The notes under the pieces: model-generated
What the model saw: only the letters and a program-made list of their open reading frames with translations
Databases searched by the model: none
What the model was told of the DNA's origin: nothing
Virus record (IMG/VR): IMGVR_UViG_3300046318_000260
Location: 1 to 64,000 of that record
Origin: a virus
DNA: 64,000 nt
Strand: one strand, 5' to 3'
Position numbers and translations under genes: made by a program
Shown here: one piece after another, positions 1 to 64,000 of the stretch
How the letters are laid out: every line of letters starts with the position of its first letter
Position numbering within the stretch: position 1 is the first letter of the stretch

Positions 1-105
1 GGATTTGTACCACAAAAATCTTGGTGGGTATGGCTTTTTATTACAATAGTATTATTTGCTTATGCTCTTTGTTTAAATGAACAACAGTCAATAATTATAA
101 TTTAA
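1..105 (+). CDS. C-terminal fragment of a small membrane protein (partial, cut by window edge)
   Basis: An open frame runs from base 1 to a TAA at 103-105 and gives 34 residues. They include a hydrophobic stretch rich in W, L, I, V and F, followed by a polar tail. This looks like the end of a small single-pass membrane protein whose start lies outside the window. The next gene starts 16 bases downstream in the same direction, so it probably belongs to the same string of small early genes. Function unknown. Confidence 0.5.
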   Translation, partial: GFVPQKSWWVWLFITIVLFAYALCLNEQQSIIII

Positions 106-121
106 CTAAACAACAAGAACA

Positions 122-349
122 ATGAAAAAGATAAAATTTGGATACAGACTTATTCAACTTAATTTGCTGTATTGGATTATATACAACACATATTTTGGTT
201 GGAATTTACATCCAGTAAGCAAGGTTGAAGAAAACTTTGATTATGTGTTTTCATTTATTTGGAGAGTAGCTATTATAATATATTTAATGCCACTAGTATC
301 TTTGTATGAATCAGCTATTAAATCAAAAAGCAATGAGAACAGTTTATAA
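122..349 (+). CDS. small membrane protein, hypothetical
   Basis: The 75-aa product has two hydrophobic stretches, about residues 11-30 and 43-62, separated by a polar loop and followed by a short charged tail. It is therefore a probable two-pass inner-membrane protein. The start is preceded by an A-rich leader (acaacaagaaca) and no Shine-Dalgarno sequence, as is usual for Bacteroidetes and their phages. The end overlaps the next gene by 17 bases. I recognise no family; a role in host-membrane takeover is only a guess. Confidence 0.6.
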   Translation: MKKIKFGYRLIQLNLLYWIIYNTYFGWNLHPVSKVEENFDYVFSFIWRVAIIIYLMPLVSLYESAIKSKSNENSL

Positions 350-587
350 ATATCAGTTAGATCTTGGTACAGTAACTATAGAGTTACCAGAAAATGCAGA
401 AATAATTACTGTAGGAAAAGATCCACATGGAAAATATTCATTGTGGGCAATTGTAAATACTGAAGCCGTGAAGGTAAAGAAAAATTTTAAAATTTTAGGT
501 ACAGGGAGTGAAGTACCCAACAATGCTTGGTATATTGACTCTTTTATAGATGGAGCATTTGTGTGGCATGTCTTTGAACTTGTGTAA
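333..587 (+). CDS. small soluble phage protein, DUF7352-like
   Basis: The preferred start is the ATG at 333 (MRTVYKYQLDLG), giving 84 aa; an upstream in-frame start at 306 would overlap the previous gene more. The layout resembles small phage proteins placed in DUF7352: an N-terminal KYxL strand, a central LWAIVN segment, an FKILGTG motif and a C-terminal FVWHVFE. The function of that family is unknown to me. It lies in a run of overlapping early genes. Confidence 0.65.
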   Translation: MRTVYKYQLDLGTVTIELPENAEIITVGKDPHGKYSLWAIVNTEAVKVKKNFKILGTGSEVPNNAWYIDSFIDGAFVWHVFELV

Positions 588-589
588 TC

Positions 590-796
590 ATGAAGCATTT
601 CATTAAGTTTACTACAGTCTGGATTAGTCAGAACTTAGCTATTCCATTCTGGACTATTGGTCATATTCACTTGATGACTACTGTATACCAAGATATTATG
701 GAGATACTAGCTTCATTTGGTATGAATATCATAGTGGCAATTGGCTTCTGGATAAACTACAGGGATGATAAAAAACAACAAAATGGCACTAATTGA
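590..796 (+). CDS. small membrane protein, hypothetical
   Basis: The 68-aa product has a hydrophobic C-terminal half (about residues 37-55, ILASFGMNIIVAIGFWI) and a charged tail ending in DDKKQQN. A weaker hydrophobic stretch lies near residues 10-25. It starts two bases after the previous stop and overlaps the radical SAM N-half gene by 14 bases, which suggests translational coupling. Family unknown. Confidence 0.6.
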   Translation: MKHFIKFTTVWISQNLAIPFWTIGHIHLMTTVYQDIMEILASFGMNIIVAIGFWINYRDDKKQQNGTN

Positions 797-1193
797 AAAA
801 GTTACTAGAAAGTCTATGATCATAAGACCATCTGGAAGATCTACTGACTTTATCAGTCCTTCTTTTGGATTTGGCTGCTTATATGACTGTACTTATTGTG
901 TGACTCCTGATACTCTTATTACTACTCCTCAAGGTTTAAAAATGGCTGGAGAAATTCAGGAAGGAGATCAAGTAATTTCTTTTTCCCTGGATACCGAGAA
1001 AGTTGAAACAGACTTAGTGACTGTAATTGGTCAACGGGATACTGATGAACTTTATGTAATTGAAGTAGATGAACAAACTGTGACCGTAACTGGAGAGCAT
1101 CCTTTTTATACAAAAAATAGAGGTTGGGTAGAAGCAAAACATCTAACTGAAGATGATGAACTACTTTGTGATACGGGTGATTTAATCCAATAA
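783..1193 (+). CDS. Radical SAM (spore photoproduct lyase-like) N-terminal fragment fused to split-intein N-half
   Basis: The 136-aa product starts at ATG 783 (MALIEKV). Residues 1-38 are the start of a SplB-like radical SAM enzyme, with the cluster motif CLYDCTYC at 32-39. The third cysteine, C39, is also Cys1 of an intein: from there the sequence is a Hint domain opening CVTPDTLITTPQG, with block-B motif TGEHPF, ending at a TAA at 1191-1193. The rest of the enzyme is encoded separately from 1742. By itself this chain cannot bind the 4Fe-4S cluster. I infer that it is spliced in trans to the downstream product; the restored enzyme would repair UV photoproducts or carry out related radical chemistry. 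The gene overlaps the previous one by 14 bases. Confidence 0.88.
   Translation: MALIEKVTRKSMIIRPSGRSTDFISPSFGFGCLYDCTYCVTPDTLITTPQGLKMAGEIQEGDQVISFSLDTEKVETDLVTVIGQRDTDELYVIEVDEQTVTVTGEHPFYTKNRGWVEAKHLTEDDELLCDTGDLIQ
897..1190 (+). other. Split intein N-half (IntN)
   Basis: This covers 98 codons from Cys1 (TGT 897-899) to the end of the reading frame. Block A reads CVTPDTLITTPQG, and block B contains TGEHPF with the expected TxxH Thr and His. The sequence ends DDELLCDTGDLIQ and then a stop, without an endonuclease domain or C-terminal blocks. The size fits known natural split-intein N-halves, roughly 100 residues. The matching C-half lies at 1742-1861. Confidence 0.9.
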
Positions 1194-1743
1194 TGTTATT
1201 AGGATCAAATACATCTATGTCAGCAAGTTTACAGAACCATCTTGGAATAATGTGATGGTAATCTATGTTATCAGTAGTATTAGTTAATGCACAGTGTGTA
1301 AAGTTTAGATTTTTTTTGAGCTTGTACCAATCATTAGACTGATATTCTATAGCATGTGAAGTTCCATGTATATAGTTAGGATTTCCGGGGCCTTGATATC
1401 TTTGAGATATAATTTGACCCTGGCTTTTCTTACCAAGCCCTTGTTTAGTGCAATCAGAACAGTAACCTTTTCTAGCTTTAGATTTAGGTGACTGTTCACC
1501 ACAGATTTTACAGAGAATCCATTTAGTATGAGCAGAGGGAAGTGTTCTATCAATAGTAAATAATAGACCTTCAAACTTTTTCATAGTTCTAAAGTCTCTG
1601 TTATAATGCTTACTGGCTTCTTGAAAAGTTCTAAATGTAGGTTTAGACTGTTGATTAAACAATTCAGTATAACTTGTCTCACATGTAGAATTACAATAGG
1701 TTGTAGACTTTTTTGTAATTTTACCACAATATTTACAGCTCAT
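922..1743 (-). CDS. HNH homing endonuclease, antisense between the split-intein halves
   Basis: The 273-aa product has two N-terminal zinc-ribbon-like motifs: CKYC with a later CNSTC (residues 3-21), and CKIC with CSDC (78-98). An HNH nuclease core follows: DYHHIIPRW (161-169), NNIIGLNHPYHK (182-193) and HH at 196-197. It runs opposite to the two intein halves. Its start codon shares the CATG at 1741-1744 with that of the C-half gene. Beyond about residue 184 it is antisense to IntN, so the last HNH ligands are encoded in overlap; the tail past residue 200 may simply follow from that overlap. The role is probably homing of the fractured locus into intein-less or intact alleles. Known fractured genes with split inteins carry free-standing endonucleases in this position. 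Confidence 0.82.
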   Translation of the reverse strand: MSCKYCGKITKKSTTYCNSTCETSYTELFNQQSKPTFRTFQEASKHYNRDFRTMKKFEGLLFTIDRTLPSAHTKWILCKICGEQSPKSKARKGYCSDCTKQGLGKKSQGQIISQRYQGPGNPNYIHGTSHAIEYQSNDWYKLKKNLNFTHCALTNTTDNIDYHHIIPRWFCKLADIDVFDPNNIIGLNHPYHKVVHHLQLDVLLLPNLYFLYKKDALQLRSQFVHLLQLHKVHQYPVDQLQSLSLFQLSRYPGKKKLLDLLPEFLQPFLNLEE

Positions 1744-1861
1744 GGAGTTAAAATTTAAGAAAATAAAAGTTATTACAAAGATAGCAAAGCAATCTAAGGT
1801 TGTTAACTTTTCTGTACAAAAGAATGAAAATTATTTTGCAAATGGTGTTCTTACACATAAC
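1742..1861 (+). other. Split intein C-half (IntC)
   Basis: Forty codons end in the canonical His-Asn of block G, followed directly by the +1 cysteine (TGC 1862-1864). Block F reads NFSVQKNENYFANGVL. Size and motifs are those of a natural split-intein C-half of about 35-40 residues. All residues needed for splicing (Cys1, TxxH, HN/C) can be seen across the two halves. Confidence 0.9.
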
Positions 1862-2617
1862 TGCTATATGAAAAGACACAAACCGGAAGGATTAACTGTA
1901 GCCACTAATACTGGTGATATCCTGACAGAAATAAACTCACATGCTTTCTTTGCTACGGTAGACAAACCAAATCAAACTGGTGAGTTCATTACTTATGATA
2001 TATCATGCAATGAAGACTTTGCTCTGCATGCTAAGCATCATGACTGGAAAACCATTTTTCAGTTCTTTAAAGATCATCCACTTGCTATGGGTTCATTTGC
2101 AACTAAGCATTATAATAAGGAGTTGTTGAATTTTAATCCTGAAGGTAAAGTAAGAATTAGATTTAGTCTAATGCCTTTTGAGTTACATCAACATCTTGAA
2201 CCTAATACAAGTGGTATTCAAGAAAGACTTTCAGCTGTTAACATGTTTTTAAGGGCTGGTTATGAGGTTCATTTAAACTTTAGTCCTGTTATTGTTCATG
2301 ATAACTGGTTACAGCATTATGAGAACTTATTTAAAAATGTTGCAGTTATGGCAAAACATTTTGGTTGGGATGACGACAGAGTTAAAGCTGAGGTAATCTT
2401 TTTAACTCATAATGAAGGAAAGCATCATTATAACTTAGCTCACAACAAACCAGGAGAAGAACTCTTGTGGGTACCGAAATTGCAAGAAAGCAAAACCTCC
2501 CAGTATGGTGGGAGAAACTTAAGGTATGAACATAATAGAAAAGCAGACTACATAAAGCAGTTTGTGGAACTACATGATCAAGTAATACCTTGGAACACAA
2601 TTAGATATATATTTTGA
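1742..2617 (+). CDS. Split-intein C-half fused to radical SAM (spore photoproduct lyase-like) C-terminal part
   Basis: The 291-aa product has residues 1-40 as IntC (NFSVQKNENYFANGVLTHN) and the extein beginning at C41 with CYMKRHKPEG. Joined to the upstream fragment this gives GCLYDCTY-CYMKRH, the CxxxCxxCY signature of SplB-type radical SAM enzymes. Later motifs fit this family: RIRFSLMP, a LEPNTSGIQERLSA helix, an AGYEVHLNFSPVI strand and a C-terminal GRNLRYEHNRK. The combined mature extein would be about 289 aa. The start codon lies in the CATG shared with the antisense HNH gene, with no obvious ribosome site upstream. Substrate is inferred from the family, not proven. Confidence 0.88.
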   Translation: MELKFKKIKVITKIAKQSKVVNFSVQKNENYFANGVLTHNCYMKRHKPEGLTVATNTGDILTEINSHAFFATVDKPNQTGEFITYDISCNEDFALHAKHHDWKTIFQFFKDHPLAMGSFATKHYNKELLNFNPEGKVRIRFSLMPFELHQHLEPNTSGIQERLSAVNMFLRAGYEVHLNFSPVIVHDNWLQHYENLFKNVAVMAKHFGWDDDRVKAEVIFLTHNEGKHHYNLAHNKPGEELLWVPKLQESKTSQYGGRNLRYEHNRKADYIKQFVELHDQVIPWNTIRYIF

Positions 2618-2618
2618 T

Positions 2619-2705
2619 ATGAAAAACTACCCCTTTTGGTTAAATAACCTAATCTATTTCTTAGCAGGAATAGGATTTTACGGAATTTTATTGTATTTTA
2701 GTTAA
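2619..2705 (+). CDS. putative 28-aa membrane peptide
   Basis: ATG at 2619 begins one base after the radical SAM stop (TGATATG) and encodes 28 residues. They are mostly one hydrophobic segment (LIYFLAGIGFYGILLYF) after a short MKNYPFWLNN head. It fits the phage pattern of tiny single-pass membrane proteins, and its close spacing suggests translation, but there is no homology evidence. Confidence 0.4.
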   Translation: MKNYPFWLNNLIYFLAGIGFYGILLYFS

Positions 2706-2713
2706 TTGAAGCT

Positions 2714-2902
2714 ATGCCAGATATAACAATGTGTACAGGTACTAATTGTCCAATTAAAGATAATTGCTACCGTTATTGGGCTGAGCCTAGTGAGTATAAC
2801 CAAGCATATTTTTTTAATCCACCGTATGATGAAACAAACAAAAAGTGTAATGAAAAGTGGGAACGCAAAAGAGAACCACAAAGTAGTAGAGATTCAGGTT
2901 GA
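2714..2902 (+). CDS. small cysteine-rich protein, hypothetical
   Basis: The 62-aa product has cysteines at residues 7, 12, 17 and 45, in the pattern MCTGTNCPIKDNCYRY. Similar small Cys-containing proteins are common in phages of Bacteroidetes and may bind a metal. It overlaps the next gene by about 50 bases in another frame. Function unknown. Confidence 0.6.
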   Translation: MPDITMCTGTNCPIKDNCYRYWAEPSEYNQAYFFNPPYDETNKKCNEKWERKREPQSSRDSG

Positions 2903-3032
2903 AGAAACTACTAAGTACATAGTACAAAAAAAAGGTTTACTGTTCTGGCGTGATGTCAAAGATGAAACAGGTCAAGTTATAGTGTATGATTCTAAGAGAA
3001 AGGCTCAAGCATACATTAACTTTCTTAAGTAG
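2850..3032 (+). CDS. hypothetical protein
   Basis: I chose the ATG at 2850 (MKSGNAKENHK), giving 60 aa, because earlier in-frame codons lie deep inside the preceding gene. Residues 15-60 look like a small beta-rich domain (YIVQKKGLLFWRDVKD followed by VIVYDSKRKAQAYI), of the kind seen in short phage proteins of unknown role. The amphipathic Lys/Arg content suggests a soluble protein. Confidence 0.5.
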   Translation: MKSGNAKENHKVVEIQVEETTKYIVQKKGLLFWRDVKDETGQVIVYDSKRKAQAYINFLK

Positions 3033-3084
3033 CCGATTACTTGTGTGGCTGTTAGGAAGAGAGATATTTTTAAAGCTGCTTAAG

Positions 3085-3678
3085 ATGGGAATGTTATACC
3101 AAGTTAAGAAACACTTAACTATCAGACCTTTAGAGACTTTTGGAACAAAGCATTATCCTGGTTGTACAAAAGAACAGGAACAAATGCTGTTGAATAAAAG
3201 ATACTATAAGTTTGATGAATTTGAAGATATTGCATTGAGTATGGACTATAGAACAGTTTACCGCAAACTTCCAGAGATTAAAAATTTAGTCAGGGCTATT
3301 GTAGAAGAGCACTATTACATGACTAAGAATATTGATCAAAACTTGCATTATTTATGGCATTTATATTATGTTGGTACAAAGGCTGGTGATTACCGGCCTT
3401 TTATTTTATTAGCAGAAATACAATTGCTTAAAGCTTTAAATTATTTATCTGAAGATGAAGCCTACAACATGTCTAACATGATGGAATCAGAAGATATAGA
3501 TAACTTAAATCTTGTTTACCTTTCTATACTTAACCTTAGAAAGAAACGGATAGAAGAACATGGTGAGTTTGACAAAAATGTTTGCTCTGTTGAGTTAAAC
3601 CAAATAAGAAAAGACTATGCTCATACTATTCTATCTGTAGATTTATTTACCAAAGCTTTTACAAAAAAAAGAATATGA
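3085..3678 (+). CDS. hypothetical protein, alpha-helical
   Basis: Start taken at ATG 3085 (MGMLYQVKKHL), giving 197 aa; the longer frame from 2986 would overlap the previous gene. The product is mostly helical, with many Y, L, K and E residues (for example RTVYRKLPEIKNLVRAIVEEHYY) and a basic end. It overlaps the next gene by four bases. I recognise no family or catalytic motif. Confidence 0.6.
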   Translation: MGMLYQVKKHLTIRPLETFGTKHYPGCTKEQEQMLLNKRYYKFDEFEDIALSMDYRTVYRKLPEIKNLVRAIVEEHYYMTKNIDQNLHYLWHLYYVGTKAGDYRPFILLAEIQLLKALNYLSEDEAYNMSNMMESEDIDNLNLVYLSILNLRKKRIEEHGEFDKNVCSVELNQIRKDYAHTILSVDLFTKAFTKKRI

Positions 3679-3935
3679 GAGAAAGTGAATTAATTGACCT
3701 TGGTTTTCAAAAGGTAGAGATTAATGATGCTGACAGTCAGAATGGCTATGATTACTTTTATTATATTCTACAGGTGTTTGACAATCTTACACTAAGTTCA
3801 ACAGACAGTGATGTTGTTAAAAATGGAGAATGGTTTGTACATAACTTGGATTGGCCCCGCCAGTTTCAGTTAAGTACAAAAAATGAAGTGATGGGATTTC
3901 TTCAGACTGTTATTGGACAAGCCCAATATGTATAA
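3675..3935 (+). CDS. hypothetical protein
   Basis: The 86-aa acidic protein overlaps the upstream stop by four bases (ATGA). It contains a predicted strand pair around YDYFYYILQVF and an NGEWFVHNLDWP segment, seen in small uncharacterised phage proteins. There is no metal-binding or catalytic motif. Confidence 0.55.
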   Translation: MRESELIDLGFQKVEINDADSQNGYDYFYYILQVFDNLTLSSTDSDVVKNGEWFVHNLDWPRQFQLSTKNEVMGFLQTVIGQAQYV

Positions 3936-3953
3936 CCAACAAATAGTATTTAT

Positions 3954-4331
3954 ATGTTTACAGTAAAACTGATTAAACAGGATGGTAAATTAGTTTACCC
4001 AGATGATAGATCTAAACTAAACTTTCAGATCTTTATTGATAAGTTACCAGAAGGACAAGAGGTGGAGATCTTTATGGGTCCTACCTCAGATAATGCATCT
4101 GTAGCTCAATTAGCTAAAGTACATGCATGTATCAGAGAGCTAGCAAAAGAATCCGGTTATAACTTTGATGAGATGAAGACTCTCATTAAGAGACAGTCTG
4201 GTCTATGTTATGACGGAGGAGGTGCTGAATACTGTAAATCATTTGCTGACTGCAGCAAAGATGAATTAGCATTAGCAATTGAAGCTTGTATAGCAATAGG
4301 TAGAGATAACTATAATATGGAGCTTACTTAG
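3954..4331 (+). CDS. hypothetical protein, possible DNA-metabolism accessory
   Basis: The 125-aa product has an N-terminal beta-rich part (residues 1-45), then a helical part with LAKVHACIRELAKESGYNFDEMK and an LCYD...FADCSKDELALAIEACIAIG end. The helical half vaguely resembles the HxxIRELA segments of phage recombination accessory proteins such as the NinB group, but I cannot assign it. Its end overlaps the leftward gene 4324-4629 by eight bases. Confidence 0.55.
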   Translation: MFTVKLIKQDGKLVYPDDRSKLNFQIFIDKLPEGQEVEIFMGPTSDNASVAQLAKVHACIRELAKESGYNFDEMKTLIKRQSGLCYDGGGAEYCKSFADCSKDELALAIEACIAIGRDNYNMELT

Positions 4332-4629
4332 GCTCCACATAGCCTTCATCACCTGGTTGAAGAACTTCTTTTTCCTCAAACATGTTAGCAGCTATTGATT
4401 GTCTTTCAATCTCAGCAAGAAGTAAAGATACAGTATAAAAAGCTTTCTGGAGATCATCCATTTCTGCATAATCTTTTTGCAAGGTTTCTTTTACAAACTT
4501 ATCTTTATCCTCTTCTTTAATTTGTGTAAATAAGAAATAAGATAAGCCTTTTACCATAAGGTAATAGCTTTTATTGACTTTTATGTCAATAAGAGCATCT
4601 GCTTTTAATTCTTTTACTTTGATAGCCAT
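4324..4629 (-). CDS. hypothetical protein on the minority strand
   Basis: The 101-aa acidic product (MAIKVKELKADALIDIKVN...) is the only ordinary gene in the left 25 kb read leftward. It has a clear ATG, A-rich leader and normal amino-acid balance, so I treat it as real. It has a weakly hydrophobic middle (YLMVKGLSYFLFTQI) and a charged helical second half. It faces the uracil-DNA glycosylase gene across 33 bases holding divergent promoter-like elements, and ends in the tail of the preceding rightward gene. Its direction matches the virion genes, so it may be expressed late. Function unknown. Confidence 0.65.
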   Translation of the reverse strand: MAIKVKELKADALIDIKVNKSYYLMVKGLSYFLFTQIKEEDKDKFVKETLQKDYAEMDDLQKAFYTVSLLLAEIERQSIAANMFEEKEVLQPGDEGYVEPK

Positions 4630-4634
4630 TGTAA

Positions 4635-4653
4635 TAACTTTGTAACAAATTTA
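4635..4653. promoter_or_regulatory. overlapping divergent promoter -7 elements (TAnnTTTG)
   Basis: On the + strand TAACTTTG (4635-4642) and on the - strand TAAATTTG (complement of 4646-4653) match the Bacteroidetes primary-sigma -7 consensus TAnnTTTG. They lie 20 bases before the rightward start (4663) and 16 before the leftward start (4629). I see no well-spaced TTTG at -33 on the + side, so the assignment rests on the -7 boxes and the divergent layout. Confidence 0.4.
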
Positions 4654-4662
4654 ATAAAAAAT

Positions 4663-5376
4663 ATGAAACAACAACTTGATCTTGAGGATATAAAAGACAA
4701 GCTCTACCAAAAGCTAGAGAAATCAGGCTGGGCAGTAAAGCTGAGATCTTTCATCTATAGTAGTGACTTTGATAATATTATCAAACAACTGGCTAGATTA
4801 TCCACTGATGGCAAAAGATTTACTCCTAAATTAAGCCAAATGTTTAGGGCCTTTGAAGAATGTCCTGTAGATCAACTTAAAGTGGTTATTGTTGGACAAG
4901 ACCCTTATCCACAGTTTGGAGTAGCTGATGGAATTGCTTTCAGTTGTGGTAATACAAAACAAGCAGAGACTAGTTTAAAGTTTATGCTAGAAGAAGTTAA
5001 CAGACATGTCTATAAAGGTCATCCCGGATCACTTGATCCAGACTTAACCAGATGGGCAAATCAGGGTGTACTGATGCTTAACACAGCTTTGTCTACTACC
5101 GTAGGTAAAATAGGCCAGCACTACTCAATCTGGAAGCCTTTTCTTGCATATTTGTTTGACTACTTGACCTGGAATGTAAATGGTTTAGTTTTTATCTACA
5201 TGGGTAAAGAGGCTAAGCTATGGGCAGATGCAGTCAATGAAAACAATTACAAGTTTTATGTTAGTCATCCAGCAAGTGGTGCATACTCCGGAACAAACAC
5301 TTGGGATTCTCAGAATGTGTTTAATGAAACCAACAAGATTCTAGAGAATCAGTATGGTACTAAAATTAAGTGGTGA
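4663..5376 (+). CDS. ung: Uracil-DNA glycosylase (family 1)
   Basis: The 237-aa product has the family-1 signatures. The water-activating loop is GQDPYP at 78-83 (catalytic Asp80; His is commoner than Pro in the last position). The MLNTALS segment is near 138-144, and the DNA-intercalation loop is SHPASGAYSG near 201-210. The enzyme removes uracil from DNA made by cytosine deamination or dUTP incorporation. Length is normal for the family. It opens the replication block behind a promoter-like element, and its stop overlaps the next start (TGATG), suggesting translational coupling. Confidence 0.92.
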   Translation: MKQQLDLEDIKDKLYQKLEKSGWAVKLRSFIYSSDFDNIIKQLARLSTDGKRFTPKLSQMFRAFEECPVDQLKVVIVGQDPYPQFGVADGIAFSCGNTKQAETSLKFMLEEVNRHVYKGHPGSLDPDLTRWANQGVLMLNTALSTTVGKIGQHYSIWKPFLAYLFDYLTWNVNGLVFIYMGKEAKLWADAVNENNYKFYVSHPASGAYSGTNTWDSQNVFNETNKILENQYGTKIKW

Positions 5377-5963
5377 TGACTGAGATATTCAACAGACTGA
5401 TACAAGAAGATCTTACACCCAATGCATACTATGTTTTGCATTGTATAAAAGAGAAGATTGTACCAAACAGCTTTGTAAACAAACACTTACAAGTTGAGAA
5501 GCTAAAAAGAGATAAATGGCTCAATGAAAACTTGACATTGACAAGTAAAAGCCTTATCTTTATGGAAGAAATTAACAGTTTCTTCAAAAAAACCAAGAAG
5601 AAAACCACTCAAGCTTTACTAGGTCAGGACTTTATTGACAAAATCCAGGAGTATGTAGAAATATTCCCTAATAGGAAACTCTCCTCTGGAAAATATGCAA
5701 GAGTCAATGCCAAGAATCTTGAAGTGAGTTTTAGATGGTTCTTTGAGAACTATGACTATGATTGGCAAACAATCTTGTTAGCCACAGCAAAGTATGTTGA
5801 TGAATACAGTGTAAGGAACTATGAGTTTATGAGGACTGCACAATATTTTATCAGGAAGCAAAACATAGATAAATCTTTTGAATCTGATTTAGCAACATAC
5901 TGTGATCAAGTTAATAATTCCTCTGATGAAGACACTAACTATTTTAAAGAGAGAGTTGTATAA
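5376..5963 (+). CDS. putative replication accessory protein (possible helicase loader or initiator)
   Basis: ATG at 5376 lies in the TGATG junction with the glycosylase gene; the product is 195 aa. The N-terminal half is helical and basic (FFKKTKKKTTQALLG). The C-terminal part has a conserved-looking region with RVNAKNLEVSFRWFFENYDYDW and a YFIRKQN end. I know of no named domain here. Its place immediately before the replicative helicase and its size suggest a helicase loader or replication-organiser role, which is inference from context only. Confidence 0.55.
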   Translation: MTEIFNRLIQEDLTPNAYYVLHCIKEKIVPNSFVNKHLQVEKLKRDKWLNENLTLTSKSLIFMEEINSFFKKTKKKTTQALLGQDFIDKIQEYVEIFPNRKLSSGKYARVNAKNLEVSFRWFFENYDYDWQTILLATAKYVDEYSVRNYEFMRTAQYFIRKQNIDKSFESDLATYCDQVNNSSDEDTNYFKERVV

Positions 5964-6145
5964 TGGGAATTAGTAAAAATGTGATCTTAACTTTTTTAGC
6001 AATACTAGGTACTGTGATATCTTTCTTCATTGTTGACATGTTTATTATACCAATTACACTTGGTAAATACATTGCAATTGAAGTTGTGATAACTACATTA
6101 CACTACATGTATAATAAAGCTAAGATCCAGACAATTAACAATTAA
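5963..6145 (+). CDS. small membrane protein, hypothetical
   Basis: The 60-aa product has two hydrophobic segments (about residues 7-31 and 36-48) with little charge until a short C-terminal KAKIQTINN. It overlaps the previous stop by one base (TAATG) and ends three bases before the helicase start. Function unknown. Confidence 0.55.
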   Translation: MGISKNVILTFLAILGTVISFFIVDMFIIPITLGKYIAIEVVITTLHYMYNKAKIQTINN

Positions 6146-6148
6146 GTT

Positions 6149-7150
6149 ATGGCAGATTTATTTAATGGTGCCAGGCCTTTACAGCCTGTGAGTGAAAGAG
6201 ATGCTTTAAGAAAAGCAATCATGAAGATCAAAGCAAGAAGAAAGGGAGATTTAAAGTCTCTCAGAAGTGCATGGCCCAAATTTAATGATGCTTTTTGTGA
6301 CGGACTAGAATGGAGAACTATCACTATAGTAGGTGCTAGACCGGGTACAGGGAAAACTTTATTCATGGAACAGTTGCTCAGTGATATCATTGATCACAAC
6401 AAAGACCAAGAGTTTAGAATTCTTAAGTTCCAGATGGAAATGGTTGATGAAACCAATGGTGTAAGAAAATTGAGTCTGAATACAGGTGCTGATTACAATA
6501 CTCTGATGAGTAAGGGTGGGATTCCCGTAGATGAAAGGATCTTCTATAAATGTGTTGACTATTACAACAAATCTGAGGAAAGTGATTTTATTAATGTAGT
6601 CTATGATGCATGTACTGTTGATGAAATGTGTGCTACCATTCATTATGAGATGGAGCAGAACAAGAAAGAAGATGGGACATATGTCAATATGCTAGTAACA
6701 ATAGATCACTCAGCTCTATTTAGAGTAGGTAAAGGACAGAAAGACAAGTTTGAGATGTTAAATAGCTTGGGTGAAGCTCTCACCATGATGAAAAAGAAAT
6801 ATCCAGTTGCCTTTGTAGTACTAAGCCAGTTAAACAGAAATATAGATTCTCCAGAAAGACAACGGGATGGTGAATATGGCAATTATGTTTTAGATTCTGA
6901 TATCTACGGGTCAGATGCTTTGTTGCAGCATGCTGATGTAGTTATGGGGATCAACAAACCTTCTTTAAGAAAGATTAGACAGTATGGGCCTGAAAGATTC
7001 ATTGTAAATGATGAAGACATGCTTGTATTTCACTTTCTTAAATCAAGAAATGGTACTACTAGAATTAGCTTTTTCAAGCTAGACAGAAGCACCATGAGAA
7101 TAGTTGAAATTGACACTCCTGCTCAAGCAACAAAGAAAATGTCAATTTAA
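6149..7150 (+). CDS. Replicative DNA helicase, SF4 (DnaB/RecA-fold) ATPase
   Basis: The 333-aa protein has a RecA-type motor only. Walker A is GARPGTGKT (62-70), Walker B is MLVTIDHS with Asp186, and SQLNR (226-230) corresponds to DnaB motif H3. A Lys/Arg-rich linker precedes the motor, and no DnaB N-terminal domain is visible. It is expected to unwind the fork 5'-3' as a hexamer, fed by the primase further down the block. The leader gtt-ATG recurs before several genes here. A Sak4/RadA-like recombinase is the alternative, but the SQLNR segment and position next to primase and SSB favour helicase. Confidence 0.85.
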   Translation: MADLFNGARPLQPVSERDALRKAIMKIKARRKGDLKSLRSAWPKFNDAFCDGLEWRTITIVGARPGTGKTLFMEQLLSDIIDHNKDQEFRILKFQMEMVDETNGVRKLSLNTGADYNTLMSKGGIPVDERIFYKCVDYYNKSEESDFINVVYDACTVDEMCATIHYEMEQNKKEDGTYVNMLVTIDHSALFRVGKGQKDKFEMLNSLGEALTMMKKKYPVAFVVLSQLNRNIDSPERQRDGEYGNYVLDSDIYGSDALLQHADVVMGINKPSLRKIRQYGPERFIVNDEDMLVFHFLKSRNGTTRISFFKLDRSTMRIVEIDTPAQATKKMSI

Positions 7151-7160
7151 AAAAGAAAAC

Positions 7161-7826
7161 ATGAATGTAAGAAAAGAAAAAGAAAAAGATTTTTTTGTCC
7201 GTCACATGGATACCTTTAGGACTATAGGTCAAGCGGATCCATTTTTTATTATCAAGACTGCTTTTTTCCAAAAAGGTAAGTTTGGTAGACAAGTTCAGTT
7301 CTTTGAGTCTGAGATTGGTAAAGGAGAAGACATTTACCTTGAGTTCTATGATAATGTCATGGATGATAAGGGAACCATCATTGATGTAGTTCCTTTCTCT
7401 GAAGATAGACAATTATTCAAGTACAAGTACAATCCTTTCTATGCAGAGGAATATGAAACAAAATCTGGTACAAATGTTAAAGGTGATCCTTACATTTTGT
7501 ATACAGTGCCGGTTTCTGAAATGATTGCTGTTCTTAAAGATGGTACTGAGATTACTCATGCTCTCTATGAGAAAAGAAAAACTGAAGCTGAAACAAAAGC
7601 AAAAGAAGAGGTTGTTGAACTTCCAAGATTACAGAAAAGTTTATTTCCTGATTTTGAAGAAGAAATGGCACCTAAGAAAGAAGCAGTGTTAGATTTTATT
7701 TCAGAGGATGATATTCCTTTATCAGACATGACTTTGAGAGATTTGGCTGCTATTATGCTCATGAAGCCTGTGAGTACTAAGCCTTGGTTAAACAATTTAG
7801 TTACACAAGTAAAAAGTGAGATATGA
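7161..7826 (+). CDS. hypothetical replication-block protein
   Basis: Start chosen at ATG 7161 after an A-rich leader, giving 221 aa; an earlier in-frame codon lies inside the helicase gene. Residues 25-130 are beta-rich and aromatic (FFIIKTAFFQKGKFGRQVQF). A long charged helix follows (EKRKTEAETKAKEE), then an acidic linker and a C-terminal peptide, MTLRDLAAIMLMKPVSTKPW. The separate C-terminal peptide after a flexible linker looks like a partner-binding tail. It overlaps the next gene by four bases (ATGA). Family unknown. Confidence 0.6.
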   Translation: MNVRKEKEKDFFVRHMDTFRTIGQADPFFIIKTAFFQKGKFGRQVQFFESEIGKGEDIYLEFYDNVMDDKGTIIDVVPFSEDRQLFKYKYNPFYAEEYETKSGTNVKGDPYILYTVPVSEMIAVLKDGTEITHALYEKRKTEAETKAKEEVVELPRLQKSLFPDFEEEMAPKKEAVLDFISEDDIPLSDMTLRDLAAIMLMKPVSTKPWLNNLVTQVKSEI

Positions 7827-8545
7827 GTATAGTACTTCCAACTAAAAAAGTCAAAGCAGAAAGAACTAATCCTAAGAGAATGGTTATCTATTCTAAACCA
7901 AAGACTGGTAAAACCAGTGCATATGCTGGTTTAGAAGACAATCTAATCATAGATTTAGAGAATGGTGCTGACTATGTAGAAGCTTTAAAGATTAAAGTAG
8001 GTTCTTTACAGGAGTTACTTGAAGCTGGTAAAGCTATCAAAGAAGCAGGTAAACCATATAAGTATGTTACGGTAGATACTGTGACTGCATTAGAAGATAT
8101 GGTTATGCCTCTTGCAATCAAGTTGTATAAACAAACTAGCATGGGTAAAAACTATGATGGAGATAATGTCTTGTCATTACCAAATGGTGCTGGTTATTTA
8201 TATTTGAGACAAGCTTTCTTTCAAGTTTTAGATTTTATTGATACTTTAGCTCCCCACATTATTTTATCTGGTCACATTAAGGACAAACAGGTAGATGATA
8301 AAGGTGAGATGGTATTAGCTGCCAATATTGATTTGACAGGTAAAATCAAGTCTTTGATCTGTGCAAATGCAGATGCAATTGGTTACATGTATAGAAAAGG
8401 TAACAAAACTATTCTATCATTTAAGACTAGTGAAGAAGTGACTTGTGGTGCAAGACCAGAGCACTTAAGAAATGAAGAAATTGTAGTTTCTGAAATGAAT
8501 GAGAAAGGTGAACTTGAGTTTCACTGGGATAAAATTTATGTATAA
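7823..8545 (+). CDS. RecA-like NTPase, AAA_24 / Sak4-type
   Basis: The 240-aa product has Walker A SKPKTGKT (24-31) and Walker B YVTVDTV with Asp85. A later SGHIKDKQ strand is typical of the AAA_24 phage nucleotide-binding proteins, some of which (Sak4) promote single-strand annealing with an SSB partner. The next gene encodes an SSB-like protein, which supports a recombination or annealing role. Its start overlaps the previous stop by four bases. Confidence 0.75.
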   Translation: MSIVLPTKKVKAERTNPKRMVIYSKPKTGKTSAYAGLEDNLIIDLENGADYVEALKIKVGSLQELLEAGKAIKEAGKPYKYVTVDTVTALEDMVMPLAIKLYKQTSMGKNYDGDNVLSLPNGAGYLYLRQAFFQVLDFIDTLAPHIILSGHIKDKQVDDKGEMVLAANIDLTGKIKSLICANADAIGYMYRKGNKTILSFKTSEEVTCGARPEHLRNEEIVVSEMNEKGELEFHWDKIYV

Positions 8546-8565
8546 CACAAATAAAAAATAGAAAA

Positions 8566-9252
8566 ATGGCATTAAGTACAACAGACTTAGGAACAGGTGG
8601 ATCAGGAATGGCAAAAACAATTGCTCCAGGTAACCACACATTGAAAATCAACAGTATCTTCTTGGAAGATTTTACATTTATTGAAGGTGCTAAGCACTTG
8701 ATCTTGAATGTAGAAACAGAGCCAATTGAAGGTTTTGAAGGCTTCATGATTGACAAAGATGATGAAAGCAAAGGAAGACATGCTGGTCAGATTGGTAGAA
8801 TTAAAGCAAGTCAATATGCATTTGCTGACGGTGAAACTAAATCTGGTATCAAAATTCAGAGAGACAGATCTGTCTTAATCTTTTTACAAAACTTGTGTAA
8901 AACATTAGGACTAAATGATTGGTTCTCTGCTCAAGATGGTAAGCATGATACTATTGATGATTTTATCAATGCTTTCAACAAAACTGCTAAGTTCCAAGAT
9001 ATCTACATTGATTTCTGTGTAGCTGGTAAAGAGTATGTTGGTAAAACAGGTTATACAAACTATGACATGTATTTACCAAAAGCTGAAAGAGGTACATATG
9101 CATTTGGTGAAGCTGATAGCTCTAAAGTTATCACTTACAATGAAGCAACTCACTTAAAAAGAGCTGAAGTAAAAGAAGTGAACAAATTTGGTGATGATGA
9201 TGATAATTTATCTATCCCATCTAAGACATCTTCTGATTTCTCCTTAGATTAA
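8566..9252 (+). CDS. probable single-stranded-DNA-binding protein
   Basis: The 228-aa product has a beta-rich body (HTLKINSIFLEDF, HLILNVETEPIEG) and an acidic C-terminal tail (FGDDDDNLSIPSK then SDFSLD), the arrangement of SSBs that recruit partners through an acidic tip. It sits between the Sak4-like NTPase and primase genes and is followed by a strong terminator. I see no unambiguous OB-fold signature, so the call rests on tail, size and context. Confidence 0.6.
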   Translation: MALSTTDLGTGGSGMAKTIAPGNHTLKINSIFLEDFTFIEGAKHLILNVETEPIEGFEGFMIDKDDESKGRHAGQIGRIKASQYAFADGETKSGIKIQRDRSVLIFLQNLCKTLGLNDWFSAQDGKHDTIDDFINAFNKTAKFQDIYIDFCVAGKEYVGKTGYTNYDMYLPKAERGTYAFGEADSSKVITYNEATHLKRAEVKEVNKFGDDDDNLSIPSKTSSDFSLD

Positions 9253-9261
9253 TATTGATTT

Positions 9262-9301
9262 ATTAATGGGGATGTCAGGAATGGTGTCCCCATTAATTTT
9301 T
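9262..9301 (+). terminator. rho-independent terminator after the SSB-like gene
   Basis: An 11-bp stem, ATTAATGGGGA (9262-9272) with TCCCCATTAAT (9287-9297), is followed by a T run to 9301. It closes the helicase-to-SSB unit. It also shows that the in-frame ATG at 9266, which lies in the stem, is not the primase start. Confidence 0.8.
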
Positions 9302-9313
9302 AATTGCCTGTTT

Positions 9314-10294
9314 ATGATTTCAACTAAAAACATAATATCTGATTTGGCTGATGTTCCTAGAGAATGGGTATTTGAATACTATCTTAATCTAAAAGAGAAA
9401 CTTACAGGCCAAGATATCAAGATATTGTCTGCATTTAATCCAAAGGATAAAGTGCCTTCCATGTATGTTTATTATGATGTAAAGAGCTTGATGTACAAGT
9501 TCAAAGATTTCTCTTCTGGTAACCAGGGAGATTCTATTGAGTTAGTTATGCTCTTATTTAATCTGAAGACAAGAGGGCAAGCTGTGGGCAAAATCATAGC
9601 TGATTATCAAAACTATATTGATTCTAATGTAGCAGCTCCTAAAGCAGAGTTTAAGTTCCATGACAAGTTCAAAGTTGTTGACTATGAAATGAGACACTGG
9701 AATAACTTAGATGCTGTCTACTGGGGTAGTTATAAGATTGGGTCAGGACTTTTACAAAAGTATAATGTTGTTCCCCTGGTACACTTTACTATGGAGAAGA
9801 AAGAAGATGATACTACGGTAGCATTTAAGTTCCTCAAACCCTATATGTATGGTTACTTCAGAGAGGACGGGGAATTATACAAAGTCTACATGCCCAAGAT
9901 CAAAGAAAAGAAGTTCATCAAAGTCCAAAACTATGTCCAAGGCTTTGATCAACTTAAGTATGATTGCAAGTATCTGATTATAACATCTTCTTTAAAAGAT
10001 CTATTGTGTTTCAAGAAACTTGGAATTAGTAATGTAGAATGCATTGCTCCAGACAGTGAGAATACTATGATTGGAGAATCTGTAATTAATAAACTAATAC
10101 CACACTATACTAAGATCATTGTACTGTTTGATAATGATGAGCCCGGCATAAAAGCTGCTCAGAGATATAAAGACAAGTATGGTTTTAATTTTGTGGTACT
10201 TGACATGTCAAAAGATTTATCAGATTCTGTAAAAGACCATGGTGTTGAAGCTGTGAGAGATAGATTATTACCATTATTAAAACAAGCATTATGA
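9314..10294 (+). CDS. DNA primase, TOPRIM (DnaG-like)
   Basis: The start is taken at ATG 9314 (MISTKNIISDL), 12 bases past the terminator T run, giving 326 aa. The TOPRIM domain shows LIITSSLKD near 221 and the metal-binding FDNDEPG at 273-279. Residues 42-84 align by pattern with the DnaG CHC2 zinc domain (VPSMYVYYD...KFKDFSSGNQGDSIELVML) but all zinc cysteines are missing. It would synthesise RNA primers for the DNA polymerase with the nearby helicase. It overlaps the next gene by four bases. Confidence 0.85.
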   Translation: MISTKNIISDLADVPREWVFEYYLNLKEKLTGQDIKILSAFNPKDKVPSMYVYYDVKSLMYKFKDFSSGNQGDSIELVMLLFNLKTRGQAVGKIIADYQNYIDSNVAAPKAEFKFHDKFKVVDYEMRHWNNLDAVYWGSYKIGSGLLQKYNVVPLVHFTMEKKEDDTTVAFKFLKPYMYGYFREDGELYKVYMPKIKEKKFIKVQNYVQGFDQLKYDCKYLIITSSLKDLLCFKKLGISNVECIAPDSENTMIGESVINKLIPHYTKIIVLFDNDEPGIKAAQRYKDKYGFNFVVLDMSKDLSDSVKDHGVEAVRDRLLPLLKQAL

Positions 10295-10557
10295 GTTTAG
10301 ATAACCAAATGGATGAACTTGAAAAATATCTTGATTATGCAAAGAGTTATTTTGATGATATTAAAAGTGAAACTGAGGGTATAATTTCTGATATGAGTCA
10401 GACTATACAAATGCTGCAAGAAGAAAAAGAAACACTTGAAGAACAGAATGAACTTCTTGAAGAACAAGCGGAAGACTTATCTAAGAAGGTGGCTATATTT
10501 GAGCTAGAAAACATAGAATTAAGATTAAAGCTAAATGCATATGAGTTGGGTTTATAA
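10291..10557 (+). CDS. coiled-coil protein, hypothetical
   Basis: The 88-aa acidic protein is almost entirely heptad-like from residue 28 on (IQMLQEEKETLEEQNELLEE), so a long coiled coil is likely. ATGA overlap with the primase stop suggests coupled translation. A scaffold or oligomerisation role is possible; no family is assigned. Confidence 0.6.
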   Translation: MSLDNQMDELEKYLDYAKSYFDDIKSETEGIISDMSQTIQMLQEEKETLEEQNELLEEQAEDLSKKVAIFELENIELRLKLNAYELGL

Positions 10558-10966
10558 AGGAAAAGAGTTTAATCAATTTTGTATCCCAGAAGGAGCAATT
10601 GGATTTATTTACTCTATGACAGCTATCATTGATGGCAAGTCTGTTGCATACATTGGCAAGAAGAACTTCTATGCTAACATCAAGAAACCTCTAGGTAAGA
10701 AAGCTTTGGCTATGTCTACTGATAAAAGGCTGAAGAAATACATCCGAGAGCTTAAGCCTGACTTTATTAACTACTACAGTAGTAACAAGACTCTTAAAGA
10801 AGCTCATAAAGCAGGTGTTGTAATTAAAAGGGAAATTCTAATGATTTGCTACTCAGCAATGGAATTGACTTATCAAGAAGTAAAGCACCAGTTTAAGTAT
10901 GAGGTGCTTGAAAAAGAAGAATATCTGAATGCCAACATTCTTGGCCGTTTTTACAAAACAAAATAG
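10535..10966 (+). CDS. GIY-YIG-like endonuclease
   Basis: The 143-aa product (or 141 aa from the second ATG at 10541) has GFIYSMT (about 22-28) followed by VAYIGKKNF (about 37-45), the two strands that name the GIY-YIG nucleases. A lysine-rich helix follows, and a late EYLNANILGRFY may supply the catalytic Glu and Asn. Such nucleases act as repair, resolvase-like or homing enzymes. Its place in the replication block favours a DNA-processing role, and it overlaps the coiled-coil gene by 23 bases. Confidence 0.6.
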   Translation: MHMSWVYKGKEFNQFCIPEGAIGFIYSMTAIIDGKSVAYIGKKNFYANIKKPLGKKALAMSTDKRLKKYIRELKPDFINYYSSNKTLKEAHKAGVVIKREILMICYSAMELTYQEVKHQFKYEVLEKEEYLNANILGRFYKTK

Positions 10967-10968
10967 TT

Positions 10969-11391
10969 ATGACAGAAAATGATATAACAGGCCTTCTTTT
11001 ACAGTTGGCTGACCGTGGTGTGACCGGAATTAGAGTAGAATATTCTGGTGGTGGAGACAGTGGTGCTATTGATGGTATCCATTATACTACTGAAACTTTA
11101 GATAAAGATGAAGAAGCTGCATTTGAGTTTATTTCAGAATTATCTATTTATGGTGAAGATGCTGCACCAATATTAAATGATCTTGACAGTGGTATCAGTT
11201 CTGATATCCATGATTTTGCCAATGATAAGATTCTTGGTAATATTGAGGATTGGTGGAATAATGATGGAGGTTATGGTGTGCTATCTATTTTAGTTCCTTC
11301 TGGTAAGTATAAAATTGAAAGTTCAATTTATACTACTAGCACAGAAAACTATATACATGAAGGTAGTTTAATTAATCAAGCTCTTAAGTAA
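10969..11391 (+). CDS. hypothetical protein, possibly DUF6878-like
   Basis: The 140-aa acidic protein has a GIRVEYSGGGDSGAIDGI segment and a middle WWNNDGGYG motif, which recall small proteins grouped as DUF6878; I hold this only tentatively. It is followed without a gap (TAATG) by the DUF6915-like gene, and the two look like a functional pair. The start follows the recurrent agttATG leader. Confidence 0.5.
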   Translation: MTENDITGLLLQLADRGVTGIRVEYSGGGDSGAIDGIHYTTETLDKDEEAAFEFISELSIYGEDAAPILNDLDSGISSDIHDFANDKILGNIEDWWNNDGGYGVLSILVPSGKYKIESSIYTTSTENYIHEGSLINQALK

Positions 11392-11738
11392 TGGCTCATC
11401 CATATGAACATGCTAAATCTAGTGCCCGTAAATGGGGCGGAGAACCATCAGAATATATGCATATTCATGAATGGTTTGATGCAACTAAGGCTTGGATTGG
11501 TCACAGCAAACATAGAATGTTCCGTCACCATAGTGAAGGTATATTTGAATGTGAGGTTCATTTTGGAACTCATTTTGTAAATTCTGTAGGCAAAACTGTC
11601 TACATAAGATATGTTGGAGAACAACATGTAAAAGAAGACTGCAATGGATACATTCCTACTGCAAAAGAATGGGTTAAGATGATTGAATCAGGAAAACCTG
11701 AATTATGGGCTATAAAAACCATGAAAATTGAAGATTAG
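11391..11738 (+). CDS. DUF6915-like protein
   Basis: The 115-aa product opens MAHPYEHAKSSARKWGG and carries IHEWFDATKAW, RHHSEGIFECE and VGEQHVKEDCNGYIPT. These are the His-rich conserved blocks of the DUF6915 group, which is common in phages and mobile DNA. The repeated His residues suggest metal binding. Its last codons lie in a 16-base repeat that recurs after the HNH gene, so it originally abutted the gene at 12575. Confidence 0.7.
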   Translation: MAHPYEHAKSSARKWGGEPSEYMHIHEWFDATKAWIGHSKHRMFRHHSEGIFECEVHFGTHFVNSVGKTVYIRYVGEQHVKEDCNGYIPTAKEWVKMIESGKPELWAIKTMKIED

Positions 11739-11739
11739 T
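11724..11739 (+). repeat. direct repeat, left copy, flanking the HNH gene
   Basis: AAAATTGAAGATTAGT spans the last codons and TAG stop of the DUF6915-like gene. It matches 15 of 16 bases with 12559-12574 on the other side of the HNH gene. This looks like a duplication made when the HNH cassette entered. Confidence 0.75.
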
Positions 11740-11749
11740 TGTTTTTGGT

Positions 11750-11778
11750 TATATTTATTTGTATATTTATATATAATA
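11750..11778 (+). promoter_or_regulatory. promoter-like AT-rich site before the HNH gene
   Basis: Two TATATTTA octamers (11750-11757 and 11762-11769), the second in TTTGTATATTTATATATAA, precede the HNH start by 31 bases or more. The same octamer forms the core of the motif found before three virion transcription units on the other strand. This is the only AT-rich spacer of its length in this part of the block, so the inserted gene probably brought its own promoter. Confidence 0.4.
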
Positions 11779-11800
11779 TAAACATGTAACAATTACAATT

Positions 11801-12553
11801 ATGAAAATACTTCCTGGTTCAGAACAAGAAAAACAATTGATTACCAAATATTTAAACAGTTCACTTAGTATGTTAGCTTTTGCAACACAAGAAGGTTTAA
11901 AAAGAGGTATAATTGAAAGAATTGTTAAAAGAAATAACTTAGATAAGATTTATGAAAAAGGTAGAGCTGCTAGTAGTAGAAAAAAATTTGAGCTAAATCA
12001 AAAACTTTATACTAAAGATGGAAAACCTACAAAGTTTATATATCTTAATAGAAAAAGTGTTAAAAAGAACAATAAAACATCAACTTTATTGCATGTACAA
12101 TGTGAATGTGGAGATCAAAAATGGCTTTCTTATAGTGCAGTTATGACTGGTAATACAAGAACTTGTGGTAAATCCCCTTGTTTTCCCTTTGAAGATAAAA
12201 AAAATGTGCTTACAAGCCATAAAGGTTTATATAGATCATATGTCTATCATGCAAAGGAAAGAAATCTTGATTTTAAATTAACAGTTGAAGAGTTAATTGA
12301 CATTAGTTCTAATAACTGTACATACTGTAACAAACAACCCTCTCAATTATATCAAATATTAGATGCTAAAACTAAAAGAGTTAGATCTGGAGTTCCGTTT
12401 TACTATAACGGAATAGATAGAGTAGACAATAGTATTGGATATACTAAAGAAAATTGTGTTGCTTGTTGTAAACAATGTAATAGATGTAAAGGCAAAATGA
12501 CACTTGTAGAATTTAAAGCATGGATAAAGGCTATTCATGATAATTTATTTTAA
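11801..12553 (+). CDS. free-standing HNH endonuclease (homing-type)
   Basis: The 250-aa product has a basic N-terminal region, a first zinc-ribbon-like cluster (C101, C103, C122, C127), and a C-terminal HNH nuclease. In the nuclease, CTYC is at 173-176, GIDRVDN at 204-210 and CKQCNRCK at 223-230, followed by a helix. The GIDRxDN plus CxxC architecture is that of phage HNH homing enzymes. It is bounded by a 16-base direct repeat and has its own AT-rich leader. The surrounding genes have intact stop and start codons, so it sits between genes rather than inside an intron. Confidence 0.85.
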   Translation: MKILPGSEQEKQLITKYLNSSLSMLAFATQEGLKRGIIERIVKRNNLDKIYEKGRAASSRKKFELNQKLYTKDGKPTKFIYLNRKSVKKNNKTSTLLHVQCECGDQKWLSYSAVMTGNTRTCGKSPCFPFEDKKNVLTSHKGLYRSYVYHAKERNLDFKLTVEELIDISSNNCTYCNKQPSQLYQILDAKTKRVRSGVPFYYNGIDRVDNSIGYTKENCVACCKQCNRCKGKMTLVEFKAWIKAIHDNLF

Positions 12554-12558
12554 CACTT

Positions 12559-12574
12559 AAAATTGAAGACTAGT
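12559..12574 (+). repeat. direct repeat, right copy, flanking the HNH gene
   Basis: AAAATTGAAGACTAGT differs from 11724-11739 at one base and directly precedes the ATG at 12575. Removing one copy plus the HNH gene would place the upstream TAG one base before this ATG, the tight spacing seen elsewhere in the block. Confidence 0.75.
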
Positions 12575-12985
12575 ATGATTTTTAGCAAAGAAGAAACAAA
12601 GAATCTGTTGGGCATGTTACGCTCTTCAGATAATGAAAATGCTGTGGTGGCATTTGAAGCTCTTAAAGGAGTTGACACAGAAAAATATTTAGGTGAACTT
12701 ATTGTACTGTACAAGTATGGTAAGAGATCCATAAAAGAATGGGAAGTAGCATGTCCTGGTTGTGAAATAGCAATCAGAAATGCTGTGACTAAATTCACTA
12801 AAGAAGAAGGTGCTGAGTTAAGCACTGGTTCTTGTTTATCAGCAATGACTGAAGGTAAAGCTAGTAATGAGTCTATTGAACTTTTCATGGAGTTATTTAC
12901 TGAGAATATGATTAGCTTCTTAGGTCAGTTAGGATATCCTGCTGAGAAGTTTGAGATTTCCATTAAATTAAAGGAAAATGACTAA
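12575..12985 (+). CDS. hypothetical protein
   Basis: Start taken at ATG 12575 just after the direct repeat, giving 136 aa; a TTG at 12563 lies inside the repeat and is less likely. The product is helical and acidic with an SIKEWEVACPGCEIAIRN segment. It overlaps the VWA/metallopeptidase gene by eight bases, so it is probably translated with the VWA-MoxR pair. Family unknown. Confidence 0.55.
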   Translation: MIFSKEETKNLLGMLRSSDNENAVVAFEALKGVDTEKYLGELIVLYKYGKRSIKEWEVACPGCEIAIRNAVTKFTKEEGAELSTGSCLSAMTEGKASNESIELFMELFTENMISFLGQLGYPAEKFEISIKLKEND

Positions 12986-14291
12986 ACAACAAAGTCTTAG
13001 TAAAACAGGTAAAGACCTGATGCTGAAAGAGCCCTATTACGGGTTCTTTCTCATTATGTTAAACAAGCTTTGGGATGACAGAAGAGTCCCAACTGCTGAT
13101 GTAAGTAAAAATGGTATCAATTATCAGTTATGTATAAATGAAACCTTTTGGATGAGTCTTAGTGAAGAACATAGACTTGGTCTACTTAAGCATGAGCTAT
13201 TGCATATTGCATTTGGTCACTTGACTACTTACTTTAAGTATTCAGATAAGAGACTGGCAAACATTGCTATGGACATGGAAATCAATCAGTATATTGATAG
13301 ATCATGGCTTCCTGGAGCCGAATTATCAGCTGCTGAATTTACTGAGCTTAAAGAAGCTGTAAAAGCAGAATTAGAACAAGCTGAAGAAAACAATGCAACA
13401 CAGGAAGAGTTAAAAGCAATTGCTGATAAACTTCCGCCAAGAGGTGTAATGTTGGAAGATTATGCTGATCTAAATCTGGATGTTAAAGCTGGTGCAAATT
13501 ATTATTATGAAAAGCTAAGAGAAGCTAAAGATAAGAAAGATCAAACCGGTACTTCAGGTGATGCTAACTTTGATGCTCTATGTGATCAAATGGATCAAGG
13601 AGACAATGATGGCATGCCTGATCATAGTACATGGGAAGACTTTGAAAATCTTACTGAAGCTGAGCAAAAGCTGATTGATAAGCAATTGCAGAAAGTATTA
13701 TCTGATGCTAAAGAACAGACTGTCAAGAAAAGAGGTACTGTACCTGGAGAAATTGAAGGTGTTATTATAGTAGAAGAGATTACTGCAGCTAAGTTTGACT
13801 GGAGAGGATACATCAGAAGATTTACTGGTGTTAGTACTAAAGTCTATACTAAGAAGATTAGGAGAAAAGAGAATAGAAGATTCTCTGATAATCCTGGTAT
13901 GAAAGTAAAGATGAAACAGCACATGCTATTGGCTATTGATACATCTGGTTCTGTTAGTAATGATGAGTTGGTTGAGTTTATGTCAGAGATTCATCATATC
14001 TATAAAGCAGGTGTGGATATTACGATAGTACAGTGTGATACCATGATCCGTGATATTTCAGCTTACAGAGGTAAAAATGAACTTAAGATTCATGGTAGAG
14101 GAGGAACTTATTTTGATCCTGTCCTTGAATATTATAATGAGCATCAGAGACAGTTCACCAGTCTAGTATATTTTACTGATGGGGAATGTGATGCTTCAGT
14201 AAAACCTAAAGGAAATGTCCTATGGGTTTTGTCAGAAAGATCAAGTATGAATAATGACCTTCCGGGGAAAATTATCAAGTTAGAATTATAA
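12978..14291 (+). CDS. VWA-like domain protein with metallopeptidase-type N-terminus (DUF2201-like)
   Basis: In this 437-aa product an N-terminal zincin-like region carries KHELLHIAFGH (HELLH at 72-76, further His81). A charged helical middle (about 115-250) follows. The C-terminal von Willebrand A-like domain shows the MIDAS-type DTSGS (321-325), GGTYF and FTDGE. This order matches the DUF2201/VWA-like family that pairs with MoxR AAA+ ATPases. The MoxR-like gene follows 11 bases later, so the two likely form a chaperone-like machine acting on a phage or host complex. Confidence 0.85.
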   Translation: MTKQQSLSKTGKDLMLKEPYYGFFLIMLNKLWDDRRVPTADVSKNGINYQLCINETFWMSLSEEHRLGLLKHELLHIAFGHLTTYFKYSDKRLANIAMDMEINQYIDRSWLPGAELSAAEFTELKEAVKAELEQAEENNATQEELKAIADKLPPRGVMLEDYADLNLDVKAGANYYYEKLREAKDKKDQTGTSGDANFDALCDQMDQGDNDGMPDHSTWEDFENLTEAEQKLIDKQLQKVLSDAKEQTVKKRGTVPGEIEGVIIVEEITAAKFDWRGYIRRFTGVSTKVYTKKIRRKENRRFSDNPGMKVKMKQHMLLAIDTSGSVSNDELVEFMSEIHHIYKAGVDITIVQCDTMIRDISAYRGKNELKIHGRGGTYFDPVLEYYNEHQRQFTSLVYFTDGECDASVKPKGNVLWVLSERSSMNNDLPGKIIKLEL

Positions 14292-14302
14292 AAAGAAAAG
14301 TT

Positions 14303-15472
14303 ATGAGTCAAGTACAATTGAATGTAGAAGAATTAAAAAGTTTTATCAAACACATGGTTAAGAATAACCAGCATATTCAAGCTGAAGGAAAAGTTCCTGT
14401 AGCAATTAATATAGAAGGTGATGCGGGTCTTGGTAAGACTTCAGCTATCATGCAACTAGGTAAAGAGCTGAATATGCAAGTTGTAAAACTTAATTTATCT
14501 CAGTTGGAAGAATTAGGTGACTTAGTAGGTTTTCCTGTGAAAGAATTTCAGATTCAGAATGCTGAAGGGCAAACTAAGTGGATTAATGAAGCTCAGATTG
14601 CTGCAGCTCAAAAAGCAGGATTCAAAATTGTAGATAAGCGCATGTCTCATGCTGCTCCGGAATGGATTCAAGGTAAAGGTGAAGGTGGTTTCTTGGTATT
14701 GGATGATTATACCAGAGCTGACCACAGATTCATGCAAGCAACCATGGAAATCTTAGATAGACAAGAATATGTTTCTTGGAAGCTACCTAAGAACTGGCAT
14801 GTTATTTTGACTACTAATCCAGACAATGGTGACTATAATGTTACTAGTCTTGACGTAGCTCAGAAGACCAGATTTATTTCTGTTGAGTTGAAGTATGATG
14901 TAAAAGTGTGGGCTAAATGGGCTGAGCAAGCACAGATTGATGGTAGATGTATCAACTTCATGTTGATGAACCCAGAATTGGTAACTCAAAGAGTTAATCC
15001 AAGATCTGTGACTACTTTCTTCAATGCAATTAGTTCAATCCCTAAGTTTGAGGATGATCTTCCATTAATCCAAATGATTGGTGAAGGTTCAGTTGGTGTT
15101 GATTTCTCTAGCATGTTTACTATGTTTATTAATAACAAGCTGGACAGAATCATTTCACCTGAAGACACCTTTACAAAAGATGAAGCTTATGTAATGGGAG
15201 CTTTGACAGGTGCTGTTGGTAAAGATGATGACTTTAGAGCTGATATCTCAAGTGTTATTGCAACCAGATTGATCAACTATTCATTAATGCATGCTGAAAC
15301 TAAGCCTGTACCTGATGCAATGATTGGTAGAATTATTAAGCTTACAACAGACTGTGATGCCTTTACAAATGACCTAAGATATTACATGGTCAAAGAAATT
15401 GTGAATGGTAACAAAAACAAATTCTCTAAGCTAATGATGAATACTGACGTGGTGAAGATGGCTGTCCAATAA
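14303..15472 (+). CDS. MoxR-family AAA+ ATPase
   Basis: The 389-aa product has Walker A GDAGLGKT (39-46), Walker B GFLVLDDYTRAD (Asp134-Asp135), and a sensor-1-like WHVILTTNPDNGDY followed by TRFISVEL. These are usual for MoxR-type AAA+ ATPases. It pairs with the upstream VWA/metallopeptidase gene, a known partnership in which the ATPase remodels a target bound by the VWA domain. It begins after the agttATG leader and ends in a terminator. Confidence 0.88.
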   Translation: MSQVQLNVEELKSFIKHMVKNNQHIQAEGKVPVAINIEGDAGLGKTSAIMQLGKELNMQVVKLNLSQLEELGDLVGFPVKEFQIQNAEGQTKWINEAQIAAAQKAGFKIVDKRMSHAAPEWIQGKGEGGFLVLDDYTRADHRFMQATMEILDRQEYVSWKLPKNWHVILTTNPDNGDYNVTSLDVAQKTRFISVELKYDVKVWAKWAEQAQIDGRCINFMLMNPELVTQRVNPRSVTTFFNAISSIPKFEDDLPLIQMIGEGSVGVDFSSMFTMFINNKLDRIISPEDTFTKDEAYVMGALTGAVGKDDDFRADISSVIATRLINYSLMHAETKPVPDAMIGRIIKLTTDCDAFTNDLRYYMVKEIVNGNKNKFSKLMMNTDVVKMAVQ

Positions 15473-15529
15473 GACAAAGCTTAATCATTTTCCCACTAAA
15501 TAATACATTTAGCTAGTTAAGTCTAACAT

Positions 15530-15555
15530 AAGGGGGGATTAGTCTCCCCTTTTTT
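15530..15555 (+). terminator. rho-independent terminator after the MoxR gene
   Basis: AAGGGGGGA...TCTCCCCTT forms a stem of about 9 bp with one mismatch and a four-base loop (TTAG), followed by a T run. It ends the unit that includes the VWA-MoxR pair. The gene at 15567 begins 12 bases later. Confidence 0.75.
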
Positions 15556-15566
15556 AAAATGATACA

Positions 15567-16967
15567 ATGAATATATTGCAAATAAGATCCGGAATCTCAT
15601 CATGGGATTATAAAAGAGGTATGATTCCTACATTCAGTTTTAAATTACACATAGGAGGTTTTGGACAAGACATCATAGATGATTTATCTCTAACTAAAAC
15701 ACCTTATGTACCTACCAAAGGAGATAAAATCTACTTTTTACCAAATGTAAATGTACCCAGAGTAAAGTTCAAGAATGTATGTGTAGAGCATAATGTAAAA
15801 AATGTAAGAGACTTCTTTCAAGCAACTGTTTTCTTTGGTTCAAAGAAAAGTCTTAATGAAATGACAGATACTCATTGGTTATACAAATGCTCAACTAAAT
15901 ACTTTGTGGAATTTTTTGAGCTTGTTAAACACAAAATGGATGAGTATGATGTAGAGAAAACAGAGACAGCTCTTGAATATTATACTGAAGAATTTGTAGC
16001 CTTAGATAGTAACTTGTTACAGATTATTAATGAGGAGGAATCTATTATTACAGATGATGATTTTGGATTCAGTGAAAATCTTATGACTGTTAAAGAAGAG
16101 TATCAAGACTTGTATAATCACCTTAAGGGTAAAGTTATTCTTGATGAGTCATGTGTAATTAATGTCCTCAATGGTGAAGATGCTACAGAAATTGATGTAA
16201 ACATGTATAATCATTTGTGTGAGATGTTTGACAGTTCAGACACTGATAATCATGTACTTGCTATGGAAATCATGGCCAACTCTAAGTATGTAGAAAGTCT
16301 TGTTTATCTTGAGTTATTGTTCTATAAGTATTATAGTGCAATATCTGATAGACACACCAAGAACCATGTCAACTTCAAATCTTTAGTTAGTTACTTAGGT
16401 AAAGACAAAGCTTACATGTCAACTGATATTGATGACATTGCAAAGAGTTTGATTGATAAAGATCAATTCACTACAGATAAGATTGACATTGTCATGAGCT
16501 ATCTGTCTGATGATATCAAGCTTAGAGGTACTAGTAAGTATTTTGCAGTAAAGACTATTACCGTCCACCCGGATTTTGCTCATGTCTTAAACAAGAACTA
16601 TGAGTATGAAGTTCAAGCAGATTTTGTACCTACGGTAGTAGAAAGTCCTGAAGTAGAAGAGCTCCCAGCTTATGAGGGGTCAGAGGGACCAATAGGACCA
16701 CAAGGACATGCTGATCCAGTAGGAGAACTTGGAGCCCCAGGAGTGGATGGAATTGAATCTGTAGAGTCTGAGTTTGCAGCTGAAGACAACTTTGAAGAAG
16801 AAGTTGAATGGCCTGTGGAAGAACCAGTCTTTACTGAAGAGGAAGATGAAGCTATAGGAGAAGCAATTGCTGAATTAGAACCAGAATCTATTACTGTACT
16901 TTCCGAATCCAAATCAAATAACAATCAAATAGCAACAAATGGCCCTGATGACTTTGAGTGGTTCTGA
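15567..16967 (+). CDS. hypothetical protein with short collagen-like segment
   Basis: In this 466-aa product residues 1-350 are a globular acidic region with no recognised family. Around residues 370-392 the sequence is Gly-X-Y-like (GPIGPQG, GELGAPGVDG). A strongly acidic tail follows (EEEVEWPVEEPVFTEEEDEA) and a short polar end. The collagen-like stretch is too short for a fibre but may be an extended linker. The end overlaps the PD-(D/E)XK nuclease gene by 29 bases, suggesting a partner. Confidence 0.6.
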   Translation: MNILQIRSGISSWDYKRGMIPTFSFKLHIGGFGQDIIDDLSLTKTPYVPTKGDKIYFLPNVNVPRVKFKNVCVEHNVKNVRDFFQATVFFGSKKSLNEMTDTHWLYKCSTKYFVEFFELVKHKMDEYDVEKTETALEYYTEEFVALDSNLLQIINEEESIITDDDFGFSENLMTVKEEYQDLYNHLKGKVILDESCVINVLNGEDATEIDVNMYNHLCEMFDSSDTDNHVLAMEIMANSKYVESLVYLELLFYKYYSAISDRHTKNHVNFKSLVSYLGKDKAYMSTDIDDIAKSLIDKDQFTTDKIDIVMSYLSDDIKLRGTSKYFAVKTITVHPDFAHVLNKNYEYEVQADFVPTVVESPEVEELPAYEGSEGPIGPQGHADPVGELGAPGVDGIESVESEFAAEDNFEEEVEWPVEEPVFTEEEDEAIGEAIAELEPESITVLSESKSNNNQIATNGPDDFEWF

Positions 16968-17946
16968 TGAACTTGAACTTTTCTACAAGAAAAAGTTTTA
17001 CTTTAGTTACAGTGGGATTAATAAGTTATTATTCTCCCCTGTAATGTTTTATAATCATTATGTGCTCAACCAAAGAGAAGATAGTACAGACGCGCACCTG
17101 GTAGCAGGGCGTGTCTTGCACTGTCTGTTACTTGAGGAAGAGAACTTTGATGAACAATTTGTATTAATGCCTGGTAAAATCCCAACAGATAGCCAGAAGA
17201 AAATTATAGATAATATTTTCAAATATCATTTGACATTAGGAAATAATACCTTAAATTTGTCTGATTACTCTCAGGAAATTCTTACACAACTTCTTACTGT
17301 TAACTTATATCAATCTCTCAAGACTGATCAGCAAAGAATTGACAAGATTTTAACTCAGGAAAACATTGATTATTTTCAATTCCTTAAGACTAGTTTAGAC
17401 AAAACTATAGTTGATGAGCCCACTTTAGCTGCATGTAGAACATCAGTTGAAGTCCTAAGAGCTAATCAAGATATTAGAGCACTGTTACAACTAGACAAAG
17501 ATGAATTTGACCATACTATTGAAGTTTACAATGAGTTATTTATTAAAGCCGAACCGAGTGAACAACCATTTGGCTTTCATGGAATGCTTGACAATGTTGT
17601 TATAGATCACAATACAAAGACTATCTTTATAAATGATTTAAAGACTCTTGGTAAGTCCATACAAGATTTCCCAGATTCTGTAGAGTACTATAGGTATTGG
17701 ATTCAAGCCATTATTTATATACAGTTGGTTAAACACCACTTTGCAGAGTTTGCAAGCTATGACTTCCAGATTACTTTTATAGTAATTGATAAGTATAATC
17801 AAGTTTATCCTTACCAAGTGTCACAAGAAACACTAGACAAATGGAAGTCTGATTTTGATGAAGTGGTGACTAAAGTGGCTTGGCACTACAACAACAAAAG
17901 ATATGACCTTCCTTATGAACTAGCATTGGGTAATGTAAAATTATAA
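16939..17946 (+). CDS. PD-(D/E)XK nuclease (RecE/Cas4-like exonuclease)
   Basis: The 335-aa product (a start at 16948 is also possible) opens with FSYSGINKLLFSP, a segment typical of DUF3799/PD-(D/E)XK proteins. Then come GRVLHCLLLEEE (57-68), GFHGMLDNVVID with Asp218, and INDLKT with Asp233-x-Lys235, the D...DxK active site. The family includes RecE-type exonucleases that resect DNA for annealing. With the Sak4-like NTPase and the SSB it could form a recombination module. It overlaps the preceding gene. Confidence 0.8.
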   Translation: MALMTLSGSDELELFYKKKFYFSYSGINKLLFSPVMFYNHYVLNQREDSTDAHLVAGRVLHCLLLEEENFDEQFVLMPGKIPTDSQKKIIDNIFKYHLTLGNNTLNLSDYSQEILTQLLTVNLYQSLKTDQQRIDKILTQENIDYFQFLKTSLDKTIVDEPTLAACRTSVEVLRANQDIRALLQLDKDEFDHTIEVYNELFIKAEPSEQPFGFHGMLDNVVIDHNTKTIFINDLKTLGKSIQDFPDSVEYYRYWIQAIIYIQLVKHHFAEFASYDFQITFIVIDKYNQVYPYQVSQETLDKWKSDFDEVVTKVAWHYNNKRYDLPYELALGNVKL

Positions 17947-17949
17947 GTT

Positions 17950-18516
17950 ATGGCTTTGAACGCGCTTTATAGGAAGTACTTCCAAAAATCTAAGATCTTT
18001 ATGTATCCGCTCTTAGATATACCAAGAGGGTCTCTTGCTGTTCCAACTGAAACATATGTCAGTTGGGAAGGTAAGTATACCTCTGAGGATGCAAAACTTG
18101 TTTGTGTCTATCATACAAGTAGTTCTCCTGAGTACATTAACTTTGAAAATAATGTTCTTATGAGACATACTAGACTTTGTGATTATATCAAAGTAGATAG
18201 CACAACCAGTATATTTATATTTGACTTTTCTGATTTAAAGGATGATTGGGGCCATTTTATAAATGGTCATTATAGCAAAATCAGTGATAAACTAAAGCGC
18301 AAAATTCTGAACTATTTCAATGACAACAGTGCAAATCATGTTTATGTAGAGAGTTATTTGTTCCCTGAAAAGTACAGAAAAGACTATGCAGACCTATTGG
18401 CTGTAGATGTTGAATTACTTGAAGAGACCGGTGAGCTCTGTGATAAACCTGATATACTGAAAGAAGAATTATTAATTAAGGTTCCAGATTTGGAAAACTT
18501 GAAAATTCTAGATTAA
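17950..18516 (+). CDS. hypothetical protein
   Basis: The 188-aa product begins with a basic stretch (MALNALYRKYFQKSKIFMYPLLDIPRG) and continues with a mixed alpha/beta region including SIFIFDFSDLKDDW and an acidic C-terminus. The start follows the taagttATG leader three bases after the nuclease stop. No family is recognised. Confidence 0.6.
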   Translation: MALNALYRKYFQKSKIFMYPLLDIPRGSLAVPTETYVSWEGKYTSEDAKLVCVYHTSSSPEYINFENNVLMRHTRLCDYIKVDSTTSIFIFDFSDLKDDWGHFINGHYSKISDKLKRKILNYFNDNSANHVYVESYLFPEKYRKDYADLLAVDVELLEETGELCDKPDILKEELLIKVPDLENLKILD

Positions 18517-18543
18517 TTTGTACTAAATTTAAAAAAACTAACA

Positions 18544-18912
18544 ATGAGTCAAAACACAATGATGCTTGTCCAAGCCACATGGCAAGACACCCAAACCTTT
18601 AGAATGATTCCTGTATCAACTGAATGCCCTTATGTTGAGTGCATCTTTGATCCAGCAACAAAAGTATTTGTTATCATTTCTAAGATCAAAAGAACATCTT
18701 TACAGATGCTACCTAAGTTGGATGAGTATGGTCAACCAGCAACTGGTTCAAAAGGCCGTAAAGAAGAGAGACATAAAGTTGAGGTCTTCCAAGAGTTTTA
18801 TGTAGAGCATACAAGTGCTGTGAAAGAGTTAGTAGAGTTGTTTGCAATCAATGCAAAAAGCTTTGACTACAACCAATTTTTGGGTGAACCAGAAAAGAAA
18901 AAAGCAAAGTAA
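18544..18912 (+). CDS. hypothetical protein
   Basis: The 122-aa product has a beta-rich body (YVECIFDPATKVFVIISKI), a basic KGRKEERHKVEVF middle and a Lys-rich end (EPEKKKAK). The A-rich leader and a strong terminator directly after it mark it as the last gene of its unit. Function unknown; its basic end might bind nucleic acid. Confidence 0.6.
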   Translation: MSQNTMMLVQATWQDTQTFRMIPVSTECPYVECIFDPATKVFVIISKIKRTSLQMLPKLDEYGQPATGSKGRKEERHKVEVFQEFYVEHTSAVKELVELFAINAKSFDYNQFLGEPEKKKAK

Positions 18913-18930
18913 TAAACTACAACTAGATAG

Positions 18931-18961
18931 AAAGGGAGTGGTTTGACTACTCCCTTTTTTT
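18931..18961 (+). terminator. rho-independent terminator
   Basis: AAAGGGAGT pairs with ACTCCCTTT around a short loop, followed by a run of T. It ends the unit 15567-18912. The zinc-ribbon and DNA polymerase genes begin beyond it. Confidence 0.85.
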
Positions 18962-19003
18962 ATTAACCAAAAAGGGGGAACAGCTTAACTGAACAAATCT
19001 ATT

Positions 19004-19231
19004 ATGGGACATGTTGAATTTGGCCGATGTGATGTGTGTAAAAAAGACGGACCATTAGTAAGAACATATTGGCATTATCCAATTGCATGTGAATGTCATG
19101 GGCCTACACATAATGAAATGAGAAGACATTGTAATACATGTGTACCTCATCCACCACTTTATACAGAGATAAGTGTATCTACAGCAAAATTGCTTGATCC
19201 AATCCATGAAGGTTTATTTAAAAAAAGATAG
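19004..19231 (+). CDS. small zinc-ribbon-like protein
   Basis: The 75-aa product has CDVC (9-12), CEC (29-31) and a late HCNTC (42-46) with several His residues, a probable treble-clef or zinc-ribbon. It lies just two bases upstream of the polymerase gene and may be co-translated. The role is unknown; a polymerase accessory is possible but only by position. Confidence 0.6.
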   Translation: MGHVEFGRCDVCKKDGPLVRTYWHYPIACECHGPTHNEMRRHCNTCVPHPPLYTEISVSTAKLLDPIHEGLFKKR

Positions 19232-19233
19232 AA

Positions 19234-21141
19234 ATGAGTAGTACTAGAACCCATTGGGTAATGGATTATGAAACTTTAAGTAATTGTTTCATAGCAGTGT
19301 TTGAAGACATTAAGTCTGAGCATCAAGAAGTGTTTGTAATACATGAGAGTCAAAATGATCTTATTCCTTTCTTAAGTTTCCTTGACAGAAATATTGTACA
19401 GGAAGAGTGGCATGTAAGTTTCAATGGTATTGGCTTTGACAGTCAGATTACTGAGTATATTCTACATAATCAAGAGCAACTTGCATTTATGACTGCTACC
19501 GAAGTAGCTAATTTTATTTATGGAAAAGCACAAGAAGTAATTAGAAGACAGAATGAAGGAGAGTTCCTTGAGTTCAGTCCTAGAGATTTGCAGATCAGAC
19601 AGGTGGATGTATTCAAACTTAATCACTGGGATAATCCAGCTAAGAGAAGTTCATTAAAGTGGATTCAGTACACAATGGATTGGCATAATATTATTGACAT
19701 GCCTATTCATCACAGCAGTGATATAAAAACAGAACAGATTCCAAGTATCATTACTTACTGTATCAATGATGTCAAGTCTACCAAGCAAATTATGATGCTT
19801 AGCAAGGATCAGATAGCTTTAAGAAAGACTTTGACAGAAGAGTATAACATTGATCTATTCAGTGCTTCTGAGCCAAGAATTTCCAAAGAGTTATTCTTAC
19901 ACTTCTTGAGCAAACAGACTGGAATTAAGAAGTATGATCTTAAGCAGATGAGAACTCATAGGCCTAAGATTGTAGTAAAAGATCTTATCTTACCTTACAT
20001 TGATTTTAAGACAGCTACATTTCAGAATCTTCTAAGAAAGTTTCAGGATGTAGTTATCTATCCAGGTGAGACTAAAGGAGGCTTTAAGTATTCTGTACAG
20101 TATAAAGGAGTCAAAACAGACTATGGTCTTGGTGGTATTCATGGCGCAAGGTCTGCTAAGGTATACAAATCTGATGCTGATATGGTTATTATGACCTCTG
20201 ATGTTACCAGTTTTTATCCTAATCTAGCTATTAGGAATAAGTGGGCACCGGGTCATTTACCACAGAAGGACTTTTGTGATCTGTATGAGTGGTTCTTTGA
20301 AGAAAGAAAGAAGATACCAAAGAAAGATCCAAGAAACTATGTGTACAAGATTATCCTGAATTCAACTTATGGTTTATCCAATGATGCTAATTCATTCTTG
20401 TATGATCCAGAGTTTACTATGAGGATTACTATCAATGGTCAGTTGAGTCTGACTATGTTGTATGAAATGATTTGTGAAGAGATTCCGGGTGCTGTACCTC
20501 TAATGCAAAATACAGATGGTCTTGAGACAATGATCCCAAGAGAGTATGTAGATAAGTATATGGAGATATGCGCGCGCTGGGAAAAACAAACATTACTGCA
20601 GCTTGAGCATGACACTTATAGTAAAATAATCTTAGGTGACGTTAATAACTATATTGCTGTTACTGAAGATGGAAAATCTAAATGCAAAGGTAGATTTGAG
20701 TATAAAGATTTAGCTCTTCATAAAAACAAGAGCTTCTTGATTATACCAAAAGCTTTGCATGCATACTTTGTAGAAGGAATTGAACCTGAAGATTTTCTTG
20801 CACAGAATGAAAATATCTTTGATTACTGTGGAGGAGTGAAAATTAAAGGAGACTGGAAGTTTGTAGAACATGCTATTGTAGATTCTGTTTATCAAAAACA
20901 AAACTTGCAACACACTATTAGATATTTTGTATCTAACAAAGGCAGCAAGATTATCAAGACTAACTTGCTTGATGACAGAGAGATACAAGTTGAGTCTGGA
21001 AAATGGCTACAGTCTGTATTCATTGACTACAAAGAAAAACCTTTTGCTGAATACAATGTAGATAAAAGATTCTATCTTGAGAAGATCAAGAAAGAGATTC
21101 AAAACTTAGAACCAAATAGAAACCAATTAAGCTTATTTTAA
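19234..21141 (+). CDS. DNA polymerase, family B
   Basis: The 635-aa product has an exonuclease domain with Exo I DYETL (11-15), Exo II VSFNGIGFDS (61-70) and Exo III YCINDV (175-180), all acidic residues present. The polymerase domain has motif A DVTSFYP (323-329), motif B KIILNSTYG (372-380) and motif C QNTDGLE (425-431). Motif C is TDG instead of the usual DTD, keeping only one Asp. The chain is short, so accessory insertions are absent. It should be the replicative polymerase; crAss-like phages use either family A or family B enzymes. The next gene starts two bases later. Confidence 0.93.
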   Translation: MSSTRTHWVMDYETLSNCFIAVFEDIKSEHQEVFVIHESQNDLIPFLSFLDRNIVQEEWHVSFNGIGFDSQITEYILHNQEQLAFMTATEVANFIYGKAQEVIRRQNEGEFLEFSPRDLQIRQVDVFKLNHWDNPAKRSSLKWIQYTMDWHNIIDMPIHHSSDIKTEQIPSIITYCINDVKSTKQIMMLSKDQIALRKTLTEEYNIDLFSASEPRISKELFLHFLSKQTGIKKYDLKQMRTHRPKIVVKDLILPYIDFKTATFQNLLRKFQDVVIYPGETKGGFKYSVQYKGVKTDYGLGGIHGARSAKVYKSDADMVIMTSDVTSFYPNLAIRNKWAPGHLPQKDFCDLYEWFFEERKKIPKKDPRNYVYKIILNSTYGLSNDANSFLYDPEFTMRITINGQLSLTMLYEMICEEIPGAVPLMQNTDGLETMIPREYVDKYMEICARWEKQTLLQLEHDTYSKIILGDVNNYIAVTEDGKSKCKGRFEYKDLALHKNKSFLIIPKALHAYFVEGIEPEDFLAQNENIFDYCGGVKIKGDWKFVEHAIVDSVYQKQNLQHTIRYFVSNKGSKIIKTNLLDDREIQVESGKWLQSVFIDYKEKPFAEYNVDKRFYLEKIKKEIQNLEPNRNQLSLF

Positions 21142-21142
21142 G

Positions 21143-22342
21143 ATGCCAAAGAAAATACAAGATTGCACAAAAGCACACTTAATTAGTATTGATTTACCGG
21201 TCCATGGTGATAGCTATACAGTTATCAGCCATGAGTCAGTTATGGATATGTCAACAAATGCTCTTACTACAGCAGGATTTACAATTGCTGATGAAGAATA
21301 CAGAGCTACTGCTGATGGAAATATTGCTCAGGGTATTTATAGATTGACCTATAATAGTGATCCTGAGTTATCTATGATGTTTGCATGGACAAACAGTTAC
21401 AACAAACAAGTGAGATTCAAATGTGGAGTAGGTGCTTATATCAATAAGACAGGAACTGTAATGGTTTGTGGAGATATGGGTAGCTGGGCCAGAAAACATA
21501 CTGGAACTGCAGATGAAGAAACACTTAAAACTATCACAGACCAAATTACTAATGCACAGATGTATTATAATCAATTGGTCTCTGATAAGAACTCTATGAA
21601 AGATATCTCAATGAATAAGAGAAAGCAAGCTCAAATGCTTGGGATCTTATTTGCTGAATATCAGATTCTTACAACAGAACAAGCTAGTTTTATTAGACAA
21701 CAGATGGATAAACCAAGTCATGTGTTTGAGGATTCTAATAGCTTATGGGCATTCTACAATTATGTCACATTAGCTTTACAGCTTTCTCATCCTAAGACTT
21801 GGATGGAAGATCAGCGCATCTTGCATTATTTTATCTCAAGCATTAACAACTTTGCTCAACCTGCTCCAGTAGCTGCACCAGTTGTGATAACTGAGCCTGA
21901 AGTATTTGTTGATCCTAATCAAACAAGTTTGTTAGATCAAATTGCAGAAGTTGAAGCTGAAGAAGTCTCGGAGTATCAAGTCAAGGAAGAACAGGAAGAC
22001 AAGGTATGTGATGAAACCATCATTTACACCGATCAAGCTGGTAATACATTTGAGACAACTTCAATTGCTCCATGTGTTGGACATGATGCAGAGACTGAGA
22101 AAGACTTGGAAGAAGAGATTCTGGCTACCGAAGTAGAGAATTTCTTTGAGGCAGTTGCTCCAGTTCCTTCGTTAGAACCAACTCCAGAACAGTATGAGCA
22201 GTTTGAAGCAGAACAAGCAAATCTTGATATTGTTCCTGTTGCTCAAGAACCGGTTATTGTCAATGATGAAGCTGATTTTGATTTAGACTTCAGAGTTGAA
22301 GCAGAAGAAGAGGATGAAGAAGACAATGTCTTTGAATTCTAA
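21143..22342 (+). CDS. hypothetical protein, possibly DUF932-like
   Basis: In this 399-aa product residues 1-240 are globular, with VRFKCGVGAYINKTG and a SLWAFYNYVTLALQLSHPKTW segment. These distantly resemble phage/plasmid DUF932 proteins, though I am not sure. Residues 250-399 are a long disordered acidic tail (EQEDKVCDE, AEEEDEEDNVFEF). It is cotranscribed with the polymerase and ends in a terminator. The acidic tail suggests contact with a basic partner or DNA mimicry. Confidence 0.6.
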   Translation: MPKKIQDCTKAHLISIDLPVHGDSYTVISHESVMDMSTNALTTAGFTIADEEYRATADGNIAQGIYRLTYNSDPELSMMFAWTNSYNKQVRFKCGVGAYINKTGTVMVCGDMGSWARKHTGTADEETLKTITDQITNAQMYYNQLVSDKNSMKDISMNKRKQAQMLGILFAEYQILTTEQASFIRQQMDKPSHVFEDSNSLWAFYNYVTLALQLSHPKTWMEDQRILHYFISSINNFAQPAPVAAPVVITEPEVFVDPNQTSLLDQIAEVEAEEVSEYQVKEEQEDKVCDETIIYTDQAGNTFETTSIAPCVGHDAETEKDLEEEILATEVENFFEAVAPVPSLEPTPEQYEQFEAEQANLDIVPVAQEPVIVNDEADFDLDFRVEAEEEDEEDNVFEF

Positions 22343-22356
22343 GACTGATTACTAAC

Positions 22357-22388
22357 TAAAGAGGTAGCATTTGTTACCTCTTTTTTTT
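22357..22388 (+). terminator. rho-independent terminator after the polymerase unit
   Basis: GAGGTA (22361-22366) pairs with TACCTC (22375-22380), extended by AAA/TTT at the base, and is followed by eight T residues. It ends the zinc-ribbon, polymerase and DUF932-like unit. Confidence 0.85.
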
Positions 22389-22400
22389 ATCTTTAACCCC

Positions 22401-22532
22401 ATGAAAAAGTATAATCAACCAGAAGATCAAAGATCTAGAGAAAAGTATGAGTTTGCAATGGCGGCCACTAGTATATCTTTTATTGCTATGGTGCTTATAC
22501 TAATTTGTTACGCCTTATACTCCGCACTATGA
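22401..22532 (+). CDS. small 43-aa membrane protein
   Basis: The product is MKKYNQPEDQ... with a C-terminal hydrophobic segment (ISFIAMVLILICYALYSAL). ATG lies just after the terminator, and its TGA overlaps the next ATG (ATGA). The polar head followed by one membrane segment fits a small tail-anchored protein. Function unknown. Confidence 0.55.
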   Translation: MKKYNQPEDQRSREKYEFAMAATSISFIAMVLILICYALYSAL

Positions 22533-22828
22533 AAGATGCAGAATGGTCAGGACTTATGAAAATTCCTGATGAAGTTGTTATAAGTGAACTTAGAATTAAA
22601 GTTGGACAACTTGAGTCATATGTTGAAGAACTTGAAGAGCAAGTAAAAGAAAGAGCTCTTAAAAATGTGAAGCTTACTAAGTTAGAACATCTAGAAAGAG
22701 ACAATGAGAGACTCAAAGGTTTATTAATGGATGCACAAAATAGACTTGGTGATCTTGGCAAAAGAAATCAAAGATTAGAAACAGAATTATTTAAACACTT
22801 AAAACAACAAAATGAAAAAACAGATTGA
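22529..22828 (+). CDS. coiled-coil protein, hypothetical
   Basis: The start is the ATGA overlap at 22529 (MKDAEWSGLMK), giving 99 aa; a TTG at 22505 is inside the membrane-protein gene. Residues 18-95 are heptad-like and charged (IKVGQLESYVEELEEQVKER), so an extended coiled coil is expected. The preceding membrane protein may anchor it. It overlaps the MazG-like gene by 17 bases. Confidence 0.6.
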   Translation: MKDAEWSGLMKIPDEVVISELRIKVGQLESYVEELEEQVKERALKNVKLTKLEHLERDNERLKGLLMDAQNRLGDLGKRNQRLETELFKHLKQQNEKTD

Positions 22829-23198
22829 AGCAGTTGAAGCATTTCACAATGCATTTGGACAAGACAATGGTAAATACCCAAGACCTCTTACTAAAGATGA
22901 GTATGAACTTAGACACAACTTAATGCAAGAAGAAAATGAAGAGTATTTAACAGCATGTGATGATAACTCTTTAGTAGAAATTGCTGATGCTTTAGGTGAT
23001 CAATTGTATATCTTGTGCGGAACTATTCTTAGACATGGTATGCAACATATCATTGAAGATGTGTTTGATGAAATTCAAGCAAGTAACATGAGCAAGTTAG
23101 GTGAGGATGGAAAACCAGTACTTAGAGAAGATGGAAAAATCTTAAAGGGCCCTGGATTCTTCAGACCAGACTTGACAAAGTTTATTAAAGTTGACTAA
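22812..23198 (+). CDS. MazG-like / HisE-like nucleotide pyrophosphohydrolase
   Basis: The 128-aa all-helical product has EENEEY (40-45) and a later EIADALGD (56-63), the ExxE plus E/D metal-binding pattern of the MazG/PRA-PH superfamily. A C-terminal GPGFFRPDL end is typical of phage members. These enzymes hydrolyse (d)NTPs or related nucleotides and may counter host alarmone or damaged-nucleotide signalling. It is followed two bases later by the oxygenase-like gene. Confidence 0.8.
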   Translation: MKKQIEAVEAFHNAFGQDNGKYPRPLTKDEYELRHNLMQEENEEYLTACDDNSLVEIADALGDQLYILCGTILRHGMQHIIEDVFDEIQASNMSKLGEDGKPVLREDGKILKGPGFFRPDLTKFIKVD

Positions 23199-23200
23199 AG

Positions 23201-23815
23201 ATGTTTAAGATTAATCCTGCACAAAACAAAAGATTTTTTGTAGTAGATAACTTCTATGAAGATCCTATGGCTGTAAGAGAGCATGCATTGGTTCAAACTT
23301 ATTTTCCTGGTGAAGGTGCTGTTGGTGAAAGAACCCGTGAGCAGTTTCTGTTTGAAGGAGTCAAAGAAAAGTTTGAAGAAATTATGCAAATCAAAATTGC
23401 TGACCATACTGATGATGGCTTTGGCTGGTATGATGTAGGCATCAATGGCAGATACCAATCTTGTATCGCAGGAGTACCTCAAGTATTCCATTGTGATGCA
23501 CAACAATGGGCTGCTGTACTTTTCCTTACACCAGATGCTCCACCTCAATCAGGTACAAGCTTTTATAGAAACAAACAGTCTAAAGTATTTCATAATGAGC
23601 AGATAGATTGGTCTGTTGGTGAGAATGGTAATGCATTTTCTAAACATACCTTTCTTGATCCAACTCCTTTTGAAAGACAAGATACTGTAGGAAATGTCTT
23701 TAATAGACTTGTGATCTTTGATGGAGGCCTAATACATTCTGGTAATGATTATTTTGGTCACAATAGAGAAACAGGAAGGTTGTTTCAAATATTCTTTTTT
23801 AATGAGAAAAAATAA
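23201..23815 (+). CDS. 2-oxoglutarate/Fe(II) oxygenase-like protein (DUF6445-like)
   Basis: The 204-aa product has the facial triad layout: HCD (H97, D99), a distal LIHS with H179, and R193 (ETGRLFQIFFF), which would bind 2-oxoglutarate. The N-terminal FFVVDNFYEDPMAVREHAL is characteristic of the DUF6445 group. Such enzymes hydroxylate proteins, nucleic acids or small molecules; the substrate here is unknown. It overlaps the next gene by one base. Confidence 0.75.
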   Translation: MFKINPAQNKRFFVVDNFYEDPMAVREHALVQTYFPGEGAVGERTREQFLFEGVKEKFEEIMQIKIADHTDDGFGWYDVGINGRYQSCIAGVPQVFHCDAQQWAAVLFLTPDAPPQSGTSFYRNKQSKVFHNEQIDWSVGENGNAFSKHTFLDPTPFERQDTVGNVFNRLVIFDGGLIHSGNDYFGHNRETGRLFQIFFFNEKK

Positions 23816-24198
23816 TGAGTGAAGAACAAGAAGTATCTCAAGACCTGATAACATATATTACTTTGTTATCTGCTATGCAAGTTGTACAGAATTGTACACT
23901 TGAGCTAGAAGGCACAATGTATGATCAAGGTAGAGTAAAAGTAAAAACAAAAGAGGCTCTTATTGCCATGACTCAAGCTAATGATAAAAGAAAAAGAAAA
24001 ATGTGGGAAAATGATTCTCTCATGTCTGCAACTTTTATGCAAGCTATTCATATCATAGGAGAGCAATTAGCAAAAGGTGATGGTACAGCATTAGCAAACA
24101 TCACAGCTCTGACAAGACAAGGAATTGATTTATCAAAATACAAACTAGTAGAAATTGAAGATGGAACTACTGAACACACACCCGATCAAGAAATCTGA
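23815..24198 (+). CDS. hypothetical protein
   Basis: The 127-aa mostly helical protein has a KEALIAMTQANDKRKRKMW basic segment. It starts at the TAATG junction with the oxygenase-like gene and overlaps the thioesterase-like gene by 44 bases in another frame. No family recognised. Confidence 0.55.
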   Translation: MSEEQEVSQDLITYITLLSAMQVVQNCTLELEGTMYDQGRVKVKTKEALIAMTQANDKRKRKMWENDSLMSATFMQAIHIIGEQLAKGDGTALANITALTRQGIDLSKYKLVEIEDGTTEHTPDQEI

Positions 24199-24586
24199 TT
24201 TAGGCTTTCATGGAAATTTATTTGGAGGTAAACTCCTAGCATGGATTGATGCTGCTGCTGCAGGTTACTCTATGCAATTATGTGACACGCCAAGAATGGT
24301 TACTGTGTCTATTGACAAGTGTAATTTTGAAAAGCCGGCAAGAGAGAGTCAATTGCTTAAGATTTATGGTTATCCTACTAAGTTAGGTAATGCTTCTGTT
24401 ACTCTTTACATGGAGGCAAGAGCTCATAATGTGTACACCGGTAACCAGGCTCTTGTTTTAAAGACCCACATTACTTTTGTACATATTGATGAAGAAGGTA
24501 ATCCTATTCCAATTGCAGAGAAGGGCAGAAAAAGAATTCAAAAACTTATTGAAACAATAGAATCAAATGAACAAAGCAACTCTTAA
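24155..24586 (+). CDS. Hotdog-fold acyl-CoA thioesterase-like protein
   Basis: The 143-aa product has HGNLFGGKLLAWIDAAAAGY (19-38), the helix and active-site pattern of YciA/acyl-CoA thioesterases with Asp32 in the usual acidic position. VTVSIDKCNFEKPA then forms the central strands. The family cleaves acyl-CoA thioesters in host lipid metabolism. In a phage this would be an auxiliary metabolic gene; alternatively the fold could bind another thioester or nucleotide. It overlaps genes on both sides, so it is embedded in the early operon. Confidence 0.75.
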   Translation: MKMELLNTHPIKKSDLGFHGNLFGGKLLAWIDAAAAGYSMQLCDTPRMVTVSIDKCNFEKPARESQLLKIYGYPTKLGNASVTLYMEARAHNVYTGNQALVLKTHITFVHIDEEGNPIPIAEKGRKRIQKLIETIESNEQSNS

Positions 24587-24746
24587 AAAACTATTGATTG
24601 ATGCTTACATGTCTGGAGCTGAATCAGTTTACTGTGGATGCTATGCTAGGCCTACAAAGACAGAAGCTAGAGATTGGTATGACCAAGAATTTGGTGTAGA
24701 AGAAATACCGGAGTGTGAATGTTGTGATGATGATGATGATGAGTGA
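24567..24746 (+). CDS. small acidic Cys-containing protein (59 aa)
   Basis: ATG at 24567, inside the thioesterase gene, encodes 59 residues with YCGCY (22-26) and CECC (50-53), then a poly-Asp tail made by a GAT repeat. The Cys pairs suggest one zinc site. The tail GAT repeat is shared with the start of the next gene in another frame, where it reads as five consecutive ATG codons. Confidence 0.6.
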   Translation: MNKATLKKLLIDAYMSGAESVYCGCYARPTKTEARDWYDQEFGVEEIPECECCDDDDDE

Positions 24747-24993
24747 GACTCTTAAATGCTTTACATGTAAGGTTGAAAAACCTCTTGAAAAATATAAACC
24801 TAACAGAAGGAAGTATCAGACTAAAGCTTACAAAGGAGTGTGCATGGTTTGTAAAAAATGCAGTCTTCACAAAGCTCTTGTAGAACTACAGATTGTTAGG
24901 TATGACTATGAAGAAAATAAGTTTATTATCATCAACTTTAAAGATGCTAATGAAGTTATGGAATTTTTTAACCAAGAAGAAGGAGAATATTAA
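24739..24993 (+). CDS. small zinc-binding protein
   Basis: The 84-aa product has CFTC (7-10) and CMVCKKC (35-41), a zinc-ribbon-like quartet with a KPLEKYKPNRRKYQTKAYKG basic spacer, a common arrangement in small phage DNA-associated proteins. Five in-frame ATG codons occur in a row at 24727-24741, so the exact start is uncertain; I use the last. It ends the rightward block just before a strong terminator. Confidence 0.6.
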   Translation: MSETLKCFTCKVEKPLEKYKPNRRKYQTKAYKGVCMVCKKCSLHKALVELQIVRYDYEENKFIIINFKDANEVMEFFNQEEGEY

Positions 24994-24995
24994 TT

Positions 24996-25026
24996 AGGGG
25001 GACTGTAATGGTCCCCCTTTTTTTTT
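24996..25026 (+). terminator. rho-independent terminator at the convergence of the two blocks
   Basis: AGGGGGAC (24996-25003) pairs with GTCCCCCT (25011-25018) around a 7-base loop, followed by nine T residues (25018-25026). It ends the rightward block two bases before the leftward block's last stop codon. Confidence 0.88.
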
Positions 25027-25027
25027 C

Positions 25028-25165
25028 TTACCTACCTTGAGCTTTATAACTTTTCTTGTAGTTCTTTGAGCTCTTCATTTTTGAAGTCTTAGTTTTTGCA
25101 TGCACTCCTGGACGGGATACTTTGACTTTGCTGTAAGCTTTCAGTGGTGTTGTTGCCTTTGCCAT
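25028..25165 (-). CDS. small basic protein (45 aa), last gene of the virion block
   Basis: ATG at 25165 to TAA at 25028 encodes 45 residues with about 13 Lys/Arg (KVKVSRPGVHAKTKTSKMKS, then KNYKKSYKAQGR). Small Lys/Ser-rich proteins of this type are common next to structural genes in Bacteroidetes phages and may condense DNA or be packaged. The start is 17 bases after the stop of the 1951-aa gene. Confidence 0.65.
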   Translation of the reverse strand: MAKATTPLKAYSKVKVSRPGVHAKTKTSKMKSSKNYKKSYKAQGR

Positions 25166-25182
25166 TGTTTATTATTTATTGT

Positions 25183-28100
25183 TTAACCTTTAAGATTTGT
25201 GAAAATCTCATTCTTCTTAATTGCCCAGTAAGGACTTGCATTCTTACCAGATAAACCAAATATACTACCTAAATGATTCCAAAGTTTATATTTACCTTCT
25301 TCTTGCCATGAGTATGGACCAACTTCTTGTTTATAAATAGCTTTGTCACTACCTGTGATCATGTATCCTAAGTCTTTAAAGATTTTAAGATAAAGATCTA
25401 ATGTAGGACCCATTACAATGTTACTAGTCTTAGTAAAGTCTAACCACTCACCTACTCCTAATGGAGTCATAGTACTGTTTTCTTTTTGTACCATCATTAC
25501 TTGATAAAGCATATGATTAGCTACCCAACCTGCATAACCATATTTTGCTTCTCTTTCTTTAAGTTTTTGGAATCTATCTTCATCATCCCCAGAAAAGCCA
25601 AACAAAAATATAATTGCCATAGTTGATAATGCAAGTAACATACCTTCTGTAACTATTTCATAAAATGCAGATTTTTCATCTTGAGTCATAATAGGCCAGT
25701 AGTTTCTACCGTCTCTTATAAGCTTCACTCCATTTTGTAAGAATGTAACATACTTACCTCTAGTAGCCTCATCTAAATCCCAATCCCATACTTTACCTCC
25801 AAAGTTATCTCTAGAAGTATCCATCTGGAATCTTGATAAGAACATACCTGTACCAAACTTTCTAGAGAATGAAGCTACATCATATAACAAGTACTTCTCT
25901 GCAGTTGGTGATTCAATTGCTGCTACTGTACCGTTCAATTTTTTGTTAGCACTAGCCATTCTAAGTTTCATCATATTGAACTTAGTATTTCTAGATATAA
26001 TCAAAGACTGTCCTTCTTTAATATCAGCTCCTTCTTCTAGTTTGTTTTTCTTTAACAACTCTTCAGAAGTCATGTTATATTTCTTAGCAATTGATTCAAT
26101 AGTTTCTCCTGCTTGTACAATATAATCAGTATAGTTCATTCCCCATTCAGGATTGATACCATCTTTTAATTTAACAATACCATTGTCTCCAACTTCAAAT
26201 GCATCTATATATCTAATTGGTGTAACAGATCCATCCGGTTGAATTTGATCAACCATTTGCCAATCCATTAAACTAAAGCCTAATTCAAGGGCCCCTTGTA
26301 CTTCAGTAAGTTTTCTATCTGAGTACATCCAAGCACCATCAATTAAATTTTTGACAGCTGTATTTGTATGAGATCTGTTAGCATCTTTCTTAGTCTTACC
26401 TGGAGACATATCAAATGCATCCATTAACTGCATGTCCAAGCTTTTTACACCAGTAGTGTATGTACCAGAAGTAGCATACTCAAATGTTGCTTTAGTAGCT
26501 CTTATCTGACCTCTTGCCATTGAAGGAAAGCTAATGTGTTTTCCTCCTGCGGTATAGACAAGTTTCTGGAAAGTCATCCCGGCCTTATTCTTGATAGTTG
26601 ATACAGGGTTAACATTATAGAAAGCAAAGCTTGCCCCACCCATTAAACCTCTTGTAATTTTAGATACCGTAGGATTCTCTTGCTGATATTCACTTACATT
26701 TTCACCATGGAAAGTTCTATTGATAAAGTCTTGTGCTAACTGTAATCTTTTGTTAGTACTTCTTTTTAAGAATACAGCTGTTTTATCCTGAGCTCTTGAT
26801 AATTTACTACTTGCTCTATCCAATCTATCTAGTGCATTATCTGGATCACCAAGTACACCAAGAAGAGCATTAGCTGAAGGAAGGGCATCAATTAAAACTT
26901 TCTGCATATCCAAGGAACTTAAATAATTCAACTCAGATGTAATTACATCTTGTGACACCGCACTAAGTGGCATTTTATATAGACCGTTTACTGGAACTTT
27001 TGGTAATGGTTTACCTTGAAGATCTGTTGGTACATATAAGAAAGCCGGATCAAAGTTAGCTTCTCCTCTTGCAGCATCATCAGCTGCTCTTGTAACAGAT
27101 GCTTTTAATGCTTCTTTTAATGAATTGCCTTTATCTTTAGCATCCTGTGCTAATTTTCCAGACTGTCCATACTCAAGATTAGTGCTTATTCTAAATCTTG
27201 GGAAATCTAAATACATCCTTGATGAATACGGAGACTCTTCTTGAACTTTAAGTCTTTGTTTTTTCATCTTCTCAAGTAACTGATACTCAGGAGTATTTGC
27301 TTTTTGCATATCAAGAAATCTCTGATTCATGTATCTTGCATCAATAGCACCTGAACTATCTCCTGGAATATATTCTTTAGGTAAGAAGTTTCCACGGTTA
27401 TCAATATGTTTACCAACTTCAAGTTCTACTTTACCAGTCTTTGGATTGTATCCAGTTTTATACTTGTCTTTGATTTTAGTATATGAATACTTAGCAATAG
27501 GCACACCATCAAAAGTAATTTCCTTACCTGTAATAGGATCAGTTATTGTTGTTTTCTTAAAGTATTTTGGATTAGCCGGTTTAGATACTGTCCAAGCTTT
27601 TGTTCTGAAGAATCTTGTTTCATACATACCAAGCTCAGGACTAAACACATTTTTCTCATAGTGATTTCTATCAAACCACTCAGAGAATCTTGGATTATCA
27701 GCTCTAGCTTTAAGTACTTTTTCTGAATTGATCCATTCATCTGCAGTTTCCATTGTGATTGGTTCAATCTCAAGATCTTCCAATGCAGTATTAAATGAAC
27801 TAACATAATAGTCAGTAGCTACATTATCTGTAAGCTCAGCTAATTTTTTAAACTTGCTTCTTAGATAAACAACTTCTTGCTCTGATAAACCAAATGCTGT
27901 TTTATTAGCTACAAGTGATTGATACTCAGCTTTTTGATCAGCTGTCATTTGCGCAGCTTTACCCGCACCAATTACTTTTTCTTCATAGTACCTTAGCTTG
28001 TAAGCTTCATCTTTAGACAAACCAGTCTTTCTATCAAACTCATCATTTAACTTTACTATCTCTTCTTCTATTTCTTTCAATTTTTTAAGAGACTCAATAC

Positions 28101-31038
28101 CAAGTTCAGTACCATTAGGTTCACCGTCTTTATCAGTTACTCTATTAGTAATATTGTATCTTTGTTCATAAAGACTAGCTAGTTTTTTAGATATCTCAGC
28201 TCCTTTTGCTTTTTCATTAATAGCATTGATCTCTGTAAGAATCTCATTTTTCTCCTGATAGTATTCATCTGTATAAGCAATTCTGGTATTTTTTTCCATG
28301 AATTTCTTAATTTCAGCTGTATATCTATCTGGTGTAGCATCTGCTGTGATACCTAAACTTGCAAGCTCATTATTTATAAAGTGCTCAAAGTCTTTTTGGA
28401 ACCTCACTGTGTTTGGAACAGACTCATTAAACTTTCTAGACTCTTGTCTATAGTATCTTCTTACAAGAACTTTTTGTAATTCAACTCCTTGTTTGTAGTT
28501 ACCATTATTATCATAAAGGTTATATAAGTTGTTGTATTTAACCTTAGCTTCCGCAGAAGGTGTGAATTCCAACAAGTCATCTAACGTAGTAAACTCATTA
28601 GAATTAGAGTAAGTAGCAAGATCATCCATTGCTGCTTTTCTTTCATTGTAAGCTTCTAATGAAACTTCTGCTGATATAGTAACTGTTTTTTTAGTAGTAG
28701 GATCATATACATTGTTGTCTTGAAGCCAGATATCCTGAACTTTATAAACTTCATCAGTATACTTTCTTACTTTAAAGTCTTTCTCAAAATCTCTGACAGC
28801 TTGCATAGCAGCTTTAATTGCATCTTTATCTCCACTAAGCTTAGCTTTTTTAAGAGCCCCTTTTAATTTAGCTTCATCAAGTTCCCAATTCTGAAACTTA
28901 TCTAAATAAGCATAAGCCTCGTATTCTTCAACATCACCTTGTTCATTGATAACACCTTTCTTATCAACAAACAATACTTTATCTGCTAAATCTGTAGTTT
29001 TGTTTGGATTCCAACCAATAGCATCTAGATAAGGTCTAAGACTTTCAACATATAACATATTCTCTTGTTGTGTTTTTACTTCAGCATCTGAGATTTTATT
29101 TCTCATGTACTTAACAAAAGCACCAAACATATCATTTACATTACCTAAAGGGTTAAGCATTGCCCCTCCAACACCAATATCTTTTACATGACCTCTTAAG
29201 TATTCATCAACAGCTTGTTCTGTTATTTTATTACTATTGTATTCTTTAATAGCTTCTAAAATATACTTTTCTTTTGGAGATTTTCTTGGTAACTTAAAGT
29301 CAGCAGCAGATATACTTCTTACTTGATCTACATCTAGTTTGTCAAAAAGATCTTGTTTAAAGTCTTCTATCTCTGCCTCAGTAAAACCATCTACAGTTAA
29401 TATCTGGTCAATTCTTTCAGAAAGAGATGCTTTTACATTTTCTTGCATGCTAGCTCCACTTGCAACAAGTAAATCTTTAGCATACTCAAATGTCATATCT
29501 TTAGCTGCTTCAGAATTATTTTCCATCTGCAGTTTTATACTCTGAATTTTTTTTATTAATTCATTAGATGGATCTAAACCAAGTTCTCTAGTAACATCTC
29601 TTAAGAACTGTATTTCTCTTTCCATGAATTGTTTAAAGTACTGTATCTTTTGATTTCCTTCTTCAGTCAAGTACTCTTTGGAACTTCTTATGTCTTTTAA
29701 AACATTCTTGATTTTATCAGCAAATAGATTCAACTCAGTTAAACTATTAATAAAAGATAAGGCTCTTGCATTCAAATCAGCTTCATCTTTTATTAAAGCA
29801 TCAACTAAATCTTTTAACTCTTCATCAGTAATATCTTTATCTGTCTTGTAGCCATTTACATATTCTCTTATGTTACGGATACTTTCCTCAGCATCTTTAC
29901 CCAAGGTCTCTTTAAGCTTCTTTGGTGAGTTTCTTAATTCTTCCAACTGGAAAGACATCTCAGTATGAAACTTATTGATAGTATTAAGTACTTTCTTAGG
30001 GGCTACTGTTTTAAGTTCTTCAAGATACTGATCTGTATCCTTCTTGAACTCAGCAAAGAGACTTGTCTGATAATTAAGATCTTCAATAACAAAGTCTTCA
30101 TTAACCATCATGTTGACTAATTCATCTCTGGTTGTTGTTGCACTCAAGTTCTTAAGGTTAACTTTCTTTGTCAGAGCTTGAATAACTTTCTTAAGTGCAA
30201 ACATTAAGTTCTGCATGAACTTATCAAATAAACTATCTGAAGCTTTGATATTATCCAACTTCAACTCAGCATCTAACTCTATAGCAGTTACAATAGCTTC
30301 TTCCTTAAATCTTTCAGTATCAATTTCTAACTCTGGATACTTAGTTTGTACTCTTGCTAAAGCTTCTTGTCCTGTGACAGAGGCTGATAGTTGTGAGTAT
30401 AAGTTGTCAAATAACTTTTTGTTCTGGAATGATATAGCTTTTACCAATGGGTGTGCAAACTCATGTACTACTGCGTTAGAGTTAAAGTTGCCCTGCACAA
30501 AGTAAACCTGATTTCCATAAAAGAATGCGGCTGTGCCCGGTGAATATGGTGTTGGACTTAACTGTAATAACAATGCAGCATCTGCAGGAGTAATGATCTG
30601 GTAGTCAATACCAAAAGCTTTTCTGTACTTCTCTCCTAACTTAACTGCTATATCATAGTCTCTTGCTCCTTGAAATTGTTTCTCAAGAAACTCTTCATCT
30701 TTTTCAGCATTATCAAATAGATAATCATCACCATAAGGTACTCCAGCTCTCTCAGCATCTTCTTCTTGAATAGCTCTAGCTTCTCTTTCAGCTTTTTCTG
30801 CCTCAGCAATCTCAAGTTCTAACTCACTAGCATAGTACTTGTCAATTAATGCTTTAGGTACATACACAGTAACATCTAATGTGTCACCTACAATTAGTCT
30901 AGCAACCTCATCACCATATGTTCTGTTAACAGATTTGATCAAGTTTTGGGCATTCTGTAGTGACATACCCATAGCTGGACTAGCAGCATTATATATTTGT
31001 TCATTTAAGAACTCTTCTATTTTGATTACACAAGGCAT
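25183..31038 (-). CDS. giant virion protein with zincin, LysM and membrane segment (probable ejected cargo)
   Basis: The 1951-aa product has a zincin motif VVHEFAH (H192-E193-x-x-H196) near the N-terminus, then a very long helical, charged region. A LysM-like module lies near 1636-1685 (YIVQAGETIESIAKKYN, then KEGQSLIIS), and one hydrophobic segment at 1800-1816 (MLLALSTMAIIFLFGF) precedes an acidic GDDED. LysM binds peptidoglycan, so the chain probably acts at the cell wall during DNA ejection. crAss-like phages package such cargo proteins in the head and expel them with DNA. It has its own promoter-like motif and lies after the RNA polymerase gene. Confidence 0.7.
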   Translation of the reverse strand: MPCVIKIEEFLNEQIYNAASPAMGMSLQNAQNLIKSVNRTYGDEVARLIVGDTLDVTVYVPKALIDKYYASELELEIAEAEKAEREARAIQEEDAERAGVPYGDDYLFDNAEKDEEFLEKQFQGARDYDIAVKLGEKYRKAFGIDYQIITPADAALLLQLSPTPYSPGTAAFFYGNQVYFVQGNFNSNAVVHEFAHPLVKAISFQNKKLFDNLYSQLSASVTGQEALARVQTKYPELEIDTERFKEEAIVTAIELDAELKLDNIKASDSLFDKFMQNLMFALKKVIQALTKKVNLKNLSATTTRDELVNMMVNEDFVIEDLNYQTSLFAEFKKDTDQYLEELKTVAPKKVLNTINKFHTEMSFQLEELRNSPKKLKETLGKDAEESIRNIREYVNGYKTDKDITDEELKDLVDALIKDEADLNARALSFINSLTELNLFADKIKNVLKDIRSSKEYLTEEGNQKIQYFKQFMEREIQFLRDVTRELGLDPSNELIKKIQSIKLQMENNSEAAKDMTFEYAKDLLVASGASMQENVKASLSERIDQILTVDGFTEAEIEDFKQDLFDKLDVDQVRSISAADFKLPRKSPKEKYILEAIKEYNSNKITEQAVDEYLRGHVKDIGVGGAMLNPLGNVNDMFGAFVKYMRNKISDAEVKTQQENMLYVESLRPYLDAIGWNPNKTTDLADKVLFVDKKGVINEQGDVEEYEAYAYLDKFQNWELDEAKLKGALKKAKLSGDKDAIKAAMQAVRDFEKDFKVRKYTDEVYKVQDIWLQDNNVYDPTTKKTVTISAEVSLEAYNERKAAMDDLATYSNSNEFTTLDDLLEFTPSAEAKVKYNNLYNLYDNNGNYKQGVELQKVLVRRYYRQESRKFNESVPNTVRFQKDFEHFINNELASLGITADATPDRYTAEIKKFMEKNTRIAYTDEYYQEKNEILTEINAINEKAKGAEISKKLASLYEQRYNITNRVTDKDGEPNGTELGIESLKKLKEIEEEIVKLNDEFDRKTGLSKDEAYKLRYYEEKVIGAGKAAQMTADQKAEYQSLVANKTAFGLSEQEVVYLRSKFKKLAELTDNVATDYYVSSFNTALEDLEIEPITMETADEWINSEKVLKARADNPRFSEWFDRNHYEKNVFSPELGMYETRFFRTKAWTVSKPANPKYFKKTTITDPITGKEITFDGVPIAKYSYTKIKDKYKTGYNPKTGKVELEVGKHIDNRGNFLPKEYIPGDSSGAIDARYMNQRFLDMQKANTPEYQLLEKMKKQRLKVQEESPYSSRMYLDFPRFRISTNLEYGQSGKLAQDAKDKGNSLKEALKASVTRAADDAARGEANFDPAFLYVPTDLQGKPLPKVPVNGLYKMPLSAVSQDVITSELNYLSSLDMQKVLIDALPSANALLGVLGDPDNALDRLDRASSKLSRAQDKTAVFLKRSTNKRLQLAQDFINRTFHGENVSEYQQENPTVSKITRGLMGGASFAFYNVNPVSTIKNKAGMTFQKLVYTAGGKHISFPSMARGQIRATKATFEYATSGTYTTGVKSLDMQLMDAFDMSPGKTKKDANRSHTNTAVKNLIDGAWMYSDRKLTEVQGALELGFSLMDWQMVDQIQPDGSVTPIRYIDAFEVGDNGIVKLKDGINPEWGMNYTDYIVQAGETIESIAKKYNMTSEELLKKNKLEEGADIKEGQSLIISRNTKFNMMKLRMASANKKLNGTVAAIESPTAEKYLLYDVASFSRKFGTGMFLSRFQMDTSRDNFGGKVWDWDLDEATRGKYVTFLQNGVKLIRDGRNYWPIMTQDEKSAFYEIVTEGMLLALSTMAIIFLFGFSGDDEDRFQKLKEREAKYGYAGWVANHMLYQVMMVQKENSTMTPLGVGEWLDFTKTSNIVMGPTLDLYLKIFKDLGYMITGSDKAIYKQEVGPYSWQEEGKYKLWNHLGSIFGLSGKNASPYWAIKKNEIFTNLKG

Positions 31039-31045
31039 AATATTA

Positions 31046-31071
31046 TCTATATTTTAAATATACTAAATTTT
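31046..31071 (-). promoter_or_regulatory. late promoter-like motif before the 1951-aa gene
   Basis: Read leftward, AAAATTTAG then TATATTTA (31062-31055) and AAATATAGA, 16 bases before the ATG at 31038. The same arrangement occurs before two other virion genes (49236-49210 and 55460-55438). It overlaps the stop of the RNA polymerase gene. Confidence 0.6.
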
Positions 31072-34000
31072 ATTGACAATCAGATGATGATCTTGGTATA
31101 CCAGGTAAGCCCTCTGGAGCATTTACATCTGTGATTTTACCTGTTATGGTTTCATCACTTTCTGGTTTAACTTCTGTTTCAATTACTTGTTCTTCAGCAG
31201 TATCTGCTTCTTCAACAGATTGAACACCCAATCTTTCTAACAATGCTCCAGCTTCTTCTTCAGAGATTGTATCCTCTACCGGAGCAGAGGCAACTGGTGA
31301 ATTATAAGTTTTAACTGATACCACAAAATCTTTGAAGTTTTTGTTTTTTGGATCCATAAGCTTTTCATAGACAGTGTCAAGACTAGCATTATTTAACTGA
31401 TTCTTCATAAATATTTCTGAAGCAGATTGCATTACTCCAACAAATCCTTCATAAGGTAAAGCTTTGTTAAAACCATATTTGCTGTAACCAATACCATGTT
31501 GATAGATAGCTACTAGTGGTAACATGCTAAACAACTTGCTAATTCTCTTATTGTCTTCTGGGTCAGATACTTTCTTAACAGTTTCATCAGCTAAGTCTTT
31601 CAAGTTCTGGTGATAAATCTCAGCTATCTCAGCATCCTTTAACGCAGCAGTATCATTCAATGAAAGAACTTCCTCTCCAGTTGCAATCTTAGGTTTAGTA
31701 AACTGTGTAAGAATACTATACTTTCTTGACAAAGATGGATAGTCTTCAATCATATTCAAGACTAAGTCTGTGTATGACTGACCATCAAGATCCATAAGAG
31801 CCTTTCTATTGAATGCATTAATCAAAGCTCTTTGATTTAAGTATGCTTCATAAGCTTGTTTCTCATCTTTAATCAACTCTTTTAATCTGATGTAGTCTTT
31901 GTTGTTTTGAACAGACTCTAAAGGATACATGTCCCTCTGGCGTTCTCTTTCAAACACATACTTAAAGTATGTAGACTCATTAGGGAAAAGTCCTTCTACG
32001 GTACCAAAACCTCTCAAACCATTTTGACTATATGCTAATGGACTTGTGTTACCTCTTAAGTACATTTTTCCATTGTACTCATTAGCCAATTTGTTCTTGT
32101 CTACATATAGAGTTCCCTCAATAATCTCAGCACCATTTTTAATACCAGCCTTTTCAACTATAGGCATCTCTTTATAACTTTCCGGCATTGAGGTTATGTT
32201 ACCTTTTTCATCAATAAGATTAGTCATATAGTTTTGGAAGATGTATGTAGGTACAGCATTTTTAAATGAAGTAATAAACTTTCTAACACCATCTTGACCT
32301 GGGCCAAACACTCTTACAATATCTGAGCTTTTTGTTTGTGCCTTATCAAGGATGTAATTAGTTACAGTGTCATTATTTCTTAATGGGAATACTGGTACAA
32401 TCAAATCACCAATAAGCTTGTTGTCAAAGAATGTACCTAGAATTGAATCTTGCATAGCTTCAACTGTACCTTTCTCTAAACTAGACAAAGCTTTAGCATC
32501 TTCTACATTCAAGTTTCTTCTTAGTATCTCTTGAAGAGTCTTAGATGTTTTAGTATCTGGATTAGATAAAAACTTCAATGATGTAAATCCACGGCTAGCT
32601 TTTTCTAACTCAATAAAGTGTAAGAACATAGCAATAGCATGATCTTTTAACTCAGGTGCATTTGGATTATTAACAAGTTTTCTCATAAGAGCAATATCAA
32701 ACTCTTTATCATTGTTTAATATGCCTGACTTAGATGTAGCTAACGTAACTGCATCATAGTACTTTTTATTACTCACTTTGTTTTTGCCCTTGTCATCACC
32801 AAATTTTTCTAATGCATTAACTGCAGCTTGATACTTAACTAAAGTATTTTCAAAATCTTCTTCAACAGTCCCTGTAACTTTAGCATAAGCACTCTTAAGC
32901 ATGCGTTGTTGTTTTGCATACTCTCTAACAATTGGGTTAGATACAAACAAGATAGCATGTTCTTTTGGTACACCTGCTTTCAACAAGAATGTAATCATAG
33001 GAGTAATCTCATAATTACCTTGAATAAAGAATATCCATGCATCTTTCTCAACATCCACAGCACCATTCATCATTTGTGAGAATAATTCCGCTATGTTGTC
33101 AAGTCCATCTGCAGTATCAGTACCAGAAAGAGAAACTCTTCCATCTTTAGTTTTGTTGTGAGGCAACATTAATCTTACTTGATAATCTTTTTTACCTTCA
33201 ACATTTCTCTTTAAGTTTGGACTGTACTGTACATTTTTATATGTAGATGGTAATGAAGCTCCTATAGAATTCATTACTGGGTGTAATGAGTTTTCCACAG
33301 CAATCATTCCAAGTACTTTTTTACCAATCATATTAACCTCATGTTTATGTAGGTTATATGCTGCTTCTAAAGTTCTTGTTGGGCTAATTACTTTGTTACC
33401 TTTCTTACCTAATCTATCAGATTCTTTATGCATGTTCTGGAATCTGTTGTAGTCAATTACATTGTCCTGGATTTTATCAGCAATGTCATCTTTCAATAAG
33501 TATGTATCATTTGGTTTTACCAATGCTGCATAATTATCATTAAGCTCAAGGATACCTCTGATTGAACTTATAAGTTCATTTTCCAATGCAGCTTTTTGGT
33601 TCTTGATTAAACCAGCAGCTACTTTTGGATCTTCAGCATTTCTTACTTTCTTAAGAACATCTTCATTAGATAAACCAGTCTCTACAAACTCACCATTACT
33701 ATCAAGTGTAGGCATGAATGTAGTCAACTTATCAACGTCAAAGTCAGCTCCTGATTTAGCAACAATCTCAGTTGGAGGAATAATAATATTACCTGCAGCC
33801 GGATCTAAGAACTCATACACTTCCATAAACTCCATAGAGTTAAGACCCTGCACTGGAATCCTCACAGCTGATAACGTAACAGCTTTTCTGTTATTACCAA
33901 TGTTCAACCAGTCTTCACTCTTAATCATATCATTCAATCTAGCTCTTGTACCAATTGGTTGACCATCTAAGTGTTTAACTTTAAGCAACTTAGAGAAATC

Positions 34001-37000
34001 ACCTTGTAAAGCAATAGCAACTTTCATTGCATTTGTTTTACCTTCAGCACTTTCTCTATTGTAGAAAGGTAAGTTGTTTGTTCCTAAGAATTGTCTTATC
34101 TCAGCATCTGTACCTTTTTTAAGCTTAGCGTCCCATAATCCATTAGACATAGAACTAGCAACTTGTACTAGGGCTTCACCTTTAACTTTTTGTTTGATGA
34201 GTCTCTTCTCAACAAGGGATACTAAGATAGCCTCAATTTCATCTGCCACTAAGTGGATAGATAAATCTGTCTTGAGTGAATTATCTCTATTAAGTCCAAC
34301 CAGTTGTACCAAGTGCTCAGGAAGATCTCTTCTGTCTAGTTCTCTTTGAACTACATTCAAGAAGTTCTCAATGTCTCCTGTGTACTTTTTTGTTTCTTCA
34401 TTGTACTCATAACCAATCTCATGTAATAATTCTAACTTCAATATGTTAGTGTAGTTATCTACAGCTTTTTCATATCTGTTTACAGTTTCTGTATTATCAG
34501 AATTGATTATTTCACCATTACGGTACATGCCTCCCAAAATAAGTTTTCTTAACTGAGTTGAGAATACAGTTTTGTTTTTGAATTTGCTTGGTACATTAGT
34601 TACATTCTTAAGATTCTCAAGATAGATTGTGTTTGGAGTAAACTTAATGTCTTTCTTCAAAGTCTTTTGATCAGACTTAGGAGTATAGATTTCATCTGCT
34701 GCTCCATTAGAAGTAACACTACCTACTTTAGAACCAGTTTGGAATGTAACATACTGAATGTTATTCTTCATCATTTGCTCATGCAAAGACTGAAGATCAG
34801 ATCCTTCAATTACTGAAGGGATTAATGGAGCCAATGCAAATTTATGCATAGCATTTACAGGTAAAGCTGTGTTAGCTAGATTACCAAAGTTTTGTACTTT
34901 GTATACTGGGAATAACTCAGTGACATCAGATGCTTTAACTTCTTCTCCATTCTTAATTCTTTGGAATAAGATCTCTTGCTCATTTGACCAGGCATTCTCA
35001 AGATACTTTAAAGTTCTGTAAGCATCAAAACTAACAAATCCTTGACCATCACCTTCTTCCATATCTTTGTATTTGGAAAGTTCTATTTCAACTCTTCTGT
35101 TAATTTCTGCTTGTGCATTTTTAACACCAGCATCTTTGTATCTTTTCTCATAATCTTGTCTAAGACCTTTTTCAATCTCTCCAAGATATACTGAGTTTCT
35201 TTTTACATCCTGTACAATTGCGGTATTAAATGTACCATTGTATGCAATTGGAGCCATGCCAGCTTTTTTAGCAAAAGATGATTTAGCTAAGAAATCATTT
35301 ACAAAGTTTCTTGCTGCAATATCAGTTCTGAAAGCACGGCCTCCAGATGTAGCACCTGTGTTTCTTTTATGAAGCTCTTCTTTATCATGGTTATATTGTG
35401 ACATATCACCATAGAACAAGATTGCCATCTCAAAGTTTTGAATCCATGAGTTGTATGTGTAAGCCTCAACAAGTTTTTGTTCAACTTGATTATCTGCTAC
35501 ACCAGCATCTGTCATTCTATCAGTAAGTTCTTTGTCAATATATTTTGACTCCTGTAAAGCTGCATTGTTTATTTTAGTTTGCTCAGCAAAATAAAATCTG
35601 ACATTCTCTCTTACAGTGTTTAATAAACCTGTAGTATCATTTTTAAGAAACTCTCTTAAGTCAAAGTTTTTGTTTTCTGCAATTGCTTGATCAATAGCAG
35701 TATAAATTTTGTTTTTAGTTGGTGTAGTTAACACATTATCAAATGCAGTAAATACTTCACCAGCCATAACACCATTACCTAAGTCTCTATTGTACCCGGC
35801 ATATTTTGAAAACTCTGATTTGTTCTGTCTGAACTTAAAGATTCTTTCAGCCTCTGCTTCCATATATGGTAGGAAATGGGCCTCAAATGCATAGTTATCT
35901 GCAGTATTGTTAGCAAACATATCTAAGTCAACCCATAGATTTGCATCAGTTCCTGTTTTACCAGGTCGACCTATAATACCTCCTTCAATTCTTGCTCCAA
36001 ATGAAGATGATTTAGAGGCATGTCTCATGAATTCTTGTACACCATCTTTCAATAGTGTATTCATTTCCTGAAGCATTTTACTGTTAACATCTAAGCTAGT
36101 AGTATTCAAACCTGTAATGTCTTCTACTTGTGTTCCAGAATTCATAAACAACATCAAAGATCTATCAGCTCTTCTTTTTTGATCTGCTCCATTCAATTCA
36201 AACAATGATCTCATGGTTGCTAATCTCTTTGTGTAAGGATTAATTGTAGGATTCATATAAGACATGTACTGATACTGATCAGTTGTCCATAAATCAGAAA
36301 GCTTCTTAGCATTATTTAATGCATAAACTTGTTTGCTGATTGTGTTATTTTCAATAAACTCAGAGACAAGATTTCTTTCTGCATTAAGCACCATATTGTT
36401 TGAGGTACCTAAACCGTATCTTGACTGTAAACCAGCAAGAGCAATAATCTTATTTTTTTGGTTCATGTTTTTTAAACCTGGTACATCTACAATTTTCTTA
36501 TTCATCATAGTTGCAATAGGTTCAGTCTTAAACTTAGCTATCAAAGTATTAACAGTGCTACTGTTATTACTGCCTTCTTTTTCACTAAGATTTTTTACTA
36601 AGTCAAAGATATATGGTAGTCCAAATTGCTCAATAGTTTTATTGTCTTTCTTAAGTGTGTTTTTAATAATGCTTAAGTCATCCAAGTATATACCAATTGC
36701 TCTAGCAAATTCATATGATTGGTTAGTGTCTAACTTACCATTAACTCCAAAGTCTTCAACAATTTTTTGAAGATTAAGTGTAGGCACATTTTCTTTACCC
36801 ACTCTTTGTACATATGCATTATCAGTAGTTGCTTTAAACTTGTCCTGAAATCTTTTGATTACATTAAGTGTTTCATTGCTTGCTTCTGTAACTGCAGATG
36901 ATGAATAGTCATAAACAGGAAGTGTTTTACTAACCTCACCTGTAAATGGATTCATTCTTTCAATTACTTTACCAGTATCAGTTCTGAAAATAGTCAACTG

Positions 37001-40000
37001 AATATAAGGTACTCTAGACTTACTAAAGTCTTGCCATATAGATGTAGTTGCCTGGAACTCATACAGATTATTAGACATAGCAGGATTTGCTATCTTAGTA
37101 TCTACAAGCTGTCTTAACTGAGGATTTTTTTCTCCAGCTTTAACCAACTTATCATACATCTCTTGTGGATCCTGAATACCTCCAATTTCTCTAACAGTAG
37201 TATTCCATGTAGATCTAAAATCAGCAAGTTTTCTAAAACCAAGTTCATTGTATTGATACTCAAGCTGATTAGTATTTTTATTGATTGTAGCTTGGTGCAA
37301 ACTCTTAAGAATATAGAGAGTCTCTTTACCAGCAAGTTCAATTAAAGATTTGTCACCTACTTTTTTGTCACCATATCTTTCTGTGTTCTCAATATTCTCT
37401 GGCTCAAATAAGTTACCCTCTTCATCTAATTCAAGAGCTGTGTACTTTTGCTTCATCAAATCATATGCACTATTCTCAACATGATAAGCAATTGCGCCTG
37501 TCTTAGTATCACCATAGTTGTCAATACCAGCTTGTAAAATTCTAATTCTGTTTTCTAACAGTTCTATCTTGAATTCATTTTGAGGAGTATTGTCAGTAGC
37601 TGCAAGTTGTTCTTTGTAGTTATCCAATCTTGCTTCTAACTTAATTTTAACAAGCTTGTATAAAGGTTCTCTGTTTCTTGAGTCTAATAAAATACTTAGT
37701 GTACCAGATTTTATTCCTTTAAGCTGTACTTGCTCATCAATGATATCAGAGATGATTGAGTCCATACTGTCTTTCAACAAGTTTGAGTCTTGTCTATTAA
37801 GTGCTTGTTGGTCTCTTGTACCTACTTTAACAATACCAATGTTTCTGTTCAATACATCAAACATTACATTGTCAATTGCCGGTGTGTACTGATTAAGTTC
37901 AGTTCCTAAGTAAAGCTTGTCAAACAAATCCTTTACAGATTTGATTTCACTTACATCTGTTATTGCACCTTTACCAAAAAGTTCTCTTAAGAAGTTAAGG
38001 ATCTTTCTGAATATGCTATTTGTTTTAGGAGCTCCTTTTTTAGCTTTACCTGTTCTTACATATTCACGGAATGATTCTGCTAGCTCTTCTTCAATATCAA
38101 AGAAGTCTGCGGTAGAACCCATTCTTTTTTGTACTTCTTTGTACAATGCTTTTTTCTCAGCTCTGCTTAAGTATAGTTGAGAGAACCCGTGCCACGCTTC
38201 ATGATACACATCTACCATAGAACCTTTACCTGCAAGATCAATAATACCCATGTTTCCATTAAGAGTAGCACCATATGCAGTAAATCTAGCAAAGGCATCA
38301 GAGTTTACTATGTTAGCAACTTCTCTAAAACCAATATATTTATTTAGTGGGGAATTGTTCCACCATTGTTTAGCTTCATCAATCTGCTCTTCTGTTACAT
38401 TTGATGGCAAATCTCCTTTTCTAAAGAAAAAGATATCTGCAGCACCGCCATCTTCTGGTGTTGCTTGACCTCTTGCATCAACAGCTTCATTTATCTCAGC
38501 TTCAATTTCTTCAAATGTTTTTGTTGGAGCTGTTTGTTTTGGAGTATTAAAGTCTTCAGTCTCTCTTACATAACCAAGAAACTTCTCTCCAGCTCTTACT
38601 TCAATTACATTAGTGAACTTTTTACCTGCAAACTCAGTTTCAGGAATCAAAGCTAACGTAACCTCCGTTGCGATATCTTCTGCAGTAATATCATTTGCTT
38701 TATTGTAAAACTCAATGATGTTACCTTTTGGTGTTGTAATATGCCATCTGGTCATAGAACCAAACGGTTTAGAGATAGTACCCTTAACTTGCTTACCACT
38801 TTCAAGAACACTAATTATCTTCTCTCTAGTTTCTTTAACTCCAAGAAGTGGAGCAGCATTTTCAGGATCTGTTAATGTCTCAAATAAATCATCCTTAACA
38901 ATCTCATCAGTATTTTCTTGTGCTTTTGCTAACTGCTCAGTAAATTGATTAGGTAAAGCAAAGCCCACATAACTGTTAAATGATCTACTTGTAGGAGCAA
39001 CATCCACAAAGATTTTTGTGTTTGGTAAACCTTTCAAGAACTCAATGTAATTTGAGTAATCATCATTTAACTCACCAGTCTCCATGTTAAAGTCTTGGTA
39101 TCCATTGCGGTCAAGAGCCTCTTTGTTAAAGGTCATCTTAGCAGAAAAGTATTTACCTGGTTTACCTGAAGCCTGCATCAATGAGTTATAAATTTCATCA
39201 ACTGCTTTTTGAGTATCTAAATTTACAGGAACCATTTCACTCAACCCTTCTTGTAACGTAGTTGGAGAGTATGAGTATAACAACTGATTAGTATTTGGCA
39301 AATACTGCAGACTGTGTTTTCTTGTAGCTTGAGATGCATTGTCTGCTAGAAACTGACTAACAAAAGCATACTTCTCTTTGTTAGTCATGTTCTTATTAGT
39401 CAATACAGTAGCAATCTTTCTTGCTAGGTCAGAAGTAAGATTTGGTCTGTCTACCTTGTACTCTGTACCTTTGATGGTAATTACAGCCTCACCTTTTCCT
39501 AATCCAGCACGTGGAGATTTTACTGTGTCTAATGTTCTAATAGCATCATCATTATCCTCCAATGTAAGTGTTACATTTGAAAGATTCATAGTCTCTGGTT
39601 TGTTATCACTAACACCAGTACTTACACCAATAATGTCTACTAATGGTGCTTCCTCACCTGCAATTAGTTTTTCTCTAAAGTTATAGAGCTCTTCAAATTC
39701 TTTTTGTTGTCTCTCTGTTGCTTCCTCTAATGTAATACCAGCTTTTTCTGCTATGATAGAGGGGTCAATGATCTGGTCTCTTTTTCCATAGATATCAGTC
39801 ACTCTGTATTTTCCTTCTTCTTTTCTAACCTCTCTCAAGAATTGGTAAACTAATGTACCACCAAGTTCTTTGGTAGTAATGTTACCTTTCTCATCAAAGA
39901 ACAGTTGATTACCCGCATTATCTGTAACTACCATTAAAAAGATTTTATCTGGTGTAGTTACATTTGGTTGAGCCTTACCTGATTTAATTAAAAAGCCTGC

Positions 40001-40681
40001 CCGGTTTAGTAATCTCTTTGTAGTTTTATCCAGTGTCTCAGGGTCTACTTCAGACAATCTTGTAGGCTTTAACTTAAGAATAGTATCTTGGTAGATCAAC
40101 TCTTTAAGTGGAGTATTATTGTTTGCATTATCTCTAATAGCATTCAATGTAGTATAGATAGTTCTTTTCCCCGGATCCAAAGTTTCTGTTTGGATATCTT
40201 TGTTTGGGTCTAAAGAAATAAACTCTTGGAATGTAGTTGATAACGCAGAGTATGGTTGATAGTTAAATGGATCAACAGGAACAGAACTTGATGTCTCTTC
40301 CTTAATCTCAAAAGCATCATTAGCTTTTTTATTAACCAACTCTTTCTTAACTTCTGGATTTAAACTTGCATTAAAATAGTTTACAGTATTGATCAAACCA
40401 TTCTCATCTTTCTTAAACTGTTTGATAAGAGGTCTAAGCATATCCGTGCTTATCTCAAACTCTTCAAGACTAGGTCTAAATGATGCAGTACCAATTAAAG
40501 ATGGTACTTGTTGCAAGAACTTAGCTGCAGTATCTACATCTTTTTTCTTTGCAATCTTATTAAATAGATCTGTCATGTATTGTTTTGCATCAAATGCTTC
40601 ACCTTGGTTTAGCATGTGACCATAAACATTAGCATATAATTTCTCAATTTGTGATTGAGATAAAGCACAAGTTACTTTCAT
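31070..40681 (-). CDS. virion RNA polymerase with zincin motif (crAss-like vRNAP)
   Basis: The start is the ATG at 40681 (MKVTCALSQSQ), four bases after the upstream stop; an ATG at 40717 would overlap that gene. In this 3203-aa product, R2274-IPVQGLNSMEF precedes GADFDVD (2311-2317) by the spacing seen in beta-prime subunits (RAPTLHRLG...NADFDGD). The three aspartates (2313, 2315, 2317) are conserved, while DGD has become DVD, comparable to the DFDID of phi14:2 gp66. A zincin motif YHEAWHGF (H827, E828, H831) lies upstream. In phi14:2 the enzyme is packaged and transcribes early genes on entry. Flanking giant genes are probably co-packaged. Confidence 0.88.
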   Translation of the reverse strand: MKVTCALSQSQIEKLYANVYGHMLNQGEAFDAKQYMTDLFNKIAKKKDVDTAAKFLQQVPSLIGTASFRPSLEEFEISTDMLRPLIKQFKKDENGLINTVNYFNASLNPEVKKELVNKKANDAFEIKEETSSSVPVDPFNYQPYSALSTTFQEFISLDPNKDIQTETLDPGKRTIYTTLNAIRDNANNNTPLKELIYQDTILKLKPTRLSEVDPETLDKTTKRLLNRAGFLIKSGKAQPNVTTPDKIFLMVVTDNAGNQLFFDEKGNITTKELGGTLVYQFLREVRKEEGKYRVTDIYGKRDQIIDPSIIAEKAGITLEEATERQQKEFEELYNFREKLIAGEEAPLVDIIGVSTGVSDNKPETMNLSNVTLTLEDNDDAIRTLDTVKSPRAGLGKGEAVITIKGTEYKVDRPNLTSDLARKIATVLTNKNMTNKEKYAFVSQFLADNASQATRKHSLQYLPNTNQLLYSYSPTTLQEGLSEMVPVNLDTQKAVDEIYNSLMQASGKPGKYFSAKMTFNKEALDRNGYQDFNMETGELNDDYSNYIEFLKGLPNTKIFVDVAPTSRSFNSYVGFALPNQFTEQLAKAQENTDEIVKDDLFETLTDPENAAPLLGVKETREKIISVLESGKQVKGTISKPFGSMTRWHITTPKGNIIEFYNKANDITAEDIATEVTLALIPETEFAGKKFTNVIEVRAGEKFLGYVRETEDFNTPKQTAPTKTFEEIEAEINEAVDARGQATPEDGGAADIFFFRKGDLPSNVTEEQIDEAKQWWNNSPLNKYIGFREVANIVNSDAFARFTAYGATLNGNMGIIDLAGKGSMVDVYHEAWHGFSQLYLSRAEKKALYKEVQKRMGSTADFFDIEEELAESFREYVRTGKAKKGAPKTNSIFRKILNFLRELFGKGAITDVSEIKSVKDLFDKLYLGTELNQYTPAIDNVMFDVLNRNIGIVKVGTRDQQALNRQDSNLLKDSMDSIISDIIDEQVQLKGIKSGTLSILLDSRNREPLYKLVKIKLEARLDNYKEQLAATDNTPQNEFKIELLENRIRILQAGIDNYGDTKTGAIAYHVENSAYDLMKQKYTALELDEEGNLFEPENIENTERYGDKKVGDKSLIELAGKETLYILKSLHQATINKNTNQLEYQYNELGFRKLADFRSTWNTTVREIGGIQDPQEMYDKLVKAGEKNPQLRQLVDTKIANPAMSNNLYEFQATTSIWQDFSKSRVPYIQLTIFRTDTGKVIERMNPFTGEVSKTLPVYDYSSSAVTEASNETLNVIKRFQDKFKATTDNAYVQRVGKENVPTLNLQKIVEDFGVNGKLDTNQSYEFARAIGIYLDDLSIIKNTLKKDNKTIEQFGLPYIFDLVKNLSEKEGSNNSSTVNTLIAKFKTEPIATMMNKKIVDVPGLKNMNQKNKIIALAGLQSRYGLGTSNNMVLNAERNLVSEFIENNTISKQVYALNNAKKLSDLWTTDQYQYMSYMNPTINPYTKRLATMRSLFELNGADQKRRADRSLMLFMNSGTQVEDITGLNTTSLDVNSKMLQEMNTLLKDGVQEFMRHASKSSSFGARIEGGIIGRPGKTGTDANLWVDLDMFANNTADNYAFEAHFLPYMEAEAERIFKFRQNKSEFSKYAGYNRDLGNGVMAGEVFTAFDNVLTTPTKNKIYTAIDQAIAENKNFDLREFLKNDTTGLLNTVRENVRFYFAEQTKINNAALQESKYIDKELTDRMTDAGVADNQVEQKLVEAYTYNSWIQNFEMAILFYGDMSQYNHDKEELHKRNTGATSGGRAFRTDIAARNFVNDFLAKSSFAKKAGMAPIAYNGTFNTAIVQDVKRNSVYLGEIEKGLRQDYEKRYKDAGVKNAQAEINRRVEIELSKYKDMEEGDGQGFVSFDAYRTLKYLENAWSNEQEILFQRIKNGEEVKASDVTELFPVYKVQNFGNLANTALPVNAMHKFALAPLIPSVIEGSDLQSLHEQMMKNNIQYVTFQTGSKVGSVTSNGAADEIYTPKSDQKTLKKDIKFTPNTIYLENLKNVTNVPSKFKNKTVFSTQLRKLILGGMYRNGEIINSDNTETVNRYEKAVDNYTNILKLELLHEIGYEYNEETKKYTGDIENFLNVVQRELDRRDLPEHLVQLVGLNRDNSLKTDLSIHLVADEIEAILVSLVEKRLIKQKVKGEALVQVASSMSNGLWDAKLKKGTDAEIRQFLGTNNLPFYNRESAEGKTNAMKVAIALQGDFSKLLKVKHLDGQPIGTRARLNDMIKSEDWLNIGNNRKAVTLSAVRIPVQGLNSMEFMEVYEFLDPAAGNIIIPPTEIVAKSGADFDVDKLTTFMPTLDSNGEFVETGLSNEDVLKKVRNAEDPKVAAGLIKNQKAALENELISSIRGILELNDNYAALVKPNDTYLLKDDIADKIQDNVIDYNRFQNMHKESDRLGKKGNKVISPTRTLEAAYNLHKHEVNMIGKKVLGMIAVENSLHPVMNSIGASLPSTYKNVQYSPNLKRNVEGKKDYQVRLMLPHNKTKDGRVSLSGTDTADGLDNIAELFSQMMNGAVDVEKDAWIFFIQGNYEITPMITFLLKAGVPKEHAILFVSNPIVREYAKQQRMLKSAYAKVTGTVEEDFENTLVKYQAAVNALEKFGDDKGKNKVSNKKYYDAVTLATSKSGILNNDKEFDIALMRKLVNNPNAPELKDHAIAMFLHFIELEKASRGFTSLKFLSNPDTKTSKTLQEILRRNLNVEDAKALSSLEKGTVEAMQDSILGTFFDNKLIGDLIVPVFPLRNNDTVTNYILDKAQTKSSDIVRVFGPGQDGVRKFITSFKNAVPTYIFQNYMTNLIDEKGNITSMPESYKEMPIVEKAGIKNGAEIIEGTLYVDKNKLANEYNGKMYLRGNTSPLAYSQNGLRGFGTVEGLFPNESTYFKYVFERERQRDMYPLESVQNNKDYIRLKELIKDEKQAYEAYLNQRALINAFNRKALMDLDGQSYTDLVLNMIEDYPSLSRKYSILTQFTKPKIATGEEVLSLNDTAALKDAEIAEIYHQNLKDLADETVKKVSDPEDNKRISKLFSMLPLVAIYQHGIGYSKYGFNKALPYEGFVGVMQSASEIFMKNQLNNASLDTVYEKLMDPKNKNFKDFVVSVKTYNSPVASAPVEDTISEEEAGALLERLGVQSVEEADTAEEQVIETEVKPESDETITGKITDVNAPEGLPGIPRSSSDCQ

Positions 40682-40685
40682 AGTT

Positions 40686-43600
40686 TTAACATTCAATGTC
40701 TTCCAATAATTCTTCATCTAACTCTTCTAGTGATTTACTAGAAGCTGTTCCTTCAACTTTATCAAGTTGTGTGGAGTCTTTAACAAAGGCATCAGCTAAG
40801 TCTGTTGACTCATTAATTTTTGCTTTGTCTTCTGTTGTTATAGTTTGTGCTGGTTGTTGTGTTGCATCCATGACTACATCTTTTAATGTGAATAGATTAT
40901 TTAGCTCATTAAAGCCAATTGTCATTTTAGTCAAAGCCCCTAAAGATGAGACAGTTACAGTCTTGTTTGTATTATTGATTGAGTCAATAATAACCGTATC
41001 ATTTGCCTCTGCAAACACTCCACTTTTTTGATTTCCTGGCTGGGTAAAGATAGTATTTTTTGCAACAAATTGACTTTCTTTAGTCAATGATTCTGGTACA
41101 ATTTTGACCATTTCAACAGTGTTTAAACTATTAGCTTTTTCTTGAGCTAACTTGGCCATTTCTTGTAGATCTTCTAATGCTACTTTCTCATCACTATTCT
41201 TAATACTTAATTCAGTAAGTAAGTTTTGTAACTCTTCTTTTGTATTTATTTTAGCTAAGTCAGATTTAAAATCACTTACTCTGTATCTAGTTGCATCATC
41301 AATAACTTGTACTTTTCTTTCTTGCTCACCCGCTTCAACAGCTGGAGACTGTACATCATCACTTGATTCAGCATCTGTAGGAACTACATTCCCTGGTTTT
41401 ACTTCTACAGCTTTTTCAGCAATAGGAACAATACCATTAGCTTGTTCTTGTACATCTACTGTATTCAAGTTAATCAAATAGTCTGTAGCTAGTAATGTAG
41501 CTGAAGAAGGTTTATTTGCAAGAAGTATTTTATTGTCTGTAGTAGTTATACTCATCTCAATAGGTAAGACTGATACCTTAGCATCCACACCAATTGTATT
41601 TTTCAATAAATTGGCTTTAGTTGCCATAAGCAATTTAGTCTGCTCTAGTTTAGACTTTGGATTATCTTTTTTCTTGAATACCTCCCAGTTGCTTTTTGAA
41701 TCTGGGATAACATCTACGATAGTAAGATTACCACTTGTATCTGCTACTAGTAGCCCTATAGTACTTGCTACCTTAGATTCTGGGTCATATACAACAAGGT
41801 CTTGAGAAATAATTGCTAACTCTCCGTTCTCTACTCTTTTTTTCAATGTAGTAAGATATCCTTTAGGCCCAAATAAATTATCATAAGCTTCTTGTGTTAT
41901 CCTAGCTTCATCAAACATAGGTTCACCTTCTTCACCAAATAAATCATTTACCTGCTCAGCTATGTATTGATTGTATTCTTCTTCTGATTTAGGTTGCCCA
42001 AGAACATCTTCGGCATTCCTATACATCTCACCATCTATGATGATGCCTTCTGGAATAACTTGAATATCTTTTTGTTTATCTTTAAGAACTTCTGCTTTAT
42101 CCATTGCTTCTCTCAATTCAGGAGTTAATCCTTTTCTTGATCTAGTTGCAATTAACTTTTCAAAGTCAGTAATTAAGACTTTATATCTGCTTCTATCTGT
42201 AAGATCTTCTGCAGTTGGTTCTTCCATTACATCTATTACTTTAGCTAAAGCTTTGAACCTTCTCTGAGTTCTTCTAAGTTCTGTTACAGTTTTAATATCT
42301 GCAGTGTTTTTCTTTTTACCTTGGTAGATATATTCAAACTCACCTTTTTCACCAGTCTCTTTTGTAGCTTCTTGCAGTTTTTGATTTTTGTTAAAGTTGT
42401 CTATTTCAATTTTAGCATCTTTATCAGTTTGCAAAAACTTGTTAAATAAATTTTCTTGTTGTTCTTCAGTCAAGTTTACAAACTCATCATCAGGTATTTT
42501 TGCAAGAACTTTTTCTTCAAAAGATTTGTACAGAGTATTATACAAAACAGGATACTCATATATACTATCTACAGTAGTTGTAATAGGAACAAAATCAGCA
42601 ATTGGAGCTCTTTCTTTTTCTGCTAATGCTTCAGTTGCAGAAGCATAATCTTCTCTTATTTGATTTTTAAGAGCTTCATATTTTTCAGTAATAGGTTTAA
42701 CCAATTCAGGATCAGGTTGTTCACTCAATGTATATATGTCAGCTTTAATAAAGTCAAATGCAATCTTGTAATTTTTAAATGCTTCTCCTTCTGGGCCATC
42801 TAACTTTATAGCTCCTTCATCATTATATACTGTCAACGGAAATTCTGCATCTTCATCATAAATTCCATCAGCATACTGACCTGGTTCTAAACTATCTGCA
42901 ATTTGAGCAAGAGTAACTTTAACACCATTCTTAGTTTTAAGAGTTTCAATTGGAACTTTTACTTCCTTCTTGGGTAAGTTTTCTATCACCCTCTGCATAT
43001 CAGCATCAGCTTTTTCTAAATCAGTTCTTAATGCTGAGTCTAATGTTTCAGATACACTTGATGTTCTTTGATCTTTTAAAGTAGCTGCTTGCTCAAAGAG
43101 AACATAATAGTCCTCATACCGTAGTGATCCTTCAGGTATAATAATCTTTAAACTATTATCAAAAAATTCTGAAGGAGGAGTACCATCTTTTTGCCATTGA
43201 GCAAACTCATCAAGACTAATGTAAATACCTTTATTAGCTAATTGATTTAGTAAAGCATTATCAATAACAATATCAAGTTGCTCTTTGATCATTTTTTCAT
43301 AGATTTCTCCTCTTCTATTATAAAGGTCCTTCATCCATTTTCTATTTCTATCAGCCGCTTCCATGAAAGCCTTTGGATCATGTAAAAGATTTACATACCT
43401 CATTAGTTTATCAGCTTCAAGACCTAGTTTATAGTGGTCAGCTAATATCTCATAAGATTCTTGAACATCTTTATCAAAAACATGTCCACCATTAGCTTCA
43501 GCAAGTGCATTTAGATAATCTTTATAAGCACTAGAATGTTCTGAAAATACTTTTGTTTTATTCTCATCTGTAAACTCACCAAAGATATTATTCATTACAG

Positions 43601-46283
43601 CTTGTACTTCTTCATCAGTTACAGGTACATCACCTTTTTGTTTTTGAAGTTCATCTTTAATAATACCAGCTTTTTCATATCTGTTAAAGAAGTTACTAAA
43701 GTTAGCAGTCTTTTCTCCTAATTTACTCAGTGCTGCTAATTTTTTTGATTTAAGAGCATACTGTCTTTGAGATTCAGGATCTTTAAGATCTTTTAGTAAC
43801 TCTACTTCATCCTTAAGCATTACTTCTTCATTCCGTAGCTTATTGTAATCAAAAATAACTTCAGAATCTCTCTGAGACATTCCTTTTAAAGGAGCCTGTG
43901 AGACATACTTAGCCATGATATCTCTTTTTCTACGTATAGTATCTTCAAAAGATTGTTTAAAATAAACAGCATTGTGTACTGCTTTTTGCCAACCTTTTTG
44001 TAATACCACAGCATCTCTATAATCAGGACTATCTTTTGGAGGCATGTTTTCTTCTGTTACCGGATTTGGATATCTGGCATTAATGTCATTATAATCTTTT
44101 TCTACTGATTCTAATTTCTTAAGAGTATCCGGAATTTTAGCTTGATATTTTGCTCCTTCTCCTTTTGGTACAGTAGGAATAGCTTCTTCAAATTCTTCTG
44201 GAGTCATTTCAGCAAAGTGAGACATCTTTTCTTTAAACAAGTCAGTGCCCCCTCTATTATATAAGTACTCCATTTGACTTACAATAGCTTCTAAGTCAGC
44301 ATCATTTGCTTCTTTTGGTGTTCCTCTTTCTTTTACATTAGCAACTCCTTCTTGAGCAGCATAGTTAAATGTTTTAGAATCTAAAAATTCTTGGATATCA
44401 ACTGCATTTAACTGATTAACTAGACCTTGAGTAGCTTCTATTTTTTCTGTCTTAAATTTTTCATAAGCTTCTTTGTTAAATACTCTATTGTATCCAACAA
44501 CTAAGTTATTAAACACAGCATTAACTGGTGTTGCTAATGCACCCATTGCAAAACCTGAAGCAAATGTTTCAAATCCTGTAGCCGTAAACTGTTTACCTAA
44601 CTCATTACCAAAGTAGTCTACTTGTTTTGCTTCATTATATTTTGCTACTGCTTTAGAATACTCATGAGAACCTAATGCTTTACTAGAAAATGTATCCACA
44701 TAGTACTTCTCATTAGCTCCAGCAATAACTTCTTGTAAGTTTTCTTGAATACCTTCTGTAAAGTTTGATTTGAAATAACCTAATGTACCTAAACCTGCTT
44801 TATGCAATGGTTTACTTCCATAAGCTTTAATCATATTTTTAAAGGTACTAGCTTCAAACTCAAACTGTTTTTTTGCTTGGTTGTACATTACTTTACCTAT
44901 ATCACCAAACTTGCCACCTTTAATTGTTTTAAATTCTTTTATAGAATTTTGCAAATAGCCTTTGATACCACCTTTAGGTCCCATGATATTTGGAAAGGTG
45001 ATTGCGTTACTACCATAGATAAGTCCTGCATTCCAAAGCACAGTATTAAGTGAAGCTTTCTCAGATTGTTTAATCATTTCATACTGTTCTGCATCACTTG
45101 GAGCTTCACCATTTCTAGCATAGTATTGATTGTATAACTTATCATATACTTCATTCTTAACCATACCTCCTTCAAGTCTAGCTTCTGATAAAGCCATATT
45201 GACTCTTACTACATCTCTATAAAAACCTCCGGCTGTTTTATAAGCCATAGCAAGGTTACTTATATTGTCTGTAGCTTTTGCAACTTTTGCTGCTTCATAT
45301 GCGCGAACAGTTCCGCCTATTGGGCTAAGTGTCATTTTACCAACATTTCTTGCATTTTGCCAAAAGTTTCTAGCACCATTCATGCTATCTACAGCGTTCA
45401 ATGCAGTATTAACAGCTTTGTAACCATCTACCGCAGTATCCAAACCTTTAAAGGCTCTTCCCATATTCTTAAAAAAATTAGCAGATGTTGCAATAAAACT
45501 TCCTCCCAATGTTTCAGGAGCAAGTAATATACCACCAATCTCTTCTAGAATAGCTTCAGACATAATACCCGCTGAGTATCCAAAGTTCATTATAGTATTA
45601 TTTGCAAAAGCTCCAAGACCTTTTTTAGTAGATTGACCTATTGCAGCAGCTTCTTTATAAAATGCAGCATCTTCACTATCACTACTGGTAAAATCTCCTG
45701 TAAGCATTTTACCTAAACTCTTAGGTCCGGAAACAAAACCTCTTCCAAACAATGGCCAAAAGGACTGTGTCATCATTCTTTTATGATCATCCCACCAAGT
45801 TGTATTTTCATTAAATAAAGCTTCATTATCTCTTAAAGGAGAAAAACCTATTTCATCAAATTTTTCTTGACCGTAAGCTTGGTATCTTTTATAAAAAGCA
45901 TTACTGTCTGGTCCAGCATCATAAGAATAAACTTTAGCATAAGCATTATTATCTTGCTGTGTCTGTAACTGAGTTCTTATACCGTTTCTCCATCCATTAA
46001 CATATGCATCAAAGTCAAAGTTTTTTTTATTTATTCCAGGTTTATTTGGTGCACTCCCAACTACTTGTTGTCTAACTTGTTTTTGTGGAGAATTTAAAGC
46101 ACCTGCATTTGGTAAAACTGGAAAAAAACTATCCTGGTCTGGAAAGTTTATTTTTGGCATCTCAAGTTTGTCTCCCTCAAATGCAGATAAACCTTTACTG
46201 TCTAGTAAAGGTTGATTAATTCTTCCATACTCCGGTCCTAATGGATCTAATGAGCTGAAACCTTCGTCCTTACCAGTTGCCAT
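40686..46283 (-). CDS. giant probable virion cargo protein (1865 aa)
   Basis: The N-terminus (MATGKDEGFSSLDPLGPEYG) is extended and proline-rich. Residues about 160-600 include hydrophobic Gly/Ala-rich patches (ASGFAMGALATPVNAVFNNL). The remainder is helical and acidic with long charged segments, ending in EELDEELLEDIEC. No catalytic motif is recognised. The position between the 975-aa protein and the RNA polymerase matches the cargo-protein cluster of crAss-like phages. It begins 14 bases inside the previous gene and ends four bases before the polymerase start codon, so these three are translated as a set. Confidence 0.6.
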   Translation of the reverse strand: MATGKDEGFSSLDPLGPEYGRINQPLLDSKGLSAFEGDKLEMPKINFPDQDSFFPVLPNAGALNSPQKQVRQQVVGSAPNKPGINKKNFDFDAYVNGWRNGIRTQLQTQQDNNAYAKVYSYDAGPDSNAFYKRYQAYGQEKFDEIGFSPLRDNEALFNENTTWWDDHKRMMTQSFWPLFGRGFVSGPKSLGKMLTGDFTSSDSEDAAFYKEAAAIGQSTKKGLGAFANNTIMNFGYSAGIMSEAILEEIGGILLAPETLGGSFIATSANFFKNMGRAFKGLDTAVDGYKAVNTALNAVDSMNGARNFWQNARNVGKMTLSPIGGTVRAYEAAKVAKATDNISNLAMAYKTAGGFYRDVVRVNMALSEARLEGGMVKNEVYDKLYNQYYARNGEAPSDAEQYEMIKQSEKASLNTVLWNAGLIYGSNAITFPNIMGPKGGIKGYLQNSIKEFKTIKGGKFGDIGKVMYNQAKKQFEFEASTFKNMIKAYGSKPLHKAGLGTLGYFKSNFTEGIQENLQEVIAGANEKYYVDTFSSKALGSHEYSKAVAKYNEAKQVDYFGNELGKQFTATGFETFASGFAMGALATPVNAVFNNLVVGYNRVFNKEAYEKFKTEKIEATQGLVNQLNAVDIQEFLDSKTFNYAAQEGVANVKERGTPKEANDADLEAIVSQMEYLYNRGGTDLFKEKMSHFAEMTPEEFEEAIPTVPKGEGAKYQAKIPDTLKKLESVEKDYNDINARYPNPVTEENMPPKDSPDYRDAVVLQKGWQKAVHNAVYFKQSFEDTIRRKRDIMAKYVSQAPLKGMSQRDSEVIFDYNKLRNEEVMLKDEVELLKDLKDPESQRQYALKSKKLAALSKLGEKTANFSNFFNRYEKAGIIKDELQKQKGDVPVTDEEVQAVMNNIFGEFTDENKTKVFSEHSSAYKDYLNALAEANGGHVFDKDVQESYEILADHYKLGLEADKLMRYVNLLHDPKAFMEAADRNRKWMKDLYNRRGEIYEKMIKEQLDIVIDNALLNQLANKGIYISLDEFAQWQKDGTPPSEFFDNSLKIIIPEGSLRYEDYYVLFEQAATLKDQRTSSVSETLDSALRTDLEKADADMQRVIENLPKKEVKVPIETLKTKNGVKVTLAQIADSLEPGQYADGIYDEDAEFPLTVYNDEGAIKLDGPEGEAFKNYKIAFDFIKADIYTLSEQPDPELVKPITEKYEALKNQIREDYASATEALAEKERAPIADFVPITTTVDSIYEYPVLYNTLYKSFEEKVLAKIPDDEFVNLTEEQQENLFNKFLQTDKDAKIEIDNFNKNQKLQEATKETGEKGEFEYIYQGKKKNTADIKTVTELRRTQRRFKALAKVIDVMEEPTAEDLTDRSRYKVLITDFEKLIATRSRKGLTPELREAMDKAEVLKDKQKDIQVIPEGIIIDGEMYRNAEDVLGQPKSEEEYNQYIAEQVNDLFGEEGEPMFDEARITQEAYDNLFGPKGYLTTLKKRVENGELAIISQDLVVYDPESKVASTIGLLVADTSGNLTIVDVIPDSKSNWEVFKKKDNPKSKLEQTKLLMATKANLLKNTIGVDAKVSVLPIEMSITTTDNKILLANKPSSATLLATDYLINLNTVDVQEQANGIVPIAEKAVEVKPGNVVPTDAESSDDVQSPAVEAGEQERKVQVIDDATRYRVSDFKSDLAKINTKEELQNLLTELSIKNSDEKVALEDLQEMAKLAQEKANSLNTVEMVKIVPESLTKESQFVAKNTIFTQPGNQKSGVFAEANDTVIIDSINNTNKTVTVSSLGALTKMTIGFNELNNLFTLKDVVMDATQQPAQTITTEDKAKINESTDLADAFVKDSTQLDKVEGTASSKSLEELDEELLEDIEC

Positions 46284-49197
46284 TATATAACAGTTTATTT
46301 TGTTCTTTAGTTAAAGAAAATTGATTTATCAACATATCTCTTGCATCTTCTAAATTGGCACCAAAAGTTGTTACATTATCAGTTACCTTTTTATACTCAT
46401 AAGCCTTTGTATTAGGGTTCCAAATTGGAGCTCCAAGTGTAACTGAATAATCTCCTGCACCTAACTTATTTTTATTGATTGTAAATTTATAATTAGGATT
46501 AGTTGGATCAGTATAAGTATATGACTTAAAGTAATCAACATAAGATGCTAAAGGACTTTGAAATGAATTTGTATACATAGAATTAGTCATATCACTTGAG
46601 TTTGTAATATATGATATACCATTTTTCAAAATCAGTTCATATTCACCAGCTGTAATAAGACCAGGTCCAGTACCATTTTTACCAGATTTAACTTGACTCT
46701 TTAACCATTCTGCATCTGGATGAATAATAATTGCTGCCTTGTTTAATGATCCAATAGCAATAGGAGCAACTCCTAAACGAAAATTACCCATTTTATTTTT
46801 TGGGTTATTTATCTCAGCTTTCATTGCATCAAATAATGCTCTACCAACATCATTTTTAAAACCTAGTTCACCTCTTTTATTCCAGTTATCTTTACTGATA
46901 CCACCAAATGTAACACGGTTTTTATCAGTAGCACCCCAATCCAGCTTATTAAGATCATTGAAGACTTCTCCCATCCATGCAGAACTTTTAGAGCCATGAG
47001 CTTTAGGATTTACCCAAGTAGTTGTTGCTCCCATAGTGAACTTACCACTTCCATCTTTTGTAAATAATGTTGGACTAAAACCAATAGGGCTTTTAATTCT
47101 ACCTGATGTATAAACTTTTCCTGCTGCTTTTACTAAAGCATCATAATTAATCTCACGTTGAAATCCAGACTGAGCTTCCATAGATCCTGATGTACCCATT
47201 GTAAGAGGACTTCCAATAACAACTGTTCTACCTGTACGTTTTGAATCTAGATATTTCTTAGGGATTTTTGCATAGAATTCATCCTCACTTCTTAAGTTAC
47301 CTTTCTCATCATATAGATAATCCACATACTTAAAGCCTTGTCTTCTTAAATCTTTTTCTACTTCATAAGAAGTTTTCTTTCTCCAATCAGCATCTGCTTT
47401 AAGATAGTTAGTATAGTCACCAAACTTAGATGAAGCTTTTTGATAGTTCACATACTCTTGATCTGTAAGACCGCTTAATGCACCATTTTGACCCAACCAA
47501 GTATTCATTCTTGTCTGAATTTTTTGTAGATCATTTGCTCCTACTTCTGCACGTAACCACTCAGAACCATACTTATTAAGCTTAGCATCAAATTTACTCA
47601 TGCTGATTTTTGGATTCTTACCATACGCTAGAATCTTACTTGCTTCCTCCTGAGTCATGCTTCCTTGTTGTACTAATCTTTCCATTAAAGCTAATGTACT
47701 TGTTAAGTATGGTTTAGCAACTGTTTCAGTTTGTAACTTATTGATCATTCTACTGGCTTCTTTCATATTTAATTTATCAGTAGAAGTACCTTTAGTATTA
47801 GTCTCAATAAATGTTTCATTTAATGCTTCCACAGGAACTACTTCTCCTGTTTCTTCATTAAGATAATGAGTACCAGCTTTAATTCTGGCCTCATCAAGTT
47901 TGTTTTTTCTTTCACCCTCATTACGGATTCTAGCTGCATTTGCTAAACCAGCATTTCTAGCAGCAACTTCTTGCATACTATACCGGTGTTTATCTGCAAG
48001 TACAGCATATGGATTAGCATCAATATCTGATTTTGCATCTTTAAATGCAAAGATATTAGCAGCTTCATCTAAATCCTTTTGCATAAGTATAGATGCCATA
48101 CCATTATCAACCTTATACCGTAGTGATTTAATATCACCATAAGGATTAATAAATCCAGTAGTTGTTGTTTCAGTACTTTGACTAGTGCTTAATTCTTTTT
48201 GTTCATTCTCTGCTCTAGCTAATACTTGATCATTGATATCCTTATTCATCTTGTACTGCTGCAATGCAGCTTGAGCTTCCGGAGAAGCTGTACCATCTTT
48301 AATTTGTTTTTCAATGTCTTGAATCTTAGTATCATAAGAAACAGATTGTGCTTTAAGTGCTTGGTATCTTGCTACATTTTGAGCTTTCAACATGTTGTAA
48401 CTATTCTCTAGATACTTCATCTCTGCAGCATTTTTATCTCCTCCAAATTGTGCAGCAGTTGACTCTGCATAATTTTTTCTATTTACATAAGATTGTGTTT
48501 TGTAAACAGCTTGGATACCTGGGTCATTACCCAATCTAGCTTCAAATAACTTTTGTAAAGGTTCAATTAATTGTTCACCATTCTTTGTCTTAACAATCCA
48601 TCTTCCATCTTTACTCAAGTCAGCTGACTCAATAGATAGACCAGCTTCTTTTGCAACCTCTTGTGCTTTAGCTACAGTATTTACATATGGAGTATACTCA
48701 ACACTTTCCATAGACATTGCATCTTCGATAGAAGCTTCTTTGAACTCCTGTCTTTTAAACTGCAATTCTGCAATACCATCTGCCCAATACTGATCTCTTT
48801 GTTTTTGATCATATGCATTTTTTAAGCCTTCACCATAACTAACATTATTCATGAAATTTTTAGTGTAAGCCATATCTTTCATCAGCCCTTTATCCTCATA
48901 AAAAGGTTTAAAGATCTGAGTTGCTTGATCTACATTTTGCTCCAATGATAAATCTAACTGAGATACTCTTTGTAGATTAAACTCAATTTGATTAAGATAG
49001 TTATCTTTTTTTGCAATATTATCATCTCTTGTTAAATCAGCATGATAATACTGACCATACATTTTATTTAAAGCTTTCCAGTTTGTGTCATACTGGGTCT
49101 GCTTTGTCTGCATTATATTGCCATAAAAATTTAGATCAGGCTGAAAAGGCTGAAACTGCGGAATATAATCTGTGACACCTTGTAGATACGTTGCCAT
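46270..49197 (-). CDS. virion/cargo protein (975 aa)
   Basis: Residues 1-140 (MATYLQGVTDYIPQFQPFQP, FNLQRVSQLDLSLEQNVDQA) are helical and resemble the N-terminal region of uncharacterised virion proteins near crAss-like RNA polymerases. The middle is helical and Lys/Glu/Gln-rich, and the last 300 residues look beta-rich and Gly/Asn-rich. I assign no enzyme. It is the first gene after a late promoter-like motif and probably starts the RNA polymerase transcription unit. Confidence 0.6.
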   Translation of the reverse strand: MATYLQGVTDYIPQFQPFQPDLNFYGNIMQTKQTQYDTNWKALNKMYGQYYHADLTRDDNIAKKDNYLNQIEFNLQRVSQLDLSLEQNVDQATQIFKPFYEDKGLMKDMAYTKNFMNNVSYGEGLKNAYDQKQRDQYWADGIAELQFKRQEFKEASIEDAMSMESVEYTPYVNTVAKAQEVAKEAGLSIESADLSKDGRWIVKTKNGEQLIEPLQKLFEARLGNDPGIQAVYKTQSYVNRKNYAESTAAQFGGDKNAAEMKYLENSYNMLKAQNVARYQALKAQSVSYDTKIQDIEKQIKDGTASPEAQAALQQYKMNKDINDQVLARAENEQKELSTSQSTETTTTGFINPYGDIKSLRYKVDNGMASILMQKDLDEAANIFAFKDAKSDIDANPYAVLADKHRYSMQEVAARNAGLANAARIRNEGERKNKLDEARIKAGTHYLNEETGEVVPVEALNETFIETNTKGTSTDKLNMKEASRMINKLQTETVAKPYLTSTLALMERLVQQGSMTQEEASKILAYGKNPKISMSKFDAKLNKYGSEWLRAEVGANDLQKIQTRMNTWLGQNGALSGLTDQEYVNYQKASSKFGDYTNYLKADADWRKKTSYEVEKDLRRQGFKYVDYLYDEKGNLRSEDEFYAKIPKKYLDSKRTGRTVVIGSPLTMGTSGSMEAQSGFQREINYDALVKAAGKVYTSGRIKSPIGFSPTLFTKDGSGKFTMGATTTWVNPKAHGSKSSAWMGEVFNDLNKLDWGATDKNRVTFGGISKDNWNKRGELGFKNDVGRALFDAMKAEINNPKNKMGNFRLGVAPIAIGSLNKAAIIIHPDAEWLKSQVKSGKNGTGPGLITAGEYELILKNGISYITNSSDMTNSMYTNSFQSPLASYVDYFKSYTYTDPTNPNYKFTINKNKLGAGDYSVTLGAPIWNPNTKAYEYKKVTDNVTTFGANLEDARDMLINQFSLTKEQNKLLYNGNW

Positions 49198-49209
49198 ATT
49201 TTATCTTTG

Positions 49210-49236
49210 TCTATATTGTAAATATATTAAAATTTT
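49210..49236 (-). promoter_or_regulatory. late promoter-like motif before the 975-aa gene
   Basis: Leftward, AAAATTTTAA then TATATTTA (49226-49219) and CAATATAGA, 21 bases before the ATG at 49197. It matches the motif before the 1951-aa and 1289-aa genes apart from one inserted base. Confidence 0.6.
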
Positions 49237-49260
49237 ATAAGTTTAGTAAACCTATAAAGT

Positions 49261-51549
49261 TTAGAGTGTCACTATTGGAAACACAGAATATACAAATCCT
49301 CCTTTTTGAAAAACTTGACCACCTGCTTTTTTACCATACTTTTGTTGCCATAAAAGTTTTTGTGTAGCCTCTGGATACTTCATAATTGAGTTAGCAAACT
49401 CAATTGCGCTTGCCTCATCAGCTCCTGGATCAACTTTCTTTTCAGTTGGTGTATAATTTACAAATCCTCCTGTTGATGGATCAGTCTGATAGTTAGGATA
49501 CATTTGATTCAATGCATCTGTCTTAGCTCTATTAGTAACAGCTGTATTGTATGCTTGACGCATATTAGCTCTACCTGCTTTTTGAGCATTATCAAACTGT
49601 TGATTAGCAATAACATTTTTATCATAAACTCTATTGGCCATTTGCTGGTTCAACATGTTCTCTTGATTTCTTACACCTACCTGGTTAGCTTCAAATTGAT
49701 TAGCAATGTTTACATTCTGATTATTAATTCTAGATAATACATCAGCTGCACCTTTTGCACCTTGACCTTGTATTTGTGAAAGTCTTGCATTTAATGCTTG
49801 TGGTCCTGCAAATGAAGCTGCAGCTTGAGCAGCAATATTAGCTTGCTCTGATTGTGCAGCAAGTTCTCTTGTAGGATCTAAGAAAGTAGGTCTTGGTTCT
49901 TCAAGATCAACTCTTCCTTCCCAAGGCATGTATTTCTTATTAGTCATTAAATCTCCAAATGCACCCATAGTATTTACAGTATCCTGTAACCACCATGCAG
50001 CAGGTTGTTTTTGTGGAGGATTTATTCCTGTATCTGGAATCTCTTTAGTACACTCATTACAGTTACCATTAACATCTTTTCCTGGATCATATGTTTCACC
50101 TGTTTCTGGATCTTTACATTCACATCTATCTTCAGGTGGTTTAGAACATGGTAAACAGTTACCTTTATCATCTTTTTTAGCTACCTCTGGTGTACCATCA
50201 GCTTTTAAAACAGGCTTACCTGCTGCATCAACACAAGGACAGTCTTTAGTAGTCTCTGGTTCTAATTGAACAAAGTCTACTTCTTCTGATCCTGTTGAAC
50301 GTGCTTCTTCACCTTTTTTAATGCAACTTGCAAATTTAGCTTTAATACCTGCTACCGTACCATGTCCTTGTGCTGCTAATTCTTCAGGAGTAACTCCTTT
50401 AGATAATTCAGCACAAATAGTTTTACCCCAAGCAGCATTAGGTGCACCTGTTCCTGGTTTAGCTTTTCCTAAACTACTTCCTGGTGCAGCACCTTGACTA
50501 ACCGTACCTCTACCATAAACATTGTTTCCAAGATCAGTATATCCTTCAGGAGCTTTTGTTCCTTTTTGTTTTTTAATCTCAGTTTGTTTCTTTTGTCTTT
50601 CTTGTAACTCAGCAGTAGTAAGTGCTCTTCCAGTTGTAGTTACTTTAGGTTTTGGATCTCCTCCAGTTTGATATCTTGAGATACCACCATAAGCCATTTC
50701 ATTTGGATCATCATAGAAAGGTATATTAAAGCCACCCATCTGCATTCCATACATAGCCATAGGAGCTCCTTGCATCATCTCTGGAGACATTTGTTCCATC
50801 TCTTGAGGCATTGCAACCGGTTGACCATTTGGCATCTGTGTAGGAGCTTCATTCATTTGTTGCATCATAGGATTCATTTCTTCTCCTTGAGGCATACCTT
50901 GTCCTTGTGGTTGTTGTTCCTGCGGTATAAGATCTTCTTCAGCAATTCCATTTGCTTCCATGTATGGTTTAGCAATCTCTGGAATACCTTGAGGAAATCC
51001 TTTCTTAGACTCTTGTGCTAATGCTAAAGCTCCTAACTTAAGAGTATAGGTTTTAATCATTAACTCAGCAGTCTTTCTATCAATAGCATCAGAATCAGAG
51101 TTTTGTAAAATCTCTCTGTACTTTTGAATATCAAACTTTTTGGATAACTCAGCTGGTGTGTAACCACCTTTCTTTGCAGGCTTATTAAACATCTTTAAGA
51201 TATGAGCATCATTGATCTTCATATCTTTAGTGTCACTATAGATAAAACTATCATCTGGTAAGTTCAAAGGAACTCCGCCATTAGTATGTCTTGGGCCTTT
51301 AATTGTTTTAAATGAAGGCATCATACTTCCATCAAGATTACCAACCACAGTTTCTCCACCTTCAGCCTCAAGATTTGCTTCCTCTCTTGGTACTGCGGTT
51401 AAAGTTCTTGAAGCTTTTGGATTTGGTTTTCCAATGTAAGCATTATAGTCTGCTCCACCCAGTGCAGGTACATCATTTACTAAGGCACCTTTAACTTGGT
51501 ATCCGGTTCTTGCTTGAGGAACACTTTTGATTCTAACTCTTCTTAACAT
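49261..51549 (-). CDS. Gly-Gly-motif-rich virion cargo protein with paired Cys motifs
   Basis: The start is ATG 51549 (MLRRVRIKSVPQ), 9 bases after the stop of the 1289-aa gene, giving 762 aa. The N-terminus resembles that of the upstream protein (MKKRVRIYKAQ). A Met/Gln-rich stretch lies at 215-275. GG motifs recur (GMQMGGF, MAYGG, YQTGG, then KKAGGQVFQKGGF at the end). A Cys-pair region has two related units (CPC...GNCLPC and CEC...GNCNEC, residues 437-500) that could bind metal. It is probably cargo packaged with the RNA polymerase. Confidence 0.65.
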   Translation of the reverse strand: MLRRVRIKSVPQARTGYQVKGALVNDVPALGGADYNAYIGKPNPKASRTLTAVPREEANLEAEGGETVVGNLDGSMMPSFKTIKGPRHTNGGVPLNLPDDSFIYSDTKDMKINDAHILKMFNKPAKKGGYTPAELSKKFDIQKYREILQNSDSDAIDRKTAELMIKTYTLKLGALALAQESKKGFPQGIPEIAKPYMEANGIAEEDLIPQEQQPQGQGMPQGEEMNPMMQQMNEAPTQMPNGQPVAMPQEMEQMSPEMMQGAPMAMYGMQMGGFNIPFYDDPNEMAYGGISRYQTGGDPKPKVTTTGRALTTAELQERQKKQTEIKKQKGTKAPEGYTDLGNNVYGRGTVSQGAAPGSSLGKAKPGTGAPNAAWGKTICAELSKGVTPEELAAQGHGTVAGIKAKFASCIKKGEEARSTGSEEVDFVQLEPETTKDCPCVDAAGKPVLKADGTPEVAKKDDKGNCLPCSKPPEDRCECKDPETGETYDPGKDVNGNCNECTKEIPDTGINPPQKQPAAWWLQDTVNTMGAFGDLMTNKKYMPWEGRVDLEEPRPTFLDPTRELAAQSEQANIAAQAAASFAGPQALNARLSQIQGQGAKGAADVLSRINNQNVNIANQFEANQVGVRNQENMLNQQMANRVYDKNVIANQQFDNAQKAGRANMRQAYNTAVTNRAKTDALNQMYPNYQTDPSTGGFVNYTPTEKKVDPGADEASAIEFANSIMKYPEATQKLLWQQKYGKKAGGQVFQKGGFVYSVFPIVTL

Positions 51550-51558
51550 CTTGTACAA

Positions 51559-54500
51559 TTATATAAATTCTAAATCTCCTCCGTTTGCAAGGAACTCTTG
51601 TATCTCTTCATCAGTCATGAATACTTCATCACCTTCAACCATTCCACCATCTTGATAGATATTACCACCATATTGTTTAGAACGGCTATTCCATTTTTGA
51701 CCCATTTCATCTGGTCTGTATAAACCAGAGTTACTTTCATAATCTCCACGGTCTTTACTAGGATCAGAAGCATAAAGATTATCTGCAGTTAAGTTATCTG
51801 ACATCTTAGCCTCTTGTCTAGCTGCATCTCTTCTATTTAAAATACCTGTGATACCTCTTATACCTGCATTAGCAACATTTACATATGCTTCAGGATCAAC
51901 AGAGTTTTTAACTTTATAATCTACAGCTACATCTTCACCAGGTCCTGCATAAACATTTTCTGCTTGATGACTTCCGATTTGTGTTGGATCAATTGTTTGT
52001 TCTTTTGGATCATTAGATGTATCTCTAGTAGGTATATTTTTATTCATAAAACCCATGTCTAATGAACCAGTGCCTGAACCTTGGATACCAGGGTTAAGAG
52101 AAATCATATCTACCTGACTCATACCATGCATTGCTGGATTATTTGTGTAAACTACAGGACTTTGAAAACCATCTTGAGCTTTTGCAATAAATCTTTGTAA
52201 GTCACCTCCATATTGCATTTCTACATCTGCTCTTGGACCAGACATATTATATAACATATCTGCTGAAAAAGGAGTTCCTTGTGGAGCTGTTTCAGGAAGA
52301 TTTGGTACAGTCAAAGATTGACGCATATAATCCATAGCTTTTTGTGCATCAAATCCTGGAGTTGTTCCTATAGGATCTGCTCCTGGATAACCAATATTTT
52401 CCATAGTTGGTGTATTCCAATATTCAGGATGTCTAGCTAATCTTTTATCATTTCTGTAAGCTTGTCTTTCACCTTTTCTAACAGCCATTGCAGCTCTCAT
52501 TCTTAAGTCACTTACATCAGTTCTTTGTCTTTGTGGAGCTCTTACTTGTGACTCAACTGTTTCTGTACCAGATCCAGGAAGAGTAATAAGATTTTGTTTT
52601 CTAGGGTCCATCTCTTGTGTACCATAGGTAACTGTATACTTCTTAGGTCTACCTGTTAACCAGCTAGATTTAGTAACATCAATCTTTTTAATTCCAGTAC
52701 CTACACCAGGCATATAATTAGCAACCGGTTTTCCTGTTCTAGGATCATATGGTACACCTTTCATTTTTGCATACTGAGTAGGCATAACATTAGCAGGAAA
52801 TAGATTCTGTACAGCATATCCATACTGAGCCATTGGAAAATCTCCATTAGCTGTATCTTTAGAATATACATCATCTAAGTCACCTTGAGTAAAGTCTTCA
52901 TTACCACCACCAATAAATTTCTGAAGATCACCATACTGATTTGCTATAGGGTTATTAATTGAACCACCCATTTGATGAATTGCTCCACCATTTTTTTTCT
53001 GACCTTGTGGTAGATCTTCCCATGGAACATAAATTACTCCACCATAGTCTTGAGACTGTGTAACAGCTGCAAAACTTTTTTTAGGTATTATCTTACCATT
53101 TTTATCTTTTACAATTTGATATCTTGCTGGTACAACTTGACCTAAAGTTGTTGTATATGTTCCTTGATAAGATGTAGCTTTTCCACCATCTTCTGTTGTC
53201 CAATTTTTTTCTTGTCTAGTATCTGGCTTAGGTGCTTTAGCTGATGGATTAATATCTGGTGCAGACATGATCTCGTTATTCAGATAATCTATTGTTTTTT
53301 CATCAGTTATTACAGCTGTTGCTTTTTTACCTGAGTAATGCTTTTTAGGATCACCTTCAAATTTTTCATAAGACCCATCATTCCTTTGTCTATAATAGTA
53401 ACCAGGTTTTGATTCTAAAGTAAGTAGACTTTGGCTTTTACTACCTTTACCTGATCTAGGATCATTGGCTAAAATTTTTAATGTTTCAGGATTGGTAACA
53501 AGATTCCAATTATCAGCATTATCATCTACATAACCAGCTTTAGTTCTTGGAGCATCAGCAGATTGAAATTCCCATTCACCATATTTATTTCTTTTATAGT
53601 TAAAGTCTTTTCCTGGAATATACTGGTAATTTAAAGTTTGATCTCCTTTGAATTTTTTAATATTCTCTATTCTTTTAGGATCTGTAACCTCATATGATAC
53701 ATCATAATTATTTTCATCTGGGATAACATAATACTTACCATCTTTTTGATAAAAGGCTGCACCTTTTCTATCTTTTGTATATGTTAACTCTATACCAGTC
53801 TCTGGTGTTTTAACTGCTCCTCCTGGTTTGATTTCAGTTTCCACTTCTGTTTCTGTTACAGTAGGTTTTACTACGGTAGGATTAACTGGAGTTGTTTCAG
53901 TTTTACCCTCTGTAGTTACAGTTTGTGTAGGCTGCGTGTTTCCTGGTACAGTAGAAGAAGCAACTGTTCCTTGTGTACTTGTAGATACCGTAGTAGTTAC
54001 ATCTGTCTTAGCTGCATCTGTTGTAGCTTTAGAGTCAGGAGTAGTAGCTGCAATTTCTTCTTTTGCTTTGTTATTAACTGAAGCTGCTTCTGATTCTACT
54101 TTGATTCTTGTAGCAGGATACTTAATTGTTCTCGCACCATAACCATAGAAACCTACACCTTGTCCAGGCATACCCATTCCAGGCATTGGACTTCCTTGCC
54201 CAAACTCAATAGAGTATTCTTTAGGTTTACCAAACCAACCAGATCTTCTTACATCCATTTTAGTAATAGGAGGCATACCTTGAAAACCTCTAGGCATATT
54301 ATAACCACCTGTATATGCATTTAATCTATTTCTTCTACCTCCAAATAAACCACCAAACTGAGCTTGTGTAATTTGATTCTGCTCATCTTGGAATACATCA
54401 CCTGTTGCTTGTGAAAATAAAGCTAAGTGATGCATTGGATTTTCAAAATCTTGACCGGCATAAATATCTTGTTCTCCTCCTTGTTGTGCAATAGGAAATT

Positions 54501-55428
54501 GTGGAGCAGGTGCTTGTTGCATCTGCATCATTTGATCATAATTTTGTTCTGCTTGTTTTTTAGCAAAAGCCATAGCAGATTGATTTTTAACAGAACCAAT
54601 AAACTTGTCTAATGATTTCTTTCTTACATTAGCTCCTGTTGGATCTGCATTATCATCATCAAACTTAGCCGATGCTGGAGCAGCACTATCACCACCCATC
54701 TGTTTCTTAACTAGTTTAAGTACAGAGTTTACATAACTTCTTTTACTAGGCATTCCACCCATTCTGTATTCTTCTGGTAATTGAGGTTCTGCATAATCAG
54801 AAAATACAGTTTCATCTTCTTCTGTTGCAGATGGTGCACTCCATGCAAGATCTGCATAAGGATTAGTAGCACCTCCTAAATAATCACCCATGCTTTCTGG
54901 TAAGTATGCACTAACATCAGGCATTTGAATAGGCACTTCCATTCCTTCTTGAGCTCTTGGATAACCTCCATAACGCATGATAATATCTGCAGCTACTTGA
55001 GAATCATCATCACTTGAATCATTCCACTCATCAATAATCTCATTAGACATTTCTGTTCCAGTAGGCGTTTGTCTAACTTGCTCTACCTCAGCTTCTTCAA
55101 TAGTATCTGTACCAGCAGTTACTGCTTCAGAATCATCATCTTCTTCTTCAGCATCATCAATTTCTGATTGTTTTTGTTGTTCTACATATTGGTATATTTG
55201 ATCTACAAACTGTTGTGCCTCCATTGGATCTTTACCATAGGTATTAACCAGTTTGATTATGATTCTTTCTCTAGGTTCTGAATTACCAATATCTGTTAGA
55301 ACAGCTGAAGCTAATTGATTATCATCTATTTCTTGCATTTGTTGACTACCAGCACCTGGATAACCCATAGTATCTACGTTAGGCATACCACCTTCCTGTG
55401 CTTTGTAAATCCTTACTCTTTTTTTCAT
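51559..55428 (-). CDS. Gly-Gly-motif-rich virion cargo protein (1289 aa)
   Basis: The product opens MKKRVRIYKAQEGG and carries many short [QK]-x-GG motifs (KKQMGG, IAQQGG, AQFGGLFGG, IHQMGG, EMQYGG, YQDGG) between disordered Pro/Gln/Thr-rich segments, including a TV-rich stretch near 480-530. The last residues, MTDEEIQEFLANGGDLEFI, resemble an internal motif of the 444-aa protein (LTPEEIQAYKDGG). The repeated motif next to packaged zincins suggests sites of proteolytic processing or zipper contacts, which is inference. It has its own promoter-like motif. Confidence 0.65.
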   Translation of the reverse strand: MKKRVRIYKAQEGGMPNVDTMGYPGAGSQQMQEIDDNQLASAVLTDIGNSEPRERIIIKLVNTYGKDPMEAQQFVDQIYQYVEQQKQSEIDDAEEEDDDSEAVTAGTDTIEEAEVEQVRQTPTGTEMSNEIIDEWNDSSDDDSQVAADIIMRYGGYPRAQEGMEVPIQMPDVSAYLPESMGDYLGGATNPYADLAWSAPSATEEDETVFSDYAEPQLPEEYRMGGMPSKRSYVNSVLKLVKKQMGGDSAAPASAKFDDDNADPTGANVRKKSLDKFIGSVKNQSAMAFAKKQAEQNYDQMMQMQQAPAPQFPIAQQGGEQDIYAGQDFENPMHHLALFSQATGDVFQDEQNQITQAQFGGLFGGRRNRLNAYTGGYNMPRGFQGMPPITKMDVRRSGWFGKPKEYSIEFGQGSPMPGMGMPGQGVGFYGYGARTIKYPATRIKVESEAASVNNKAKEEIAATTPDSKATTDAAKTDVTTTVSTSTQGTVASSTVPGNTQPTQTVTTEGKTETTPVNPTVVKPTVTETEVETEIKPGGAVKTPETGIELTYTKDRKGAAFYQKDGKYYVIPDENNYDVSYEVTDPKRIENIKKFKGDQTLNYQYIPGKDFNYKRNKYGEWEFQSADAPRTKAGYVDDNADNWNLVTNPETLKILANDPRSGKGSKSQSLLTLESKPGYYYRQRNDGSYEKFEGDPKKHYSGKKATAVITDEKTIDYLNNEIMSAPDINPSAKAPKPDTRQEKNWTTEDGGKATSYQGTYTTTLGQVVPARYQIVKDKNGKIIPKKSFAAVTQSQDYGGVIYVPWEDLPQGQKKNGGAIHQMGGSINNPIANQYGDLQKFIGGGNEDFTQGDLDDVYSKDTANGDFPMAQYGYAVQNLFPANVMPTQYAKMKGVPYDPRTGKPVANYMPGVGTGIKKIDVTKSSWLTGRPKKYTVTYGTQEMDPRKQNLITLPGSGTETVESQVRAPQRQRTDVSDLRMRAAMAVRKGERQAYRNDKRLARHPEYWNTPTMENIGYPGADPIGTTPGFDAQKAMDYMRQSLTVPNLPETAPQGTPFSADMLYNMSGPRADVEMQYGGDLQRFIAKAQDGFQSPVVYTNNPAMHGMSQVDMISLNPGIQGSGTGSLDMGFMNKNIPTRDTSNDPKEQTIDPTQIGSHQAENVYAGPGEDVAVDYKVKNSVDPEAYVNVANAGIRGITGILNRRDAARQEAKMSDNLTADNLYASDPSKDRGDYESNSGLYRPDEMGQKWNSRSKQYGGNIYQDGGMVEGDEVFMTDEEIQEFLANGGDLEFI

Positions 55429-55437
55429 ATAACTAGT

Positions 55438-55460
55438 TATAATTAAATATAGTAAATTTT
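55438..55460 (-). promoter_or_regulatory. late promoter-like motif before the 1289-aa gene
   Basis: Leftward, AAAATTTAC then TATATTTA (55451-55444) and ATTATAA, 15 bases before the ATG at 55428. It is shared with the sites before the 975- and 1951-aa genes. The 73-base spacer to the previous gene also supports a promoter. Confidence 0.6.
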
Positions 55461-55501
55461 AAGTTATCACTTAAACTTAATAAGTTTAGCTCTGTCTTCT
55501 A

Positions 55502-56836
55502 TTATTGATTCAATGAAGGTACAGATATATCATTCATGGTACTACCACCATTTGCATAAGCTGGACCATTTGGACCTACAGTTCCATCAGCACTTACCCA
55601 AGCATCTCTAGAGTCATCATAGTATGCACCACCTTTTTCATAGTGTTGCTTTTTGGCTTTTTCAAATTTATCATACTGTTGTTTTAAGTTTATGACATCA
55701 CTCATAACTGAAAACGGAGCTACTTTTGTTTTAGAACTTTTTAAAGGAGACAAGATATCACTAGCAACACTTAACTTGTTACTTTCATTGTTAGGATCTT
55801 GTGCATAGTCATATGCATCAGATGCATTTAATAAATAGTTTATACCCGTTTTAACTGCACCAGGCATAAAGTATTTACCTACTGTAAGCATAGTATTTCC
55901 TATAGCTTCCATTTGGTCTATTCTTGGAGTATTCTTTAGTTTGTCCTTGTGCTTTGCTTCTAGTTCAACAATTTGTTCATAGATTCTACCTCTTTCAGAC
56001 ATGTCTGACATTTTGGTTGGACCTAGTCCATCATTTTGAGAATCATACTTTTCTAGTTTTTTTCTTAAATAGTTTAATTTTTTAGTAATAGGATTTACCC
56101 GAGGTGTTTTAACAATAACTTCTTTATTAGTTGTAATTGGTATACAGTTTCCAAACTCATCTTTTCTAAGTCCTGGAGGACATCCTAATACACCACCTTT
56201 TTCAGCATGTATTAATCCTTCACCACCACATTTATGACATGTAGTAATATCCTTACCTCCATCTGCAGCATTCCATTCCCAACCACATTTTTTACAAGTT
56301 ACTTTCTTAGTAAGTAAAGCTCCTCCTTGTTTATAATCATCCAGTTCTTCTACTACATAACCACCATCTTTATAAGCTTGTATTTCTTCAGGAGTTAACT
56401 CAAGTTCAATATAATCTTGAGCTTGTCCACCATCTTGATAGAAGCTAGCATTAGGATCATAGATCTGTTTTTTCTTAGGTTTTTTAAACAAAGGATTCAC
56501 TGCAAAAAACTTATTCATAGCAGTAATGTTTCTAGTATATTTTTTACTAGGTTTTTTACCACCCTTTTTCATCTGCGGATATTCATCAACATACTCAGCA
56601 TCTGGAAAATTATAGTCTTGACCAGGTTGCATCATAACACCAGGCCCAACACTTGGTTGAGCCCATACTGGATAATTTACACCTTGCATTGTGATATCAC
56701 CTCCAGGTATTCTTGTATTTTGACCAGGATACTTCCACTGTCCCATAGGATCAGTAATTATATCTTTTGGTTTTGCTGGAGCCTTTGCTTTATCTAATTC
56801 AGATACTGCTTTAGACAGAACTCTTTTATTATTCAT
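55502..56836 (-). CDS. virion cargo protein with zinc ribbon (444 aa)
   Basis: The product starts MNNKRVLSKA. GG motifs recur (YQDGG, YKDGG, YKQGG, AEKGG, YEKGG, ANGG). The zinc ribbon is CKKCGWEW...CHKCGG, with Cys at 181, 184, 200 and 203. TPEEIQAYKDGG at 148-159 matches the C-terminus of the 1289-aa protein. It lies right after the muzzle gene (TAATG overlap), the position of a cargo gene in crAss001-type genomes. The zinc ribbon might contact the ejected DNA or the RNA polymerase. Confidence 0.65.
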   Translation of the reverse strand: MNNKRVLSKAVSELDKAKAPAKPKDIITDPMGQWKYPGQNTRIPGGDITMQGVNYPVWAQPSVGPGVMMQPGQDYNFPDAEYVDEYPQMKKGGKKPSKKYTRNITAMNKFFAVNPLFKKPKKKQIYDPNASFYQDGGQAQDYIELELTPEEIQAYKDGGYVVEELDDYKQGGALLTKKVTCKKCGWEWNAADGGKDITTCHKCGGEGLIHAEKGGVLGCPPGLRKDEFGNCIPITTNKEVIVKTPRVNPITKKLNYLRKKLEKYDSQNDGLGPTKMSDMSERGRIYEQIVELEAKHKDKLKNTPRIDQMEAIGNTMLTVGKYFMPGAVKTGINYLLNASDAYDYAQDPNNESNKLSVASDILSPLKSSKTKVAPFSVMSDVINLKQQYDKFEKAKKQHYEKGGAYYDDSRDAWVSADGTVGPNGPAYANGGSTMNDISVPSLNQ

Positions 56837-59800
56837 TACCTATTGGATAATTGATTTTTAGTACTAGTTAATTTCAAGATCATGTTGACATCACCTGACA
56901 CATCTCTTCTTAAATGTAAGAAGTTCAAGTAGTGTCTGAATTTCTTTCTTTGAAGGAATGGTTTAGTGATATCCATATTATTAGGATTCAGTGTTTTAAT
57001 ATAACCATTAGGTTGTGTAACCCACAAATACTCTTGTGTATAGTTACCTAATAATTCTGTAGTTCCTGGTACTAACGGTCCTTGTGGAGGATAACCAGCA
57101 CCTACAGGGAATTCACCTCTGTCTCTTGTAATATCCCAGAACTGGTTAAATCTATACTTGTTCTCTTCTTTAGAGAATAGTATTTCAAATCCCGGTAATG
57201 GTTGCACATTAGGTTCAATAATTTGATTAGGTGCAGGTTTTGGATATTCTAAACTTAATGATACATTATTCTTAGGGAATATGTTCAAAGCAAGATATCC
57301 AGATACTTGCTCCATATTAAACACAACAGCTTTATCAAAGTTATAGTCTAATACTTGGAATTGATCAACACAGTTGTAACTATCTCTTTTGTAACACTCA
57401 AGAATATACTGAACAGATTTTACTGTAGTAACAGTTTCTCCTGTGATTACTGGTATCTCAACTTCAAAAGGATAATCTTTTCCATAATAGTTACAATAGC
57501 CATCACAGATGTAATTGTGTTTCCATAATGTATTATCCTTAGTTGTGATAAAATATGCTTTTGTTCCTAATGAAAAGTCAGGATGCCAGTCATGATAACT
57601 AATCCAAAACTGATTCTTAGGGTCATAGCTTAATGTCCATGAAGCATCTTCAAATAAGAATGGGTCACCTAATAAATATCTAGCTCCGCCATTTAAAACA
57701 AAATAGTCACCTTGACCTTTTTGTCTACCAAAAGTTATTAATGGCACATACTCTACTTGACCAACATATTCTTTTCTTAACTGGTAATCCTTCTTAGTAA
57801 AATAGATGATTGAGTTTGTATTGTCATACATTGCTTGGCAACCAATTCCAGATACTGGATTATCTTGATATGGATAATCTGGGAAGTCTTCAGTTAGTTT
57901 ATACGGTAGGAACAAAGTAAACCACCATTTTAATCCTGTCTGTGAAATTTCTTTTAAGCCTCCAGCATAGTTAAATATCTTAGCCTGGTTTTCAGACATG
58001 TAGAATAATCCAGCAGGTGTAGAAATTACAGCAAGTCTACTTTGTGAAGAACCATACTCATATGGTTTATCAGCATTAGTTACAGACTGACCTGGTTGAC
58101 TAAATAAACCTCCGTCACCTATAGTTACCTTAGTACCTAAATCAGTTTGAAGTGTGTCAACCCCTTGGTACATTAATGGGCTATCATTTTTAAAAGTGAT
58201 GAATAAACCACTCTTGTTAATTGACTTAACACCACTAACTTGAGACTTAAACTCTTTATAGTTGTTTGGTAAGTATATAAACCAACTGTCTTTTAATGAT
58301 TCATCCTGCTGCTGTAGAGAATAATAAATTCTATCAGGGTAGTAGGTGTAACATAACTTAGCTACATTAGGATCATAGTATCTGCTTTGTAAAGAACCCT
58401 GTGAAAAATACTGAGTAAATGCTTTTGATATACTAAGTGAATAGTCATATCTATATACATTACCTCTAGTAATAATGTTAGGATTCATATTAAACATTGC
58501 AGGATAGTCTGTATATCTATATGGATCATAGTGTTTATCTCCTTCCTCAAGACCTTGTTGTCTAAAGTCAACTAACACATCAGATTCAACAAAAAAGTCT
58601 CTTACAGCTGAGTTTGCTAAATAAAACTTAGCTTCTTTTGCACCAAACAAACCAGGATAATTTCCTGGATCATTATTAGCATAGTTATAACCAGACCAAT
58701 CTAAATTATAAAATCTAGATGGAAGAGCTCCTGTTCCTGGAGGACTAACTGAACCAATAGAAATACTTGATGTCAAATCTGACACATCATACTTAATACT
58801 GTTTACTGCAAACTTAGGTGAAGGAATCATTTGGTGCAAATAGTAGTTATACTCAAAACCATCTGGTTGACCATATAACCAATCATAGAAATAGAAGAAT
58901 GTATTCTTTTCTGTGTATCTATTTATAAATGTATCACCTCCAAAAAAGATAGGAGTTCTTTGTAATGTCTTTTGGATCAGCACACTTCCTTGTGTAGTTG
59001 TAATGCTTTGACAAACAATACCTGTATTTACAGAAGCAAAGTTATTACCCGCACTTCCTATTTTTTGCTCACATGGAGTAATTGGAATTTGTTTAATACC
59101 TTGTAACTGCCCATACTGATTTCTTAATCTAACTTTTAAAGCACCATAGTGACTAGCAATTGGTAAACTAAATGGAATATCAATATTAACAAAGTCTGGT
59201 TTTTCTCCAGGCAATACAGCAGGATCACTTAAACTTTGTAATAAAGAACCCATTGTCACCAAAGACTTATCAATATTGATAAAGTTAGGTCCATCACTTA
59301 CACCTGTTCCAGTTAAAGTTCTTACTGTAACTGCATCAGATCTTTTTAAGTTATTGATAGTATAAGATCTAAATACACCCGTACTATCTTGATACTTAGG
59401 AATCTCTTGTATGTTGTCTCTTATGTAGAAACTATCTGGAGTTTTGAACCTTACAATATTAGCCTGTACATTTTCAGGAGTCATACTACTATAGAATCCA
59501 TGAGCTATAGCTTGCATTGCAAACTGTCTATATGGTAGTAGTGCTTGTATTAAACCTAAAGTTGCATCAGCTCCTTCTGAGAAATAAAATAAAAATTGAT
59601 TCAAACCACCAAGTATTCTTAATGGCCCAGGAAGATAAGCATAACTTGGATATTCAATAGTCCCTGATAAAGATGGTATATAACCATAACCTGAACCAGG
59701 AATAATAGCTTGAGTATTTATTGATGAAGCTAAAAGTGATCCAGCTATATTTTGAACACTTGAATCTATACCACCAACTAATACAGCAAAAGCATCTAAC

Positions 59801-62283
59801 ATATATCCACCTAAACTATTATAGTAAGTTTCAATTGTATTGTTATAGACTGCAGTAGCTGCACCAACAATTGGTATTGATGCTGTAGCAATAGCTCCTG
59901 GAGATAAAGCAGAAGCTGCTGTTGTATATGCCTGTGAAGTATCTTGCCATTGTATAGTGTTCATGGTTCTTTTTCCAATCATAGAAGCAATAGCTTCTGC
60001 CACACCAACAATAAACATTGGGATAATAGCAAGATCAGAAAGTAACTTAAACTTAGGATGTTGATCCGGATCTTGGAAACTTTGTGTAGAATAACCTGAT
60101 AAATATCCATACAGTTTTAATTCTGTAGTGGATAAGAATGGTGTTCTAAACATTGTATCAGGTGAATGGAATGTTATAATATCTTTTGGTACTGTTTGAT
60201 TCAATATAGTAGATGAACCTGTAGGGGTCATAAGTATATAAGGATCATTATATGCATAGTTACCAGATCCATTTGGTCCATAGTTATTTAAAGGAACAAT
60301 AGTATTAAATGGATAGTTAGGATATAATCCAGTTCTACCTCTTCCCGCAGATCCTTTGATTACATAAGATCTAACATTATTAATCATTCCTTTTGCAATG
60401 ATAGTCTTATTACCTTCTCTAGATCCTCTTAATATTTCATATCCAACAATACCTGGTATGTCATTACCATCATTATCTTTTGGTGTAAGAATGTTTTCAA
60501 AGTATACCCCCATCACTCTAATGTTCAACTGATCCCCAATTGTAGCAGCATTAGGATTACTTGCAAAGTGAGTAGTGTTTATGCTCAAACAGTTATCTGG
60601 AAACTTGTGATGTCTAATAGGCAGACCACATAAGTCATATGCTTGACTAGGTATATTTTCTTTTCCAGTCCAGCAATGAGCACTTGCGTTCCAAATATAG
60701 TCTTGATTATCAGGATAAGTTTCTGATGATTCCCAGTAACCCATATCACCTACAGCAATAATTTTACCACCATCATCAAGTGTAGTACCTACTAAACCAG
60801 GAGCTGTTGTAATACTTGCTGTATTGTATACTTCAAATACTTGATCATCTGGAGCTAATGTGTTCTGATCTGTTGGTAATAAAGCCATTTCATTTACGGT
60901 AGCACCTGTTGTTGGTACTGTGTAATTTCTTGCAGCTCTACCCGGAATATGATAAGAAGAAGATTTATCTCCAGTATCATATACCCAACGGATAAAGAAT
61001 GTATATACTTCATCTCTTAAGTAACTTCCTTTCCAACCCCCTTTTACATAATAGTCAGCTGGATATTGTACTGAAGCCCACTTAGCTCTAATTAAATTAG
61101 CAAGTGGTTGATAGTTAAAGTCAAACTTAGATGTAGGCCCTACTCTAAGCAAGTAACCATTTACTTCAGCCATTTGATCTGACTTTTCAAACACAGGAGT
61201 TTGAATTGGTAAATTCTCTACAGGAACTGTAATAAGATCTTCTTTAATTTGATCTAATTCAATTCTTGTTGTTTTTGTTGAGTATAAACCAATCTGTCTT
61301 GCAACAGTACCTTGGTTAATATTTTGTACAATGACAAGTAAGAACTCATCAAAGTTTATGAAATCAGCTTCTACTGTGAGTGTAAGTGAACTTTCAGAAT
61401 CATTCACTGTCCATAAAGGTTGTGTATTACTATTAGAGAAATAGTCTGTAACCTTTTGACCTTTGATAGCATATGCTATAGTAGCATAATAAGTACCATT
61501 TCTTAAAGTACCACCCGATGAACCAGGAGTTAATTTAAGACATGGTGTAGTCATTAGTCTAGCCAATCTTATTTTATCACAGTCAAGTGAATTAAGATCT
61601 TTACAAGTTACACATCCGATTGGGTGACCTGCTGGCCAAGTATCAGGTGCTGTTTCTGTTGTACCTGTTGAGTCAGTACATAACTGATTCCATCTTACAC
61701 CAGGCCAAAGAATTTTATCTACACCATTAGTGTAATAATTCATATCAGCAGTTGTACCAATCCAAGTATAATTACTTGATGGCCAAGTTTGAGGATCTCC
61801 TACATTAAGATATCTATCTGGATTTAATCCATCAGCAAAATAACCTTGCCATGTGCAATCTTCTTTTTCTCTAGATACACCAGAAATCAAATATCTTTTG
61901 TCAAAACCTAAACATGCGTCTTGTACAATTGGTCTATAGATACATCTTTCTTCTTCTAGCAAACCAATTTCTGACATAGCCGGCTGACCTTGAGCATTAT
62001 GACCTGCTGTAAAGATTAACCATTTATCTGAAAACAATTGAATAGCACCAATAATATATTTGTGTGTAACAAATGCAGGCATAGCAGCTCCAGTTGTTGC
62101 ACATAACATGTTTGAAGTTTCATTTGAGATAGCACCCAAATCCCCCTCTACCGTATTGTTAGTTGCATTACGCGCATGTGTCCACATTCCATCTTGTACA
62201 AAAGATGGATCAGAATCTTTATTTAACCCTTTAGTAAAACTATGGTTAATATTTTGAGATGTGTTTTGTATTTTGCCTGCCAT
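56836..62283 (-). CDS. tail muzzle / P22 gp10-like stabilisation protein
   Basis: The 1815-aa product opens MAGKIQNTSQNINHSFTKGL followed by NKDSDPSFVQDGMW and a GAISNETSN segment. This is the start typical of the crAss-like proteins annotated as phage stabilisation protein, identified structurally as the muzzle closing the tail. The rest is beta-rich with many Tyr, Asn, Gly and Pro. It is expected to form the distal tail tube and hold packaged cargo and DNA until adsorption. The order ring, ring, muzzle, cargo matches characterised crAss-like phages. Confidence 0.8.
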   Translation of the reverse strand: MAGKIQNTSQNINHSFTKGLNKDSDPSFVQDGMWTHARNATNNTVEGDLGAISNETSNMLCATTGAAMPAFVTHKYIIGAIQLFSDKWLIFTAGHNAQGQPAMSEIGLLEEERCIYRPIVQDACLGFDKRYLISGVSREKEDCTWQGYFADGLNPDRYLNVGDPQTWPSSNYTWIGTTADMNYYTNGVDKILWPGVRWNQLCTDSTGTTETAPDTWPAGHPIGCVTCKDLNSLDCDKIRLARLMTTPCLKLTPGSSGGTLRNGTYYATIAYAIKGQKVTDYFSNSNTQPLWTVNDSESSLTLTVEADFINFDEFLLVIVQNINQGTVARQIGLYSTKTTRIELDQIKEDLITVPVENLPIQTPVFEKSDQMAEVNGYLLRVGPTSKFDFNYQPLANLIRAKWASVQYPADYYVKGGWKGSYLRDEVYTFFIRWVYDTGDKSSSYHIPGRAARNYTVPTTGATVNEMALLPTDQNTLAPDDQVFEVYNTASITTAPGLVGTTLDDGGKIIAVGDMGYWESSETYPDNQDYIWNASAHCWTGKENIPSQAYDLCGLPIRHHKFPDNCLSINTTHFASNPNAATIGDQLNIRVMGVYFENILTPKDNDGNDIPGIVGYEILRGSREGNKTIIAKGMINNVRSYVIKGSAGRGRTGLYPNYPFNTIVPLNNYGPNGSGNYAYNDPYILMTPTGSSTILNQTVPKDIITFHSPDTMFRTPFLSTTELKLYGYLSGYSTQSFQDPDQHPKFKLLSDLAIIPMFIVGVAEAIASMIGKRTMNTIQWQDTSQAYTTAASALSPGAIATASIPIVGAATAVYNNTIETYYNSLGGYMLDAFAVLVGGIDSSVQNIAGSLLASSINTQAIIPGSGYGYIPSLSGTIEYPSYAYLPGPLRILGGLNQFLFYFSEGADATLGLIQALLPYRQFAMQAIAHGFYSSMTPENVQANIVRFKTPDSFYIRDNIQEIPKYQDSTGVFRSYTINNLKRSDAVTVRTLTGTGVSDGPNFINIDKSLVTMGSLLQSLSDPAVLPGEKPDFVNIDIPFSLPIASHYGALKVRLRNQYGQLQGIKQIPITPCEQKIGSAGNNFASVNTGIVCQSITTTQGSVLIQKTLQRTPIFFGGDTFINRYTEKNTFFYFYDWLYGQPDGFEYNYYLHQMIPSPKFAVNSIKYDVSDLTSSISIGSVSPPGTGALPSRFYNLDWSGYNYANNDPGNYPGLFGAKEAKFYLANSAVRDFFVESDVLVDFRQQGLEEGDKHYDPYRYTDYPAMFNMNPNIITRGNVYRYDYSLSISKAFTQYFSQGSLQSRYYDPNVAKLCYTYYPDRIYYSLQQQDESLKDSWFIYLPNNYKEFKSQVSGVKSINKSGLFITFKNDSPLMYQGVDTLQTDLGTKVTIGDGGLFSQPGQSVTNADKPYEYGSSQSRLAVISTPAGLFYMSENQAKIFNYAGGLKEISQTGLKWWFTLFLPYKLTEDFPDYPYQDNPVSGIGCQAMYDNTNSIIYFTKKDYQLRKEYVGQVEYVPLITFGRQKGQGDYFVLNGGARYLLGDPFLFEDASWTLSYDPKNQFWISYHDWHPDFSLGTKAYFITTKDNTLWKHNYICDGYCNYYGKDYPFEVEIPVITGETVTTVKSVQYILECYKRDSYNCVDQFQVLDYNFDKAVVFNMEQVSGYLALNIFPKNNVSLSLEYPKPAPNQIIEPNVQPLPGFEILFSKEENKYRFNQFWDITRDRGEFPVGAGYPPQGPLVPGTTELLGNYTQEYLWVTQPNGYIKTLNPNNMDITKPFLQRKKFRHYLNFLHLRRDVSGDVNMILKLTSTKNQLSNR

Positions 62284-62285
62284 GA

Positions 62286-63386
62286 TTATCTACCTGTTCC
62301 GTTTGGATTATACCCATATCTATTTACTGGACCAACTACTCTTGTAGCATTAGGATTTTCAGGATATGCATTAGCTGGAATATATGAATTGAACATATCA
62401 TAGTATTTAGAATACTGCGCTCTTCTATTTTTCCACCATATCTCATATAGTTCTCTAAAGTTAGGAGTGTTAACCAAGCTAAGTGCTTGATTTCTAGCAG
62501 CTTTTAATCTTTGTTCTACCAATCCCATTCTCTGAGCAACATCTTCACCATTTAGATAAAGGTTCTCCATGATTCTTAACTTCAATGCATACTCATAATA
62601 TTCATTTAATAAGTCATGATCCGGTACCATTAAGTTACCATTCTCATCTTCCATTTGACCCTGGTAATTTACATACACAGTACCTTCCTGAAAATTTGTA
62701 AACAAGTAACCACCTTTAATAAATCCTGCATTAAGAACATTGATGCCTACATTAGGACAACCTCTTTCTACACCCTGGCCTTCTGCCATTCTTAAAGGAA
62801 CCAGTTGTCTATAAACTCTTGTTTGAGTTGGATTAATTACTTGTACTAATTCCCATTCTTCACCCTTACAGTTCATAAATACTCTTGGGCGGATACATGT
62901 ATCACCATAAGGAGTAATAGGATCATATGCATTTGGTACAATAGGATCTGGACATGTTGATGAACATGAGTTAGTAGGACATGCTGCAGTGTGATTACAT
63001 GGATTAGAATTACATACTGCACAGTTGACTGTTATTGGAGCACATACATCTACGGTAGCAGGGACTTCTTGGTAGCGTACTTCTTGCATATTTGTTCCAG
63101 AAGCAAATCCACCATATCCTGTAGCTACTGTATACTCTCCACAAACTAATCCAAAGTTCCATGTATAAAAATCATCTGGTAGTTTTACTTTACCATGACA
63201 TACATCTAATGCAACTTCTTTAGTTTGATTGATTCTAAGACCTAAATCATAATTGATCTTCTTAGCTAACTTGATAAGCTGTTGTGGCTCAATCATGTTT
63301 TCTAAAGCAAATGTATTTAAGTCAATAGTAACATCTTCCAGCATCTGGTCAAATGTTCTATATCTCAGTGTGTAATTGTAGTCCAT
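62286..63386 (-). CDS. tail ring protein (crAss-like)
   Basis: The N-terminal helical part (TFDQMLEDVTIDLNTFALEN, then LIKLAKKINYDLGLRIN) and a KVKLPDDFYTW strand match crAss-like ring proteins. A Cys-rich insertion (CAVCNSNPCNH, CPTNSCSSTCPDP, residues about 125-165) is unusual for a tail structure and may be metal-bound or oxidised. The C-terminal part is helical and aromatic. It lies two bases before the muzzle gene. Which ring it forms cannot be told from sequence alone. Confidence 0.7.
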   Translation of the reverse strand: MDYNYTLRYRTFDQMLEDVTIDLNTFALENMIEPQQLIKLAKKINYDLGLRINQTKEVALDVCHGKVKLPDDFYTWNFGLVCGEYTVATGYGGFASGTNMQEVRYQEVPATVDVCAPITVNCAVCNSNPCNHTAACPTNSCSSTCPDPIVPNAYDPITPYGDTCIRPRVFMNCKGEEWELVQVINPTQTRVYRQLVPLRMAEGQGVERGCPNVGINVLNAGFIKGGYLFTNFQEGTVYVNYQGQMEDENGNLMVPDHDLLNEYYEYALKLRIMENLYLNGEDVAQRMGLVEQRLKAARNQALSLVNTPNFRELYEIWWKNRRAQYSKYYDMFNSYIPANAYPENPNATRVVGPVNRYGYNPNGTGR

Positions 63387-64000
63387 TATCTAAGTGCATT
63401 TTGTCCATCATCTGAACCATCACCTGGTACAGATAAAGACATTGTTAATTCTTTTACTACAAACTGTTCTACTTCAGAAAATAAATATTCAGGTAAAACA
63501 AATTCATCATCTTGTCTTATCAAACAAGGATCAGTTTCACATGTCTCAACTTGACCATCAAAGATTGCTTCAATTCTAATAGCATCCCAATCTACATTAG
63601 GACAATAGATATAACCATTAAGATACCAGAAGTATTGTTTTCTGTTATACTTAAATGTTGTTGATCTTGTAATAGATGCCCATGTTCCAGGATCTGTTCT
63701 AAACATTTCAATTGTACCATCTATTGATGATGTGGTACGGATAAGTGGCCCAAACATTCCATTAAGAATAGTTGGTAGTTTTTCTTTTGACCTTTTGAAG
63801 TAACACTCAGAGTAAACCCCAATACAACCTGCCTCAACTTTATCAACATCAATCAGCTCCACATAAGGCATGACCTTAAAGATCTGACTCATCTTCATAA
63901 GTCTAAATTGATTATCTTCTCTCTTGATTAATGTCTGTGCATACTTCATTAGAGAATAGTAGATTGTTCTATCAGTTAAGAAGGGATCTTCTTTAACTGC
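63386..64000 (-). CDS. ring / P22 gp4-like tail protein (N-terminus beyond window)
   Basis: The frame stays open rightward of the first ATG (63949) to the window edge (AVKEDPFLTDRTIYYSL-MKYAQTL), so the true start is probably outside and the protein longer than 187 aa. MKYAQTLIKREDNQFR is typical of an internal helix in crAss-like ring or tail-tube proteins. The rest is beta-rich (YIYCPNVDWDAIRIEAIF), with a C-terminal VKELTMSLSVPGDGSDDG end. It would join portal to tail. Confidence 0.65.
   Translation of the reverse strand, partial: AVKEDPFLTDRTIYYSLMKYAQTLIKREDNQFRLMKMSQIFKVMPYVELIDVDKVEAGCIGVYSECYFKRSKEKLPTILNGMFGPLIRTTSSIDGTIEMFRTDPGTWASITRSTTFKYNRKQYFWYLNGYIYCPNVDWDAIRIEAIFDGQVETCETDPCLIRQDDEFVLPEYLFSEVEQFVVKELTMSLSVPGDGSDDGQNALR

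What the first reader, a model, noticed from the sequence alone, without database searches (positions are those of the whole stretch)
783..2617. Radical SAM repair gene fractured at its Fe-S cysteine by a split intein
Seen: an upstream protein ends in a complete IntN (Cys1...TGEHPF), and a downstream protein begins with a complete IntC (...THN/C). The exteins rejoin as GCLYDCTY-CYMKRH. The insertion point is the third cysteine of CxxxCxxC, so neither fragment can hold the 4Fe-4S cluster. Known: natural split inteins and fractured genes exist, and inteins favour conserved active sites. Inference: assembly of a SplB-like photoproduct repair enzyme depends on trans-splicing, which could make it conditional on both halves and on cysteine redox state.
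Basis: partly seen in the sequence, partly recalled or inferred. Interest (0 to 1): 0.92.

Follow-up and report, generated by a model that had tools for sequence, protein, structure and literature searches.

The report
Split intein with antisense-overlapping homing nuclease
A gene for a DNA-repair-type enzyme in uncultured phages is cut in two by a mobile element whose two protein-splicing halves should stitch the enzyme back together, and the element's DNA-cutting gene is written on the opposite strand of the very DNA that encodes one splicing half, so selection must keep both readings intact.

Summary
ORF 783-1193 ends in a complete intein N-half, ORF 1742-2617 begins with a complete C-half, and the flanks rejoin exactly as a 289-aa SPL-family radical SAM protein. 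It is not an assembly error: 38 viral contigs carry the same element at the same site (29 distinct sequences), and 54 distinct relatives have the uninterrupted gene.

The space between the halves is an HNH endonuclease gene (273 aa) on the opposite strand. Its last ~90 codons, including the final HNH histidines, run antisense through the IntN coding sequence, and its ATG overlaps the IntC ATG (CATG). Both frames evolve under constraint: synonymous variation falls 2- to 6-fold in the overlap, and all 27 alleles measured are exactly 965 bp. In gp41-1 and NrdJ-1 fractured genes the endonuclease lies on the same strand, does not overlap, and spacing varies.

The element homes: it is up to 98% identical between genes whose exteins are 72% identical. 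Trans-splicing and cleavage are inferred, not shown. 'Neither fragment can hold the cluster' is too strong: intein Cys1 restores a CxxxCxxC in the N-precursor. New variant of the fractured-gene split intein.

The parts
783..896 (+). N-extein (38 aa) of SPL-family radical SAM protein; Cys(-7) at 876-878 and Cys(-3) at 888-890 are the first two Fe-S cysteines
   Evidence: TIGR03886 positions 62-96, E 7.9e-8; 54 uninterrupted relatives
897..1193 (+). IntN: intein N-half (98 aa + TAA), Cys1 at 897-899, block B TGEH; net charge -16
   Evidence: TIGR01445 E 1.5e-8; C1, T65 and H68 invariant in 23 alleles; charge
922..1743 (-). HNH homing endonuclease gene, 273 aa, two Cys4 (zinc-ribbon-like) motifs plus HNH
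   Evidence: ORF; phrog_8048 HNH endonuclease hit by 27 of 27 alleles, best E 5e-5; invariant C3 C6 C17 C21, C78 C81 C95 C98, H163 H164, N183, H192, H196, H197
922..1193 (.). dual-coding antisense overlap: HEG codons 184-273 against IntN
   Evidence: codon-position and synonymous analyses
1153..1266 (-). HNH core (residues 160-197); H189, H192, H196 and H197 lie inside the overlap, antisense to IntN codons 86-94
1741..1744 (.). CATG: start codons of HEG (-) and IntC (+) overlap; kept in 25 of 27 alleles
1742..1861 (+). IntC: intein C-half (40 aa) ending in His-Asn; net charge +6; block F carries N and E in place of the usual D and H
   Evidence: TIGR01443 E 1.8e-4; 27-allele alignment
1862..2617 (+). 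C-extein (251 aa + stop) of the SPL-family protein; first residue is the third Fe-S Cys and the splicing nucleophile Cys+1
   Evidence: TIGR03886 E 1e-75; spliced sequence matches PDB 4fhc spore photoproduct lyase E 5.8e-14 with the catalytic-Cys region aligned to a Cys

Best explanation
A mobile, naturally split class-1-type intein of 965 bp sits in the gene of an SPL-family radical SAM protein in crAss-like phages. Two precursors (N-extein-IntN, acidic; IntC-C-extein, basic) should associate and splice in trans, restoring the 289-aa enzyme with its third Fe-S cysteine as the +1 nucleophile. Between the halves lies an HNH endonuclease gene on the opposite strand. It probably cuts uninterrupted SPL genes at the conserved CxxxCxxC codons and so copies the element into them. 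The 3' third of the endonuclease gene is antisense to IntN, both frames are under purifying selection, and the endonuclease start codon overlaps that of IntC. Base changes in the overlap alter at least one of the two proteins, so the mobility gene and the splicing gene cannot easily be separated. Shown here: architecture, recurrence, exact insertion, extein-element incongruence, constraint on both frames. Inferred: splicing, cleavage, linkage as the reason for the overlap.
For: Intein halves and extein by profile. Exact empty sites in 54 distinct relatives. 27 fully measured elements, all exactly 965 bp, overlap 272-284 nt in every one. Synonymous codon differences: IntN in overlap 0.076 against IntC 0.228, C-extein 0.421 and the un-overlapped IntN start 0.426; HEG 0.133 in overlap against 0.278 outside. 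3rd-position tests P 1e-6 to 2e-12; no single-base change from the consensus is silent in both frames. gp41-1 IntN at equal protein identity has 3 to 10 times more synonymous change. Recoding IntN without regard to HEG keeps the HEG frame open in only 0.15-0.36% of trials. Homing: L088/L036 exteins 72% but element 98% identical; L107/L092 exteins 92% but element 80%; at least 10 presence/absence changes on the extein tree. Splicing residues C1, TxxH, His-Asn and Cys+1 kept. IntN -10 to -16 and IntC +4 to +7 in charge.
Against: No experiment shows splicing or cleavage. Block F has Asn for the usual Asp and Glu for the usual His in all 27 alleles, which could slow splicing. The HNH match is weak per protein (best E 3e-5 to 5e-5) and the AlphaFold model is poor (mean pLDDT 58), with no significant structural match. 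The un-overlapped IntN control is only 8 codons and may carry extein-side recombination; IntC and HEG-only codons are the safer baselines. The simulations and rank tests do not correct for shared ancestry.
Confidence: 0.86

Rival explanations
1. The gene is simply broken: the intein and the antisense ORF are decaying remnants and the phage has lost the enzyme.
For: No splicing data; the gene is in two frames.
Against: 29 distinct elements with intact splicing residues, no length change in any of the 27 measured, C-extein third positions varying much more than first and second (0.47 against 0.28 and 0.19), synonymous constraint in the overlap.
Confidence: 0.03
2. The antisense overlap is chance: only IntN and the first two thirds of the endonuclease matter, and the C-terminal extension is free read-through.
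For: Long antisense ORFs over IntN can arise by chance (one over NrdJ-1 IntN in L175). The tail beyond residue 197 has no detected homologue.
Against: Open frame in all alleles against 0.15-0.36% expected per sequence under free recoding; HEG third positions drop from 0.30 to 0.12; changes that also alter HEG are depleted (relative rate 0.49, near the 0.40 of HEG alone); the last HNH histidines are inside the overlap.
Confidence: 0.08
3. The split form is kept because it regulates the enzyme (both halves needed, and Cys(-3)-Cys1 redox trap as in MoaA), not because the element is selfish.
For: Cys(-3) and Cys1 are adjacent by virtue of the CxxxCxxC motif; the MoaA precedent is described in PMC10663303.
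Against: Cys(-3) is required by the Fe-S motif anyway, so its presence is not evidence of selection for a switch. Patchy distribution and extein-element incongruence point to homing. Many close relatives have the gene without it.
Confidence: 0.15

Closest known systems
Fractured genes with split inteins and free-standing endonucleases (gp41-1, NrdJ-1; Dassa et al. 2009, doi 10.1093/nar/gkp095, cited from memory, not held)
   Same: Gene split at an intein, with an endonuclease ORF between IntN and IntC, in phage metagenomes.
   Different: In gp41-1 and NrdJ-1 loci fetched here the long intervening ORFs are on the same strand, typically start about 50 nt after the IntN stop, do not overlap IntN, and the gap varies from 231 to 1597 bp; some lack the long ORF. 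Here: HNH type, antisense, 272-nt overlap with IntN, fixed length, never found without the endonuclease.
Pyrococcus abyssi MoaA intein (redox trap)
   Same: Radical SAM host (own knowledge); as described in PMC10663303 a Cys in the N-extein can form a disulfide with Cys1.
   Different: Single-chain intein in an archaeal enzyme; here split, in a phage SPL-family protein; redox control untested.
NF038136 intein-containing Rv2578c-family radical SAM protein
   Same: The profile aligns continuously from the extein CxxxCxxC into the intein (residues 31-123), so a cis intein appears to sit at the equivalent cysteine.
   Different: Cis intein in a bacterial rSAM family; no split and no antisense endonuclease known to me.
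Spore photoproduct lyase (PDB 4fhc) / TIGR03886 SPL family
   Same: CxxxCxxC, and a Cys aligned with the catalytic-Cys region (…EAACTSD…, C140 by own knowledge).
   Different: Phage protein is shorter (about 60 N-terminal model positions missing) and its fragments fall below the family cutoff; activity unknown.

Membership tests
Class 1 split intein | Nucleophile Cys/Ser at position 1, block B TxxH, C-terminal His-Asn, Cys/Ser/Thr +1 | tested here: met
   C1, T65xxH68 invariant; THN|C invariant
Class 1 split intein | Halves encoded as separate ORFs that cannot be read through | tested here: met
   Different frames, stop at 1191-1193, 548-bp gap
Class 1 split intein | Block F Asp and His (common, not obligatory) | tested here: not met
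   VVNFSV..NEN: Asn and Glu in all 27; His kept in one distant allele, L142.
Class 1 split intein | Splices in trans | not testable with these tools
   needs co-expression
Fractured-gene arrangement | Endonuclease gene between split-intein halves in a broken host gene | tested here: met
Fractured-gene arrangement | Same-strand, non-overlapping endonuclease as in gp41-1/NrdJ-1 (typical, not strictly defining) | tested here: not met
   antisense and overlapping in all alleles against controls
HNH homing endonuclease | HNH catalytic residues | tested here: met
   H163 H164, N183, H192/H196 invariant; phrog_8048 in 27/27, best E 5e-5
HNH homing endonuclease | Cuts the empty allele and drives homing | tested here: inconclusive
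   Genetic signature of homing; no cleavage assay
SPL radical SAM family (TIGR03886) | CxxxCxxC and catalytic Cys | tested here: met
SPL radical SAM family (TIGR03886) | Score above the curated family cutoff | tested here: not met
   255 bits for the C-fragment against 437.6; the protein is shorter and was scored in two pieces

The most novel reading that the evidence does not exclude
The antisense overlap is an evolved lock. By writing its endonuclease across the IntN coding sequence, the element cannot lose mobility without destroying splicing, and so cannot decay into the endonuclease-free mini-intein that ordinary inteins become. The complementary transcripts would in addition make endonuclease expression and SPL expression mutually exclusive in the infection cycle.
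Probability: 0.35. Interest if true: 0.86.

Novelty: new variant of a known kind. Interest (0 to 1): 0.74.

Why it matters
Inteins usually follow a cycle in which the endonuclease decays after invasion. Here mobility and splicing share the same base pairs on opposite strands, a natural test of whether overlap can stop that decay. The overlap is long, recurrent in 27 measured alleles and measurable by codon position, so it is a clean case of dual coding. It also adds a split intein placed at an Fe-S cysteine, where splicing and cluster chemistry use the same residues, and a new candidate trans-splicing pair for protein engineering.

Tried and rejected
Assembly error: rejected (38 contigs, identical second contig L002). 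Intron: no Rfam match in 1-5000. Element in other genes or in cellular genomes: HEG and IntN profiles found only SPL sites in viral contigs (one distant IntN-like fragment, L173, was not pursued) and nothing in genome contigs; no HEG or C-extein match in 50,697 phage records. HEG structure: model too poor to use, Foldseek list has HNH proteins near the top but none significant; PDB profile search gave nothing relevant. Literature: no held paper found on an intein in SPL in phages or with all of 'homing endonuclease', 'split intein', 'antisense' and 'overlapping'; titles from two broader searches showed nothing relevant but those papers were not read; the key 2009 paper is not held.

Full report
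WHAT IS THERE. The window is bases 1-64000 of a 67,861-base virus record. Its structural genes match crAss-like phages (Cellulophaga phi17:2 and phi4:1, csAssE), at low identity. ORF 783-1193 (+) holds 38 aa of an SPL-family radical SAM protein followed by a 98-aa intein N-half; ORF 1742-2617 (+) holds a 40-aa intein C-half followed by 251 aa of the same protein. The spliced 289-aa product aligns with spore photoproduct lyase, including the CxxxCxxC and the cysteine that by own knowledge is the C140 hydrogen donor of PDB 4fhc (E 5.8e-14).

The 548 bp between the halves are not spacer. ORF 1743-922 on the minus strand encodes 273 aa with two Cys4 motifs and an HNH core. Its last 90 codons lie antisense to IntN, and the late HNH residues H189, H192, H196 and H197 are encoded opposite IntN codons 86-94. 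Its start codon and that of IntC share the tetramer CATG in 25 of 27 alleles; in the other two (L110, L116) the HEG ATG is lost at that spot and an in-frame ATG lies three codons upstream.

RECURRENCE AND EMPTY SITES. 27 distinct, complete elements were measured in detail: every one is 965 bp from Cys1 codon to the last IntC codon. In 54 distinct uninterrupted relatives the two extein flanks join directly. The insertion site lies in a conserved stretch of the gene (GC...C.Y|CYMKRH).

DUAL CODING. In this antisense phase the third position of each IntN codon faces the second position of a HEG codon; starting from the consensus, no single-base change is silent in both frames. Third-position diversity: IntN before the HEG stop 0.456, IntN in the overlap 0.076, IntC 0.257, C-extein 0.472; HEG outside the overlap 0.300, inside 0.122 (P between 1e-6 and 2e-12). 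Protein conservation does not explain this: mean identity is about the same for overlapped IntN (81%), HEG outside (79%), HEG inside (86%) and IntC (85%). Split inteins without an overlap are a control: gp41-1 IntN at the same protein identity has 3 to 10 times more synonymous change. Recoding IntN with the exteins' codon usage keeps the HEG frame open in only 0.15-0.36% of trials. Within the overlap, changes that alter both proteins are depleted (46 observed; relative rate 0.49 for HEG, 0.71 for IntN). Sequences share ancestry, so the P values are guides, not exact.

MOBILITY. Element identity exceeds extein identity in 99% of pairs. L088 and L036 differ by 28% in the C-extein but 2% in the element; L107 and L092 share 92% of the C-extein but only 80% of the element, so similar hosts were invaded separately. 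The extein tree needs at least 10 presence/absence changes, 5 of them forced by well-supported branches. In L101 an upstream N-extein copy ends in a stop codon exactly at the insertion site, which fits a break made there and mis-repaired; this is one case and only suggestive.

HOW IT LIKELY WORKS. IntN is strongly acidic (-10 to -16) and IntC basic (+4 to +7) in all 27 alleles, as in known split inteins that associate by charge (own knowledge). Association would restore the Hint fold, Cys1 and Cys+1 would carry out canonical trans-splicing, and the third Fe-S cysteine is the residue left at the junction. In the unspliced N-precursor Cys1 stands in for that cysteine, so a formal CxxxCxxC exists there, and Cys(-3) can in principle form the kind of disulfide described for MoaA (PMC10663303). 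The HNH protein would cut uninterrupted SPL genes at the conserved motif; insertion destroys its site. These steps are inference.

COMPARISON WITH KNOWN SYSTEMS. The arrangement is a fractured gene in the sense of Dassa et al. 2009 (not held; from memory). I fetched gp41-1 and NrdJ-1 loci as controls: the long ORFs between the halves are on the same strand, typically begin about 50 nt after the IntN stop, do not overlap IntN, and the gap ranges from 231 to 1597 bp, with the long ORF missing in several. A short antisense ORF over NrdJ-1 IntN in L175 shows that such frames can arise by chance, which is why the codon tests matter. A cis intein appears to sit at the equivalent radical SAM cysteine in NF038136. 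The new points are therefore the host protein, the HNH type, the antisense dual-coding overlap, the overlapping starts and the absence of endonuclease-free forms.

LIMITS. No splicing or cleavage data. Weak HNH matches and a poor structure model. Block F Asp-to-Asn and His-to-Glu are unexplained. The IntN scans would have found endonuclease-free forms close in sequence, but not distant ones.

Noticed in passing
L101, reverse-complement orientation 2634-3156: A second, truncated N-extein copy upstream of the split gene ends in TAA exactly at the intein insertion site (GCLYNCSY*), followed by another ORF: looks like the scar of a break at the homing site.
   Followed up: partly
L088, reverse-complement orientation 241-1027: Another N-extein remnant upstream of the split gene, followed by an ORF that by eye looks like a GIY-YIG endonuclease; possibly a second mobile element aimed at the same gene.
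   Followed up: partly
window 1802-1858 and all 27 IntC: Block F of the intein has invariant Asn and Glu where most inteins have Asp and His; effect on splicing rate unknown.
   Followed up: partly
L142 157-1120: The element also sits in a more divergent SPL-type gene (N-extein 55% identical, GCGFNCSY|C, CYCKRH) while its HEG and intein are about 68% identical to the window's.
   Followed up: partly
window 11801-12553 and 10535-10966: Two further endonuclease-like ORFs (phrog_1035 endonuclease VII / HNH; phrog_7363 homing endonuclease as second hit): the genome may carry more than one such gene.
   Followed up: no
window 4663-5376: Uracil-DNA glycosylase two kilobases downstream of the SPL gene, suggesting a small DNA-repair neighbourhood.
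   Followed up: no
Viral contigs, L002-L081: SPL-family radical SAM genes are very common in uncultured viral contigs (at least 595 matching stretches) yet not found in 50,697 deposited phage records at E 1e-5.
   Followed up: partly
L175 3013-3378 (-): A 121-codon antisense ORF covers NrdJ-1 IntN in the single locus found; whether it is constrained was not tested.
   Followed up: no
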